From Medicago truncatula (lineage: Eukaryota; Streptophyta; Magnoliopsida; Fabales; Fabaceae), in assembly GCF_003473485.1 (NCBI RefSeq), contig NC_053045.1, forward strand, positions 38,042,494-38,106,493: a DNA stretch of 64,000 bases, in the 5' to 3' direction. The notes under the pieces are model-generated. The model was not told the origin of the DNA and ran no database searches. It saw only the letters and a list, made by a program, of their open reading frames with translations. The translations under genes were made by a program, and so were the position numbers. Positions 1-64,000 of the stretch are shown one piece after another; the stretch's first letter is position 1; each line of letters starts with the position of its first letter.

Positions 1-577
1 AAATTGTTACACTCTGTATCATTGTATCCCCTGGCTCATACTTTAACACAATCTACAAGTCCAAACCCTGCCAATTTAAATCCTTATATCCTTATCTTTC
101 TGTTTCTTGACAACTTTGTAAGAGAGAATTTCATAAAATTGTTCAAATCACTGGCATTTTAGTACTATGGTTCATGCTTTATCACACGTTAGTTACAAGT
201 CACATATAGCTAGAATTTAGAAGCATGTAATTGCCAAAGAAAACTAAAAAGTAAGCATATACTCTAAGAATAAGCTTTCACCTCCCAGCAACCAATACAA
301 AGCACAGAACTAGAAGAAAAGAGAAACCATTTTGATACACGTGCAAGTATTATGTCTCTACCACTTCTGTTTTATTGATGTTCAGTAAGAATGGGTTGAG
401 TGTGGTTTCTTGTAAAACTATAGCGTATATATTGCTACCAATATTACCAATAGCGAATACTAAACAGAACAACTATTTACAGCTATCAATCTCAAAATAA
501 CCATCATATAGAAATATGTAACAGGGAATGAAATACAGCAATGACAGATTCATTCAAAACAAGGTATTTATTGTCAC
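1..577. other. Probable intron of the first gene; no exon recognised
   Basis: No convincing acceptor-exon-donor unit follows the donor at 578 on the minus strand. The stretch is AT-rich and probably intronic, with the rest of the gene to the left of the window. Confidence 0.4.
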
Positions 578-3069
578 CTTAGATCACTCAATTCTAGTGT
601 CAGATCACTTATTTCCATCCCTGAAAGCCTCATAGCAGCCATGGTGCTAGGAAGTTCCTCACGAGCTGTATCGGCTAGCTTTGAAAATGATATTGCAGCA
701 TTTCTCATTGCCTAAGGAAGATATGTAAAAGTAAGTAGATACTATATATGAATATCTATAGTCTGTTTAGGTTTAGCAATTAACCTAATAAGATAAATAT
801 GAGGATGACATAAAGTATGTCAAGACCTGAAAACATAATGCTAAATGAAGAAGAAAAAAAAAATTGTTTTTTAAAATGCCTAACCAATAATTGCTAAATG
901 AAGAGAAAAAAAATTGTTGTTTTTTAAAATGCCCAACCAATAATTTTATGATGCTGTTAAAGAAAATAAATGGGTATAGCCTTATAGGAATAGCCAAGTT
1001 CAAATTCGTATAGAATCAAACAGAAGATGATGAATATTACACACACAAATTACAAATATAGAAAAGATCAATTTAAACCGCATACAGGATATTTGACACT
1101 ACTCATGCTGAAAGATTATTCAACTGTGATATATGTCTCAAAAAGAGGATGTTATAAATCATCAAATTGAAAATGACTGAGCAGTCTGAGCCTAGCACTC
1201 TTCTCTAAATTTTAGACATCTCACGTGCAGATTCAAATCCCTTTCTTAGTGTTTAACTCACTCGTCACATAACACCTCTTAGGCAAAGTTATTTAAAATC
1301 CAATACTCCCTCCAAGAAAAAATATTTTGTTTGGACAGATGTGCTAAATAGGATGAAGACAAAGGGGCATAAGGGTGGTTTGGTAGTTGGGATGGGGGAG
1401 TTAAGGAGTGGAGTGATAAGGAGGTTGACAGTTCAATCTCCACCCCCAACATAAAACTAATATTTTCAGTTTCAAAAAATAAAATTAAATAGGATTGAAG
1501 ACAAAACCTTGCATTCCTTTATATCAAAACGCATATTCAACTTTTGGCAGTTTATTTTCAGGATTTATAGATCAGTGCAGATATTACAAATGATAAAAGA
1601 GGAAGAGAAAAGTCAGATAAAAGATAAGTAGGATCTTAATTCAAAGTTTAAAGCACGAAATTGCAATACGTCACAAACCTATAAAGTCTGAAAAGGAAGG
1701 AAAGCAAATGCAACGTACTAAAATCATATCAGTCATATTAATATATATGCAAACATCTAAATGTACGCATTGTGATAGAAAACTTACAAATAGGGCGGGA
1801 ACGGCAGCAAAAACCAGGCCAGTGAATGCCACTGAAGTCTGCAGAGACAATAATCAAAGTTTCTTATTAGCTACAAACACATTTCATTCAATTCAAATAG
1901 AAAGATAAATTCAAGGAAATTTTGTAAAAGATAGCAATTCACTAAGATTTTAAACATAACTCTTCAATTAGTTTTTTTTATACTAGCAAATAGTAGTAAT
2001 TAGTTGTTACTTTAGTCTTTCATGTGATGCTTACATTGATGATTTCTTATTTAAGAAGATTTACAATAATGATAGCCACCTATACACTAAGGCTCTGTTT
2101 GGTAAGACATGTTTTTTATCTTATAGCTTATAGCTCATGTCTTATAAGCTCATTTGACTAAAAAAAAACTCTATTTGGTAACGTCACGTTCTCACGAACT
2201 TATAGCTTTTTACTAGCTTATAGCAGTTTTTTTAAGCTAATTCAAGTAGCTTAAAGCTGAAAGCTTATGGCTTATCATTATTGATCTCAATTTTATCCAT
2301 GAAATCTTAATTGAAAAACAATTAAATATTAATTAAATATATCATTTTTATGTGATTTCATTCATATTTATAACCGCTAATTTTACCAAACACTACAAAT
2401 TCAATTAGCTAGCTTATCCACTATGAGCTCATCAGCTATTCACTATTTTGTACCAAACAGAGCCCAAGTAAAAAAGAGTATTAGAATTAGGGTGTGTTTG
2501 GATAAGCTCAAACAGGTTAGTTAAGCGCTAATTGAATAAGTGCTTATTATCCAAGTTGTTACTTTATTAGCTATATCTATAAATTTTAATGAAGAAAGAA
2601 AGAATAAAGGTAAAATAGGAGTTTATTGAATTAATTAAATCACATGTAGTATACTAAGCAAATTGACATTAGAAATTTGAATGTTGAATTCATAATTTGA
2701 AATTTAATCAACAAACAATGTTCCTAAAAACAAAAGATTTGTGATACATACCGTGCAGGCAATGAATGCGAGAAGAAAGAAAGCTTGGTCACTGAAGTTA
2801 AGCTTAGGAGAATTGAAGGAAGAAACTTGAGGATTTGCGACTTGAGTGTGAAAAACATCATCATTTTGAAGAAAAGGTTCGTCTGAAAGGTTGTTGGATC
2901 CATTAGAGGAAGAGGAACAAGATGAAATGAATTGGGGTGATTTGAATTTAGAAGAGATGAAGAGAAAATGGCGTTGTTGTTTGTGAAGAAGATTGAAAGA
3001 TTTAGTTGTAGTTGTTGTTGAAGTGTGTGGGAAAGCAGCACGTAATGAAGAAGTGAGTAAGGAATTCAT
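578..3069 (-). CDS. Plastid-targeted membrane protein, 5' part of gene (partial)
   Basis: Three exons are visible on the minus strand: 3069-2752 (106 codons), 1838-1788 (17 codons) and 711-578, which ends in mid-codon at an AAG|GTGACA donor. Introns have GT-AG ends and the frame stays open. The Ser/Thr-rich N-terminus (MNSLLTSSLRAAF) looks like a chloroplast transit peptide. Exon 1 ends in a hydrophobic stretch (AFFLLAFIACT) that continues through exon 2 (TSVAFTGLVFAAVPALF), making a membrane segment near residues 96-123. Exon 3 encodes a helical, conserved-looking stretch (ISFSKLADTAREELPSTMAA, then MEISDLTLELSDL). I recognise the style of a conserved plant plastid membrane protein of unknown function but cannot name it. 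The remaining exons were not found in 1-577 and probably lie beyond the window. Confidence 0.72.
839..944. repeat. 53-bp tandem duplication in an intron
   Basis: Two adjacent 53-base units (839-891 and 892-944) begin TGCTAAATGAAGA and end CCAATAAT. They differ by a few substitutions and small indels in the A/T runs. They lie in the second intron of the plastid protein gene. Confidence 0.8.
1361..1465 (+). mobile_element. tRNA-derived SINE fragment, copy 1
   Basis: The core GGAGTGATAAGGAGGTTG followed by a promoter B-box-like GTTCAATCTCC matches a second copy at 18664-18760 on the same strand. The shared tail is CCCCCAAC with A-rich sequence after it. It is intronic and partly decayed. Confidence 0.5.
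2091..2464. mobile_element. MITE with 14-bp terminal inverted repeats
   Basis: The element starts GGCTCTGTTTGGTA and ends with its reverse complement TACCAAACAGAGCC, 374 bp in all. The interior is rich in AGCTTATAGCTTAT-like motifs. The termini resemble those of plant hAT-type MITEs. The flanking 8-mers do not match, so a target site duplication is not visible. It lies in intron 1 of the plastid protein gene. Confidence 0.7.
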
Positions 3070-4122
3070 GGTGAATTAGGTTTTAGAACAGAGTGAGTTG
3101 TTCCGATTTAACTCGTTTCAGCTGAGAAAACGAGTTACATATTTGAGCGACACGTTTCTAAGTTCTAATTGTGACTCACTGTTTTCTCTTCTGCACTTCG
3201 TAATCTCCTCCAACTCTATCTCATTCATTCATACCAATAAATCAAATAATCTTTTTTTAAGGGATTTATGACATTATTTTTATCAGCCATTGAATTTAAC
3301 TATTATAAATGTATGGTGAAATATAATATTCTCTGAAAAATAATTTTGTTATTGCATTATAATTTTTATATGAACCCCGAACACACCAAAAATAATAATA
3401 AATTTAAAGTTTTGTACGATATTTTGCCAAACAACTTTAAAGTTAAAAATAACTTTATAACTAAAAAAAATAAAGAAATCAAATAGCTTTAACTTCTTTC
3501 TTAAAGATCTTTATTTTAACTTTGTTTTAAAGCTTTTAGACCATAAAAAACATAGTCAAACGGTACCTAACACAAACCTCAATAAGCTCGTAAAAATAAG
3601 ATATCCACTTGTTTGTGAGAAAGTGAACCATTACCAAGCTAGTCTTTTTTAGCCAAATGAGCTTATATGACATAAGCTATAAACTCAAAAACATGTCTTA
3701 CCAAACAGACCCTACGTTTCTACTCCCCATAATCCATTTCCAATTTTTTTTAAAGGTAATCCATTTCCAAATATTTTGTTTTCATTTACTATTCATGTTC
3801 TGTAATAGTTCTAAGCTTTCTTTCCTTGATTTTGTTTTCTTTCTGCACAATCCAACATCAGTGTACTTGTAATTCATACACCGGTCTACAACTCTACATT
3901 ACTAAGGATGTGGCTTTACTCTTTTGTTTCAATTTCATTTGGATGTCAATGTTGATTTTCATTGTCGTATAAATACAGATAATAATATTAACTGTGTATC
4001 TATACTGCACACATTATTTCGATCTATATTACCGAATATTGTTCTGTTGTTATCTTTACTCATTGGCATAAAATTCAAATGTCATCCCACTGGTCTACAA
4101 TTGTAGGCAGTACATTTAACAT
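3070..4122. other. Intergenic region, CDC14-like 3' side and plastid-protein promoter
   Basis: This is the upstream region of the gene starting at 3069 and the downstream region of the gene ending at 4123. It contains scattered fragments of the hAT-like MITE family (for example ACCAAACAGACCC near 3700) and the micro-insertion at 3744-3756. No further coding sequence is supported. Confidence 0.5.
3730..3770. repeat. Oligo(T) micro-insertion with 14-bp direct repeats
   Basis: TAATCCATTTCCAA occurs at 3730-3743 and again at 3757-3770. Between them is a 13-base insert, TTTTTTTTAAAGG. Confidence 0.75.
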
Positions 4123-7100
4123 TCAATACAAGTCCAATGATTCAAGGATCCTGCGAGCCTGGATTTGGAGTGCAGTTAGTCTCTGTTCTGGATCCAGCGT
4201 CGAGCCAAATTGACTGGCTGCCCATATCAAGGAGGCTGATGTCTCCCCTAGGAGCCGCCTTGTGTCTTCGTGTATAGATGCCAAAGGAGGTGAATCTCTT
4301 CCATTGACATGTCCAATGAGCAATTGCAAAAACTCTCCACATTTTAACCTGAGAAATAAAATATCCTTTATTATCAAGTTATTTCAAAACAGCTGAGAAA
4401 ATTGCTGGCATCATGAGTATTGAAGATATAGAAAGAATCAAGAATTCCAAATAAAAATGTCATCTGTCATTGATGCCAAATCAGAGGTCTATTTGTCCTA
4501 TCTTTTTCATTGCCTACTTGAGGAATGCTATGGACAACATTTTTAAAACTCTCTCAAATACTCTCTCAACCATTGGTCCACATCATCAATCTTTTAAAAC
4601 CAAATACAGGCTGACCGGCTCTACCAGTTTCATATATTGACAACTTTTAGTTCAGACTTCAACCAAAAACAAAAAAAATTGTGACCGCTGTGCCTTGGTT
4701 CTTCCGCAAAAAAATCTCGTGAGTGGCGTGAGAGCTCAAACACAACTACCACATCGACGAACTCTGTCATCGTTCTTACAGTGCTTTGACATTTTGACAT
4801 CAAGGCAAATCAAATTTTGTGAATCTGCTGTCACTAAAGTTTTAATATTGTCTGAAACATGACAAAGTAAAGCTACAGAACAACTTCACTAACACCACTA
4901 CACCTATCCATCTACGCATGATTATTATTTATTTTTTAACTAGGTTTATTAACACCTACTTAAAACAAAGAAAAAAATTAATCTTTAAGCGAAGATTGGA
5001 GCATCCAACTAATTCGATTGGAAATGAAGTGAATAGTGAACAAAGGTAATTGATTTAACTGAAATTGATGATTGGAGTGATGGATTGCAGCAACAATTTG
5101 CAGAGGTGGTGATGGTTTTGGTGGACGCAGCGACAATAGTGGTGACACATGTGTTTCGACGGCGACGATTCGTTGTTTCGAAGATGACGGTGCTGGTTTT
5201 GAATGAATGTGGATTAATGGCTGAGCTCTTTTGCCTCGTCAAGGAGAATTGATGGTCGCTGATGGTGATAGTTAGTTTAGGAAGAAGACCCTTCGAATTC
5301 CATTGGGGATGATGACAAAGTGAATTAAAAAAAAAATACAGTGCACTCAAAGAATCGGTAGCCAAAAAAATAGTTTAAAATATTGATGACATGGCCCAAT
5401 CCAAGAGAGTGTGGTTGTGGGAGAGTGTTTGAGCGCCTGTCGCTAGCACTCCTCTTGCCTACTTTATAAAAGGAATTTTAGTGGGTTGAGATACATTGAT
5501 TAATTAGTAAGTATTAAGTGTTTAATGGGCCTGCAGCGACAGCAAAATTAGTTTTACACTGTCATCCAATAAAAAACCATCAATCTACCATATCATACAA
5601 CTAATTTCAAAATATCTCTGTGATTGGCGGAATACAAGATGCTCATTGGATATCAGTGTAAAACAATTTTACACTGACAGTGCATATTATATTTTCTCGT
5701 TAGGAAATCATATCATTTATTGTATTTATTCTATGTGGTAAAGTTTTCCCTAAGGTGGAACTATTTTACACTGACAGTGTAACAACTTTTCCCCTTTTTG
5801 CATGAAATTGTAACTGCTTAATCCTACTGTCTTTGAAAAGTCATCACTGAGATATTGTTTATGTTTCTGAAAGAAAACAAGTTAAATAATCAACTATCAA
5901 TGCACACTAAATTATAAATTCTGATTAGAACAGGTCTCCACATGATATCTTGTACTACTGAGAAGGCAAGCAAATTCAATGTTACATGACTACAAAACAT
6001 GACCAGCATGATGAGAGCAACAAAAGAGTGATAGACTACTTATCTAAAAAAGAGAGCTGAAGAACTGTCTGACCAGTATATGAGCATTAAAATGAATGAG
6101 ACTGGCTGTAACAAGCAGTACCTGAGATTTTCATCCACTTGTTTGTCTCTTATAAGGTCAGCAACTTCCATAATACCATTACATTTCTCAAAATCCTGAT
6201 AATATCAAAAAGAAAGAAATTACAAAAAGTAAACTAAGAGTGATGGTTCTTCGGCAGCAAAAATATACAATCTCTGAGCTAAGCCATGACACTTAGAAAT
6301 CTAAAGTTTCTTAAAACATTTTAAGAAAAAAAAGAAGCAAACTAGTATTCAGCAAATCTTCCTTACTAAACCGCAAATAATGAAGAAATGATAACCTCAA
6401 CTTATAAAGCATAAATAGATGATAAAACAAAATATATGTTAAAACTAGAACGATAGAATAATGAAACACGTTTGTAAATGATGTAAGGGCAAGAGTTAGG
6501 TACCATTTGATTGGGTGATGAATCCACCATCAATGAGATCAGAGCATCCAAGCATGCACTTTGCTCAAGAACTCCACGGGTGGATAATATATTCAACAAA
6601 ACCTGAAAGGTAGTAACAAATTTTCATAAACAAGTTGGTATATGTTTACTAGGTTTAAGTTTAGAAACTTTGGTATGCGGGAGGGGGATCACCTTATACA
6701 TGTTCCTACTTAAGATGTTACTTGTTCTATATGATTGGAGTGCCATGCTCATATTTAAAGGTAAATTTCTTTATTTTCTGTTTAATTTGATATGAGAAAC
6801 AGTACTTTCTATGGCTTATTTTGCGTTTGACTTCCGCTAATGGTATTAAGGGGTCTCATTGCTGAATGTGTGAAGAGATTGGAGGGTTGTTTCATATAAA
6901 AAGGAGGGTTAAGATATAAGCATTACAATGTCTTCCATAGTGTATAAGTGTGTGTTTTCCCATGAAGTTGTGAAATAAACCAAACTTTATCACCGCAATC
7001 AGCTTTCAGTCACATAGAGGCCCATAATAGAACCAGAGGCTTGAGAAACAGAGAGCTATTATAAATTCACAATAAGTAACAATACTATATGCAGACTGCA

Positions 7101-8056
7101 GGAAAAAAATTCCTTGCAACCCCAAAAGCAACATAGAGTATATTAAACATGGTGAAATTACAGAAATTTTCCATATGGAAAAATGCATCCAAATATGACA
7201 TAGACACGAACATGACACATAAACAATGATAATAATTTGAGAAAACAGAAGTGATTGAATGTAACCACTAGTCTAGGTGTGATTACTCATTTCGGTGTTG
7301 GACACTGGTCAGGTCTTTAATCTAAAGTATCAATGGTACATAGAAATCTGATATGAGGGAGTGTGAGTACAAAGCTAGTAAATAAAATAGTAGAAAAATG
7401 AAGCTGACCTGAACAGCATTGTGTTGATGGGCAAGAGTAGTACTATGAGGATGAAGCAAACAACATCCTTCCAAAACTCTAAGAGCAAGTGCAATTTCAT
7501 CATCTGTGGATGGACTTGTTAACTTCATAGGTTCCACACCAAATATATGACTCATATCTCCTACCCTACTGTAATTGTAATCATTCCCAGTCTCCTTTAG
7601 AGAGTGCTGAAAGAGAACCGGAAGCACTGTAATGAAAGCAACACAACCATAAAACAATCAAAACAAACCAAATGTGTGTCTGACACGACACCAACACCAA
7701 CACATGTGATTACATTCAATTATCCATCCTATAGAGAGTCTGTCTACCTTACCTTGAAGATGGGGAATGGATTGGGTAAGGTTAAAGAGATAAATAGTGG
7801 AATCAGAATGAGCAATGGAATTAAGGAAATTGAGAATGGAACGAAGAGCACGGAGACGAAGAAATGAGAATTCAGCACGTGCATCCCTTAGACCAGTGGT
7901 GAGAGCGAGAGTGACTTCACGATATACCCTTTGTTGCTGAAGTGAATTGACAAGCTCAACCACCGAAGCATTTGGATCTGATGATGATGATGATCCAGTT
8001 GAATCTTGTTTCGTTGTTTCGATTCCTTCGCTCCACAATGGTTTCTTCAAATACAT
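4123..8056 (-). CDS. CDC14-domain protein (SIN/MEN component-like), 306 aa
   Basis: Five exons on the minus strand: 8056-7753, 7626-7409, 6602-6504, 6195-6122 and 4348-4123. They sum to 921 nt and give a 306-residue protein with every junction in frame. The start MYLKKPLWSEGIE is followed by a Ser/Asp-rich stretch and then the conserved region VYREVTLALTTGLRDARAEF, SFLRLRALRSILNFL and LFNLTQSIPHLQ. The C-terminal exon (LKCGEFLQLLIGHVNGRDSP) looks like a helical-repeat protein. The plant family is annotated as Cdc14, fungal septation-initiation-network component. This is not the Cdc14 phosphatase, and its role in plants is poorly defined. Introns 3 and 4 are roughly 0.3 and 1.8 kb; intron 4 carries MITE-like insertions. 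I am confident of the family, less so of any function. Confidence 0.85.
4541..5450. mobile_element. ~0.9 kb MITE-like element with long imperfect inverted ends
   Basis: The left end ACTCTCTCAAATACTCTCTC, continuing through CCACATCATCAATC, pairs with the complement of the right end near 5375-5440, which includes GATGACATGGCCCAATCC and GAGAGTGTTTGAG. It lies in intron 4 of the CDC14-like gene. The 118-residue reading frame inside it on the minus strand (5365-5009) has no recognisable domain. A compact relative may be the hairpin at 43829-43980. Confidence 0.5.
5551..5664. mobile_element. Short MITE with TTTTACACTG ends
   Basis: GTTTTACACTGTCATCCAAT at 5551-5570 is mirrored by ATTGGATATCAGTGTAAAAC at 5645-5664, with one mismatch. 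Further copies of ACACTGACAGTG lie at about 5671 and 5770, so fragments of the same family are clustered here. Confidence 0.6.
7674..7735 (+). repeat. Dispersed GTGTC/GACAC repeat, copy 1
   Basis: GTCTGACACGACACCAACAC is followed by ACACATGTGATTACATTCAA. It lies in intron 1 of the CDC14-like gene, close to the exon 1 donor. Copies of the same family are at about 26052, 35370, 40095 and 59690. Confidence 0.6.
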
Positions 8057-8650
8057 GATTTGTAAACGTGATGAGATCGAAATTAGTGATGATGAAAGTG
8101 GGTTGTTGCTTTGCTCCTTCTCCTCCTCTCCTGTGTGTGTGCGCTCAGGTCATTAATTTAACTTTGATCTGATCAGATACCAAATAAGTTGTTGGTTTTA
8201 CAATTTAATTGTTTAAATATCATTTTTAGTTTTTAATTAAAAAAAATGTACGAGAAAATAAGTACTATAATTTAATCCTCCTCCAAAACAATGTAATTTA
8301 ATCTTCTCAATGAAAAAGAGTCCCCTATTCGAATGAATCTTAGAAGAACCCATGCCACTAAATTGAAACCACCTACTCCAGCCATTAGACCATTCACAAT
8401 TTTAAGGTAGATAAAACTGATGTGGAGGAGTTTGTATTTTGATTTGATATTTACAATTTTTATTTAATGATAGAGAGAATCATGCAATTGGCCACTTCTA
8501 CCATAATATAATATAATTTGGTATTGATTGATGATAGATAAAATAGAAGAGGAAAGTGGTTTGTTGCATTCATGCTGCCGGCGTGCTCAGGTCATCGTCA
8601 CTCAAACAAACATCGTTGCTTTCCACATTTTGACCTTAACTTTTCTTTGC
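8057..8650. other. Upstream region of the CDC14-like gene
   Basis: AT-rich sequence between the start of the minus-strand CDC14-like gene and the transposable element at 8652. A 5' UTR rich in CTCC/TTCTCC is plausible near 8100-8150. No coding sequence is supported. Confidence 0.4.
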
Positions 8651-8651
8651 C

Positions 8652-9868
8652 ATCGGTGGCGGAGCCAAGAAATTTATGGAGCTCGGATGAAAAATTTATC
8701 GCAACTTCACATGTGACAATATATAAACAGTTATAAATCAATTTTTTTTTTTTTTAAAAAAAATTTCCACAAAAAAATCGAAATAAAAGAGGTTTATCAT
8801 TTTGTCAACAAAAGTACAATTTAAAATAGGATTATTAATTGAAATTGACCATGTAATATACGTGAAGTCTGAAAATTGACCTTGTAAATTAAATCACATG
8901 TATTCTGACCATGTAATTCAGGATTTTTATTATTTATAACTTGTAGTATACGAGAAGTCCAAAAAAGCAACCGAGAGATTGAATTTTTTCATGATTTCTT
9001 AGAGGCGAGTTATGCCTTTACACAAAAAAATTATAAATTTTCGACAAGCGACAAACTAATTATGAATTTTTAAAGTGTCAAAAGCTCAAAAAACAAAACA
9101 ACGGCAATCTCGACCTATAAATCGAATTTTGAGCTCATTATTTGCAGAGACATCTATAAAAATACATAAAAAGAATATGTAAAGTTTCATAGCATTTCGA
9201 AGTCGTTTATTTATTTTGATTTTTCAACCAAAACATGCAAAATTGAAATTTTGTTCCGCGTAAGTGTATATTCACAAGTCAAATTTAGTTCCCAAATTTT
9301 GTAGGCATGATTATAACATGATAAGAACCTTCACAATGAAATTTTGTAGTTTTTAAACGAGATACAAATTAATTATAAGTTAGTTTAAGAAATTCATAAT
9401 TATGAGGGAATAAAAATTCATAATTAATTTATCCCTGGTCGAAGAAATTTAATTTTTGTTTAAAGCTATATTTTAACATGCTAAACATGTATGAAAAAAA
9501 ATAGTGAAAAAACATGTAGGTCACATTTTTTGACTACACGTATATTATAGGGTGGTCAAAAATAAGAAGAAATTCAAGTTACAATGCTAGAATATATGTT
9601 TTATATTTTATTGAGTCATTTTTCAGACATAAAGTATATTACATGGTCAATTTGAACAATTAATCTGTTAAAATAAGAGAGATGAATCCGGCACTAGTGT
9701 GCTAAATAAAATTTCAAGACCTATTTGTGTGTAAAAATTTTCAGATTGTCCAAATTTTTCTTTTTGTAAATGTGTTAATGAACTTTTTGGTTGGGTCTAA
9801 TGTGCAAAATTTATCGATTGAGCCTGGGCGACCGCCCGAGGTCGCGGGCGGTGAAACCGCCCCTGTTT
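8652..9868 (+). mobile_element. Unclassified ~1.2 kb transposable element, copy A
   Basis: The whole stretch is matched in inverted orientation by 41975-43190. One end carries GGTGGCGGAGCC, a motif common at ends of plant elements. The other end has an unusually GC-rich tail (GGGCGACCGCCCGAGGTCGC, then GGGCGGTGAAACCGCCCCTG) set against AT-rich surroundings. No coding capacity was found. It could be a solo LTR or a non-autonomous DNA element; the ends do not settle this. Confidence 0.65.
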
Positions 9869-10103
9869 GCCATCTCCGTCTTTTCCCCGCATGCACAAAA
9901 TCCCCCAACAAGAAATTAGTTAGACATTTTTAGACTTTCTCAAAAAAAATCACACTTTACTTTCTCTCGTATGTAAATGTGTTGGTGATATAATAATAAG
10001 ATAGATAAAAGAGAAGATAAAGTGTTGAATAGATGTTAAGTTGCACAATTACAAATATCATTATCCAACTCCTCAAATAAAAAAACATTATTACAAAAAA
10101 AAA

Positions 10104-10600
10104 AAAGTTGTTCCCTATAAATATACCAATTTTTTGTTTTAATTTTTCTAAAATTTTCCTTCAATTTTTAGTCTCTATAAAATTTTCAATCACTATTTTT
10201 GGTCTTTATTTTTAAGTTGATTTTTGTATTTTTAAATAAAATGTGTAGAATATTGTAAAAAAGTTTCCCAAAAAAAAGTAGAATTTTTTAACAAAACAAA
10301 AATTAAATATGAATTTTTAATTTTTAAAAATATAAAAATTCATATTAAATTCATGTTCTGTTAATTCAAAAATATAAATTCTACATATGAAAATATAAAA
10401 ATTCATATTAATATTACAAATTTTTCTCTGCAAAATTTCATTCAAAAATATAAATTCTACATATGAGTTTACTTTAAAGGAGAAACCAAAAGTACAGATG
10501 GAAAATTTTTAAGGAACTAAAAATTAAAGAAATTTTGTAGAAGGATTAAAACAAAAAATTAAAATATTTATCGGGACCAAAACCATATTTAACTCTAAAA
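10104..10600. mobile_element. Degenerate long-TIR MITE, relative of 44363-44850
   Basis: The left arm (CCCTATAAATATACCAA and AATTTTCAATCACTA) and the right arm (GGGACCAAAACCATATTTAA) match the arms of the element at 44363-44850. The interior is decayed and A/T runs abut both ends. No clean target site duplication is visible. Confidence 0.55.
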
Positions 10601-10733
10601 AAAAAAAAAAAAAAAAAATAGGGAGTGATCAATTAAGTAGAGTAAAAAACATAGGACGTGTGTTGGTCCATGCCATTAAACTTAAAATACGTTGCGTGCC
10701 CCGAACCACAATATCGTATTCACGAAAATGTTG

Positions 10734-10780
10734 AGGTTGAAAATTACGTTATTTTTTTTGAAGGAAGGTTGAAAATTACG
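10734..10780. repeat. Oligo(T) micro-insertion with 15-bp direct repeats
   Basis: AGGTTGAAAATTACG occurs at 10734-10748 and 10766-10780. The 17-base insert between them is TTATTTTTTTTGAAGGA. It lies about 220 bases upstream of the sugar kinase start codon. Confidence 0.8.
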
Positions 10781-10999
10781 CTGTCTGGTCAATAATCTGA
10801 AGTGTATTTCTAGAATAGAATCTGTGAAACTTGAATTTAAAGGGTGAATACGTAACTTCACTTTATCCATTCTTCTTCTTCCCTCTTTTCCTTATCTTCT
10901 GCAATTCCATCCATTCCATCATTGCCATAGCCACAACCACTTTCTTTGTGTCTCTTCATAGACACAAAGACATTTAACATTCAATAACAACAACATAAA

Positions 11000-13900
11000 A
11001 TGTCTCTATCTTTTGTTCGTATCTCTTGTTCCTCTCATTCATTTCCACACTCTTTCCCATCTCAATTACCAAATTCCCGCACTGCCCATTTTCTCTTATG
11101 TTCTTATAAACGCAGAAACGTGTACTGTTCATCTTCCATTCAGCGTGGTGTCTTCAAAGTATGTTCTTTTTCAACCTTTGGTGGAGGTGCTGAATTTGAA
11201 AGTATGAGTCAAAGAAGCCATGATGAAGAAGAAGATGATGAACAACAAATTAGGACTAGGGCTGGTGATGAAGATGAAGTGGAGGATGATGATGAAGAAG
11301 AAGGGTGTGTTAGTTCTTTTGTTTTTCCTGAAAGATGGGATGTTTTAGGTCTTGGACAAGCTATGGTAATTTCACTTTTCATTTCTCATTCAATGTGCTT
11401 GGAAGTTGGCAATGATATTCATGATGTTTAGATTGACTTTTTTTTTAATTTATCTACTGTTATAAGCATTTTTTAGAAGCTTATGAAAACAAGTTATAGG
11501 TTATATGAAGAAAAAAAAAAATTGACTTTATTTTACCTTTTGAGATATAAATAGCTTATACTTAAGCACTTACATGATAAGGACTTAATTAAGTTGTTTA
11601 TCCAAACAGGGTTTTGGAAATACTTCAGTTCATTCTTACAAACGCTTATACCATACTATATAACTTTTATATGATATGTGCATTGAAGCAATGCTGCATT
11701 TAGATTTATATGCATGCCCTTTACTTGTAACTTGTAAGAATTTAGTCATGCTTTTCTATTTTGTTTGCTTTCCTTCATGCAGTCAACATATTATAATCCC
11801 TTCAATTATTGTTTATTTGCTGGGAAATCTCATGTATAATTTGATTTCATTGTGTTGAAATTAATATAGATACATCATACAATCTCTTGGATAGAGAAAT
11901 GATATTTGAACATCCATTTAGTGACAACTTTTGCAACAACTTTCTCTCTCATACTCACATTATTTTTTACTTTATCTCTCTATTGCTATAGTTTCCGTGC
12001 CAATACCACTTTTTTCTTTGTAAATTATGGTTGTCAAATAAGTTTTCACCAAATTGGTTGTTCAAATAACACTCCTCAATTGGATAATAGCAATGACTTT
12101 TTAAGTGTGTTGTATTGCAAATTCTTTTAGGTAGACTTCTCTGGAACAGTTGATGAGGAGTTCCTGAAGAATTTGGGATTAGAAAAGGGAACAAGGAAAC
12201 TTGTAAATCATGAGGAAAGAGGTAGAGTTTTGCAAGCCATGGATGGTTGCAGCTATAAAGCTGCTGCTGGTGGATCTCTTTCTAATACTTTAGTTGCCTT
12301 GGCAAGGCTTGGAGGTCGCTCTCTTCGAGATCCTGCTATAAATGTGGCAATGGCTGGCAGTGTGGCGAGCGATCTATTGGGTGGCTTCTACAGGTTTGAC
12401 CTCGTAACTGCACTCTTCTCTGATCAAATTGTTATGGCTACTTAACTTGAGGCTCTTTTAGTTTCATATAAGGAAGAAGTTAATTTGTAACTTGTCCTTC
12501 TCTCATTTCTATACTATTATGAGTGATAGAATAATCTACAAGTCTTTCTTTTAATTGTTCTTCCATAAGTGAGAAGCATTCTTTTGGTTGGATTTTGCAA
12601 TATGGTGATTTGCTTACATTTATTTTAAATTTTAGGGAAAAATTACGCCGAGCAAATGTGCAATTTCTTTCTGCACCTATCAAGGATGCGACAACTGGAA
12701 CTGTTATAGTTCTCACAACACCAGATGCTCAACGCACAATGCTTGCATATCAGGTTCAATATACTTTATATTTCTGCTGCCACTTCCTTGTTGCACTTTG
12801 AGGATTCTGTGAAATGATTTTTCTAAGGAGATATATCATTAACGATTTACATATTGTTCATTAATTTTTCCCATTTCCTCACTAGTTTAAGAAATGCATT
12901 TTTATATATCTGTAGAAACACATACGCATGCTTAAGTTTAACTGACATATTGAATCAATCAACGGTAGGAGTTGCTCAAAAGTCTCACGAGTTCTTCTGT
13001 TCTTAAGTTAGATTGTGTAATTTTTATTTCATTATGAATGGTAAAGAAAATACATATTCCACGCATATACATTATTTACTATATATTCACATTATTTTTA
13101 TTTCATTTTGAAAATCCTGATGAGCATCGAGTTTATTCTCTACCTCGGTTATTCTTGTGGAATACAATTGAAGACTTGAATTGCTTTGATTCAACTTGAA
13201 ATGCTTCCATGCATTGGGTGCCCACAATATTGTTCTGCTATGACTCTTCTCTGAAACAAGTAATATTACCTTGCTGACTATACACAATACAAAAGTAGTC
13301 AAACTCGTCATTTTAACAAGTAATAGTTCTTGCTGATTTTTTTTCTCTCACTTGCCCTCTCTTCTGGTTGATTCACTTGTATGCTATTTTAGGAAATTTT
13401 AAGCACAGCTTTCAAATTGTATTTACCTTTATTAAGGCTAAATCTTTCGAATCTCTTCTCTTTTTTCAATTTTGCGGTCATTATATGAACTAATGAATGG
13501 AAAACGCTAATATTTCTGTATTCTGGTGTCAGGGCACATCGTCAACTGTCAACTTCGACACTTCCCTGGCAAGTGCAGTTTCTAAGACCAACATACTTGT
13601 TGTTGAAGGTTATTTATTTGAACTTCCTGATACTATTAAAGCAATAACAAAAGCTTGTAAGGAAGCTAGGAGTAACGGTGCTTTGGTTGCAGTAACAGCT
13701 TCAGACGTTACATGCATCGAGAGACATTATGATCATTTCTGGTAAGATTATTACGCGGCTTTGTTTTTTTCACATAATAATTCATTCATTTCCACTTTAT
13801 GTCAAAATGATTGCATTTTCACATATCAAATTTTATGCAGCTTTCATCCTATTAAGCCTGGCCTTGTTCTCTAATAATAATGAATAGTGAATTTGTTAGG

Positions 13901-15040
13901 GTAAAGTGTAATGGCGTGTAATTATCTAAACATCATAATTTAATTTTCATATATTTTTTGCCGTGTTAGTTCAGAACAATGACATCTTTTGTTCTAAAAC
14001 AAACTGCCATATCCCCTAATTTTGGTATTTATCTCAGTTTTATAAAATGTGGGAAATAACTATCTAAGAGACCCCGTAAATGTGGTGCGATACTATAATC
14101 AATATGCATGTGATGATAAGTATGGTAGGAGAATCATACTAAATGAATTTCTTAAGTTTTACACTACTTTTTTTTACAACCATTACTGTTATTCCGCTTT
14201 CAATTGCTTCATTTGAGACCTGGTAATAAGAGATAACTAGGTTTTTTGAAGGATGGAAGGGGAAGGAAAGGCGTTCTGCTGATAGCCTAATCAAACTTGT
14301 CGGAACCAAATAATTTAACTTGCAACAACTCGGTGCATTGATTTAATCCATAAATTAAAGATAAAGCATTGCTATTAAGTACGAAGATTGTGTAGTACGA
14401 TTTACAAGAATACATGGGAGTTCTGCTTTTATTGTATTTAAAATAAATAAAATTTACCATTAATTAAGATCAGAACCTAATCTTATGGTTGTCTCGTGAA
14501 AACTCTTTTCGTAACAATTAGTGTTTAAGATAAACGATATGCAGGTGTTTAAACTACAGAAATATATGCTTGTAAGTAACTTGCATTTGTCCATTCAACA
14601 GGGAAATTGTAGGCAATTATGCAGATTTAATCTTCGCGAACGCTGACGAGGCGAGAGCTCTATGTAATTTTGATGCAAAGGAAAGCACTGTTTCTGTTAC
14701 AAGGTATCTAAGTCAGTTTGTCCCTCTAGTATCCGTTACCGATGGTCTCCGAGGCTCTTACATAGGCGTAAAAGGTGAAGCAGTATACATCCCTCCTTCT
14801 CCATGTGTTCCGGTAGACACTTGTGGTGCTGGTGATGCATATGCATCTGGCATATTGTATGGTGTTTTAAGAGGCGTGTCGGATTTAAGAAATATAGGTA
14901 CAATAGCAGCTAAGGTTGCAGCCACTGTTGTTGCACAGCAAGGAACAAGGCTTAGAATTTCAGATGCAGTCAAATTGGCCGAATCTTTTGAATTTCAACT
15001 TGATACGTCCGTTGTTAGGTCCGATATCGGTACTGTTTAA
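11000..15040 (+). CDS. PfkB-family carbohydrate kinase, plastid-targeted, 464 aa
   Basis: Five exons: 11000-11365, 12131-12393, 12636-12753, 13533-13741 and 14602-15040. They total 1395 nt with all phases consistent. The N-terminus (MSLSFVRISCSSHSFPHSFP) is Ser/Pro-rich like a chloroplast transit peptide. An acidic run at about residues 74-100 (many Glu/Asp) precedes the kinase fold. The kinase starts near WDVLGLGQAMVDFSG, contains the sugar-site glycines (AAGGSLSNTLVALARLGG), and ends with the PfkB signature DTCGAGDAYASG, where Asp397 would be the catalytic base. The substrate cannot be told from sequence: the family includes fructokinase-like, ribokinase-like and adenosine-kinase-like members. 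Family confidence is high, substrate unknown. Confidence 0.88.
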
Positions 15041-17115
15041 TTAGATTGTAACCTTGTATTTAGTACCAAAATTCTTTCATATAATGAAGGAAGAAATGTA
15101 TTCCTTTGATATGTTTCATAAGTCCTGTAAATACTTTCATTGTAAAAGAATAGCTATGCTGGCAATTAAATTACTTAGGCTTCTGTCCATTCTCCATCAC
15201 ACAATATTATTGTTATTAGGTACATTGATGTATTCTATCTAAATACCTATATGTAATATGAAGTGGGTTGGTCCATGTCATTTTGTATTTGGTCCATGTC
15301 ATTGAAGTGGGTTGTGGTTAATAAAATGCGCAAGGTGCCTATTTTATTCTTCTTTTAATTAGGAATTGTGCTTCATTAATTGTTCATATTAATTTTGAAA
15401 ACTTTTTTGGTGGTTTCTTTTTAGGGGCCCTTAATATCTCTTAGACCCCCTAAAATTCATTTCGCGTTTTTGAAGCATATCGCTTAGTTTGGGACCTATG
15501 TTCCGGAGGAGTTTTTGAAGAATTTAAGCAACGGAGATACGAACCAGAGGGTTATGTAGTTATCATATGTATTTATTTCTTTAAGAAATTATGAGAGAGC
15601 CACATAGGACACAAGCTACTTGGAATGGATTAATTAGAGCATTGCATCATTCTTCTTCAAGGGTCTGTCAGTAATAATACATAATCCACAAAGCATTAAT
15701 TGAGCATTGAATTTCTACCAGAACTTCATCTTGATGATGAATTATGCATGAAAGTTTCAAACTTCGAAGAATTCCCATATGTGTTTTGTGTATCCATCAT
15801 AGTTGACTTTGATTTAACTAGATCTTGAAAAAACCATAATTTTTCTAGTACTAAAACATTTATTAAGGTTGTTTAAATATGGGATAAACAAAGTTAAAAA
15901 TACATGATCCAGTCATCAAAAAGACAAACACTAACACAAACGTTGTTTGTTTCACATACAAGTTGCAGAAATTCAAATCTGGAAAATGTTGCAGATGAGA
16001 AGTGAAGGGTAGTGGTGAAAGGTGGCAGAAGAAAAGGGTAGCTTTGGAGAAATGGTTGTTTTATTTGAGTTGAAGAAGATAAAGAAGAAAAGCAAGTTGG
16101 TGAGAGAGAAGCTTGTGAATTTGGTCAGCATAAAGGTCGGTCAATATCTTATTCACTTAAGCATATTTATATTGGATGCATTATTGCTGCTTAATATGAT
16201 GGAAACAAATCCTCCGAAAGATAGATACCGAATGAATAGAACATGGGGTAAATTAGAAATTTGGGGGGGGGGGCGTAAGAGATATCGAGTGGCTTAAAAA
16301 GAAACTACCAGCTTTTTTCTTATAAAAATGTATGCCATAATCATGGCATTATGGCAAACCTCATTTTATTTATGATAAACTAAAATATTCCAACACGTAA
16401 CTGAAGATTTTAATCTCTCAAAAGGACTAAGATTCAATTATGTTTTTCCATACGCACAAATTACATATTGAACCCTCAATCATACGATTAAAACTAACAT
16501 ACTCAAGTATCTATCATTTGTGTCACATCCATGTTACTAATACTTCGCCTTTATTTTACATTCTTTTTAGTCATAAATTTAATTTTAACTGCATTATTTG
16601 TATAACAAATTCCAGAGATCAAGTTTTAATTCAAGTATATTAAACTTTAATTTGCAAAAAGTTTGAAAGAGAAAAGTATAAAAAATAAAAATAAAACTAA
16701 CATACTCCCAAAAAGACAAAATTGATAAGAGAAAAATATAAAAAAAATTACTTCACACCTTGTATCAAATGGACTTGAATTTGTCCCCAAAACTGAAATT
16801 TTTCTTTCTTAGGAGCATAATTTTTGTCATGTTACAAAGAAAAAGGATAAACTGATTTCGTGCAAGCTAGGATTCTAGCAAACTATATAAACTATTTTTC
16901 TATCCGCATATGACATGATTTTTTCAGGAAGAAAACAAAAAAAACATAACTAAGGGGATTGTAATCAGTATCAATCAAGGACTTCGGGAAAACTGTGATT
17001 GAAGCTTTGCTTTTGCCTCCTCATTTCTTGTTGTTCATCCACCAGTTGATAATTCAACCAAGAAAGGACCTAAAAATACGCCTAACCGCTGTGTCACATG
17101 CCTATACACAGATGT
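15041..17115. other. Intergenic region between convergent genes
   Basis: It holds the 3' ends of the plus-strand sugar kinase and the minus-strand nucleoporin gene. A run of ten G residues occurs at about 16262-16271. An open frame at 16022-16297 has no recognisable domain and is not called. No other feature is supported. Confidence 0.45.
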
Positions 17116-19544
17116 CTACCAAACAAATCTATCTGGAGGAGCTTGTTCTGGAATCTGTCAAATTAAAAGACATGAAACAGAGAAAAATGTCAGCATATAT
17201 CTCACAAATTGAGAAAACATCCCCAACACTTGAATTTTAAACTATATAGTCAACAAAAAGTAAGCATATTTCTGCCAAATTTTAATGCTTGGAGATGACA
17301 AATTGTATATATAGTCAACAAAAAGTAAACATCCTATTGCAGATTCTATCCAATACTGTGACTGTATGTATCAAAAAGGAAATTTTGTCATGGTTTTGTA
17401 AATGAAATAAATGTTTTTGAGAAACCTGAATAGACACTTATTCCCAACTTCCACAAGAGGACAGTAGAAGACTATTACCTCTCCAGGATTCCATTTCTCC
17501 TTTAACCAGATACTATCATCCACAGACACATTCTCCACTTGGGACGTATTTCTGCAAGAATAAGTAACCATAAGATTCAAGAAAAAGTATTTGTAACTTG
17601 CACATGAAGCTGGATTAAAAGCTCTATAAAGATAGCCTCAGAAAGTTAGTGCAGTAACAAAGGTGAAGTTTCCAAGTAGGTTCAATACTAACAAAAGTCA
17701 TTTCAGTATAGCAATATGTTACAGTTCAATACCAACATTAAAATCTTAATCTTTAAACTGTAACATATGGCTATACTGAAATGACTTTATCACTGATATA
17801 TGCAATCAACTTTGTCCAAATTATATCATTTATAACTGGTGCAATTGGGTCATTTACTTTGTAGGGAAATTAACATGAGTTTTCTCATATTAACAAGAGT
17901 ATCAATTATGAGTTTCATCACAAAAGTGAATTACATAAGAGTGTCAGGAGATTTGCTCAGATTGAAATACATGACTAATTTGAAGATGCAACTATCTGAA
18001 AATGCTCAAGGTCAATGGGCTGGGTTATGTCGTTATGATCTATATCGTATTAACTGAACTCTGTTTTCTAGAAAGTTGTACAACTATTTTTGGTTGACTA
18101 TTGAATGAAAATGGATTTGATTAAATTGTCACAGCTACTACTTTAGAACTTTAAACTAGTGTGAGCAGTGACTTACAGCTGCACATCTGGTGCTGTCTGA
18201 AACATTGTAGTGGAGCTAGTGTTATTGAACCCAAAGGGTGGTTGTTGGAACTGGGAAGTAGAACCTGGAAACCCTGTCAACCCCACTGGTGTAGGAAAGG
18301 GGTTGACTTGACCACCAGAGATTCCACTGCCGAATAGATTTCCTGAGTTGGGTGTGAAAAAGTTTCCTACAGTTTATCACAACATCATGGTCAAACAAGG
18401 AAAATAGAAGACAAATGTACTCGTAGTGTTTGTCATAGAAATTTCGCAAAATACATACCTCCACCTCCAATGGAACTAGGCTGCACCGGAGTACTCATTA
18501 ATGGTGCAGAAGGCCTAACAAGAAAGTTACAAACAGATTACCATATGCCAAAAGCAGACATAAAAAAAATGAGAATATAAAATAAAGGAACAAGATATAA
18601 ACATTGCATGGGAAGCAAGTTCGAGACCTGTATCCTATCCATTATAGCATACAGTGTTTTCTTAGGGGAGACATAAGGTGGTTGAGGTGTGGGAGTACGA
18701 GTGGAGTGATAAGGAGGTTGTGGGTTCAACCCCCACCCACAACAAAAAACTAACATTAACACCGATTTTGAATCACTCAATGCCAAACAAAAAAACAAAA
18801 ATACACTGATTTTGAATCACTCAATGCCAAGAAAACCATCATTTTAGGTATGTATTCGGATTTCGGACACCAAACTCTCATGACCTAGGTCATTCAACAG
18901 AACTTGCAACAGATATTCAACTAGTATGTATTAACATTTCTGAAACTGTAACCTTAAACCACTATAATAGAAAGATACATGTCTTTCACCACTCTTTTGA
19001 CAATCACACCATGATCCCAAACAAAAACAAATAGTAGATAGCAGTTCTAGAAAAAGGAATCCCTGTAGAGGTGTGATGCAACCAACTAAAGAAAGTAGGT
19101 CACAAACAATCAGGCCTCGTCAATATCTCTATATGATTGCAAACCGTATAGCAGTTAAGCTCTTTGCTTTCCCTGTTAGCTAAAATTTGGATATTTCTTG
19201 ATTTAGGTCATTTTTTGACTCCACAAAATTGAAAATAAAGAAAATGTTCTAAAGCATGGGATTGTTACCTTCCAAAGCCAGGGTTCAGTGAAGCACCCAG
19301 TTGGCTAAAGCTTGAGACTGATAAAGGACCATTATTTTGAGTGGCTGGTTGAAAGGCATTTGCATTGGCTCCATTGGATTGGAAGTTTTGAGTGGCTGGT
19401 TGAAAGGCATTTACGTTGGCTCCATTGGATTGGAAGTTTTGAATGTTGAGAGAAGACGTCAGAGGCATTTTGTAGGGTTCAGAAAGTAGTTTGTTAAACT
19501 CAACCAACTTGGATTGTAATATGTTTTTCTCTTTCTCAACCTGT

Positions 19545-19600
<56 letters not shown>

Positions 19601-22600
19601 CAAGGTTAAACCATAGACAATTGCATGAACATAACAATCACCTTGTAGTTGCAAACATGAGTACAAAAAACAAATCGAAATAAGACTTTTCTTCAATAGA
19701 AAAATAAATTTACTAAAGCAAAATGAATTATAAGTAGGTAGGCTTAAGGTATCCTCCAGACGGGGGATGGAAAAACAAAAGGAAATAAAAATGCAACAAA
19801 TCAATACAATTTCTTAACATCACAAATAGGAATTCCGTGAAACTGTAGGCATATTAGAACAGGTTTCTTACAATTTGTGGCAAACTCATTCCTTTCTTAT
19901 TATCCTCATAAGCCGCTGCCCGTAATTCTTCATAGCTAATATCTCCAACAATGTCACAAGGAGCACTGGATAAAAAATAAAAAATAAAAAAGTCAAAATC
20001 TATCATAATATTTAACTTCTGTATTAGTGCATTAGTTAAGATTCTTTAAAGCTATTTCTCTTTCAAGAGTGGAAAATTGATTGGGATCTCTGTTCAGTAT
20101 AGAAGTTGGTGCATGAATTCCTTGAGGTGATGTTTTCAGGTTCATTTCAATAGACGGTGTATTCCCAATGGGCAATACAGCATTCACTCTGGAACTTTTT
20201 TTACTCCTTATTACAAACTGTGAACTGACAGTGGCAGAACTCACAAGTAACTAAAGAAGGCTCTATTAAAGTTTGTTGGAATTTGAATGAAAAATGTGGT
20301 CATGTATTTGAACATTCCAAGCAAATTCCAATCACTTGGCTTTGTAATGCAAATGAAAATGGTCCCCATCAAAACCTCTTTCATCTTTTGGACAGCAACT
20401 TCGGAAACGATTTTCAAGGATAAGTAAGGGATTAGCAAGGGCTTATGGAAATGTATAATGATTAGCGGTTCAGTCGGTGTTAAATGTGAAGAATAGATGG
20501 AAAACTAGTTGACATTGGCATTCTTTTGAAACATAGTCCACTGCACAACTTTTGAGGAATATGGATCTTTGCCAACATGATTTGCTAACTGCATTAGGTA
20601 CTAGACTACTACATAATGACTTTCTCCATGATTAAGCAATATACTCCCTCCGTCCCAAATTGTATGACGTTTTGGGCATTTCACACGTATTAAGAAATGT
20701 AATTAATATTGTGTGGGAAAGATATATTATGAGTTGTTTTACAAAATTGTCCTCAATAAATGATATGGGAAAGATAAATGAAGAAATTGAAAGAAGAGAG
20801 AGTAATAAATAGTTAAGGATATAATAGGAAAAGTAACATTAATTTTTCATTGGTATTGTAAAGCGACATACAATTTGGGACAAATATTTTTTCTAAAGTG
20901 ACATACAATTTGGGACGGAGGGAGTATTATTTATAGTAGCAAACAAACTTGATAAATGTTTTCAAACCCTTATGCATAAAAATAATACCCTTTACAGTGA
21001 CCATAGCATGTAAGAATCCAAAGTGGTTTCTCTTGCTGAAAATCTTCTACAATCTGGCGCTTGCAAGCCTCGGGATCTGTACATCTTCAATAACATAAAC
21101 CAAGCTTTAGTGAAGTATATAATTTAACTTAACTCTTGAAGAAGTGAACCCAATGCAAAGTGGAAAAAGAAAAAGGCAAGAGCCACAAACATTGATAAGG
21201 AACATGGAAATAAAATCAAAATCGACATACTGAGACTTCTTTAATATAGAAAAAGAAATATAATTAGATAGGGAGGGAGGGAAAAATACAAGAGATGGTC
21301 ACGTTAACCCCGAAAAATGACTACAAATGTGAAGGAAACAAAATAATGACACTAAGTTTTATTTTGCTATTTTGTTTAATTGAGAAAGCAATGTAACACA
21401 CGTGTTAGACACTCATTAGCATGCACTTTAGCTGAAACAAAGGTAGTGCATGTGCAAAATATATCATATTTTGTATCTTCAAATCAAAGGCAAAACCCTT
21501 AGGATCATGAGTCTATAACTCCGTATATGCATAGTGTAGGTGATTAGGCCTGGCTTTTTATGTTTTCTATTCAGAATTAAAAGGAAATATATCCAACAAT
21601 AGGTAGCATTATTTTCATCCATGTTCCCTGTGCTCAGTTGAAACTACACTACATCAACAAAAATGTCTATGTTTGATGAGAGATGGATGAAGAATTCATC
21701 AGTACTTACTTATGATTCACTGTTTGAGAATTGTTATCAGACTGACGTGGAGTGCCGTTCTGGGGCTTGGATGAAGACCGACTCCATTTGTTGTTTTCAA
21801 GAGGCTGATTCATCAGAAGTAAACCATCAATACTAAATCAAATGATCACATAATTATATTAACAAGGAAGGTAAAATCAAACACAACAATGAGAACCTCA
21901 TAAAAGCTACTCCTTGAATATTGAAGAGCATCAATGATATAGCCATGTATTATAAACAAAAAAGCTACTCATTAAATATTGAAGAGCATCAATGATATAG
22001 CCATGTATTATAAACAATGGTCAACAATAAAAATAAAAAATAAAAAAAAATAAAAAAAAAAAAAGAAAACGCCTTCACAATCTGTATATATTATGGGATG
22101 TATCAAAGAGTTTATTTAAGCTTATCTAATAAGTACTCTCAAGAGTTTATTAAATGGAAAATTAAGTTGTTTAAACTAAGGCCCTGTTTGGATAAACAAC
22201 TTAATTAAATGCTTCTGGAATCAGCATCTATCATATAAATGCTTATATATAGTACAAGTTGTTGTCCTAAGATATTGTGAAGCTATGCAGCGCCGGTATT
22301 ACATTCAATTATGTCATTTTCCCATACAATAGTTGTTTTGGACGTGTTAGTGTCATTACTTCATAGTCATAAAGAGCTTGTTGAAATAAACTAAAAACTA
22401 CATGTTATAAGTTGTTTCCATAATCTCAAATACAAAAATCCAATTAAACCCTAAAAGACAGTATGAATTATATGAAAAGAGTAATAAGAACCTGGGATTG
22501 GTTTGGTTTGAAATCAGAACGAGGAGCCCCATTGTTTTGTGAACCAAAACCAAAAGGGTTGGTCTTTGGTTGGTGGTTGTTAGAGGCAGAGGTAGAGGTA

Positions 22601-22854
22601 GAACCAAATCCAAAAGGGTTTGTATTTTGTTGTCCTCCTCCACCACCACCACCAAACCCATTATTATTAGATGTTCTCTGTTGTTGTTGATGAATGTTTC
22701 TACAAGTAGTTCCAAATCTACACCTGAAACATGAACAACAAACGCAAATTCAATTTTTATGACAAAAACACATAATCGATTATGTTATAAGAGTATATAA
22801 TATAAAGAAGAGGAATGACCTGCCTCGCAGGAAGTGTTGACAAATTTCTCTCAT
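17116..22854 (-). CDS. CCCH zinc finger / FG-repeat nucleoporin, NUP42-type (C3H16-like), 393 aa
   Basis: Ten exons on the minus strand: 22854-22820, 22723-22492, 21804-21710, 21084-20989, 19965-19872, 19540-19269, 18514-18459, 18366-18177, 17551-17479 and 17154-17116. They total 1182 nt and every junction is in frame. The N-terminus holds one CCCH finger (C5-X7-C13-X5-C19-X3-H23; CQHFLRGRCRFGTTCRNIH). Gly-rich and FG-rich sequence follows (NPFGFGS twice), then a helical middle region (CTDPEACKRQIVEDF; ISYEELRAAAYEDN), more FG-poor repeats, and a conserved tail (IWLKEKWNPGEIPEQAPP). This order matches the mRNA-export nucleoporin NUP42/hCG1 and Arabidopsis zinc finger CCCH protein 16. Intron 2 has a 58-bp tandem repeat and intron 5 a (TA)n tract. 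The first exon is only 35 coding nt. Confidence 0.85.
17697..17785. repeat. Hairpin with 30-bp arms in an intron
   Basis: The arm at 17697-17726 (GTCATTTCAGTATAGCAATA and on) is the reverse complement of 17756-17785 with a single mismatch. The loop is 29 bases. It lies in intron 8 of the nucleoporin gene. Confidence 0.8.
18664..18760 (+). mobile_element. tRNA-derived SINE fragment, copy 2
   Basis: GGAGTGATAAGGAGGTTGTG runs into a B-box-like GGGTTCAACCCCCACCC. It shares its core with 1361-1465. It lies in intron 6 of the nucleoporin gene, next to a 23-bp direct repeat (18764-18786 and 18808-18830). Confidence 0.55.
18764..18830. repeat. A-rich micro-insertion with 23-bp direct repeats
   Basis: A 23-base sequence starting GATTTTGAATCACTCAATGC occurs at 18764-18786 and 18808-18830. 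The 21-base spacer is A-rich (ACAAAAAAACAAAAATACACT). Confidence 0.75.
19340..19442 (-). repeat. Coding tandem duplication in the nucleoporin
   Basis: The protein segment NFQSNGANVNAFQPATQ is repeated immediately as NFQSNGANANAFQPATQ within exon 6. At the DNA level the unit is about 51 bp, with two or three differences. It looks like a recent in-frame duplication in a low-complexity region. Confidence 0.8.
19548..19598. repeat. (AT)n microsatellite at an intron 3' end
   Basis: About 25 AT units fill 19548-19598. On the minus strand the tract ends 8 bases before the AG of the exon 6 acceptor (TTGTTACAG|GTTGAG), so it replaces the usual pyrimidine tract. Confidence 0.9.
20644..20924. mobile_element. 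Stowaway-type MITE, 281 bp
   Basis: Ends are CTCCCTCCGTCCCAAATTGT and the inverse ACAATTTGGGACGGAGGGAG, flanked by TA on both sides. A second internal copy of ACATACAATTTGGGAC lies close to the right end. It sits in intron 4 of the nucleoporin gene. Confidence 0.85.
21902..22017. repeat. 58-bp tandem duplication in an intron
   Basis: Units 21902-21959 and 21960-22017 both begin AAAAGCTACTC and end GTATTATAAACAA. They differ at two or three positions. They lie in intron 2 of the nucleoporin gene. Confidence 0.85.
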
Positions 22855-23669
22855 TGCTTAAATTCACACTTCAAACCGCAATACCGTTCTTCTAGTAAAG
22901 AAAAGGTATAACAAAATTACCGAACAAAAATGTATACCAATTTACTATAAGATTTCAAAGATCGCGTAGATTTTACTGTCAAAACAAAAATTGCTTAGAG
23001 TTTAAGCAAATATTAGGAGTGTTTTTGTTGAATAAGTGGGGCCAAGGACTAAATATTTTTGTGTTTTTGTTTTTTTAAAATTGTGTTTTTTTTTTTTTTT
23101 TTTACCATGGATCAAAACTTAAACTCGTCATATTTGCATGGACCAAAACCATATTTTAGCCTATAATATATTATGTAGGATCCATTTATATCACTCATAT
23201 GAGTAGTATGTATGTGGATGCTCCTGAACAAAGTCAAATAAAATGTTGTATCTTTTCAGAAACTTTGAGCCACCAAATTCATCTAATATCACAATTAGGA
23301 TTCCAACATCTTTGCTGTTAAAGGAGCAAAAGTAACCACTTGAGCAAGTATAAGTCTCTTGTAGGTTACCAAGTCCACTTATCATTTAAACGAATATCCA
23401 AAATTGTAGGAGGTTTAATTTGTTAAATAGCTTGAACAAGATTGGGTGACATCATCGTTGCCAAGCTTTGGAGGTCCCAACCACCATCGTTACACACATC
23501 TTTCAATTTGAGCTTTGTATCACTATGTTTACAAAATGTACTTGTTGACATAGAGGGCCTAGTTTGGTCCAATACTCATACCAAAAGAAAGTTTCACCAG
23601 CCCCTATATGCACCTTATAACCAGGAGCAAAAGAACTTCTTTTGAATGTTTAATATGACATTTTAAAGA
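22855..23669. other. Intergenic region upstream of the nucleoporin gene
   Basis: It carries a T-run (about 23081-23103) and a sequence GGACCAAAACCATATTTTAG like the end of the long-TIR MITE family. Open frames at 23191-23385 and 23442-23645 have no recognisable domain. The second may be the 5' part of the LINE remnant that follows. Confidence 0.4.
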
Positions 23670-24352
23670 ATTTCATCAACCTTCCTCAAGAATATTGGAG
23701 ACCCAATATTATCTTTTCTATTGCATCCGGATCAGGCGCTCCTCTATCCTTGGACGAGGTTGCTCGAGCAAGAACTAACAGACACTTTGCACGTGTTCTA
23801 GTTGATGTGGATTTATCGAATTGTTTGCATGAAATAACTCTTTTTGAAAGGGAAAGTTTCACTTATTTTGTGGACATTGAATATGGGAGGCTTCCATATT
23901 TTTTTTTCTAACAATGTCAAACCATTGGCCACTCAATAAAAAAAATGTAGTAGAGTTGTTAATGAGAACCCTAAGGAGAAAGTTGTACCAAAGAAGGTAA
24001 TGCTCACATATGAGCCAAAGGCTAGGGGCTCAAAAGTGGAATGGTGTGAATCATAATGAGGAAACATGGCTACCATGGCTGCCAAAGAACATGGCTACCA
24101 TAAGGCATAAGCTCGTCTCTAAAAGGAGTCGCAAACAAAAGAAAAAGGACAAGGCTTCTAATCGAGAGTAGTACAATACCTTAGTTTTTGGTGTTTATCC
24201 TTCTTTTAGGTGCCCTTAACTTTGGTGCCTTGTTATGGGATTTTACATGTTTTCTGTATTTCTGCTATAGCAAATTACTTGTATCGTTGTCCCCAATTTA
24301 GTAACTTCTTGTGATCAGATTGACGTTTTTCAATAATTAAAAAAAATGTTAA
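23670..24352 (+). pseudogene. LINE ORF1 remnant (DUF4283 / zinc-knuckle type)
   Basis: Reading through, 23683-23910 gives ISGSG-like sequence followed by HFARVLVDVDLSN, FERESFTYFVDIEYGRLP and, after a frameshift, NENPKEKVVPKKVMLTYEPK. This is the pattern of the DUF4283/zf-CCHC_4 protein encoded by plant non-LTR retrotransposons, where FARVLVDVDL and VERDGFAFFVEV-like motifs are typical. Stops and at least one frameshift break it and the zinc-knuckle cysteines are lost. No reverse transcriptase follows. The copy ends near an A-run at about 24340-24346. Confidence 0.6.
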
Positions 24353-24356
24353 CATT

Positions 24357-24409
24357 ATAAAGAGTGTTAGTGTTTTTTTTTTTTTGAGAGAATAAAGAGT
24401 GTTAGTGTT
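24357..24409. repeat. Oligo(T) micro-insertion with 18-bp direct repeats
   Basis: ATAAAGAGTGTTAGTGTT occurs at 24357-24374 and 24392-24409. The 17-base insert is TTTTTTTTTTTGAGAGA. It sits directly downstream of the LINE remnant. Confidence 0.8.
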
Positions 24410-25386
24410 AACAATACAATCTGTGACAATGTCACTCCAACATGAATTCCATTATCTAGTAAATTCATTTGGATGCTATTAAATTGTAAGGATCTCATTT
24501 ATTATGTGGTAGGACCCATGTTCAAAATAATAGATTAATAATAGTACCACATATATTTTTTTGCCAATAATAAATAGAGTATCAAAAAGATAGTGTGAAG
24601 CCAGATAATGTATAGTTAGCACTTAGCACATCTTATCTTATTATAGTACATAAAAGATAATCATACCCACTAATACATTGTGTGCATTCCTATGTGTATG
24701 TAATATTACACGAATCAACTACAAGTATATTGGTTATTAATGTCATAAGAAGTCAAGCTCCAACTCCAAAAGCAGAAAAGAGAAGCAAAGGCCAATAATC
24801 AAGCACTTTTAAAGTTTAATCCACTAACTAGTCCACTAGCCAAACAATACTACATATACTACTTTAAACTTTGAAAGGACAAGGACAATGGTCATGTACC
24901 AAACCAAGGGAATAAAATTAATACACATCAACATAACTTTATTTTATTGCCAAACTAGATGCTAATGCTATACAATTCCTTTCTATAAACCACCAATATA
25001 TACATTTAGCATCACAAAACCAGTACAATAAATTCCCCACTTATATTATTACCTGCTTTCCAACATTTTTTTTTTATATTCTTCTCCCTTTTTTTTCCTA
25101 TACAATGTAGAGCAGTAAATCCCTACACCGGCCTCAGGGAACAAGGCTCTGGTGTTACAACTATTGCCAAAAACATAAAATCATATTTTCTGAGGACACT
25201 ACTTTTTTGGTGTAAATCGGGTGTCCTCTGTGCGAACCCGTAAAGAGACTGATCCTCAAACCAAATATGACTTTAATGGCTGAGGATACCACTTTGAGAA
25301 AGTGATAACAACTGTTGTATATTTTTTAGGTATAAACATTGATTGCTAAGTGACATTAAAACCACTATATAACATTATTATTAATT
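24410..25386. other. Downstream region of the PLATZ gene
   Basis: AT-rich sequence with no coding signal. The PLATZ 3' UTR probably occupies the part nearest 25386. Confidence 0.4.
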
Positions 25387-27098
25387 TTAGAATTCTATAA
25401 TGATTCCTCCCCCCATTGGAGCTCTATGTGGAATTCCTTTCCTCCTCTTAACTGTTCTGTAACTCACTGCTGTTGGAGGTGGTGTTGAAGGTGTAAAACT
25501 ATGACTTCTGTTTCTGCCACTTCCATTGCTAATGCCATTCATTGACTCTTCACCATCAGACCCATCTTTCTGACTCAACATTTTATTCTTCCTCAACTTC
25601 TTGGAGGTTCCAACAATCTAACAAGAAAAAATCAAAAAGTTGAAGAAGTCATTTATAAATCCACCTACTCTCATCATCATTTTCCTTACTTTTTCAAAGG
25701 AAACATAAAAAGTACACCTTAATGTTTGCATACTTTATACAGAAAAGAAGTAGGAGGTAGTTACAATTGTTTTACTTTACAGATTACATACAAGTGTAAC
25801 ATTTCTACAAAAACAATATAATAATCAAATTTCGGAAAGTAATAAGCAATATTTTGCTATTGCTAATGTGATCCAAAAATGTAGTTTGTGAATCCATCTA
25901 ACCATTTTAACACTTTACAATAGAAAACTTCCCACACAGGTCAATCAGCTTCAATTAGCGGAAACAATCATTGACCAAACTTTACTTGCCTGACTGGATT
26001 CCAGATTACCAACCAGATAGTTAAGACGAAAATGAAGGTATTAAGTATGAAGCACGGATACGGACACGACACAGTAATTTGAAAGAAAAAAAATCACATA
26101 ATTCAGTGTAATTGTAATTACAAGTGTCGGTGTCGGACACCGGGACACGCCTAATCCGAAGAGTGTCCGTGCTACATAGGGTATTAAAAGCAAATAAATG
26201 CATATGAATATGGTTTAGTTAAAACTATATATTATATACCTTACAACCAAGAGAGCAGAAGCTGAAGGAATCAAGAAGGCTGCGGTCACAGACTTGGCAG
26301 GTGTTGGTGACCCCTTTTCCAGGCCTAGGTTGAGGCCTTTCATTCAAAAACACAATCTTTGCACTGTTTATAACATATGTTTGAACCTCTGCTATGTCCA
26401 GAAATTTCTGTATCTCAGAAACCCTTATCACATCATGGTATGAAGACCTCCTTATCTATCAACATTGATAAAAAAAATCTTTCATCAGAGAATATCAACC
26501 ACATTATTTATTTTAGCAAAAAACAAAATACCATAATTTAAATAAAAATTATCCATCCATCAAAAACAATATAATTGAGCAACAATAATAACAAGCAATT
26601 ATTCAAAGGATTTTTTTTTTTTTAATTATTGAATTGGTCAAAGGGAATTATTTGATCATCACAATGCACAGTACACAATCAATTACAAACACCAAAATTA
26701 TTTAATTATCAAATTTTCACATAATTGGGTCAAATTGAGTGATGAATCCCAAACAAAACACAATTAACTGATTTGAAACCAAAAATTGGTACCTGAATTG
26801 TTCTATGTTGTTTATGAGAAGCAAGACAAACAGAACAGAGGGCTCCATTGTTACAATCCAAGCAATACATATTGCATTCACTCTTGTGTGAATCTGAGTG
26901 GACTTTGCATTGAACAAAGAAACTTGTTTGAAGAAGTGGTTGCAACCATGGTGGCCACTTGTTTTCTTCTTCATTGTTACCTCCTCCACCTCCCTGATTC
27001 CAAAAAAAAAAAAATCAAATTTTTTCAATTGGGTATACAATTAAAATAAAAAATTACAAACAAACATTAAAAGGGTATTTGTAAATGACACTAACCAT
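25387..27098 (-). CDS. PLATZ zinc-binding transcription factor, 216 aa
   Basis: Four exons on the minus strand: 27098-27096 (the ATG alone), 26993-26793, 26455-26240 and 25617-25387, totalling 651 nt. After a short Gly/Glu linker, the PLATZ domain runs from [20 protein letters not shown] through [49 protein letters not shown] and [20 protein letters not shown]. The Cys/His spacing of both zinc-binding regions is intact. The C-terminus is basic and Ser-rich ([15 protein letters not shown]). PLATZ proteins are plant-specific, bind A/T-rich DNA and mostly repress transcription. The start is chosen because ATG|GTTAGT is a fair donor and joins in frame to GGAGGTGGAGG after a T-rich acceptor. An internal Met at residue 69 or later would break the domain. 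Confidence 0.88.
26052..26185 (-). repeat. Dispersed GTGTC/GACAC repeat, copy 2
   Basis: On the minus strand it reads from GTAGCACGGACACTC through GGTGTCCGACACCGACAC to CGTGTCCGTATCCGTGCTTC. This is the fullest copy seen together with 35370-35525. It lies in intron 3 of the PLATZ gene. Confidence 0.65.
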
Positions 27099-27273
27099 GA
27101 TTGAATTATGATGATATTGTTGAAACTGGGTTATGCTAATTTTGATGAATAAGTAGTAAAGTGGAGGTGTAAAGAAAGAAAAAAGAGAACTTTGTACAAG
27201 TATGAATGGAGAGAGAAGGAAAAAGGTTGGAACTTGGAAGTGGGGCTATGCTTTTGTAGTGGCGGGTGATGAA

Positions 27274-27308
27274 GGGAAGAGAAAGAGAAAGAGAAAGAGA
27301 AAGAGAAA
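27274..27308 (-). promoter_or_regulatory. (CTTTCT)n tract upstream of PLATZ
   Basis: Five or so GAGAAA hexamers on the plus strand read as a CTTTCT pyrimidine tract on the PLATZ sense strand, about 180-210 bases before the ATG. Such tracts are common in plant core promoters and 5' leaders. A role for GAGA-binding proteins is possible but only inferred. Confidence 0.4.
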
Positions 27309-28044
27309 AACAAGACCAAGTGTGCTTATCTTTTTGTTCTTCAAAAAACAACAACAACCGAACCTCACTCCAAACCCAAACCTAAGAGGCTGCGTTTTCT
27401 TCAAGGAATGTCATATGTGGTCACATTCAGTTTTTATTTATTTATTTAATCAATCAAGATTCAATTTTATAGTCAATAAATCCTAATTTAATCAATAAAA
27501 ATATCAAAATTATTTAATCGTGATCGGAGTTTGAATCCAATTTATTTTTTAATGGTATTTGTGAGTTTTCAATGGTTATTGTTAATTCATCTATTTAATA
27601 AAAAAACTTAATTTTACTCATCCCAATTTTCTCAAAGTTCAGTTTAACCTTAACCTTAGGCTAAACAATGTGACAACTACCTCAACTCTTCCATTTATAT
27701 GTGTGAGTGTTCATTGTTATTGTTATTTCGTACATCTATAAAAAAAAATACAATCATGATTTACTTATGTTAGATGCATTAGTTTGTCCTCAACACAAAA
27801 ATATTATGATTAGTTTGTGTACTATTTTTTGTTGAAATAGAATCGAAAAAGTGTGAGAGTTGAAATTGAGTTTACTCTCTTTTCTTATGATAAAGTAGAA
27901 TAGCGGCTAGAAATACACATCTCAAAATGAATAATCTTCATGGTGTCCACATCTTCGAACTAAAGCACTTGAATATATCATGCAATGTTCTTAACTAAGC
28001 TCACATTGGACGTCTAACTAAGTTAAGTGTAAGTCATTTTTTTT

Positions 28045-28150
28045 GTCAAATAATCTGGTGGTAAAAATTCAGCTCTTAAAACAAATAAGTGAGTGTTTGG
28101 GGTTCGAACACCGACTTAATATATATTATACAATGTCATGAGATAACACC
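28045..28150 (+). mobile_element. tRNA-derived SINE
   Basis: TTTGTCAAATAATCTGGTGG starts an A-box-like region and GGGGTTCGAACACCGAC is a B-box. A short ATACAATGTCATGAG-like tail follows. It is similar in layout to 48553-48680. Confidence 0.55.
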
Positions 28151-28502
28151 AGACGTCATCTCTCATAACTAATTAAATTAAATTATTTACATTTTTGTTC
28201 ATGTATGCGTTTTTCTTGTGATGATTATTGCGTTTTTTCGTGATAAAAGTATACTTTTTTTTCATATTTTAGTACCGACATAGTTTGGGCCTTTTGATTT
28301 ATGGATACTATAGTTTGTTTTATGTAGGTAATTAAGTAATTAAACCGTGTACGAATTTTCAAAATTGATTGCTACTAGATTAATCGTCCCGTCCAATTTT
28401 AATTTACGGTCATTGTCTTTCAACCATATATTTTACCTCATATTTATTTTATAAATTTTCTGATGGAGTTTCTTTACATATGTTGAATATTTGACTTTCA
28501 AC

Positions 28503-28549
28503 TTTAGACTCAAACAGGTTTCAAAAAAAAAAACTTTTAGACTCAAACA
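28503..28549. repeat. Oligo(A) micro-insertion with 14-bp direct repeats
   Basis: TTTAGACTCAAACA occurs at 28503-28516 and 28536-28549. The insert is GGTTTCAAAAAAAAAAACT. Confidence 0.75.
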
Positions 28550-28834
28550 ATGCATTCATTTGACCCTGTTATTATGTTCACAGTGCTTATAAGGTATAGA
28601 AATGAATTTCTTTTATGAAATATTGAGTCAAAAGAAAGATAAATGAATGCTAAAATTTGGTGCTTAAGAATTTACCTTTATTTAATACAAGATACCAAAG
28701 AATTTACCTTTAAAATTATTAAACCTCTTGTTTAAACTTTAAACTCATTATTATGTTTCAAGTATTTATTTCAAAAAGAAAGTTTTCAATGCAATCGTGA
28801 TATATATAAATTGCGGATTCATAAAAATAAAATA

Positions 28835-29070
28835 AAAAATGACTTAGGTAAGCGTACTAATTTTAAGGAAACCTGGTAAGGAGGAATTACTAATACATAG
28901 TTACATACGTATTTTTTTGAAGGAGTTACATATTTAAAGTATATTCAGTCATATTTTTAATGTATTTTCATAGTATTATTTCTCAGAGTATTTTATTCAA
29001 AAATGACTTAGGTAAGAGTACTAATTTAAAAAAAAAATGTATTTTCGTAGTATTATTCCTTAGAGTATTT
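28835..29070. repeat. Imperfect local duplication
   Basis: A block AAAAATGACTTAGGTAAG continuing to ACTAATTT occurs at 28835 and 28999. A second block TGTATTTTCATAGTATTATT occurs at 28961 and, with differences, at 29038. It looks like a partly deleted tandem duplication. Confidence 0.6.
28899..28932. repeat. Oligo(T) micro-insertion with 9-bp direct repeats
   Basis: AGTTACATA occurs at 28899-28907 and 28924-28932. The insert CGTATTTTTTTGAAGG carries the same T(n)GAAGG tag as 10749-10765. Confidence 0.65.
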
Positions 29071-29498
29071 TTAAAGTTAATTATATTTAATTCAGTCTTA
29101 TTAATACATTGACATTTTGCTTGCACAGTGTCAGCTTTGAATTTTCAATTTATATCAAAGTAGTTTGATGATGCAATTTTGGTAGAACCCCTCAATAATA
29201 CATGAGAGACTTGTCAGATTTTATTTATATATAATATAATTTATGCAAACTAAAACAATCAATAACCAAAACGTCACACCCTTTACTCTTATTTAAAATC
29301 ATATCATAAAGTAATGTATGTTATAATTTAATGTATATCATTCATTATATAAACGCAATTCTAAAATTATTTAAAATCATACCATATGAATATGTCCATT
29401 GTTCATTAAATTTAGAATCTAATTTGCACACGGATAGTGTAAATATATTTTACGAATGCACTATGGTAAGGGATCTTACTTTTCTTTCATATATTTTT

Positions 29499-29585
29499 GC
29501 TCATTTCCATCAAATAGTCGAGCGTGAGTTAACTCACGCAGTGTATTTTTTAACGTGGGTTAACTCACGTAGAATGGAAATGAGT
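29499..29585. repeat. Nested palindromes
   Basis: GCGTGAGTTAACTCACGC at 29522-29539 is a perfect 18-bp palindrome. ACGTGGGTTAACTCACGT at 29553-29570 is the same core with one mismatched pair. Both are enclosed by the inverted pair CTCATTTCCAT (about 29500) and ATGGAAATGAG (about 29574). Confidence 0.85.
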
Positions 29586-29744
29586 AAAAGCAGATGGGAG
29601 AAGAGCAATTCTCAACGAGAAGAGCTTCATAGCAAGAATTGACCTCATGATAGACATGACAATGGAAGTCAAAAACTTGACAACAACGATAGAGGAGGTT
29701 CCAATATGACAATGTAACCCTTTAATACAACGGTAGATAAAGGG

Positions 29745-29864
29745 TGAAATTTTTATTAATAAACGACACTAATGATTATTTTACGACCGTCTCGAGAGGA
29801 TTCAAACTCAACATCTCTAAACAATGTGAGTTAAACTCTTACTACTAAACTAACACCTCAAGTG
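29745..29864 (-). mobile_element. tRNA-derived SINE, copy matching 60993-61115
   Basis: On the minus strand it begins ACACTTGAGGTGTTAGTTTA, includes GAGTTTGAATCCTC, then GTTGT-like sequence and ATTAGTGTCGTTTATTAATA. The order and most bases match the plus-strand copy at 60993-61115. A-box and B-box spacing is that of a tRNA-derived SINE. Confidence 0.7.
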
Positions 29865-31425
29865 TTTAGCATTAATTACTTATACACTCTAGCAATTAGT
29901 ACCTAATTTGATTAGCATTTTCCAATATACTTCATTATGTTTGGCTTAATTTTTTTGCAAGGAGAATCTAGACTAGGAAGAATTGAGGACACAAAGGCAG
30001 GTTAAGTTTGGCAACTGTGTCTGTCAGTTTTCATGATTGACACTTAGGAGAATGAATTGTGACAGATGGATGCAAGGATTAGTCATCATCTATTTAAAGG
30101 AATATATCACGAAAAAATAGTGGTTGCCATGTGTTACATACTTATTGTGTAGGTTCTGGTTGGAATTTGAAAGTAATATAGTATGCTTTTCAAATGAGAA
30201 ATGTTACTAAAAATACAGACTTTTCATTTTCACATACTAAATTTATCATATTATTTCACTCTAACAAAAGGGAGAAATTTAGTAGAAAGGAATGATAATC
30301 AATCACGCTGTAAAACTAAAATCTATAAAAGTTTGGTGAGTGTCCATACCACAGTAGACTTCAAATGTAGTATAGCAGAAAGTTTGTATGATTCAGTTAT
30401 TTGAGTGGTTAAATTGCGATTTTATTTCGATTCAAACAGTTTAAAACAGTTAATCAAGACCTTCAGAATTCTCATGGATTCGATGTCCGGTTTGAATTTT
30501 AAAACATTGGATTCAACTCAAACATTCCTGGTAAATAATTCTGCATAGTACAGCTTCTATTTGCAGCCTAGTTTGCAAGCAAAACTCACAATATTTCATT
30601 TTGACTGAGGGATAAATGTATTATTACTGTCCAAAAGAATGAAATACTTAAAATGTCACACATTATAATTTATGTCTTTATTTTAAAAATCTTAAATTCA
30701 TTCAAATTCAAGATCAAAGTCTGAGAATTCAAATGTAAAATTAGGCAGCAACTTCACTTAAACGTCAAATTTAGATGTTTTGGTATAGTTAATTAGACAG
30801 GTCAAAATATCTGGTTCATGGTGTACTAGTCCCTCAAATAAAATTGATCTCATATTTTAAAGACTGATCAATAAAATCCTTCAAGCAAAAATAAAAGAAT
30901 CAATATAGTTTACATATTATGAGTATTGATTTAACATAGACCAAATATTACAAGAACTAACACCAAGATGATGAAGACCAAAACCAAATGTTCCCTTTTT
31001 CAGGGATTAAAACTAACTGATGTCTCACAAAACCAAATTTTGGGTTTTGTGCTGGTGATCAAATTCTAAATCAATTGGAAAACCCCCAAACTTTTGGGGC
31101 TAAATACAGTATACATGTATAGGGTTTTCTAATGCAAAACTTAATCACAAACACTAATCCGATTACTAGCTAACTACGGCTTCAGAAAAAGCATTGCCAC
31201 CTTTTATATACCTGGTGCTACAGCAACTATAACTTTGAATCAAAATCAGAGAAATGTGGTGTAAGATATAAATCCTCAAATTCATTTAAAATCCCTACTT
31301 GAAACCTGAGATTGGTAGAGTTTCACCTATGATGCAGGCAAAACCAAGGTTCATTCTAGGATTGAGTATAGCTGTTAAATTGAAGGGAATCCTATATGAT
31401 ACGATACAGTTATAGCCTATAGGTA

Positions 31426-34400
31426 TCAATCAGTTCTGCTGGTTGAGGAGGTAGATTTATATTCTACTTGATCATTGATAAGTCCATCAAAGACCAGATA
31501 TTGAAGAGCTATGGAGTACTTTGCCGCTTTAATACTACGAGTACCTGTGTCATCAGTCCGTGAATAACTCCTACCTTTCAAAATAAATGATCCAGATATA
31601 TCCCCTTCTGCAAGAGTCAAGACAACTAATTAATAAATAAATAAACTTAACTCATCTATGCACCAGCAGTGTAAATAAGTTTTATACAGACATCTAATCA
31701 TATTTCACTGTTTTAAGTAGGTATAAAGAAGTAATGTTATGATATATGATAAAAGAGTAAAATATGATTGAATGAACATGTAAAACATGTGTCACTGAAG
31801 TTATTAAACTCTTAGTGAATATCACTCAAGGAGATACACATGACAGGAAAGAGCAAATGATTTTTAATTCCTTGATATGCCATCTACAAGTGGACAAGGG
31901 TCTGATGGAGGTAACCTTTAATTGTAAAAGTAGTATGTATCCATTTCTTATAGATGAAGTGAAACCTTGGGGAGTCTCCCTGGTGAGTATGAGTGTCTGA
32001 CAAGAGAAGCTTGCAAGACCCTTTTTGACTGCCAGAGAACACAGAAAGGAAGCTTATCAATTATGATTATGTGCATTATTTTACTATTTTATCATATATC
32101 ACAACAATTAAGGTAAAGCTCAATAACTAATATGGTGAACTTGTTTACGAAACACGACTCATGTGGGGGATTTATCACAATAATATGAAATGAATTAACA
32201 AACAAGTGGTAATCACTTAATTTTCTTATTTCTTTTAATTTTTGACAAATAAATTTAGTTGGGGTAGCTATAGTTATATATTCTTCGGGTAGTGTTAGGT
32301 ATCCGGTGGTATTGATAGGGTGACTGCATTTTAATATATAGTCAGTTATTTTAATATATAATTTGTATTGATTAGGAGCGGTTACAGGCAGTTTATGCCC
32401 TTTCTTTGTATATATAAGGCCATTTGGCCACAACAGTAGGGGAATTCATAATTATTTAATTAGGAAACTTATTGGTTTTGGGCAGAGAGAGAGATGTCTC
32501 TTCTCTGAGGAGCTTTTGCTTTGGGATTACAGAGGGATAATCTTCGATAATATTTTCTATTCAATCTATAATACTATTTATTCTGTTTCTCTTTAATTCG
32601 GGTTCCTATCAATTGGTCCGACCTACCGGATGCGAGAAGGAAACCAGTGTTATCGGAGATGGATGGAATATGGACTTTGAAGTATAAATTATCACAATTT
32701 ACTGGGGCGGATCCTGCTGGATGGATCACAGGGGCTGAAATGTTCTTTGCAGATAATGAAATTCACTCATGTGATAAGTTGCAGTGGGCTTTCATGAGTA
32801 TGGAGGATGAAGAAGCGTTGTTGTGGTTTTATTCTTGGTGCCAAGAGAACCCAGATGCTGACTGGAAGTCATTTTCTATGGCTATGATTAGAGAATTTGG
32901 AGCACGTATGGAGCACCCAACAGATAAACAAATGGTGCAAAATCATGATCAAGAATCAGAACCAAAACTGTGGAAGATGGCAGAAAAACACGATGAACCA
33001 GTATTAGAGAAGATCATCAACGATGGAGAAGGAAGGTACGTCAATGAAATTTCACCTTCGTCGGAAAAGGTTGTTGATGCAGAAATGGAGAACTTTGAAA
33101 CAAAGAAGAGTCGCAAGGATAATAGAATTGGGGGAAGAGTATTGAATGAGAAAGGACAGATGAAGAAACAAAAGCAAGAAGAAAATCTTACATGACAATT
33201 AGAAAAGGAGAGCAAGAGGGTGGGGTCTACCCACAACCACCGCCGGAGCCATTCCCTCTGAATTTGAAAGAAAGGAGTTGCAAATATAAAACTTTGTATG
33301 TGGCTTGGTTGTTTGAAGGGGGCTTGTCAGGGTTCCAACAATGGGATCCTGGGGGCAAAAGAATTCAAGTTAGTTTCTTTAACTCAGCCTTGAGGACAAG
33401 GCTGTTTTTCTAGCGGTCGGTAATGTTAGGTATCCGGTGGTATTGATAGGGTGACTGCTGATGCAGTCAGTTATTTTAATATATAGTCAGTTATTTTAAT
33501 ATATAATTTGTATTGATTAGGAGCGGTTACAGGCAGTTTATGCCCTTTCTTTGTATAAATAAGGCCATTTGGCCACAACAGTAGGGGAATTCATAATTAT
33601 TTAATTAGGAACCTTATTGGTTTTGGGCAGAGAGAGAGATGTCTCTTCTCTGAGGAGCTTTTGCTCTGGGATTAGAGAGGGATAATCTTCTGTAATATTT
33701 TCTATTCAACCTATAATACTATTTATTCTGTTTCTCTTTAATTCGGGTTCCTATCAGGTAGCTAAGAGAAAAACATACTAACTCATTCAAATAAAAGGAT
33801 ATCTTTTGGCTACCCCATGGCTGCACATAGCATCGTCCCTGCTCGATGCTAGTGTTTGAATGTTCATTTATCATAAAGCTAACTAAGAAGTAATGTCCTA
33901 TAAGTTATAACTGAGAAGGGATACTGAGAACTTAACACGGGAAGAAAAACTCTATAATCGGGAATATATGGAAACTTTTATTTCAATGTGTTGGTGATAA
34001 GTTTCAATTTTCATTTTGACACGAAAATATGTTGGATAAGTAAGTAGACAACAAATGTGAAAGTATGATCCTAGAAATTTCAGGGTATTGACTGCCAGAG
34101 AATACAGAAACAAAAGCTTATCGTTATGTTCATTATAAGAATTGAACAGCTTAATTGCCTCCAACAAAAACAAATCATATCTTGAACATGCAACAGTAAT
34201 TAATGAACACTCACTTTGCATAGTTAATAGCATTGTGGCACAACGCTAGACTCTTGATCATGGCCAAGTCTCGCCCGCGAGGATTAGAATATCGTTGTTG
34301 GCATACCCTTTTCAAATCAGAATTCAAAATCAAAAGATGAAATGGAAAAACACATGAAAGTTATTTAGTTTATGATATGTTAAAAGCAAATTACTTGTTG

Positions 34401-35169
34401 TCAAAGAAATCTCCAAAATCATCAATAACAACTGCTTTGGGCAATGTATCATACAGATGGAAGGCAGCAAAGTACTTCCTAATATCCTCATCATCATTCA
34501 CATACCTACCTCAAACAATCAAGAAATAATTAAATTTTGCATAAGTATACAATCAAGGATAAAAAGAAAACATTAGTGGTAAATAGTGAAAGATAAAAAG
34601 GTTATGTTATATACTTCATCTGTATACGTTGGAAGACATTAGAAGATGGGTCAATACCCTGAAATTCAGAAAACATAACACAATATAAGGCTCTCTTTTA
34701 ACTTAATTAAATGCTTATAAGAACTTATCATATAAGTGTTCATCTATTAAATGTTTTCATGTAAGTTATAACACAAGATTACTTATGCCGGTAGATAAGC
34801 TCAAAGTAGTAAAGAAAGATGAGAGTGTGTAGGTACCTGAGAAAGAAAAGGGGGTTTGGAATCTAATCTGTTTTGATTACAGATGAAGACAACATTTGGG
34901 TTGGAATGAATTGCAGATGATGCTACATTGAATGCAAATTGGAAGAGAAGTGAAGTCTTTCCACTGTGTACGAACAATATCAATATTTATTCATAAGATT
35001 GATTTAACAACAAAAATTCAAACAAGTAAAATTGTATAGAGAAAGGATATTACGAAGAAGGAGGACCAGAGAGAAGAAGAAGATTAGAGTGATTTTGAAA
35101 TTGTTGAAATGGGTTTGGGTTTGGGTTTGGGTTGTTGCTTCCCTTCCAGAAGAACAACTCCTCCACCAT
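31426..35169 (-). CDS. RecA-like P-loop ATPase, SWSAP1-type, 261 aa
   Basis: Seven exons on the minus strand: 35169-35054, 34963-34837, 34658-34615, 34505-34395, 34307-34215, 32028-31916 and 31607-31426, totalling 786 nt with consistent phases. Walker A is GPPSSGKT at residues 35-42, split by intron 1. Walker B is AVVIDDF near residues 120-126. Later conserved parts are NPRGRDLAMIKSLALCHNA, CKLLLSDTHTHQGDSPRF and IYKKWIHTTFTIK. The layout resembles SWSAP1, the ATPase partner of the SWIM-domain protein SWS1, which promotes RAD51 function in recombination. The name rests on recalled similarity, so other RecA-like paralogs remain possible. An Asn-Pro repeat near residues 12-20 comes from a (TTTGGG)n tract. 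Intron 5 (32029-34214) holds a complete LTR element. Confidence 0.8.
32293..32611 (+). repeat. Left LTR (319 bp)
   Basis: It starts TGTTAGGTATCCGG and ends GGTTCCTATCA. A TATA-box-like TTTGTATATATAAGG lies about 120 bases in, the likely element promoter. Confidence 0.93.
32647..33195 (+). CDS. Gag-like protein of the LTR element, 182 aa
   Basis: The frame encodes KLSQFTGADPAGWITGAEMF near its start, which is the retrotransposon gag signature seen in Ty3/gypsy elements (FxGxDPxxWIxxAExFF). A helical middle (AFMSMEDEEALLWFYSWCQE) fits the gag fold. The C-terminus is charged and Lys-rich and lacks a CCHC zinc knuckle. There is no fused protease or polymerase; a stop follows at 33193. The frame is intact, which suggests either youth or selection for supplying gag. 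The second Met (32659) is an alternative start. Confidence 0.75.
   Translation: MLSEMDGIWTLKYKLSQFTGADPAGWITGAEMFFADNEIHSCDKLQWAFMSMEDEEALLWFYSWCQENPDADWKSFSMAMIREFGARMEHPTDKQMVQNHDQESEPKLWKMAEKHDEPVLEKIINDGEGRYVNEISPSSEKVVDAEMENFETKKSRKDNRIGGRVLNEKGQMKKQKQEENLT
33424..33756 (+). repeat. Right LTR (333 bp)
   Basis: It matches the left LTR apart from a few substitutions and an additional GATGCAGTCAGTT-containing segment near its start, produced by a repeat of the motif AGTCAGTTATTTTAATATAT. Confidence 0.93.
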
Positions 35170-36373
35170 CGTTTTCCCTCTCAAATTCACCTAATGGTAT
35201 ATGCCAAGAAAAAAGGTACTAGTAGATGTTGCCGCTCTTATTTTTGCCGCTAATCTTTCTCTTCCTATTAACAAACAAATTGGAAGAGATACAAGTGTAT
35301 CAATATTTTTATTTTTACTATTGTTTCTCAAAATCATTGCTACTATGAAGCAGAGACACTCCTCGGATTAGATGTGTCCTGATGTCAGACATATGTCGTG
35401 TTTGACACCGACACATATGATTACACTAATTATGTGATTTTCTCAAATTATTTGGAGTGTTAGTGTCCGCCGTACTTCTCAGATCCGACACATCTGTTCG
35501 ATCAAAGGTGTCGATGCTACATAGTTGATTAGATCGCCATTTCAATTGTGATGACGACATACTATGAGTTTCTAATTACAATGAGAATCATCCGTTTTTA
35601 GACTTGGCTGTGGCGAAAATGATAATGATCATGGTAATAAGATCATAGCTATATTTAACTATATTTAAAATTTGAGTCAAAAAAATCCTAATAATTTTAA
35701 AAGATTTATTACTACCATTTATCCCTCAAGTTGAACGCGTACTTTCACAAATTGTATTAAGACAATCAACTCTAATAGGTCCTGCAAATCAAGTATCGGG
35801 TTCACGCTCATTTAAAGTTTCATTGTAATGCTCTCTGTGACAAAGCTTCCGAGCAATTTATGTATTCAACTTGCAGCTCGTACGAGTTTAAGATTTCTCT
35901 AAGAAAATCTGAAAAAGTTGATGAATCCTTTGCCTTTTGGGTGATTATCAAGTTTGGTCTTTGAGCAATAATCATTTCCATCATCTTGTGTCATAGCAGA
36001 GAGGGGAGCGGATCATTTGGCGTAATTAACGACACTATTAAGAGGGAAGGTGGTTTGATGGTCAAATGTTGATGACCATCAAACTATCAAACTCAATTAT
36101 ATATCAAAATAAGAAAATGAGGTCATATCCCACAAAGATGGAGAATGGAAACTATTAAAGAACAAAAAGTACAGAACACATAAAACCTTATTTAACATCC
36201 CTTATCTCTCAAATGTTCCATTGAAAAGATAATGACAATCAGCAATCAGTTTGTCCATATTTCAGTTTGCAAAGCTGAACCTCATATGAACAGTTGATAG
36301 AATACAATTGAAAATTAATCATAATACAAGAAAAAAGATTTACTGAAATAAATAAGTGAACTTGGCAACATAA
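35170..36373. other. Intergenic region with a dispersed repeat
   Basis: It contains the upstream region of the SWSAP1-like gene and the 3' region of prohibitin. The GTGTC/GACAC repeat copy at 35370-35525 lies in the first half. No other gene is supported. Confidence 0.5.
35370..35525 (+). repeat. Dispersed GTGTC/GACAC repeat, copy 3
   Basis: It runs from TCGGATTAGATGTGTCCTGA through GTTTGACACCGACACATATG and TTATGTGATTTTCTCAAATT to GGTGTCGATGCTACATAG. The order of blocks is the same as in copy 2 at 26052-26185. Confidence 0.65.
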
Positions 36374-39300
36374 CTATTTCTTTCCACTGGACTCCGAAGT
36401 TAATTCCTGGAGATTCAGCAAGAGATCCTCGGAATTCAAGAAAACCTTGTTGGCAGAATTTGCAATCAGGACAGCGATTTCCCTAGCAGCTTCAATTTTC
36501 CTTAAGTCTATAAATGCAGGGTTGTTGGCAATAGCTTGACCAATCAATTGAGCACTTGTGGCTTCTCCCTGTATGTCAAAAATAAAAACCATTAAGTAAT
36601 GAGAAGTTGAAAAAGTAACTACTATGTATTGGGTTTTGAGAAAAAAAGTTCAATAGGGGTCATGTTGAAGGAAATTTAGTTTCCTTTCTTGACAACTTAT
36701 CCATGCATCACCAGTCGTCAAATAGGTTCATTCAAGAGGAAAAAGTGGAGAGGAAGGGAGCAGGGAATAGAAGAACATTCAAAACTTCTGTGTTGAAGAC
36801 GTGTGAAGCTAGTTACAAATAACAGTCCTGATTATCCAGAGTTTATATCACTCAAACAAGACAACCAGCAAATACCATTGCAGCGATCTTTTCATTTTCT
36901 AGTTAATTTTATTTTGTATGATTTGGTAGCAATTTTTATATTTTTTAAACAAATCACGGCAGCAATCTTTAGAAAGATTATGAACCATCTTATATGTAGG
37001 AATCAGGCAAGTATTTTACCTGTGCTCTAATAATAGCACTTCTTTTGTCTTGTTCAGCTTTTTCTACAACAAACTTTGCTCTCTCAGCTTCTTGAGCAGC
37101 AACCTGCTTGGCTTCAATTGCAGCTGTGAATTCCCTCCCAAAAGTCAAACTTGTGATGGACACATCATCCAGTGCGATGTTGAATTGGGAGGCCCTTTCG
37201 GTCAATATCTTCCTTATTTCTCGACTAACAGCCTATAAATTTGGATCATTTTAGGAATATCAGTCACGCCTGTATGGTTGTGATTCGTTTTCACTATAAA
37301 GTGAATAGAGAATTTATTTCATTCTAAATAATGCAAATTCCAACTGATATGTTAAGAGACATAGACCCAGTTAATCAAGTACTAGTTGTTTAGAAGATAG
37401 GAGAGAATCTAGTAAATAGCTACCTCTCTCTGAGTAATGAGCTGACTGGCATTGTACTGTGCAACCACAGATTTGAGAGTTTCATGTATAATAGAAGGCA
37501 GGACCCTTTCATTATAATTCTCACCCAAAGTTCGATAGACCGTTGGTAATTGGTCTGGCACGGGACGAGTAAGAACTCTAAGTCCAATTTTCACCTGGCA
37601 AAATAAAAGATCCATAATAGGTTACATGGAAATGAAACTATGATACAGATTATGCTCGAGTATTGTGCCTAAGAAAAATGTGGAGATAAAAGAACCGTCT
37701 ATACGGTAATAGAGTTAGAATGGACAACACATGCAATTGCTGAATCAGTTTTGACATTTTTAACATAAATCTAGAATTTCATGGTTTGTAATAGTTCAAA
37801 TATAAGGGAGCTGAGCAAAATGCACAACGTTGGAAGGATAATGGGTGAAATGTATGAATTATGAATAACGTGATACAATTGATAATTGGTGGTTCAGTTC
37901 AGGCCCAGATTAAGAGATATTCCCTCCGTTTCAAAATGAGTGTCGTTTTAGCAAAAAAAAATTGTTTCAAAATGAATGGCATTCTCACTTTTCAATTTAC
38001 TATTAATTAACTTTTTCCAACAGTACCCCCTAATTATTACTATGTACACTTCCGAAGCATCATATTCTACTTTAATTTAAGGTGCGTTTGTTTTAGCTTT
38101 AAAAAAAAAAAAAAATTGTGTTAGAAAAACCTAAGATTTTTTTTTTAGAAATTTTGAGAAAAAATCTGAAGCTATCCAAAAAAATTTACTTTTTTAAAAA
38201 AGTGATTTTTAACTAGTTCATATCTTACCTCCTTATGTTTGAGAAAAGCTAATCCTAATAGCTTTTCATTTTAGAGTCAAAATAGATTTTTTTGATAAAT
38301 TGATTTTTCTGAAAATCCTAAACAAACACTTAAAAATGACAAAAGTGAATAGATTTTTTCCTAAAAAAATCTAAAACAGACGGGGCCTTATTATGACGGG
38401 AAATGCATCAATGGTAACAAGGCTATTTTAGTAAAAATGTAATGTCCTTAGACAACATCATTGCATTTCTTAATATGTGTCTAGAAACCTTAAAGGACAC
38501 TCATTTCCAAACGGAGGGAGTATATGAAATAAGAAGATATCAAATTTGTTATGAGTAATATGATGCATAAGCCCACAAGGTCAGCAGCACACATAGAAGG
38601 CGTGATTTATATGGAATAGCACTGTGCTACTAGAATTATGCAACGTTAAAATGACTTCAACGGACTAAACTCTGAAGGGGAGGAAAAAAACCTAACATAT
38701 TTTTTCTGGTAGGCATGAAAGGGTTAGGTAGGGGAAGGTAAATCCAACTTCAAACCAAAAGACAAGTTGCTATTATCCTATAATCAAGTGTACTACAATA
38801 CATGGTCAAATCTTATGAACACAGAACAAGAAAAAATAGCAAGACAAACAAAAGAAATTACCATTTGGAGATCACGGCTTCCTGAAGTGCTCTCCACTAA
38901 ATGAGGTCGTGCACGAACATCATAGATCACAGGCCTCTCAAACCACGGGATCATAATATGTGTTCCTTCAGGATAGACCTGCATATAAAATAGATGTGCT
39001 CTATTGAATCACTGATATACGACAATAAGGTTACTGATCAACATAAGTCCAGCAATACAGATATGCAGGTCTTTAGAGAATATAGATTGAGGCATAAGTA
39101 TCTTTAATTCATGCTTAATAGCAAAGGATTGTTAGTGAATCGTAACCCTAAGGACAGAGTGATATAAAAGGGGCAATATTCAAAAATCGATTAAGCTCCA
39201 CTTAGAAGAGTTTTCTTGTTTGCATAATATGAATGACATGAAATCATATTAGTCAACTATGAGGCGAATCTATTTCATGCTAGACTGACTAGTATACAAC

Positions 39301-40404
39301 ATGCAGTGTTTTTTATGGCAGAAAGCCAAAAATCCGTCATTCTAAACCGCGATAAAATGTCATGGCGCCATCATTCTCACAAAAAAATCAGCCACCATAA
39401 TTTCCCATGGCCGATATTTGACAACCCTGACGACATGAAAGCCTAAACAAAGAATAAAATCAGTCACAACAGATTTGGTGCATTACAGGGTCTTCTTCAT
39501 ACTTGACCCATATTCTACCATCTCTACCGTGGGGCTTCTCCATGACATTCACGTAAGACATAACAATTGTATTTCTACTAATCATTTTATCTATCATTAC
39601 ATTCACATATCTTGAACACCAACTTATAAGTTAATTTGGAGCAACTCTCACCACCAACATTTTTTTTAACAAACTCTCACCACCAACATTTCTTAAAACA
39701 CTACTGGTGTTTCTGGAAGTGTACTTCCAAACGGCACAAAATTCACGTTTTCCTGGATGTGTGCGTCCGAAGTGATACTGGGGGTCAAAAGTTGCCCCAC
39801 AGGTTAAATTACAAACAATTTTTTATTGGGGATTTTCCGCCATAATCCGATATGACAGCACCACAAAGTGAACGGTATGGCAGGATTTTGGCTCTTTGCC
39901 ATAGACAACACTAATACAAGGTGAAAACCTAAACAAATTATAAGATTAAACGACATATGCAGCAAATTTTGTGCTTTTAAATGTTTCCTTCATACGCGAC
40001 ACAATATTTAAAAGCAATATTCTACCATCTCTGCAGTAGGCTTCAAAAAAATTCTCTAACTATTTTTCATTGTGTAGCCCCCTGACACTTATTGAAGGTG
40101 TGTCCGCTGTCCGACAGTAACGCATGTGATTACGTTCAATTACTTCCATTTTCTCAAATTATTACCGGTGCCAACGAAGTTTATGTGTTTAATGATTTAG
40201 CTGAAAAATGAAGGAAAATGGTTTGACCTTATCTTTGACACCAACAATTCGATTAAAGACAATAGCACGATGACCACCCTCAACATTATACAAAGTATTT
40301 GTAGCTCCATAGACAGCAAGTCCACCAAGAATGCTAACTTTAAGCAAAGCAGAAATTCCGCCACCGCCAGGAACCTTTGGGATCTTCATGTTGTTGAAAT
40401 TCAT
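36374..40404 (-). CDS. Prohibitin, type II (PHB1/2/6-like), 290 aa
   Basis: Five coding exons on the minus strand: 40404-40228, 38978-38862, 37594-37424, 37232-37020 and 36568-36374. All boundaries are phase 0 and the total is 873 nt. The N-terminus ([16 protein letters not shown]) leads to a single membrane anchor ([20 protein letters not shown]). The SPFH/prohibitin domain follows ([59 protein letters not shown]), with a C-terminal coiled coil ([19 protein letters not shown]). Length and motifs fit the type II plant prohibitins of the mitochondrial inner-membrane ring complex. The 5' UTR seems to be split: an acceptor TTGATAG lies directly before the ATG, and a candidate donor AAG|GTTCAATT is at about 40498. 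Confidence 0.92.
37920..38520. mobile_element. Stowaway-type MITE with nested insertion
   Basis: Ends are TTCCCTCCGTTTCAAAATGA and, inverted, TCATTTCCAAACGGAGGGAG, with TA on both sides. At 601 bp it is long for a Stowaway MITE. An inner unit at about 38081-38387 starts GGTGCGTTTGTTTTAG and ends CTAAAACAGACGGGGCC, and looks like a second MITE inserted into the first. Both lie in intron 2 of prohibitin. Confidence 0.8.
39643..39689. repeat. Oligo(T) micro-insertion with 18-bp direct repeats
   Basis: AACTCTCACCACCAACAT occurs at 39643-39660 and 39672-39689. The insert between them is TTTTTTTAACA. Confidence 0.8.
40095..40185 (+). repeat. Dispersed GTGTC/GACAC repeat, copy 4 (partial)
   Basis: GGTGTGTCCGCTGTCCGACA is followed by CGCATGTGATTACGTTCAAT and TTTTCTCAAATTATTACCGG. 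It lies in intron 1 of prohibitin. Confidence 0.55.
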
Positions 40405-41974
40405 CTATCAAAGCATATAATAAATCATAATGCAAATTAGTTAACATATGAATAAAATCACAAGCGAAGAACATAATTAGAGTAAGTAGAAATTGAACCT
40501 TGCGTTGCGGTGAGTGGTTCAAGAGGTTGTTGTTTGGCTTTGTGGAAAGAAAGGGTTTCGATGGGTTATAGGGTTTTAGGGCTTATTGAGCAGGACACTG
40601 CTTCCGAATCTTTCGGGTGTGTTTTTTTAGCATTTCTGTGTTGGGTCGGGTACCCGATAATTTTTAACCATTTCCATGGGATTTAGATACAGGCCGTTAA
40701 AACTATGGCATCCAAGTGCTACCCGATTTTTTTTTTAATGCATGGTAAAGAAAAATTATATGAATGAGTGATTGATTGATTAAAATAACTAATGTGGAAA
40801 TCAACATAAAATTGCAATAGAAGGTAAGGTTGGCGATTGAAGGTACGATACATGAGGTGAAGGTGAAGTGAAGCTAAAATGGACAATATAAAATAAGAGA
40901 TTTGATTTCGGATAAGGGAATTCGAAAGAAAATAACAAATACACAATTTTGGTTGGCATTTCATTGCTTGAGACAAACATTTCTTTAATAGTAATTGAAG
41001 TAATTGGATAATTATCTCATTGTTGAGCCTTCCATGTGATGCATTTTGTGGGATAAACATTTTCATGTTTGAAATGTGTTGGACTTTAAATTTGTCAACA
41101 AAATGGTTCTAATATGGTACTAAAGTGAAAGATTTACTCGTGAAGGCACCACGACCAAAAACTACCCAATCAAAATTTGTTATTTAGCATAAAATATGGT
41201 ACTTCGGTGAAATACAAGCGAGTCAATAAAGTGGTCGTTTCCTTCAAAAAAAAAAAAAAAGTGGTCGTGCAATCAATACATCCAGTTTTGCTTTTGTGAA
41301 GGAGTAGCTAGCTAGCTTTCAAGCAGCGATGCATAACATTTTCATATTACATAACAGTGGTCTCAAATAAACTCATAAACCCCTTTTACAAGTATAACCA
41401 TTGACCCAATTTTACATATAGTTCATAACAAGTTTAAACCCCAAACTAAACCATTACACAATAACACTTTGTCAACAAAATTAAAGCTACTTGCGGATAT
41501 GTAACAACAAGTGTGGATTGTGTTCCAAGTAATCAACCGTAATCATTGGCATATTGTTGAACTCGATGTATTTCCATCATTATTCACCCATCACGATGGT
41601 TTCGATCATACATATTTGATTTAGGAAGATTTGTTGCATAGTTGATTTTGTGAAAACTAAGAAATTTAGGATGGTATTTGGTCGTGACTCATGAGTTCTT
41701 TTCTTCTCTCTTTTATTTTTGTTTCTTGTTTTATTTATTTTACCTTTTTTGCATAGGAAGACAGAGAGATCGCATCAGATAGATAACTGAAGAGGATTCG
41801 TATCCCTTATAATAAGGGGTTAATACCTCAAATAACTCTTGTAATCTGAAACAAAAATACACGGATTTCACCTGTGTAGTTTTGAATTCTTAATATTTTA
41901 CTCTCATGGTTTTAATTTTGTACCCTTTTATGACGACAATTTTTCATCATTATGAGATACAATGTAACATATAA
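40405..41974. other. Intergenic region upstream of prohibitin
   Basis: It holds the prohibitin promoter and 5' UTR up to about 40620, then AT-rich sequence with the micro-insertion at 41228-41268. No gene is supported. Confidence 0.45.
41228..41268. repeat. Oligo(A) micro-insertion with 11-bp direct repeats
   Basis: AAAGTGGTCGT occurs at 41228-41238 and 41258-41268. The insert begins TTCCTTC and continues as a run of A, the reverse complement of the tag at 10749-10765. Confidence 0.8.
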
Positions 41975-43190
41975 TGCCCCTCAAGGACGATTTCACCGCC
42001 CGACGACCCCGGACGGTCGCCCGGACTCGATCGATAATTTTTGCACATTAGACCCAAACCCAAAGACCATTAACACACTTACAAAAAGAAAAATTTGGAC
42101 AAAATATGAAAAATCTCACACGCAAATAGGCTCGGAAAATACATTTACCACCTAATTTTATTTAGCACACTATTGACGGGTTCATCTCTCTTGTTTTAAC
42201 GGGTTAAGTGTTCAAATTGACCCTGTAATATACATTATCTCTGAAAAATGACTTTGTAAAAGACAAAACATATATTCTAGCATTGTGACTTGAATTTCTT
42301 CTTATTTTTGACCACCCTATAATATACGCGTAGTCTAAAAATGTGACCTACAAGTTGAATTTTTTCCATACATATTTAGCACGTTAAAATATAGCTTTGC
42401 ACAAAAATTAAATTTCTTCGACCAGGGATAAATTAATTATGAGTTTTTATTCCCTCATAATTATAAATTTCTTAAACACTTTATAACTAATTTGTATCTC
42501 GTTTAAAAACTACAAAATTTCATTGTGAATGTTATTATCATGTTATTGTCATGCCTACAAAATTAAGGAACTAAATTTGACCTGTGAGTATGCGCTTACG
42601 CAGAATAAAATTTCAATTTTGCACGTTTTGGTTGAAAAATCAAAATAAATTTAAATGACTTCGAAATGCTATGAAACTTTACAGATCCTTTTTATGTATT
42701 TTTATAGATGTCTCTGCAAATAATGAGCTCAAAATTTGATTTATATATTGAGATTTCCGTTATTTTGTTTTTTGAGTTTTTGACACTTTAAAAATTTATA
42801 ATTAATTTGTCGTTTGTCGAAAATTTATAATTTTTTTGTGTAAAGCCATATTTTAACGTTCTTAACTCGCCTTTAAGAAATCATGAAAAAATTCAATCTC
42901 TTGGTTGCTTTTTTGGACTTCGCGTATAGGGTTATAAATAATAAAAATATTGAATTACATGTTCAGAATATATATATTATTTAATTACAGGGTCAATTTT
43001 TCAGACTTCACGTATATTACATGGTCAATTTCAATCAATAACCATATTTTAAATTGTACTTTTGTTGACAAAATAAAGAACCTATTTTATTTTGATTTAT
43101 GACTATTTATATATTATATTATGTGTGAATTTACGATAATTTTTTTGCCCAAACTCACTTATGCCCCTTATTCTCTCAAGTGCCCTTCAC
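41975..43190 (-). mobile_element. Unclassified ~1.2 kb transposable element, copy B
   Basis: It is the inverted counterpart of 8652-9868. The GC-rich end is here at 41985-42040 (CACCGCCCGACGACCCCGGA, CGGTCGCCCGGACTCGATCG). Long blocks such as TTATAAATTTCTTAAACACT and ACTACAAAATTTCATTGTGA correspond in order. It is the more diverged at the far end near 43100-43190. Confidence 0.65.
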
Positions 43191-43828
43191 CACCCTCTGG
43201 ATTACAGTCTTTCGTAAAAAATAGAACATGTTCAAATAAATGAAGGCAAAAGTCAAAAAGTACAAAGTCTTACGATTTATCCAATGATTCTTTGTATCTT
43301 ATTTTGTCTCATTATCTAATGTACTATGCTCAACGATGGTATTCTTTCAAGTATAAAAAAATAAGCTATTTGAAATTTATATATGTCGATCAATATGTCT
43401 TCACATGGCTGAGTCTTCAATAAGATTTATGAAAAAAGAAGGACTGGTGTAGGTGTTCTATATACCACACTTAAAAAGAAAAAGGTTATCTTCTTATAAA
43501 GATAAACATTAAGAAAAGTCAAGAACATGATTCCTACAACTCATTGTAAAATTCTCTCAAGTGAGAGTTATTATATCTTGTTGCAAATTAGTAAGTAGTC
43601 AGATGTACGTTTGAATTGATATTAGATTTTATTGTAATGTCATCTCCTAAATAGTTGGAAACAACCTTACGGGGGTAGCTTGTAGGGACTCTAAACGGGG
43701 GAAAGTCTTCATGATTAAGATAGTGAAATCTAAGACATAAATATATTTTAATGAAGGTCCTAGAGGTTGAGGCAAGAAAGCCTCTTTGTTAGGGCAAGGA
43801 AATATAGGTTATGGATTTATCTTAGAGT

Positions 43829-43980
43829 GTCTTTCTAACACTCTCTCTAACACTCACTTTCTTATTGGATGAAAGTCATGTGGGTACCACACATTGGAAT
43901 TGATCCCACATAAAGTGGTGAGATCCACATGAGTTTCACCCAATATGAGAGTGAGTGTTTGAGAGAATGTTAGAAAGAGA
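43829..43980. mobile_element. 152-bp hairpin MITE
   Basis: The left arm CTTTCTAACACTCTCTCTAA, continuing through CACTCACTTTCTTATTGGAT, pairs with the right arm from ATGAGAGTGAGTGTTTGAGA to ATGTTAGAAAGAGA. The loop is about 60 bases. Its ends resemble the larger element at 4541-5450. Confidence 0.7.
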
Positions 43981-44103
43981 ATGTTCATATCATTTCTCTT
44001 TATCTTAGTGGGAATCTTCTTCTAGTTTGAGGTAAGGAAATTTCGGATACTTTGTACATTGGACTAACATATCATGTCGATGAAGAACCATAATAAACGG
44101 TTG

Positions 44104-44124
44104 TCTCTCTCTCTCTCTCTCTCT
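44104..44124. repeat. (TC)n microsatellite
   Basis: About ten TC units lie between GGTTG and TTAAAAATC. Confidence 0.85.
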
Positions 44125-44189
44125 TAAAAATCTGGGTAATAAAAGTGTTCAGATTATATAATTAAAAAATTTAAGAGTCTCTTAAACTT

Positions 44190-46530
44190 GATTCGGATTA
44201 TATGGTGAGGTCTGGATTACCCTCTCTTGTTTATAGGGTATTTACCCTTTCAAAATATCAACCAATCAAAATGCAATTTACAAATGTAACATTAAATGTC
44301 AAATAAATGAGTCGATTTTTCTATAAAAAAAAATCAATTTTAATAAGGTAACTTTTAATTTTGGGTTAAATTTGTTTTTGGTCTCTACAAATATACCAAC
44401 TTTTCATTTTAATCCCTCTAAAATTGTCCTTCAACTTTAGTCCTTATAAAATTTTCAATCACTACTTTTGGTCCCTCTTTTAAAGTAAACTCATATGTAG
44501 AATCCGTATTTTTGAATAAAATTTTTCAAAAAAAATCATAATATTATAAGAATCTCTCCCTAAAAAAATTAGAATTTTTTAACAAAACATGAATTTAATA
44601 TGAATTTGTACATTTATTACGGTTAAAAATTCATATTAAATTTGTGTTTTGTTAAAACTTCTAACTTCTTTTGCGAATTTATTTTACAATATTCTACACA
44701 TTTCTCCACAATTTCATTAAAAAATACAAAAAAATAAGGACTAAAAGTAGTGACTGAAAATTTTATAGGGACTAAAAGTTGAAGGAAAATTTTAGAGGGA
44801 CTAAAACCAAAAGTTTGTATATTTATAGGGACCAAAAACATATTTAACCCTTTAATTTTTATTTAATTATATTTAGGTATACAATTTTAATTAATTTACA
44901 CCATAGGGCTTGTAACAATTAAAATTTCACATCAAATTCAACCCATCATATACGTTCATAAATTTTGTGCCATTCCAAAACCTAGAACACGCATAACGTG
45001 CAATTTCCTCTTCATTTTTCTTCCCATTTTGACTGTTCAATTCTCTCGTTCCAGAATTGTCGTTGTTTCCAATTATCGTGAGAATGGTTGTCGTCCATTT
45101 GATTCTAGACATCGCGAGATCGACATTGTTTCCAAAAGCTAAATCCACGAATTAACGCTCACCTTATGAAATTTATGTTTGTATTAGCATTGTTATTTAT
45201 TTATTTCACTTTGTCTTCTCTTCCATAGCTTTAACTGACCTCACACCGTGTTCACAATCTCAACAAATGTTCATTTCGGCAACACAAAATACACTAGAAA
45301 CAAAAACAAAATAACAACACAATATAATGATTTGAATAAAATAAATTCCAAAAGTAGATTTAATAATCGATATTGTACCAAAAATAAAATTAATAATCAA
45401 CGCATCGAAGATCCATTTATCTTAATCAAACGCAAAATATGTGTGATAAAATACAATTTTATATAATCTCAAACAACTCAATCAAACTCAAAACCCAAAT
45501 AAAAATGGAAGCATCATTGGAATTCATGCCAAAGTTGAAAGTCACCACTTTCGCATTACAAGTGTGAAACGGTTGCAATCAAGTCACGATAGTAGTGAGA
45601 AAGAAACGAAAATGAAAAATTAAATCAATAAGAAAAATCAAGTCACGATACCTGATGTGATTATTGAAACAACATCGATTCTGATAATGTCTGTAATCAA
45701 AAGGACGACAATGATTCTCACGATAATTGGAAACAACGACAATTCTGGAACGAGAGAATTGAACAATCAAAATGGTGAAGGAGAAAATATAAATTTAAAT
45801 ATGATTATTAATTTGTTTATAAACCTTTAAAAATAATAATTTGTCTATTAGAAATAACTATTATTGTCACTTTAAAAATACACATTTTTCCCTATTTTGA
45901 TGTATATATGTATGTAGTTTTTCCAAACTCCAAAATTAATAGTTAGCTTTAATATTTAACTATTAATTGTTTGTTTTTAAGAAAAAAATAATATAAATTT
46001 TTAAGTTTGGGGGGCATTTTGCACATAAGTGCAAAACTTCAGGGGGGGTATTTGCAAAACGTCATGTTCACTAACAAAAAAATTTGACGGAGGGGGTAAA
46101 TTGACTAATGTTGTGAAATTTCAGGGGGGTAATTGAGGTTTTGTTAATTTCAGGGGGGGTAATTGATGAAACTTACAATTTCAGGGGGGAATTGACTATT
46201 TACTCCATTTTATTATATCAAAACAAACTTATTAGCTAGCTTATAGTTTACCAAACATAGCCATGATGGGTTGAGTTTGATGTCAAATTTTTATTGTTAC
46301 AAACCCTATTGTGTAAATTAATTAAGATTGTATACCTAAATATAATTAAATAAAAATTAAAAGTAACCTTATTAAAATTGATTTTTTTTATAGAAAAAAT
46401 TGACTCATTTATTTGACATTTAATGTTACATTTGTATATTATATTTTGATTGGTTAATATCTTAAAGGGGTAAATACCTCTTAAATAAGAGAAGTTAATA
46501 TAGAAAAAACCGAATTACATAATTCAAATA
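44190..46530. mobile_element. ~2.3 kb foldback element with nested insertions
   Basis: The left arm (44190-44362 plus 44860-45135) is mirrored by the right arm (45650-45782 plus 46255-46530). Examples are TTAAATGTCAAATAAATGAG at about 44300 against its complement near 46410, and CCAGAATTGTCGTTGTTTCC at about 45050 against its complement near 45735. The left arm is split by the MITE at 44363-44850 and the right arm by a segment at about 45783-46254 that bears repeated CAGGGGGG motifs. The centre is about 0.5 kb and has no recognised coding sequence. Confidence 0.7.
44363..44850. mobile_element. Long-TIR MITE, Mutator-like, 9-bp TSD
   Basis: The ends GGGTTAAATTTGTTTTTGGT and ACCAAAAACATATTTAACCC lead into inverted arms of about 90 bp. 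Both sides carry TTTAATTTT (44354-44362 and 44851-44859). A 9-bp duplication with long TIRs is the mark of Mutator-like elements. It is inserted in the left arm of the foldback element. Confidence 0.88.
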
Positions 46531-48552
46531 AATAATAATTTAAAAGGGAAATACAGGGGGCGTGAGGAAGTCAAAAAAATAAAATAAATAACAGTCTTTT
46601 AATATTTAGTTCAAAATTAATTCTAACAGTCCATGAAGTAAACAAACTTTTAACAGGATAGAATCTAGATCATCCCATTCTACAAACATGCTTCATTCAC
46701 GGCACATTGATGATCGAGTGTAGTGCAGTGGATTCCACATCTCCAATGGACAGGTTGGCAACTGCATCATCATCTACCAAAGTATCAAACTGTGATTGAT
46801 GACAGCCTCTTTGATAACTCAGCCCCTCGCAAATTCCATTGTATTTCTACTACCATTTCAAACCAAACTAAAGCGTGTAGCGTTTTGTCTCGCCTTTTTG
46901 CCTTTGCACGTTACGCTACTGCCTAGTATTCACTTTTTTCGTTTCCCCCTCATCGAGTCACTGTCATCATTTAAATTTGAATATTATTGAATCTGAGTGA
47001 GTGATGTGCTTTATTTTTCATTTTTTATATTATATTTTTGTGGCGAACAGTTTTCTTAAATAAAAATAAAATCTAACAAATTTTTTATTAGAGAAGCTAA
47101 CAATTTTTGTAGGTTCTTTCAAAAAAAATAAAAATTGTAGGTAGACTAACAATTGAAACTATATTTTATCTGTTACTGTTAATTTACTAAGCACATTTGA
47201 AACATCTCACATCAAATTATAGTAGCACCAGGCCTATTATTTTTCGGCTTTAATATTTAATATCCAGTTTTCCTTTTATGAGGTGAACTACTAATTTTAT
47301 TTTTTTGATAAAAGTGACATATACCACATAAAACTTGAACATACAACTCATGATTTTATATTTGAATTCAAATTAAGATGTCAAATCAAACAGTTTAAAC
47401 ATAGATAATTGACCTAACTTAAGTGTATACCAACATCTACTCTTCTCTGATATAAAAATGAAACAACAGATATTAAAAAAAGACCTATCCATGCTAGCAA
47501 AGAATCCTTGAAATTAAGTAAAGTAAGCAAACTTTCATTATTATTGCCCTTTTTGATTGAGAATCTTTTCTTTTTATGCGCATTTGCATACATATACCTA
47601 AAAGTATCTCACAAAGAAATACATTTGGTTTTTTTATCCCTTAAAAAAATTAGTTACTTTTAAAGTTTTTTTTTTTTAAGAAGTTAAAATGAAATCAAAT
47701 ATAATCAAACAATTTGAATTTCCTTGCACAAGGCGTGCAAGGGAGAAACGAAGGGAAATATATTGTAATATCAGGTAATGGTAGAAAACACCAAAAAGAA
47801 AACAAAGAAATCAATCACAAACGTAAAAAAGGATCGAGTCACCGTGTCACCACACATAAATCAGACATAAAAAGGATTGAATTGAGTGAAGTGATCGAAA
47901 ATATGGTACAAATTGACCACGAGAAAGCCTGACCAATCATATATAGCAAACCAAACTTGATGAAAATAATCGCAATGAAAAAATATATGAGCCGCGTCCT
48001 GAACACCGCCACACCCTCCTAATGAAGAAATAGATGACCCGCAATGAAGAAAATTAGTCCATTTTTTTTACAGAAAAATAAATTTCATCAAGATTCAAGT
48101 GTTAAAACAAAGATAGTGCAATCAAATTGACCATGAGTTGAGACATTTTAAATTTTTATTTCGAGTTCAACGTTGGTAATTAAAAGAGTAAAAAATATAA
48201 TAAAACAATTGGACTCAAACAATTAATCAATTTTACCAAAACAAATTGTTCAAGAGAATTTAAGTTCAACGTAAAATAATTTTGTGTAGACTCTATTCAT
48301 CTTTCGATCAAACTCTAGATTATCAGAATCTCTTTATCGAGGACGCGACAATTAAGACAAAAATAAAAAATAGAAGAATCATTTTTGTAAGATTTAATAT
48401 GTTATACTATTATATTTGAGTATTTAAGTTATTTTCTAGAATTACTTTATAATGTTAGAATGTTTCTTAACAATAATACATTATATAAGTAGAGACCGAA
48501 GTTCGAACCACAAACACTTCATTTATTTACTTTAAAAAGATGATTTTTTTTT
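46531..48552. other. Intergenic region
   Basis: AT-rich, with a possible micro-insertion near 47107-47140 (TTGTAGGT repeated around TTCTTTCAAAAAAAA). Open frames at 46723-46990 and 47714-47932 have no recognisable domain and are not called. Confidence 0.4.
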
Positions 48553-48680
48553 TTGTCAGGTAGTCTAGTGGCTAGGATTATCCTTTTTCAAGCAGAATAA
48601 GTGGGGTGTTCGAGGTTCGAATCCAACCCCAGAATATAACAATGCATGTCATTGTCAACTGAGCTATACTCACGGAAAAA
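48553..48680 (+). mobile_element. tRNA-derived SINE
   Basis: GGTAGTCTAGTGGCTAGGAT is an A-box-like start and CGAGGTTCGAATCCAACCCC is a strong B-box. The tail ATTGTCAACTGAGCTATACT, then CACGG, is typical of legume SINE-like repeats. It could pass for a tRNA gene by its boxes, but no cloverleaf or acceptor stem can be drawn. Confidence 0.65.
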
Positions 48681-48934
48681 AAAATGCAGAAAATACTATT
48701 CATTAGAATATTTGAAAAAGAATAACCGCAGAGAATATGGATTAAAAGAAAATCCATAAGATAAAGTATAAGAATAGGAAGGATAGTGCATTGGTTAAAT
48801 AGTTAAACTAGGTAAGATTTTATTAAAAAATGATATAATAATTAGTTAATCAAAAATAACGATTTATATTTCCAAGACAATTTTTTTACTTTTAGATTCA
48901 TTAACCAATGCACCAACTTAAATAGAAAATTACC

Positions 48935-49009
48935 ATGAATCTTCTCTATTTTTTGTTTAAGATGAATCTTCTCAATTTTTTAATTTTTTTTTTAAAGATG
49001 AATCTTCTC
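48935..49009. repeat. Triple direct repeat with two oligo(T) spacers
   Basis: ATGAATCTTCTC occurs at 48935-48946, 48962-48973 and 48998-49009. Spacers are TATTTTTTGTTTAAG and a longer T-rich tract ending TTTAAAG. This looks like two micro-insertions at one target, about 350 bases before the callose synthase start. Confidence 0.75.
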
Positions 49010-49363
49010 TATCCTGTAAATAAATAAATAAGAAATCTCGATCTCGTATTGACTTTAATGAGAATTGAAAAAAAGACGAAAAAGACGACAAACAGAAAGA
49101 AAGTGGATCTGAAGATATTTTAATTTACCATATTCATCGTTTAGATTACGCCAATCAGTAATTTTAAATAATATTTTCCTTAAACGAAAAAAAAAGAAGA
49201 AGTAATATCCGCTGAACGCGCCAACGCGCACTTTCTTCTTCCCTTTTTCGTCGTTTGCGCACGTTAGCCACCACCCCTTCATTCTCTCTGTAACTGCCAC
49301 TACTCTTTCACTTTTCAAACTTCAAAACCACACTCACAACTTTAGGGTTCCGATTCCGATGCA

Positions 49364-52300
49364 ATGAGTCTCCGCCACCGTCAACCCTCCTCAACTCCTC
49401 CCCACGAGGAAGAGCCCTACAACATCATCCCAATCCACAACCTCCTTGCCGACCATCCCTCCCTCCGTTTCCCCGAAGTCCGTGCCGCTGCCGCTGCACT
49501 TCGCTCCGTCGGTAACCTCCGCCGTCCTCCTTTCGGCCAATGGCGACCTCACTATGACTTGCTTGACTGGCTCGCTCTCTTCTTCGGCTTTCAGAAAGAC
49601 AACGTCCGTAATCAACGGGAGCATCTTGTTCTTCACCTCGCCAATGCTCAGATGCGTCTCACTCCGCCGCCGGATAACATCGATACTCTCGACGCCGCTG
49701 TTCTTCGTCGTTTTCGTAAAAAGCTTCTCAAGAATTACACTTCGTGGTGTTCTTATCTCGGTAAGAAATCAAACATCTGGATCTTTGATAATCGGCGTAC
49801 CGGAGAGCCTGACCTCCGGCGTGAGCTGCTTTATGTGTCACTTTATCTTCTAATCTGGGGAGAATCTGCGAATCTGAGGTTTGTTCCGGAGTGTTTGTGT
49901 TATATCTTTCACAATTTGGCGAATGAGTTGAATAGAATATTGGAGGATTATATTGATGATAATACAGGGCAGCCGGTGATGCCTTCGATTTCCGGTGAGA
50001 ATGCTTTTTTGAATTTTGTTGTGAAGCCTATTTATGAAACTATTAAGACTGAGGTTGATAATAGTAGAAATGGAACTGCTCCTCATAGTGCTTGGAGAAA
50101 TTATGATGATATTAATGAGTATTTTTGGAGTAGGAGGTGTTTTGAGAAGATGAAATGGCCTCCTGATGTTGGGAGTAATTTTTTTACTACTGTTGGTAAG
50201 GGGAAACATGTTGGTAAGACCGGATTTGTTGAGCAGAGATCGTTTTGGAATCTGTTTCGGAGTTTTGACAGGCTTTGGATTATGTTGGTGTTGTTTCTTC
50301 AAGCTGCTATAATTGTTGCTTGGGAGGAGAGGACTTATCCGTGGCAGGCGTTGGAGGATCGGACTGTGCAGGTTAGGGCTTTGACGATTTTCTTTACATG
50401 GAGTGGTATGAGGTTTTTGCAGTCTTTGCTTGATGTGGGCATGCAGTATAGGTTGGTATCGAGGGAGACAAAGATGCTTGGAGTGAGGATGTTTCTGAAA
50501 TGTATTGTTGCTGCTGTGTGGATTGTTGTGTTTGGCGTGTTTTATGGGAGGATTTGGGAGCAGAGAAACCATGATAGGCGGTGGACAAAGGCGGCAAATG
50601 ATCGGGTGCTGAATTTTCTAGAGGCTGTGGCTGTCTTCATCATTCCGGAGGTTCTGGCTTTAGCCCTGTTTATACTTCCTTGGATTAGAAACTTTGTGGA
50701 GAATACAAACTGGAGGATCTTTTACATGCTGTCGTGGTGGTTTCAGAGCAGAAGCTTTGTTGGTCGGGGTTTGAGAGAAGGGCTTTATGACAACATTAAG
50801 TATTCATTGTTCTGGGTTTTCGTGCTGGCAACAAAATTTTGCTTTAGTTACTTTTTGCAGGTCAAACCCATGATTGCCCCAACAAAGGCAGTGTTGGACC
50901 TCAAGAATGTTGAGTATGAATGGCATGAGTTTTTCCATCACAGTAACCGATTTGCTGCTGGAATATTGTGGATTCCAGTTGTTTTAATTTATCTGATGGA
51001 TATACAGATTTGGTATTCGATATATTCGTCTCTTGCTGGTGCGGGTGTGGGGTTGTTTGCACACCTGGGCGAGATTCGAAATATGCAGCAGCTGAAGTTG
51101 AGGTTCCAGTTTTTTGCCAGTGCAATCCAGTTTAATCTTATGCCTGAGGAGCAGCTGTTGAATGCTAGAGGAACATTGAAGAGCAAGTTTAAGGATGCCA
51201 TCCATAGGTTGAAGCTCAGGTATGGGCTTGGTCGGCCCTACAGGAAGCTCGAGTCTAACCAGGTTGAGGCCAACAAGTTTGCTTTGATATGGAACGAGAT
51301 AATTTTGTCTTTTAGGGAGGAGGATATTATCTCTGACAGAGAGGTTGAGCTGCTGGAGCTGCCACAGAACTCTTGGAATGTTCGGGTTATTCGTTGGCCA
51401 TGTTTTCTTCTCTGCAACGAGTTACTGCTTGCTCTCAGTCAGGCCAAAGAACTAGTTAATGATACTGATAAGAGGCTTTATAAGAAGATATGCAGCTCTG
51501 AGTACAGACGCTGTGCTGTGATCGAAGCATATGATAGTGTGAAGCACTTGCTTCATGAGATTATCAAACCCAACAGTGAAGAGCATTCGATTGTGACTGT
51601 TCTGTTTCAGGAAATTGATCACTCTCTTGAGATTGAGAAATTCACTAATACATTCAAAACAACTGCACTGCCCCAGCTTCACCACAAGTTGATAAAACTT
51701 GTCGAGTTATTGAACAAGCCTGTCAAAGATTCTAATCAAGTGGTGAATACCCTTCAGGCGCTTTATGAGATTGCTATCAGAGACCTTTTCAAGGATCGAA
51801 GAAATCCTAAGCAGCTAGAGGATGATGGCTTGGCTCCACGTAATCCTGCTTCAGGTCTACTTTTTGAAAACGCTGTTCAGTTGCCTGACACTAGCAATGA
51901 GAACTTCTATCGCCAGGTTCGGCGTCTGCACACAATTCTTACCTCCAGGGATTCAATGCAAAACATTCCTATAAATCTAGAGGCCAGACGGAGGATTGCT
52001 TTCTTCAGCAACTCACTTTTTATGAATATGCCCCATGCTCCCCAAGTTGAGAAAATGCTGGCTTTCAGTGTTCTAACACCTTATTACAATGAAGAAGTAT
52101 TATACAGCAAAGAACAGCTCAGGACTGAGAATGAAGACGGGGTTTCAACCCTGTACTATTTGCAGACTATTTATGATGATGAGTGGAAGAATTTTCTGGA
52201 GAGGATGCGTCGGGAGGGGATGATGAAAGACAGTGATCTGTGGACTGATAAACTTAGAGATTTGAGGCTGTGGGCTTCCTACCGAGGCCAAACACTATCG

Positions 52301-54655
52301 CGGACAGTTAGAGGAATGATGTATTACTATCGGGCCCTCAAGATGTTGACATTTCTGGATTCTGCATCAGAAATGGACATTCGAGAAGGCTCACGCGAGC
52401 TTGTTTCGGTGAGGCAAGATAATTTAGATAGTTTCAACTCTGAAAGGCCACCTCACCCCAAGAGTTTAAGTAGAGCGAGCAGTTCAGTAAGTTTGTTATT
52501 TAAAGGCCACGAGTATGGGACTGCTTTGATGAAATTCACATATGTGGTTGCTTGTCAGATTTATGGAACTCAGAAGGAAAAGAAGGATCCCCATGCTGAG
52601 GAAATTTTGTATCTAATGAAAAACAATGAAGCTCTTCGAGTTGCATATGTGGATGAGAGAACTACTGGAAGGGACGGGAAGGAGTATTTCTCTGTCCTTG
52701 TTAAGTATGATCAGCAGTTGGAAAAGGAGGTTGAAGTATACAGAGTCAAACTGCCGGGTCCATTGAAGCTCGGGGAGGGAAAGCCCGAGAATCAAAATCA
52801 CGCCATCATCTTCACTCGCGGGGACGCTTTGCAGACTATAGACATGAATCAGGATAACTACTTTGAGGAAGCACTCAAGATGAGAAATCTCCTTGAAGAG
52901 TATAGACGTTACTACGGTGTCCGGAAACCAACAATTTTAGGTGTCAGGGAACACATTTTCACTGGCTCCGTGTCCTCTCTTGCCTGGTTCATGTCAGCCC
53001 AGGAGACAAGTTTCGTCACCCTAGGACAGAGGGTTTTGGCAAATCCTTTGAAAGTTCGAATGCATTATGGTCATCCAGATGTGTTTGACAGGTTTTGGTT
53101 CTTAACTCGAGGTGGTATCAGCAAAGCTTCCAGAGTGATCAACATAAGCGAGGACATATTTGCTGGGTTCAATTGTACTCTTCGTGGAGGTAATGTCACT
53201 CACCATGAATACATTCAGGTTGGAAAGGGAAGGGATGTTGGTCTGAATCAAGTATCAATGTTTGAAGCCAAGGTTGCTAGTGGCAACGGGGAACAAATCC
53301 TGAGCAGAGATGTGTACAGGTTGGGTCATAGGCTTGATTTTTTCCGAATGCTTTCATTCTTCTACACTACTGTGGGGTTCTTCTTCAACACAATGATGGT
53401 GGTTCTGACAGTATATGCCTTTCTATGGAGTCGACTATATCTCGCCCTTAGTGGTGTTGAGAAATCAATGGAAAGTAACAGCAATAACAACAAAGCACTT
53501 GGTGCCATCTTAAATCAGCAGTTTATCATCCAACTTGGACTTTTCACCGCCCTTCCGATGATTGTAGAGAATTCCCTTGAGCACGGGTTCCTCCAAGCTA
53601 TCTGGGACTTCTTAACGATGCAACTTCAGCTTTCATCCGTTTTCTACACCTTCTCCATGGGCACTCGCAGTCATTTTTTTGGCCGGACTATTCTGCACGG
53701 TGGAGCAAAATATCGAGCCACCGGCCGTGGTTTTGTTGTAGAGCACAAGAGTTTTGCCGAAATCTATAGACTCTTTTCCCGTAGCCATTTTGTGAAAGCT
53801 ATTGAATTGGGGCTAATACTTGTAATTTATGCAACACACAGTCCTGTAGCAACGGACACATTTGTTTATATAGCCCTGACCATTACTAGTTGGTTCTTAG
53901 TTGCATCATGGGTGGTGGCACCGTTTGTGTTCAATCCCTCTGGCTTCGATTGGTTAAAAACTGTTTATGATTTTGATGACTTTATGAACTGGATTTGGTA
54001 CAGTGGAAGTGTGTTTGCCAAAGCTGAACAGAGCTGGGAAAGGTGGTGGTATGAAGAGCAGGATCATCTAAAGGTAACCGGCCTTTGGGGAAAGCTTTTG
54101 GAAATAATCTTAGACCTTCGCTTCTTCTTTTTCCAGTATGGAATTGTTTACCAACTTGGAATTTCTGCTGGAAATAATAGTATTGCTGTATACTTGCTAT
54201 CATGGATTTATGTTGTTGTTGTATCTGGGATTTATGCCGTGGTAGTGTATGCACGGAACAAATATTCGGCGAAAGAGCATATCTATTACCGGCTTGTTCA
54301 GTTCCTTGTCATAATTCTTGCAATACTTCTGATAGTTGCTTTGCTGGAATTCACAGAATTCAAATTCGTGGATATTTTTACTAGCTTGTTGGCATTCCTT
54401 CCCACAGGATGGGGCCTGCTATTGATTGCCCAAGTTTTCCGACCATTCTTGCAGTCTACGATAATTTGGAGTGGTGTTGTTGCAGTGGCTCGTCTTTATG
54501 ATATATTATTTGGAGTCATTATTATGACTCCTGTGGCATTACTATCATGGTTGCCTGGCTTTCAAAATATGCAAACTAGAATTCTTTTCAACGAAGCATT
54601 CAGCAGGGGCCTCCGCATATCCCAGATTGTTACAGGGAAGAAGTCACAAAGTTGA
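49364..54655 (+). CDS. CALS12: Callose synthase 12-like (GSL5/PMR4-like), 1763 aa, one coding exon
   Basis: One uninterrupted frame encodes a 1,3-beta-glucan synthase. The N-terminus (MSLRHRQPSS, then EEEPYNIIPIHNLLADHPSL and FPEVRAAAAALRSVGNLRRP) closely resembles Arabidopsis CALS12/GSL5/PMR4, as does the length. The order is: cytoplasmic N-terminus with FKS1 domain 1 (about 140-260), a first membrane block (about 300-600), a large cytoplasmic glucan synthase domain starting near residue 866 (NIPINLEARRRIAFFSNSLF, then LAFSVLTPYYNEEVLYS) and including YIQVGKGRDVGLNQVSMFEA near 1285, and a second membrane block (about 1325-1750). CALS12 makes callose in wound and pathogen papillae from UDP-glucose at the plasma membrane. 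A GSL1/CALS11-type identity is less likely given the N-terminus. Codon use is GC-richer in the first 500 bases. Confidence 0.95.
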   Translation: MSLRHRQPSSTPPHEEEPYNIIPIHNLLADHPSLRFPEVRAAAAALRSVGNLRRPPFGQWRPHYDLLDWLALFFGFQKDNVRNQREHLVLHLANAQMRLTPPPDNIDTLDAAVLRRFRKKLLKNYTSWCSYLGKKSNIWIFDNRRTGEPDLRRELLYVSLYLLIWGESANLRFVPECLCYIFHNLANELNRILEDYIDDNTGQPVMPSISGENAFLNFVVKPIYETIKTEVDNSRNGTAPHSAWRNYDDINEYFWSRRCFEKMKWPPDVGSNFFTTVGKGKHVGKTGFVEQRSFWNLFRSFDRLWIMLVLFLQAAIIVAWEERTYPWQALEDRTVQVRALTIFFTWSGMRFLQSLLDVGMQYRLVSRETKMLGVRMFLKCIVAAVWIVVFGVFYGRIWEQRNHDRRWTKAANDRVLNFLEAVAVFIIPEVLALALFILPWIRNFVENTNWRIFYMLSWWFQSRSFVGRGLREGLYDNIKYSLFWVFVLATKFCFSYFLQVKPMIAPTKAVLDLKNVEYEWHEFFHHSNRFAAGILWIPVVLIYLMDIQIWYSIYSSLAGAGVGLFAHLGEIRNMQQLKLRFQFFASAIQFNLMPEEQLLNARGTLKSKFKDAIHRLKLRYGLGRPYRKLESNQVEANKFALIWNEIILSFREEDIISDREVELLELPQNSWNVRVIRWPCFLLCNELLLALSQAKELVNDTDKRLYKKICSSEYRRCAVIEAYDSVKHLLHEIIKPNSEEHSIVTVLFQEIDHSLEIEKFTNTFKTTALPQLHHKLIKLVELLNKPVKDSNQVVNTLQALYEIAIRDLFKDRRNPKQLEDDGLAPRNPASGLLFENAVQLPDTSNENFYRQVRRLHTILTSRDSMQNIPINLEARRRIAFFSNSLFMNMPHAPQVEKMLAFSVLTPYYNEEVLYSKEQLRTENEDGVSTLYYLQTIYDDEWKNFLERMRREGMMKDSDLWTDKLRDLRLWASYRGQTLSRTVRGMMYYYRALKMLTFLDSASEMDIREGSRELVSVRQDNLDSFNSERPPHPKSLSRASSSVSLLFKGHEYGTALMKFTYVVACQIYGTQKEKKDPHAEEILYLMKNNEALRVAYVDERTTGRDGKEYFSVLVKYDQQLEKEVEVYRVKLPGPLKLGEGKPENQNHAIIFTRGDALQTIDMNQDNYFEEALKMRNLLEEYRRYYGVRKPTILGVREHIFTGSVSSLAWFMSAQETSFVTLGQRVLANPLKVRMHYGHPDVFDRFWFLTRGGISKASRVINISEDIFAGFNCTLRGGNVTHHEYIQVGKGRDVGLNQVSMFEAKVASGNGEQILSRDVYRLGHRLDFFRMLSFFYTTVGFFFNTMMVVLTVYAFLWSRLYLALSGVEKSMESNSNNNKALGAILNQQFIIQLGLFTALPMIVENSLEHGFLQAIWDFLTMQLQLSSVFYTFSMGTRSHFFGRTILHGGAKYRATGRGFVVEHKSFAEIYRLFSRSHFVKAIELGLILVIYATHSPVATDTFVYIALTITSWFLVASWVVAPFVFNPSGFDWLKTVYDFDDFMNWIWYSGSVFAKAEQSWERWWYEEQDHLKVTGLWGKLLEIILDLRFFFFQYGIVYQLGISAGNNSIAVYLLSWIYVVVVSGIYAVVVYARNKYSAKEHIYYRLVQFLVIILAILLIVALLEFTEFKFVDIFTSLLAFLPTGWGLLLIAQVFRPFLQSTIIWSGVVAVARLYDILFGVIIMTPVALLSWLPGFQNMQTRILFNEAFSRGLRISQIVTGKKSQS

Positions 54656-57600
54656 CTGTGAAGCAAGGTAATTCAAATCATTTTTTAGTTTATTTTCATG
54701 TTCAGATTAGGATTTTTGGCATAGCTGTTCTTGTTTGTCATTGAGGTAAATGTTTTCTGAAAGACAAGTTTAACCAGACAATGCTATCCTATTGCTGAGC
54801 TGATAAAATTGCATATTTTTTTGGTACCTAGTGTGACTTCCTAGATTGTGTTTTACAATCAAGGAACTGTTTATTTTAAAAATTTAAGCCTATTATATGT
54901 GATTAAGCCGGCAAGGAATTTTCTCATCACATGTTTGTTACAATTAATTCTTGCACGAGCATAGTGCTCATAGGCACAATCAGTTGAGAACTCAAGATAA
55001 CATTAAAATAGCTTCAGCAGTACTTTTTTGTATTCTTCAATGTTATTTTCATATTTACTGAGTTTTTTTTTTATTGGTTGTACTTAATAGACACTAACCG
55101 GGCAATAATTATTGTGATATGAATGCTCAATTTGCCTTTTTCTCCAATGTTAAATGTAGTGCAGCAAATTCACCAAAAAAAAAAAGAATTGCAGCTTATG
55201 ATTACAATTCACATTGTTATGACATGAACCCTTATTTGGCACCTTTTTTGTTTATTCTGTTGTTTTTGGTATTCAGCTGGCTCAGTTGCTGATTATGTCG
55301 ATTTCCGTGCTTCCTGATTCCCCCCTCCTTTAAATGCCATCATGTTTGAGAATTTAAATTTAATGCATTTTGTAAGTTAGTTGTTTTCACTTTTTAGAAA
55401 TTTTTACATTGGCATGACTGAACGCCAGTTAATTTCATATTGAGGGAACATTTCAAGATTAGCCTCAAGTCTCTGGGCAAGGATTCCTTTCTAGACCAGT
55501 GGCAATGAAACAGGGAATCGGTTTTATGCAAACAAGGGTCGATTATAGATTTATAATGTCTATTTTTTATGATTTAAATATAGTTCCAATAAAAGGTTGT
55601 TTGATTAAATATTTATCTCAAGGAATTTCAAGATATTTATGAGAGAAACGAAGTCCTTTTTACATTTTGCTTTCTAGTCAAGTTCCAATAAGCCTATATA
55701 AATTCATGATACTTGGTATTGGCGTATTGCCGGTGTTATACAGGATACACTCATTTTTATAAATTGCAGGACTTGAGTGGAGTGTGCTTGGTTCTGTTCA
55801 TGCACTAATTTTTGCATTCTTGATTTTGGTTGGCTCTGATCCTCTGTTCAACTCCAACTTGTTTTGTTTGCCTTGGATTAGCGTATTCCCTGTGCGGATT
55901 GTTGTGTTTTAGCCTCTGTCATGTTCTGTTTTCCTTTGTTTGGTGATGTATATTGCTTCGGTTGTCCTGTTTAGCTCTGTCGCTGCGTAAATTGCTGTGT
56001 TCTTGGTTATGTTTGGCTCTATTGGTGCCTTGTTTTCTTAGCTCTGTCTAGCTGTACACTGTTTTTAGCCTATTTCAACCTTTTCAAATTCCTGACATGT
56101 CTTGTAAGGTTTTTTCGGCCTCCTGAATTCAAATTGGAGGGCTTTTTTTAATTGCTTATTCTCTGTCCTAATCTTCCAATTTGATTTTTATAATGAATTC
56201 GAAGAAGTATGTGCCTTTTGTATATGATTGCATCACAAGATGTCTTATTTTGTTGTACTGTTTTTCCTGTAGGGTCGGAATCAATGGAGTGCCTTTTACA
56301 TCACGTAGTTTGTGGAGCTAGAATTGAGACATCTGTATATGGTAATATTTTTTGTTGACATATACAAATACAACAACAAAAGTTTCAAAATAAAACTGTC
56401 ATTAAATTTGGTTAGTTACACCATCATGGCCTCAATACTGGTTTATAGTTCCTCTTTTAACTTCATTGAATTATATATTGTAAATCAAATTCTTCTATCT
56501 TCAACTATTGAATTATTTTGTATTTAATCCACCCTCATAGCCTCAATATTGGTCTTACCCTCCCTTCTTGCTTATTTATGTGTATCCTATATCTGAGTGG
56601 GTGTGAACCATGCTACCTTTTCAATACTCGGTAACCACCACTTCAGTACATAAATGCTGTGACCAATTTTGTCGATCTTGTGAACACTTAAAATGAGGGC
56701 TTAAGCTCGTCTAACAAATGGTATCATAGTAATTTATTTATGTAATTGGTTGATTTTTGTTCGGGATCTTGGGGAGTCTTGTTAATAAAACTTATGCCAA
56801 AGGCCCATACCAATAACTGTTTGTGTGATGTCTTCCAAGTAACAATGGCCTTCAGTACCATGTTTTCAGTGAAGCCCCTTGTACTTCAATGAAATATGAA
56901 TATATTTACACCAAAAAAGAGAAAATATAAATAGAAGGGCTTCAGTTATCAGTTTTTGTCTTGGAATTATTATATGTTTAAACTTCAATGCTTATTTCTC
57001 TGTTTTACTGGGTGCTTTTTGGCTGTGCCTTGTGTAAAATAATCCTCAAGTAAATTGGTTTTGCTTCTTGGCTATCATTTTACAATTGCTATGCATGTGT
57101 TCCATCTATGTCGCTGTTTCAAATTTGTTCAATATCTTTGTCTGAAGGTGTTTCCTGTCGATAATTGTTTTTTATTGTTTGATCTTTAGCTATTATTCAT
57201 GTATTTGTATGTGTCCTCTTGAGTTGTCACAACACTGGCATTCTGTACCCTTTAGTGTTTCGCGTCCTCGGAAGCGTTATTTAGACTGAGTTAACTATCG
57301 ACTTCCCCTATCTTTGAATATTTACCTTTTCAGCTAATAGGTCTGTATTATGTTTGCAGGATTCACATTGGGAATATATGCAGGGAGAAGCTATAGAAGA
57401 AGACTAGAGATTGCTTTGTGTTCCCCAATTTTCCTCTGGTTCTTGTTGTGATTATATTTTGTTTTACATGGTGGAGGAGAATATTATTTTCTGCTTTCCT
57501 TTGTAATTAGTCAATTCTCATGCTTAAAATTGATTTTGGTAGCTGGTAGTGGTAGGTGATCTTCTGATTATGTGTGTTGCGTCCCTGGCAGAAAACGGTA
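54656..57600 (+). other. Probable spliced 3' UTR of the callose synthase gene
   Basis: Eight bases after the stop codon region a donor (GCAAG|GTAATTC, about 54667) appears, and candidate acceptors follow at about 55769 (AAATTGCAG), 56273 (TTCCTGTAG) and 57359 (GTTTGCAG). The whole stretch is T-rich and lacks coding signal, as expected for introns. Frames such as 56312-56527 are not convincing. This is inference: no transcript supports it. Confidence 0.4.
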
Positions 57601-59032
57601 AATTATTCCATAGAATGATAGTAACATGATTCAGATTTTTTTATATCATATATCCTTAGTCTGAGATTTTTTACTAGAAAACAATAGTACTGACTCAAGC
57701 TATTTCTTCTGGCAGTACTCTGCTAATTCTCTTGTTGATGACTAAGTTAATTGAAACAAATTAAATTAAAGAATTTGACAACATTATGACGTTGTTTAAT
57801 TTACGTGGTCAACGCCACTTAGTGAGTTTTTTTTTTTTTTTTTTTTTTTTTTGAGCAAGTGAGTTAAAGTTTGATTGTTGTTCTTTAATATTAATATAAA
57901 AAAACTTTACCACACAGATAAAAATCTACTTTACCGATAAAGAATAAATGTAGCTCTCAATTAGCTATAACTGAATAAATCCTTCTTTTTCACTTAACCC
58001 AGATGTTGAAGAAAACTACCACCACACATCACATAGGTAGATTGTGAAGCACGTGTAAAACCAATTAATATGAATGCTAAAGATTGTACAGTTTTTGGGT
58101 TCTTTTCGTGCGTAATTTATCATGTTTGTAATGCTCAATTTTGTCCTAAGCTATTAAAGTCAATTGTTTGTAACTTCGTGCATGCATATCTTTTTAAGTG
58201 GACAATGCACGTCTATTACACTTTTTACCTAACTTCCATTTAAATAAAAGAAGTAAGAAAAACAAACATTATTATCTTGAACACTTCGAGTCTTGTAAAC
58301 AGCTGCAAGACACGATTGGTTTTCCTAGTTCAAAGCACCCCCTATGACACGTTATATACTTATACATCATAGTTGAGATTCATGTAAAATTAATTAAAAA
58401 TGCAGTGCTTTGATATTGCGGTGAGTTTGACAAAATCGCAGCGAATCACTAATTCACTATAGTTTTGTCCAACCTAATGATTTTAAGAAATACTCACATG
58501 GAGCCTATTGACATAAGGTGAACCCGTGAAATACACACGACTTTCTAGTTTCTACATCAAAAAGTTCCAGAACAAATACTTACAATAGACTCTGATATCA
58601 TCTTAATTTGACATCGAGTTAATATTGGCAAACTCAAACTCAAACTCAAGAAAACTCATGCAGTGAGAGTCATCCACCACTTATAAATAATCACTATCTC
58701 AACTATATCACTCATCAATGAGAAATCTCCAGCTGATAACAAATGTAACAATTCATGATGATTTGGGTAAGTCTCAGTGTACAGCCAATGGGGGCAAATT
58801 GGATTCAAGAATGTCACTTGTATAACTTTCAAAAACTTTTCCATCTCATCTCAAAAAAATGTAGATTTTGTATATCTGGATTACAACAAACTTCAAAATA
58901 GATTACTAATCTATGCCAAAACACTATATATACCCCACTATGCACCCAACTGCACCATTGATTATAAAAATAGGATAGATATTATACAAAACCAGCCATA
59001 AAAGAACTCATTTCCTCTAGATTTGTCATTCA
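57601..59032. other. Intergenic region
   Basis: It includes the poly(T) micro-insertion at 57821-57865. No gene, SINE or MITE was recognised in the rest. The mannanase 3' UTR should lie near 59000. Confidence 0.4.
57821..57865. repeat. Poly(T) micro-insertion with 8-bp direct repeats
   Basis: AGTGAGTT occurs at 57821-57828 and 57858-57865. The insert is about 24 T followed by GAGCA. Confidence 0.65.
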
Positions 59033-62000
59033 CTAACACACATGTTTGAAACTTGGGTTATGTAGAGTCAATCCCTTGTTGACCTTGGTTAGTCTGCATG
59101 AATGTTCAATAAATAGTGAATACATTGATGGCTTTTCCCATGGTACCATCCCAAAATCATCTATAAACTCCGACATTCCGCTGACTAAGAACTGCCAAAC
59201 CAAAGCACCTGCTCCGGACTGGTTTTTCTTAGCAGATTTGTGGGATATGTCTAGAATTTTTTTGTACATCTTCTCTCGGTTCGACAACGAAAAGTTCTCG
59301 ATTGAGTCTGATAATCCATATTCCGAGAACAAAACAGGTTTGTTTAATACATTATCACCATCTTCAATGTGAGAAAGCATCCACTTGGAGAGGAATTTCA
59401 TATACTCTTCAAAATCTTGCTTATGAAACCTATGCAAAAGACGAATAAAAACAAAGGTCAAATTACAAAATAAAAAGATATCTGAAATCATAATGAGAAT
59501 GTGTACTTCTGAATACAAATCAGAAGAAAGATCTTAAAGGGGATAGTTAAACATTTCAAACAAAATATTGATAAGATGGATTATTGATTCGAGATAAAAC
59601 ATGAGAAACTCAGCAGAAAACCTTCCATTCTGTAGGCGGAGTTCTCTGGAACTTCTGAAGCATGTAGCAATGACACTTTAGATAGAAGGTGCGTTCGGTG
59701 TCTGACGTGCACATCAACACGACATTGACACATGTGGTTACATTCAATAATTTCATTTTCTCAAACTATCACATGTGTCGATATGTCAGTGTATTGTCCA
59801 GTGTCTGTGTCAATGCTTCATACGAATCTAAGAAAATCCAAAACTACAGATATAGAATTTAAACAATGTTTGCTTACCAATGGTCAGGATAGATATGTAC
59901 AGAGGTGAAGTCAATATTTGAGGTTTGGGAGTTCCTAATAAAATCAGATCCAAGCCTGGATGCCCACCCTTCTGGTGGGTTAACAGTCAACCTTTTTGGG
60001 TCATTAGGACCATAAAAACCTTCAAGTCCAATAGTGACCAGATGTTTCTTGTCGATCGATTTGACAAAAGTTGACATCTCTTCTATCCAATCCTGCAGTT
60101 CTATGGCAATTAAGTAAATTGTATACTCACAAAATCCAGGAAAGAATGAGATATTTGCATTGATCAAGTATTCACTTCAACTTCCAATTTGTCATTGATA
60201 ATGATAGCATACTTTTTTTTCTTCCATAAATAAACATTTGAAGGGGGGTTAAAGGACAGGTACATGACTTACTTGGAGAGTGTCACCAGAAGGATCAGTT
60301 ATACACCGAGGCTCATTGATCAGTTCCCAACCAAAAATGATAGGGTCATGTCTATATTCAATTCCAGTAATAGTATTTTTCCTGGTCAGAATAGTCTGCA
60401 ACAGATTGAGAAGAAACAATTAATTTATCTCACGACCAGACTTGACGACTGCAAACATGCAGCTAAAATTGAAATGCCCGGCCGGCAAAACAAAAAGCAA
60501 AGAATCGGCATATGAATACAGTAAGAATCGACATCAATGTTGTGTCAAAACTCAAGAGGAAGAAAAATAGGATAGGCATAACATACCTTGACATAATTTT
60601 TGAAATAACTTCGGATTGATGGATCATAGAAGAAAGAATCATTAGATGAACTTAACCCTAGCCCTTCTTGCCACGCCCATTGAACATACTGATCTTTCCC
60701 ACCATATGCTTGCAAGTTATTTACTAAGCTTAGAAGCAGCCTAATTCGATGTCTCCTTGCTTCTGCTATGACATAGTCCAAGGCCTGTCACCCAAAAAAC
60801 CCTCAATAAAGTTTTCATTCATCGTGCAATAATTCCAAAAAGAAAACAAAGATCTTGCTCCATAGACCAAAAGAGTTACCAATACGAAACATTTTTATTT
60901 TTTTTATTTCTATTAGGCGTGACTTCAAAAAAAGTATGATAAAAAAAAGAAAGGCAATCATCATAGACTTCTAAATCAAATTTTCTAAATTTACACTTGA
61001 GGTGCTGGCTCAGTGGTAAGAGCTCAGCATTGTAACTTCAAAGCGCAAAGTTCAAATCCCCTCCAGGGTAGTTGTAAAATGACCATTAGTGTCACTTTAA
61101 TTGATAAAAATTTCCCCCTTTCCCGATTTTTCTCCTAAATTTAAGCACAAATAAACTATCAAAATTTGACTTGCCAATCGTTGACCGATTTCAGTAAGAA
61201 GCGCAAACACCATTTCAGGAAGAAATCCACATGGTAAATTGATTTAAGACTAAGGATAAAGGGAACGAGAAATGATACAACTCCTGCATCTTCATGTTGA
61301 GGCAGAGACAAAATTGTAGAGACCAATAACAAACAACAGAAATAAAATCTTCAACTTTATACTACTGTGATTAAAATCATATAGAGATAGAGAGAGACCG
61401 CTTCTCGCTTTTTGTCTGTATATTGTATCCCAACACATATGATCATGCCACTTTCCAAGATCAATGGTAAACATGTTCCCAAATTTCAGCTCTAGAGGAC
61501 AAGCATTGTCAAATTTTACAACTATCGTCACTTCAAAAGTTATTTCCCTACAAATTTTGCAAAATTGGGTCCCTTCCCTAATGAATCTCACCAATTACAG
61601 GCACAAAGTTATCACCAGTTATATTATACATACAAAAATACAAACCTTGTTTTGAAAGCCTCCAATCATATCATAAAAATACAACAAAATTTCAGGGAAA
61701 AACAACAAAAAATTTAAAGAGAAAGTATTAAGAAAATCAAACTAGCCAACAACCTAGAAAGTTATCAAACTCTTAACTATGTTGGTATTAGATTCAAACA
61801 TACAAAAACAAAATATGAAATTCAACATTAGTAACAACAAGAAAACATGAAAATCAGAAGTTAAAATACCTTAAAAGCTTGTTCATCAAAAACACCAGGT
61901 GAAGTCTGAAGGGCATTATAGTCACCATCATTAAAAGCCCAAGTTCTACAAACAGTTAGACCCATTTTAGCCCCAGCTTTGAGCATTTCACCTACCCTAG

Positions 62001-62271
62001 GTCTTGTATAAGCATCCACAGATTGAACCATAAACCAATAAGAGTTCCATCCATTAATGTAAAAAGCTTTTCCATCCAACACAAACTGAGACCCCTTTCT
62101 TTCCACAAAACTCAACTCTATTTCCTCATCATAATCCATCCTTACCCCAAATGACATGTAAATGAATAGCACCACTGATGCAAAACAAAATATTGGATAA
62201 AATAAACCATTTCCAGCCATCATGTAGCTGAAAAGTGAAAACCCCTTTTCACTTTTTGCAACAAAAACCAC
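59033..62271 (-). CDS. Mannan endo-1,4-beta-mannosidase (GH5), 444 aa
   Basis: Five exons on the minus strand: 62271-61870, 60784-60587, 60395-60273, 60092-59878 and 59429-59033, totalling 1335 nt with consistent phases. A hydrophobic signal or anchor ([19 protein letters not shown]) lies near residues 24-42. The GH5 barrel begins at [17 protein letters not shown] and includes [37 protein letters not shown] and [11 protein letters not shown], where Glu228 would be the acid/base. The second catalytic residue is Glu349 in [10 protein letters not shown]. It should cut beta-1,4-mannan in the cell wall; the closest plant group is MAN2/MAN5/MAN6-like. The true start may be the MMAGNGLF methionine at 62223, since family members begin close to the hydrophobic segment. 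Confidence 0.92.
59690..59822 (+). repeat. Dispersed GTGTC/GACAC repeat, copy 5
   Basis: GGTGTCTGACGTGCACATCA is followed by ACACATGTGGTTACATTCAA, TTCATTTTCTCAAACTATCA and CAGTGTCTGTGTCAATGCTT. It lies in intron 4 of the mannanase gene, just after exon 5 in plus-strand order. Confidence 0.6.
60993..61115 (+). mobile_element. tRNA-derived SINE, copy matching 29745-29864
   Basis: ACACTTGAGGTGCTGGCTCA and GTGGTAAGAGC form the A-box region, and AAGTTCAAATCCCCTCC the B-box. The 3' part GACCATTAGTGTCACTTTAA matches the minus-strand copy. It lies in intron 1 of the mannanase gene. Confidence 0.75.
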
Positions 62272-64000
62272 AGAAATTTAACAGATTTAGGAGATTTTCA
62301 GATACCCTTTTGGCTGTTTTTTCAAAGGGTTACTTTGTTTTTAGCTATTGATGAAGATTTTTTAATCCACTATTTTCAGTTACTGATGTGAATGTGTTTG
62401 CTCTTCACACCCCAAATGATCAGAATGTATAGATCTCTCTTCTGAAAGAGATTAACTTTAAGAAGTGCTTAAAAGTGCAACTTTGATAGAGATGTAACAA
62501 GGGGTGTTTGTACAGAAAAATGTGTTGCTACTATAGAAAAAATGAAAACTTATAAGGTTGAAGAGGAAAAAAGCGAGTGTGGTGAAATGTTAGTATCAGA
62601 AAATTATAATTATGTTATACTAGGATTTAGATCTGAGTAAGAAGTGGAAAATTTCTTCAGTTCTATAGTTTAAGGAAATTCAAAAGACAATTTCAAGAAG
62701 TGTGGGCCACCTTGTGTTGTATGATATCTGTGTTATACCATGTTCTGCAAATCTTAAAAAATTGAAACTATAGTGTGTGTTGTGTACACTAAGTTTAGAT
62801 TCCTTCTGCATAAAGTCATTTACCATGTCCGGTCCATTCAATTGCTAGAGAAATTACATTATACTGTATGGATTGAATTTCCCACTTATCTACCTTTAAA
62901 AGTTGAAATTCTGGTGATTAAAAAAGTTATATATCATGTAGGGGGTGTAAATGAGTTAGGTCGGGCCGGACTTTGTAAAACATAAGTCTAGTCTATTAAA
63001 AAAATTATAGGTCTAAGTTGATCTATTACATGTCATATGCTCATTTTTAAGGTATGGTTCAACCTTTTTAAAGGTTTGATGAAGCATAAAAGTCTATTTT
63101 ACACTAATGTCTAGCAACACCTATAAGCATTTACTAAATAGACTAAATCTTATGAAGACAAAAAACACACGAATATGCCTACTGTTAAATAACGAAATCT
63201 TGCAAAGTTCTAATCACACCAGTATACCTGCTACTAAATAACCAAACCATACGAAGACTTGAGTTTATAAAAGAAGCTTCAACGTTATCAATAATAGAAG
63301 AAATATTCTATATAAAAAAGCTTAATAGGTCAACTTGACGGGTTTCATAGACTTTTTTTATAAGTCTTATCCTAACCTATTTAATTAAATATGTTTTGTA
63401 AAAAGCTTGAGTCTAGTCTTCTTATTAAACGAGTTGAGTCAGACTATATCTTAAATAAACTAGACCGTAGATCCATGTTGGTCGATCTGACCTCTTCCTA
63501 ACCCTGATATCATGTTCATAAAAAAATATTTTGCTATTTGGAACAAGATTGTTTATTTGTTGCATATAATAGATATTGGCATCTTCCACATGGAAGGTTT
63601 TCATGCTAGACAAAATGTACAACCACCCTTTTCCATATATTTTATATTATTAGCCTACTATTAGTAATAACATAACTAGTAGGGTGATGCAATTTGATTT
63701 GATTTTATTATAAAAACAGTAGTTTCAACAAAAGGACAATTGATGCAAGATTCAGATTTCAGAGGATTTGTGTTTGATTTTTTTATAAAAATAGCTTGCT
63801 GTTTTTATTTTATTTTTCTATCACATAATTCATAGCCTTATTTGCAAAATGTTCATTTTCATCATCTTTTTTAAAAAGAAGAATTGGATCCCCAAACTTC
63901 AACAAATAAAAATGTAAATTTCATTATATTCATATTTTAACAAAACAAAGGGATAAGGCTAGCAAGTATTGTAAGAACATTGTTTAAAGAATGAGAATTG
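62272..64000. other. Upstream region of the mannanase gene and intergenic repeat
   Basis: The mannanase promoter should occupy about 62272-62900. The stretch 62940-63505 begins GGGGGTGTAAATGAGTTAGG, continues TCGGGCCGG and ends near CTTCCTAACCCTG. It looks like a degenerate repeat of the kind common between legume genes, though no ends or duplications are clear. No gene is supported. Confidence 0.4.

Follow-up and report, generated by a model that had tools for sequence, protein, structure and literature searches.

Short A tracts bordered by direct repeats recur in the Medicago truncatula DNA analysed here, where insertion of a poly(A) tract with duplication of the target is well supported, and the best reading of them, which we regard as probable, is that they are tail-only retro-insertions made by target-primed reverse transcription of poly(A) RNA. 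The window, that is the whole stretch of 64,000 nucleotides (G000:C4:38042494-38106493; the assembly has 42 contigs totalling 429,922,655 bases), was analysed together with an independent sample of 25 random 10-kb stretches (L002-L026, 250 kb, contigs C1-C8), whose positions were set by a seeded script and all came from the first 38 Mb of eight chromosomes. Window and sample together form the 314-kb set; L012, L017, L020 and L024 below are the names of individual random stretches. The anatomy of the inserts, their polarity, their excess over chance, their spread through the sampled genome and one repeat copy lacking the insert were all obtained directly, and the observation is confirmed and extends past the window into the sampled genome.

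Written on the A strand, the order at a site is repeat, tag, A run, repeat; a tag made purely of C and T is called a collar here. The initial annotation had described about ten sites with one layout, and exact direct repeats were found at all ten of these loci at their original coordinates:

3730..3770, minus strand: collared micro-insertion; 14-bp repeat, 13-base insert, CCTTT then A8
10734..10780, minus strand: collared micro-insertion; 15-bp repeat, 17-base insert, TCCTTC, A8 then TAA
18764..18830, plus strand: 23-bp repeat, 21-base A-rich insert ending TACACT, no clean tag; class uncertain
24357..24409, minus strand: collared micro-insertion; 18-bp repeat, 17-base insert, TCTCTC then an A run
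28503..28549, plus strand: micro-insertion with a mixed tag; 14-bp repeat, 19-base insert, GGTTTC, A11 then CT
28899..28932, minus strand: collared micro-insertion; repeat of only 9 bp, 16-base insert, CCTTC, A7 then TACG
39643..39700, no strand assigned: imperfect 29-bp tandem duplication, 26/29 identical; listed earlier as 39643-39689, with an exact 18-bp repeat and an 11-base insert
41228..41268, plus strand: collared micro-insertion; 11-bp repeat, 19-base insert, TTCCTTC then an A run
48935..49009, minus strand: 12-bp repeat present three times with two different A-rich inserts (15 and 24 bases, CTT... tags); target possibly hit twice
57821..57865, minus strand: likely micro-insertion; repeat of only 8 bp, 29-base insert, TGCTC then a long A run

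Pure C/T tags occur at five of the ten loci (3730, 10734, 24357, 28899 and 41228). Site 39643, better read as a tandem duplication, was rejected as a micro-insertion, and the weaker members of the list are 18764, 48935 and 57821. The repeat at 57821 is below the length cut-off, and this site is left out of the 314-kb and random-sample counts.

Further candidates were set aside. Sites 20865 and 37928 lie inside a repeat, which we take to be MITE-like, with an internal near-duplication; 864 belongs to a 53-bp tandem array; 29528 has a short A run and no clean tag; and L020:3554, L020:5253, L020:9378 and L012:8222 have tandem or shared internal structure. None of the set-aside sites has a pure C/T tag, and those that meet the automatic rule remain in the window, 314-kb, polarity and random-sample counts given below. 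Two repeat-flanked inserts, 18764-18830 and 29528-29569, have the sequence TACACT after the A run in common.

The frequency of these structures is well above what permuted flanks and Markov sequence give; a comparison with shuffled sequence had been proposed in the initial annotation. In the window, an exact repeat of at least 11 bp bridges 9 of 118 A/T runs of at least 7, as opposed to a mean of 0.22 and a maximum of 2 when right flanks were permuted among runs (0/500 permutations reached 9). The window also holds 29 direct-repeat loci (at least 11 bp, gap at most 45), and 11 of them have an A/T run of at least 6 in the insert, where 1.9 were expected and the maximum in 2000 draws was 8; four of these 11 (864, 20865, 29528 and 37928) were later dropped, and the seven left are above the mean and not above the draw maximum. 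In the random samples, 37 of 478 A/T runs of at least 7 lie between direct repeats of at least 10 bp, at least four of these 37 being tandem repeats, compared with a mean of 0.63 (maximum 3 of 200) after flank permutation and 0.30 (maximum 2 of 10) in Markov sequence. Automatic sites were present in 14 of the 25 random stretches and absent from 11, with up to 5 per 10 kb, and some sites in the crowded stretches are tandem repeats. When up to two repeat mismatches were allowed across the 314 kb, 23 of 244 C/T-preceded runs were repeat-flanked, while permutation gave a mean of 0.27 and a maximum of 1 of 30.

Replication slippage or chance, in which A runs grew between pre-existing repeats, is already disfavoured by these controls, which lie far lower than the observed counts, and we consider it highly improbable. 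A repeat family bears on the same question. L024:4032-4078 carries CCTTC-A13 and sits in a high-copy repeat (L024:3902-4228, starting near GGTGAGGCCTACATTACCCTCTC; 837 first-look candidates, 40 scored). The insertion is present in 10/10 retrieved copies, taken from the better-scoring among the 40 scored of 837, and as these ten were chosen by similarity to an insert-bearing query they show only that an ancestor of that subfamily already had the insertion. With the collared micro-insertion fixed in this subfamily, it is clear that the spread of other repeats can carry such inserts along. The length of the A run differs among copies of one ancestral insertion, which is what slippage would produce, but a relative of the repeat in the window has neither the second repeat nor a T run at the site:

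46276..46503, minus strand: repeat copy without the insertion, relative of L024:4032-4078, about 80 percent identical

This copy is without one direct repeat, the collar and the A run; it is the single insert-free case, found from two partial matches and with other indels close by. BLAST of the sites against the 314 kb gave three with relatives spanning the site, two of which are tandem structures in L020, and in the third L017:8653 and L017:381-620 have the insertion in common.

The inserts are strongly polar. Of 46 sites, 40 have the longer stretch of extra bases before the A run (5′ side) and five after it (3′ side), with one tie (p=8e-8), and pure C/T of at least 3 nt lies 5′ of the A run in 17 sites and 3′ in none. 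Across 44 sites in the 314 kb the direct repeats are 10-23 bp long with a mean of 13.5 (10 being the cut-off), and the A run abuts the second repeat without a gap in 26 of the 44, with at least one other base between them in 18. Target-primed reverse transcription is recognised by target duplications of variable length, by polarity and by a 3′-side A run. All three are found here, and we favour that process; duplications of variable length and a 3′-side A tail of one polarity are also what L1-clade machinery should leave. The suggestion in the initial annotation that the repeat lengths fit target duplications of this kind is upheld, with variable repeats of 9-23 bp, the A run on the 3′ side, strong polarity and the one related repeat copy that has no insert. 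The repeats of the 44 sites begin with no A in 16 cases, one in 11, two in 7, three in 5 and four in 5, and the average of 1.4, against about 1 estimated from chance extension into the A run, gives no clear TT/AAAA nick. An A-rich repeat start was dropped as proof of annealing because extension into the A run inflates the value.

Direct repeats around inserted bases could also come from patch-mediated double-strand-break repair, in which a pair of offset nicks leads to a tandem duplication and a repair polymerase supplies the A/T run and C/T bases as filler. Such duplications, with short direct repeats and inserted bases as seen here, are known in rice and other genomes (excerpts of PMC7407515 and PMC8355091), and 131 of 182 repeat loci in the 314 kb are without an A/T run, which means that duplications by other routes exist in this genome. 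The plant inserts differ in having a strongly polar A run and no detected local templating. A/T runs of at least 6 occur in 51 of the 182 loci where 12.5 were expected, and collars, which as filler copied from nearby should recur in their own flanks, were not found there above chance (18 tags, full tag in own flanks 4/18, p=0.57). We therefore think this form of repair improbable as the source of the inserts.

To describe the collar, tags were compared within and outside sites. Tags of at least 3 nt are present at 41 of 44 sites in the 314 kb; 18 of the 41 are pure C/T (55 C and 50 T), and the other 23 are mixed, some of those sites being tandem repeats. The last five tag bases are pure C/T with at least two C in 16 of 37 site tags as opposed to 27 of 551 other A runs (p=1.6e-10). 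There are 23 sites that match C/T(3-12)-A(5+) with adjoining repeats of at least 8 bp, and their collars measure 3 (two sites), 4 (four), 5 (seven), 6 (nine) and 7 bases (one), so that 23/23 fall within 3-7 though 3-12 was permitted; a 5′-junction tract of such limited length is what nontemplated addition should leave. One 15-base pure C/T tag lies outside the 3-7 range, and an apparent ten-base tag became a five-base collar with a 20-bp repeat when mismatches were tolerated.

The initial annotation had the tags clustering around TCCTTC and related forms. It had singled out CCTTC beforehand, and in the window this motif precedes 3 of 11 site runs (a set that includes 37928 and 39643, later dropped) and 0 of 107 other runs (p=6e-4). 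CCTT is found in 10 of 19 collars, where shuffling within tags gives 3.6 (corrected p=0.003; p=0.016 for the 23-tag set), and collar positions differ (p=0.012), with T at -2 in 15/19, C at -4 in 14/18 and C at -5 in 12/16. A single fixed tag TCCTTC was nevertheless abandoned because collars varied in the random samples, with 17 of 19 distinct; what remains of the clustering is a varied set of C/T collars enriched in CCTT.

In the target-primed reading, a nick in a target strand would expose a 3′ end that primes cDNA synthesis on the poly(A) stretch of an RNA, and the copy would take in about 7-18 A's (a longer run at 57821) plus a few more bases at most. The 3′ end of the cDNA would then be joined to the upstream end of a staggered break, so that 9-23 bp of target are duplicated. 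At the 5′ junction, the C/T collar of 3-7 bases, which is purines on the cDNA strand, would most likely consist of nontemplated bases added at template run-off, and the purine tail of the cDNA may bridge to a C/T-leaning 3′ end of the upper strand. Bases added to the cDNA end in this way would account for the narrow range of collar lengths and the C/T-only make-up of one strand. In the collar class the 3′ end of the upstream repeat leans to C/T (last base T in 13/19, third-last C/T in 15/19), as would be expected if a purine tail did the bridging. Insertion was probably carried out by the L1-clade LINE machinery of flowering plants, which is proposed to recognise poly(A); this machine, the RNA template and the origin of the collar are inferred.

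Published work on reverse transcriptases gives these steps some precedent. The R2 enzyme adds up to 7 nontemplated nucleotides with strong +3 and +4 products (excerpts of PMC8857657), and nontemplated addition by human L1 ORF2p is said to account for 5′ extra nucleotides (excerpts of PMC10830420). Non-LTR 5′ extra nucleotides resemble the collars as a few 5′-junction bases, up to 7 nt in R2, while the plant collars differ in being very often C/T on the A strand and without an element body (same excerpts). These excerpts contain no sign that nontemplated addition favours purines. In flowering plants LINEs are almost only L1-clade, (A)n forms the end of 224 of 233 families of this clade, and recognition of poly(A) has been proposed for it (excerpts of PMC3747384).

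Still within the target-primed frame, the collar could instead be templated: a single RNA family, or a few of them, with ends close to TCCYTY-A(n) would have contributed their final 3-7 bases. Synthesis would then have to stop there almost always, for example at a hairpin just upstream or on a template that is a decay remnant. The CCTT enrichment and positional differences argue against a nontemplated collar, as a template would give these, and CCTTC is seen three times in the window. That 17 of 19 collars are distinct argues in turn against one single template. Longer inserts bear on this as well. A partner of the downstream repeat was sought for each of 67 A runs that follow five C/T bases with at least two C. 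The search reached as far as 6 kb upstream inside the fetched stretch, and 20 of the 67 have a partner: 16 have 4-7 bases between, and the others are at 10, 15, 48 and 3886. The partner at 10 bases moved to 5 once mismatches were allowed, and those at 48 and 3886 are taken for chance or tandem repeats. In the DNA reachable in these stretches there is no graded series of longer inserts, against the expectation for a templated collar. For A runs of at least 6 in the window, the excess of repeats of at least 13 bp is confined to cases with no more than 45 bases before the run (10 vs 0.1), with 1, 0, 0 and 0 in the longer spacing bins.

A lone SINE-sized candidate, 16494-16705, consists of about 175 bp, with AAAAAATAAAAA at its end, between copies of a 16-bp repeat. 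It has no other full copy in the genome, which speaks against a templated collar too, and a SINE family behind it was rejected for that reason; it is possibly a retrocopy of a unique RNA. A SINE family would have many copies with a shared body of 100-300 bp, and no such long series was found among the 67 collared runs. A crude motif screen of 44 ORFs picked up no LINE in the samples, and no source LINE or SINE emerged. Besides this, the tail-only reading has against it the bases that separate A run and second repeat at 18 of 44 sites, the 15-base tag, the mixed tags, the lack of a clear TT/AAAA nick and the insert-free copy being a single case. The templated collar is a serious rival, if in our estimate a rather unlikely one, and a collar of nontemplated bases fits at least as well as the last bases of an RNA. 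The earlier description of the sites as retro-insertions truncated to the tail and last few bases stands in its first half, in the sense of a poly(A) tract inserted with duplication of its target; truncation from LINE or SINE families finds no support, since collars form a varied C/T mixture and not nested ends of one sequence, almost all are 3-7 nt long, and longer-bodied versions were not seen in the stretches searched.

Returning to tail-only insertion by target-primed reverse transcription, one close likeness is to simple poly(A) insertions reportedly attributed to human L1 in about 2005 as rare disease alleles. These are said to have the same A-only insert, flanking target duplications and no element body; the plant class differs in being frequent and in having a 3-7 nt C/T collar. 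The 5′-truncated L1-clade LINE insertions and processed pseudogenes of flowering plants (excerpts of PMC3747384) share with it an A tail by the 3′ repeat, target duplications and poly(A) as the proposed recognised feature, and the plant inserts differ from them in that no body is seen, only the tail and 3-7 bases. Among the literature titles found, none concerned such inserts in plants.

The random sample of 250 kb contains 14 pure-collar sites, or 56 per Mb (Poisson 28-88). If the sampled parts stand for 430 Mb, the genome would hold roughly 24,000 collared copies (12,000-38,000), a rough figure because it comes from only 14 sites in 250 kb of the first 38 Mb of eight chromosomes. Inserts this short escape usual repeat annotation. 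Tentatively, and as a bolder proposal than the target-primed reading itself, these collared tails may be a discrete class of retro-insertion making up a large unannotated share of recent insertions, in which an all-A template is copied to run-off, 3-7 purines are added and a C/T-rich upper-strand end is caught, leaving tens of thousands of frozen records of this terminal chemistry. Should their frequency in the samples hold for the genome, retro-insertions of the tail alone may be more numerous here than those with a body, collared tails may supply new A-run microsatellites, and the sites may reveal the way in which a plant reverse transcriptase finishes and bridges its cDNA.

The window also contains an uninterrupted callose synthase-like reading frame, which matches Glucan_synthase and FKS1_dom1. 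An Rfam snoJ33 match at 52308-52385 (75.1 bits, cut-off 45) lies inside this reading frame on the same strand.
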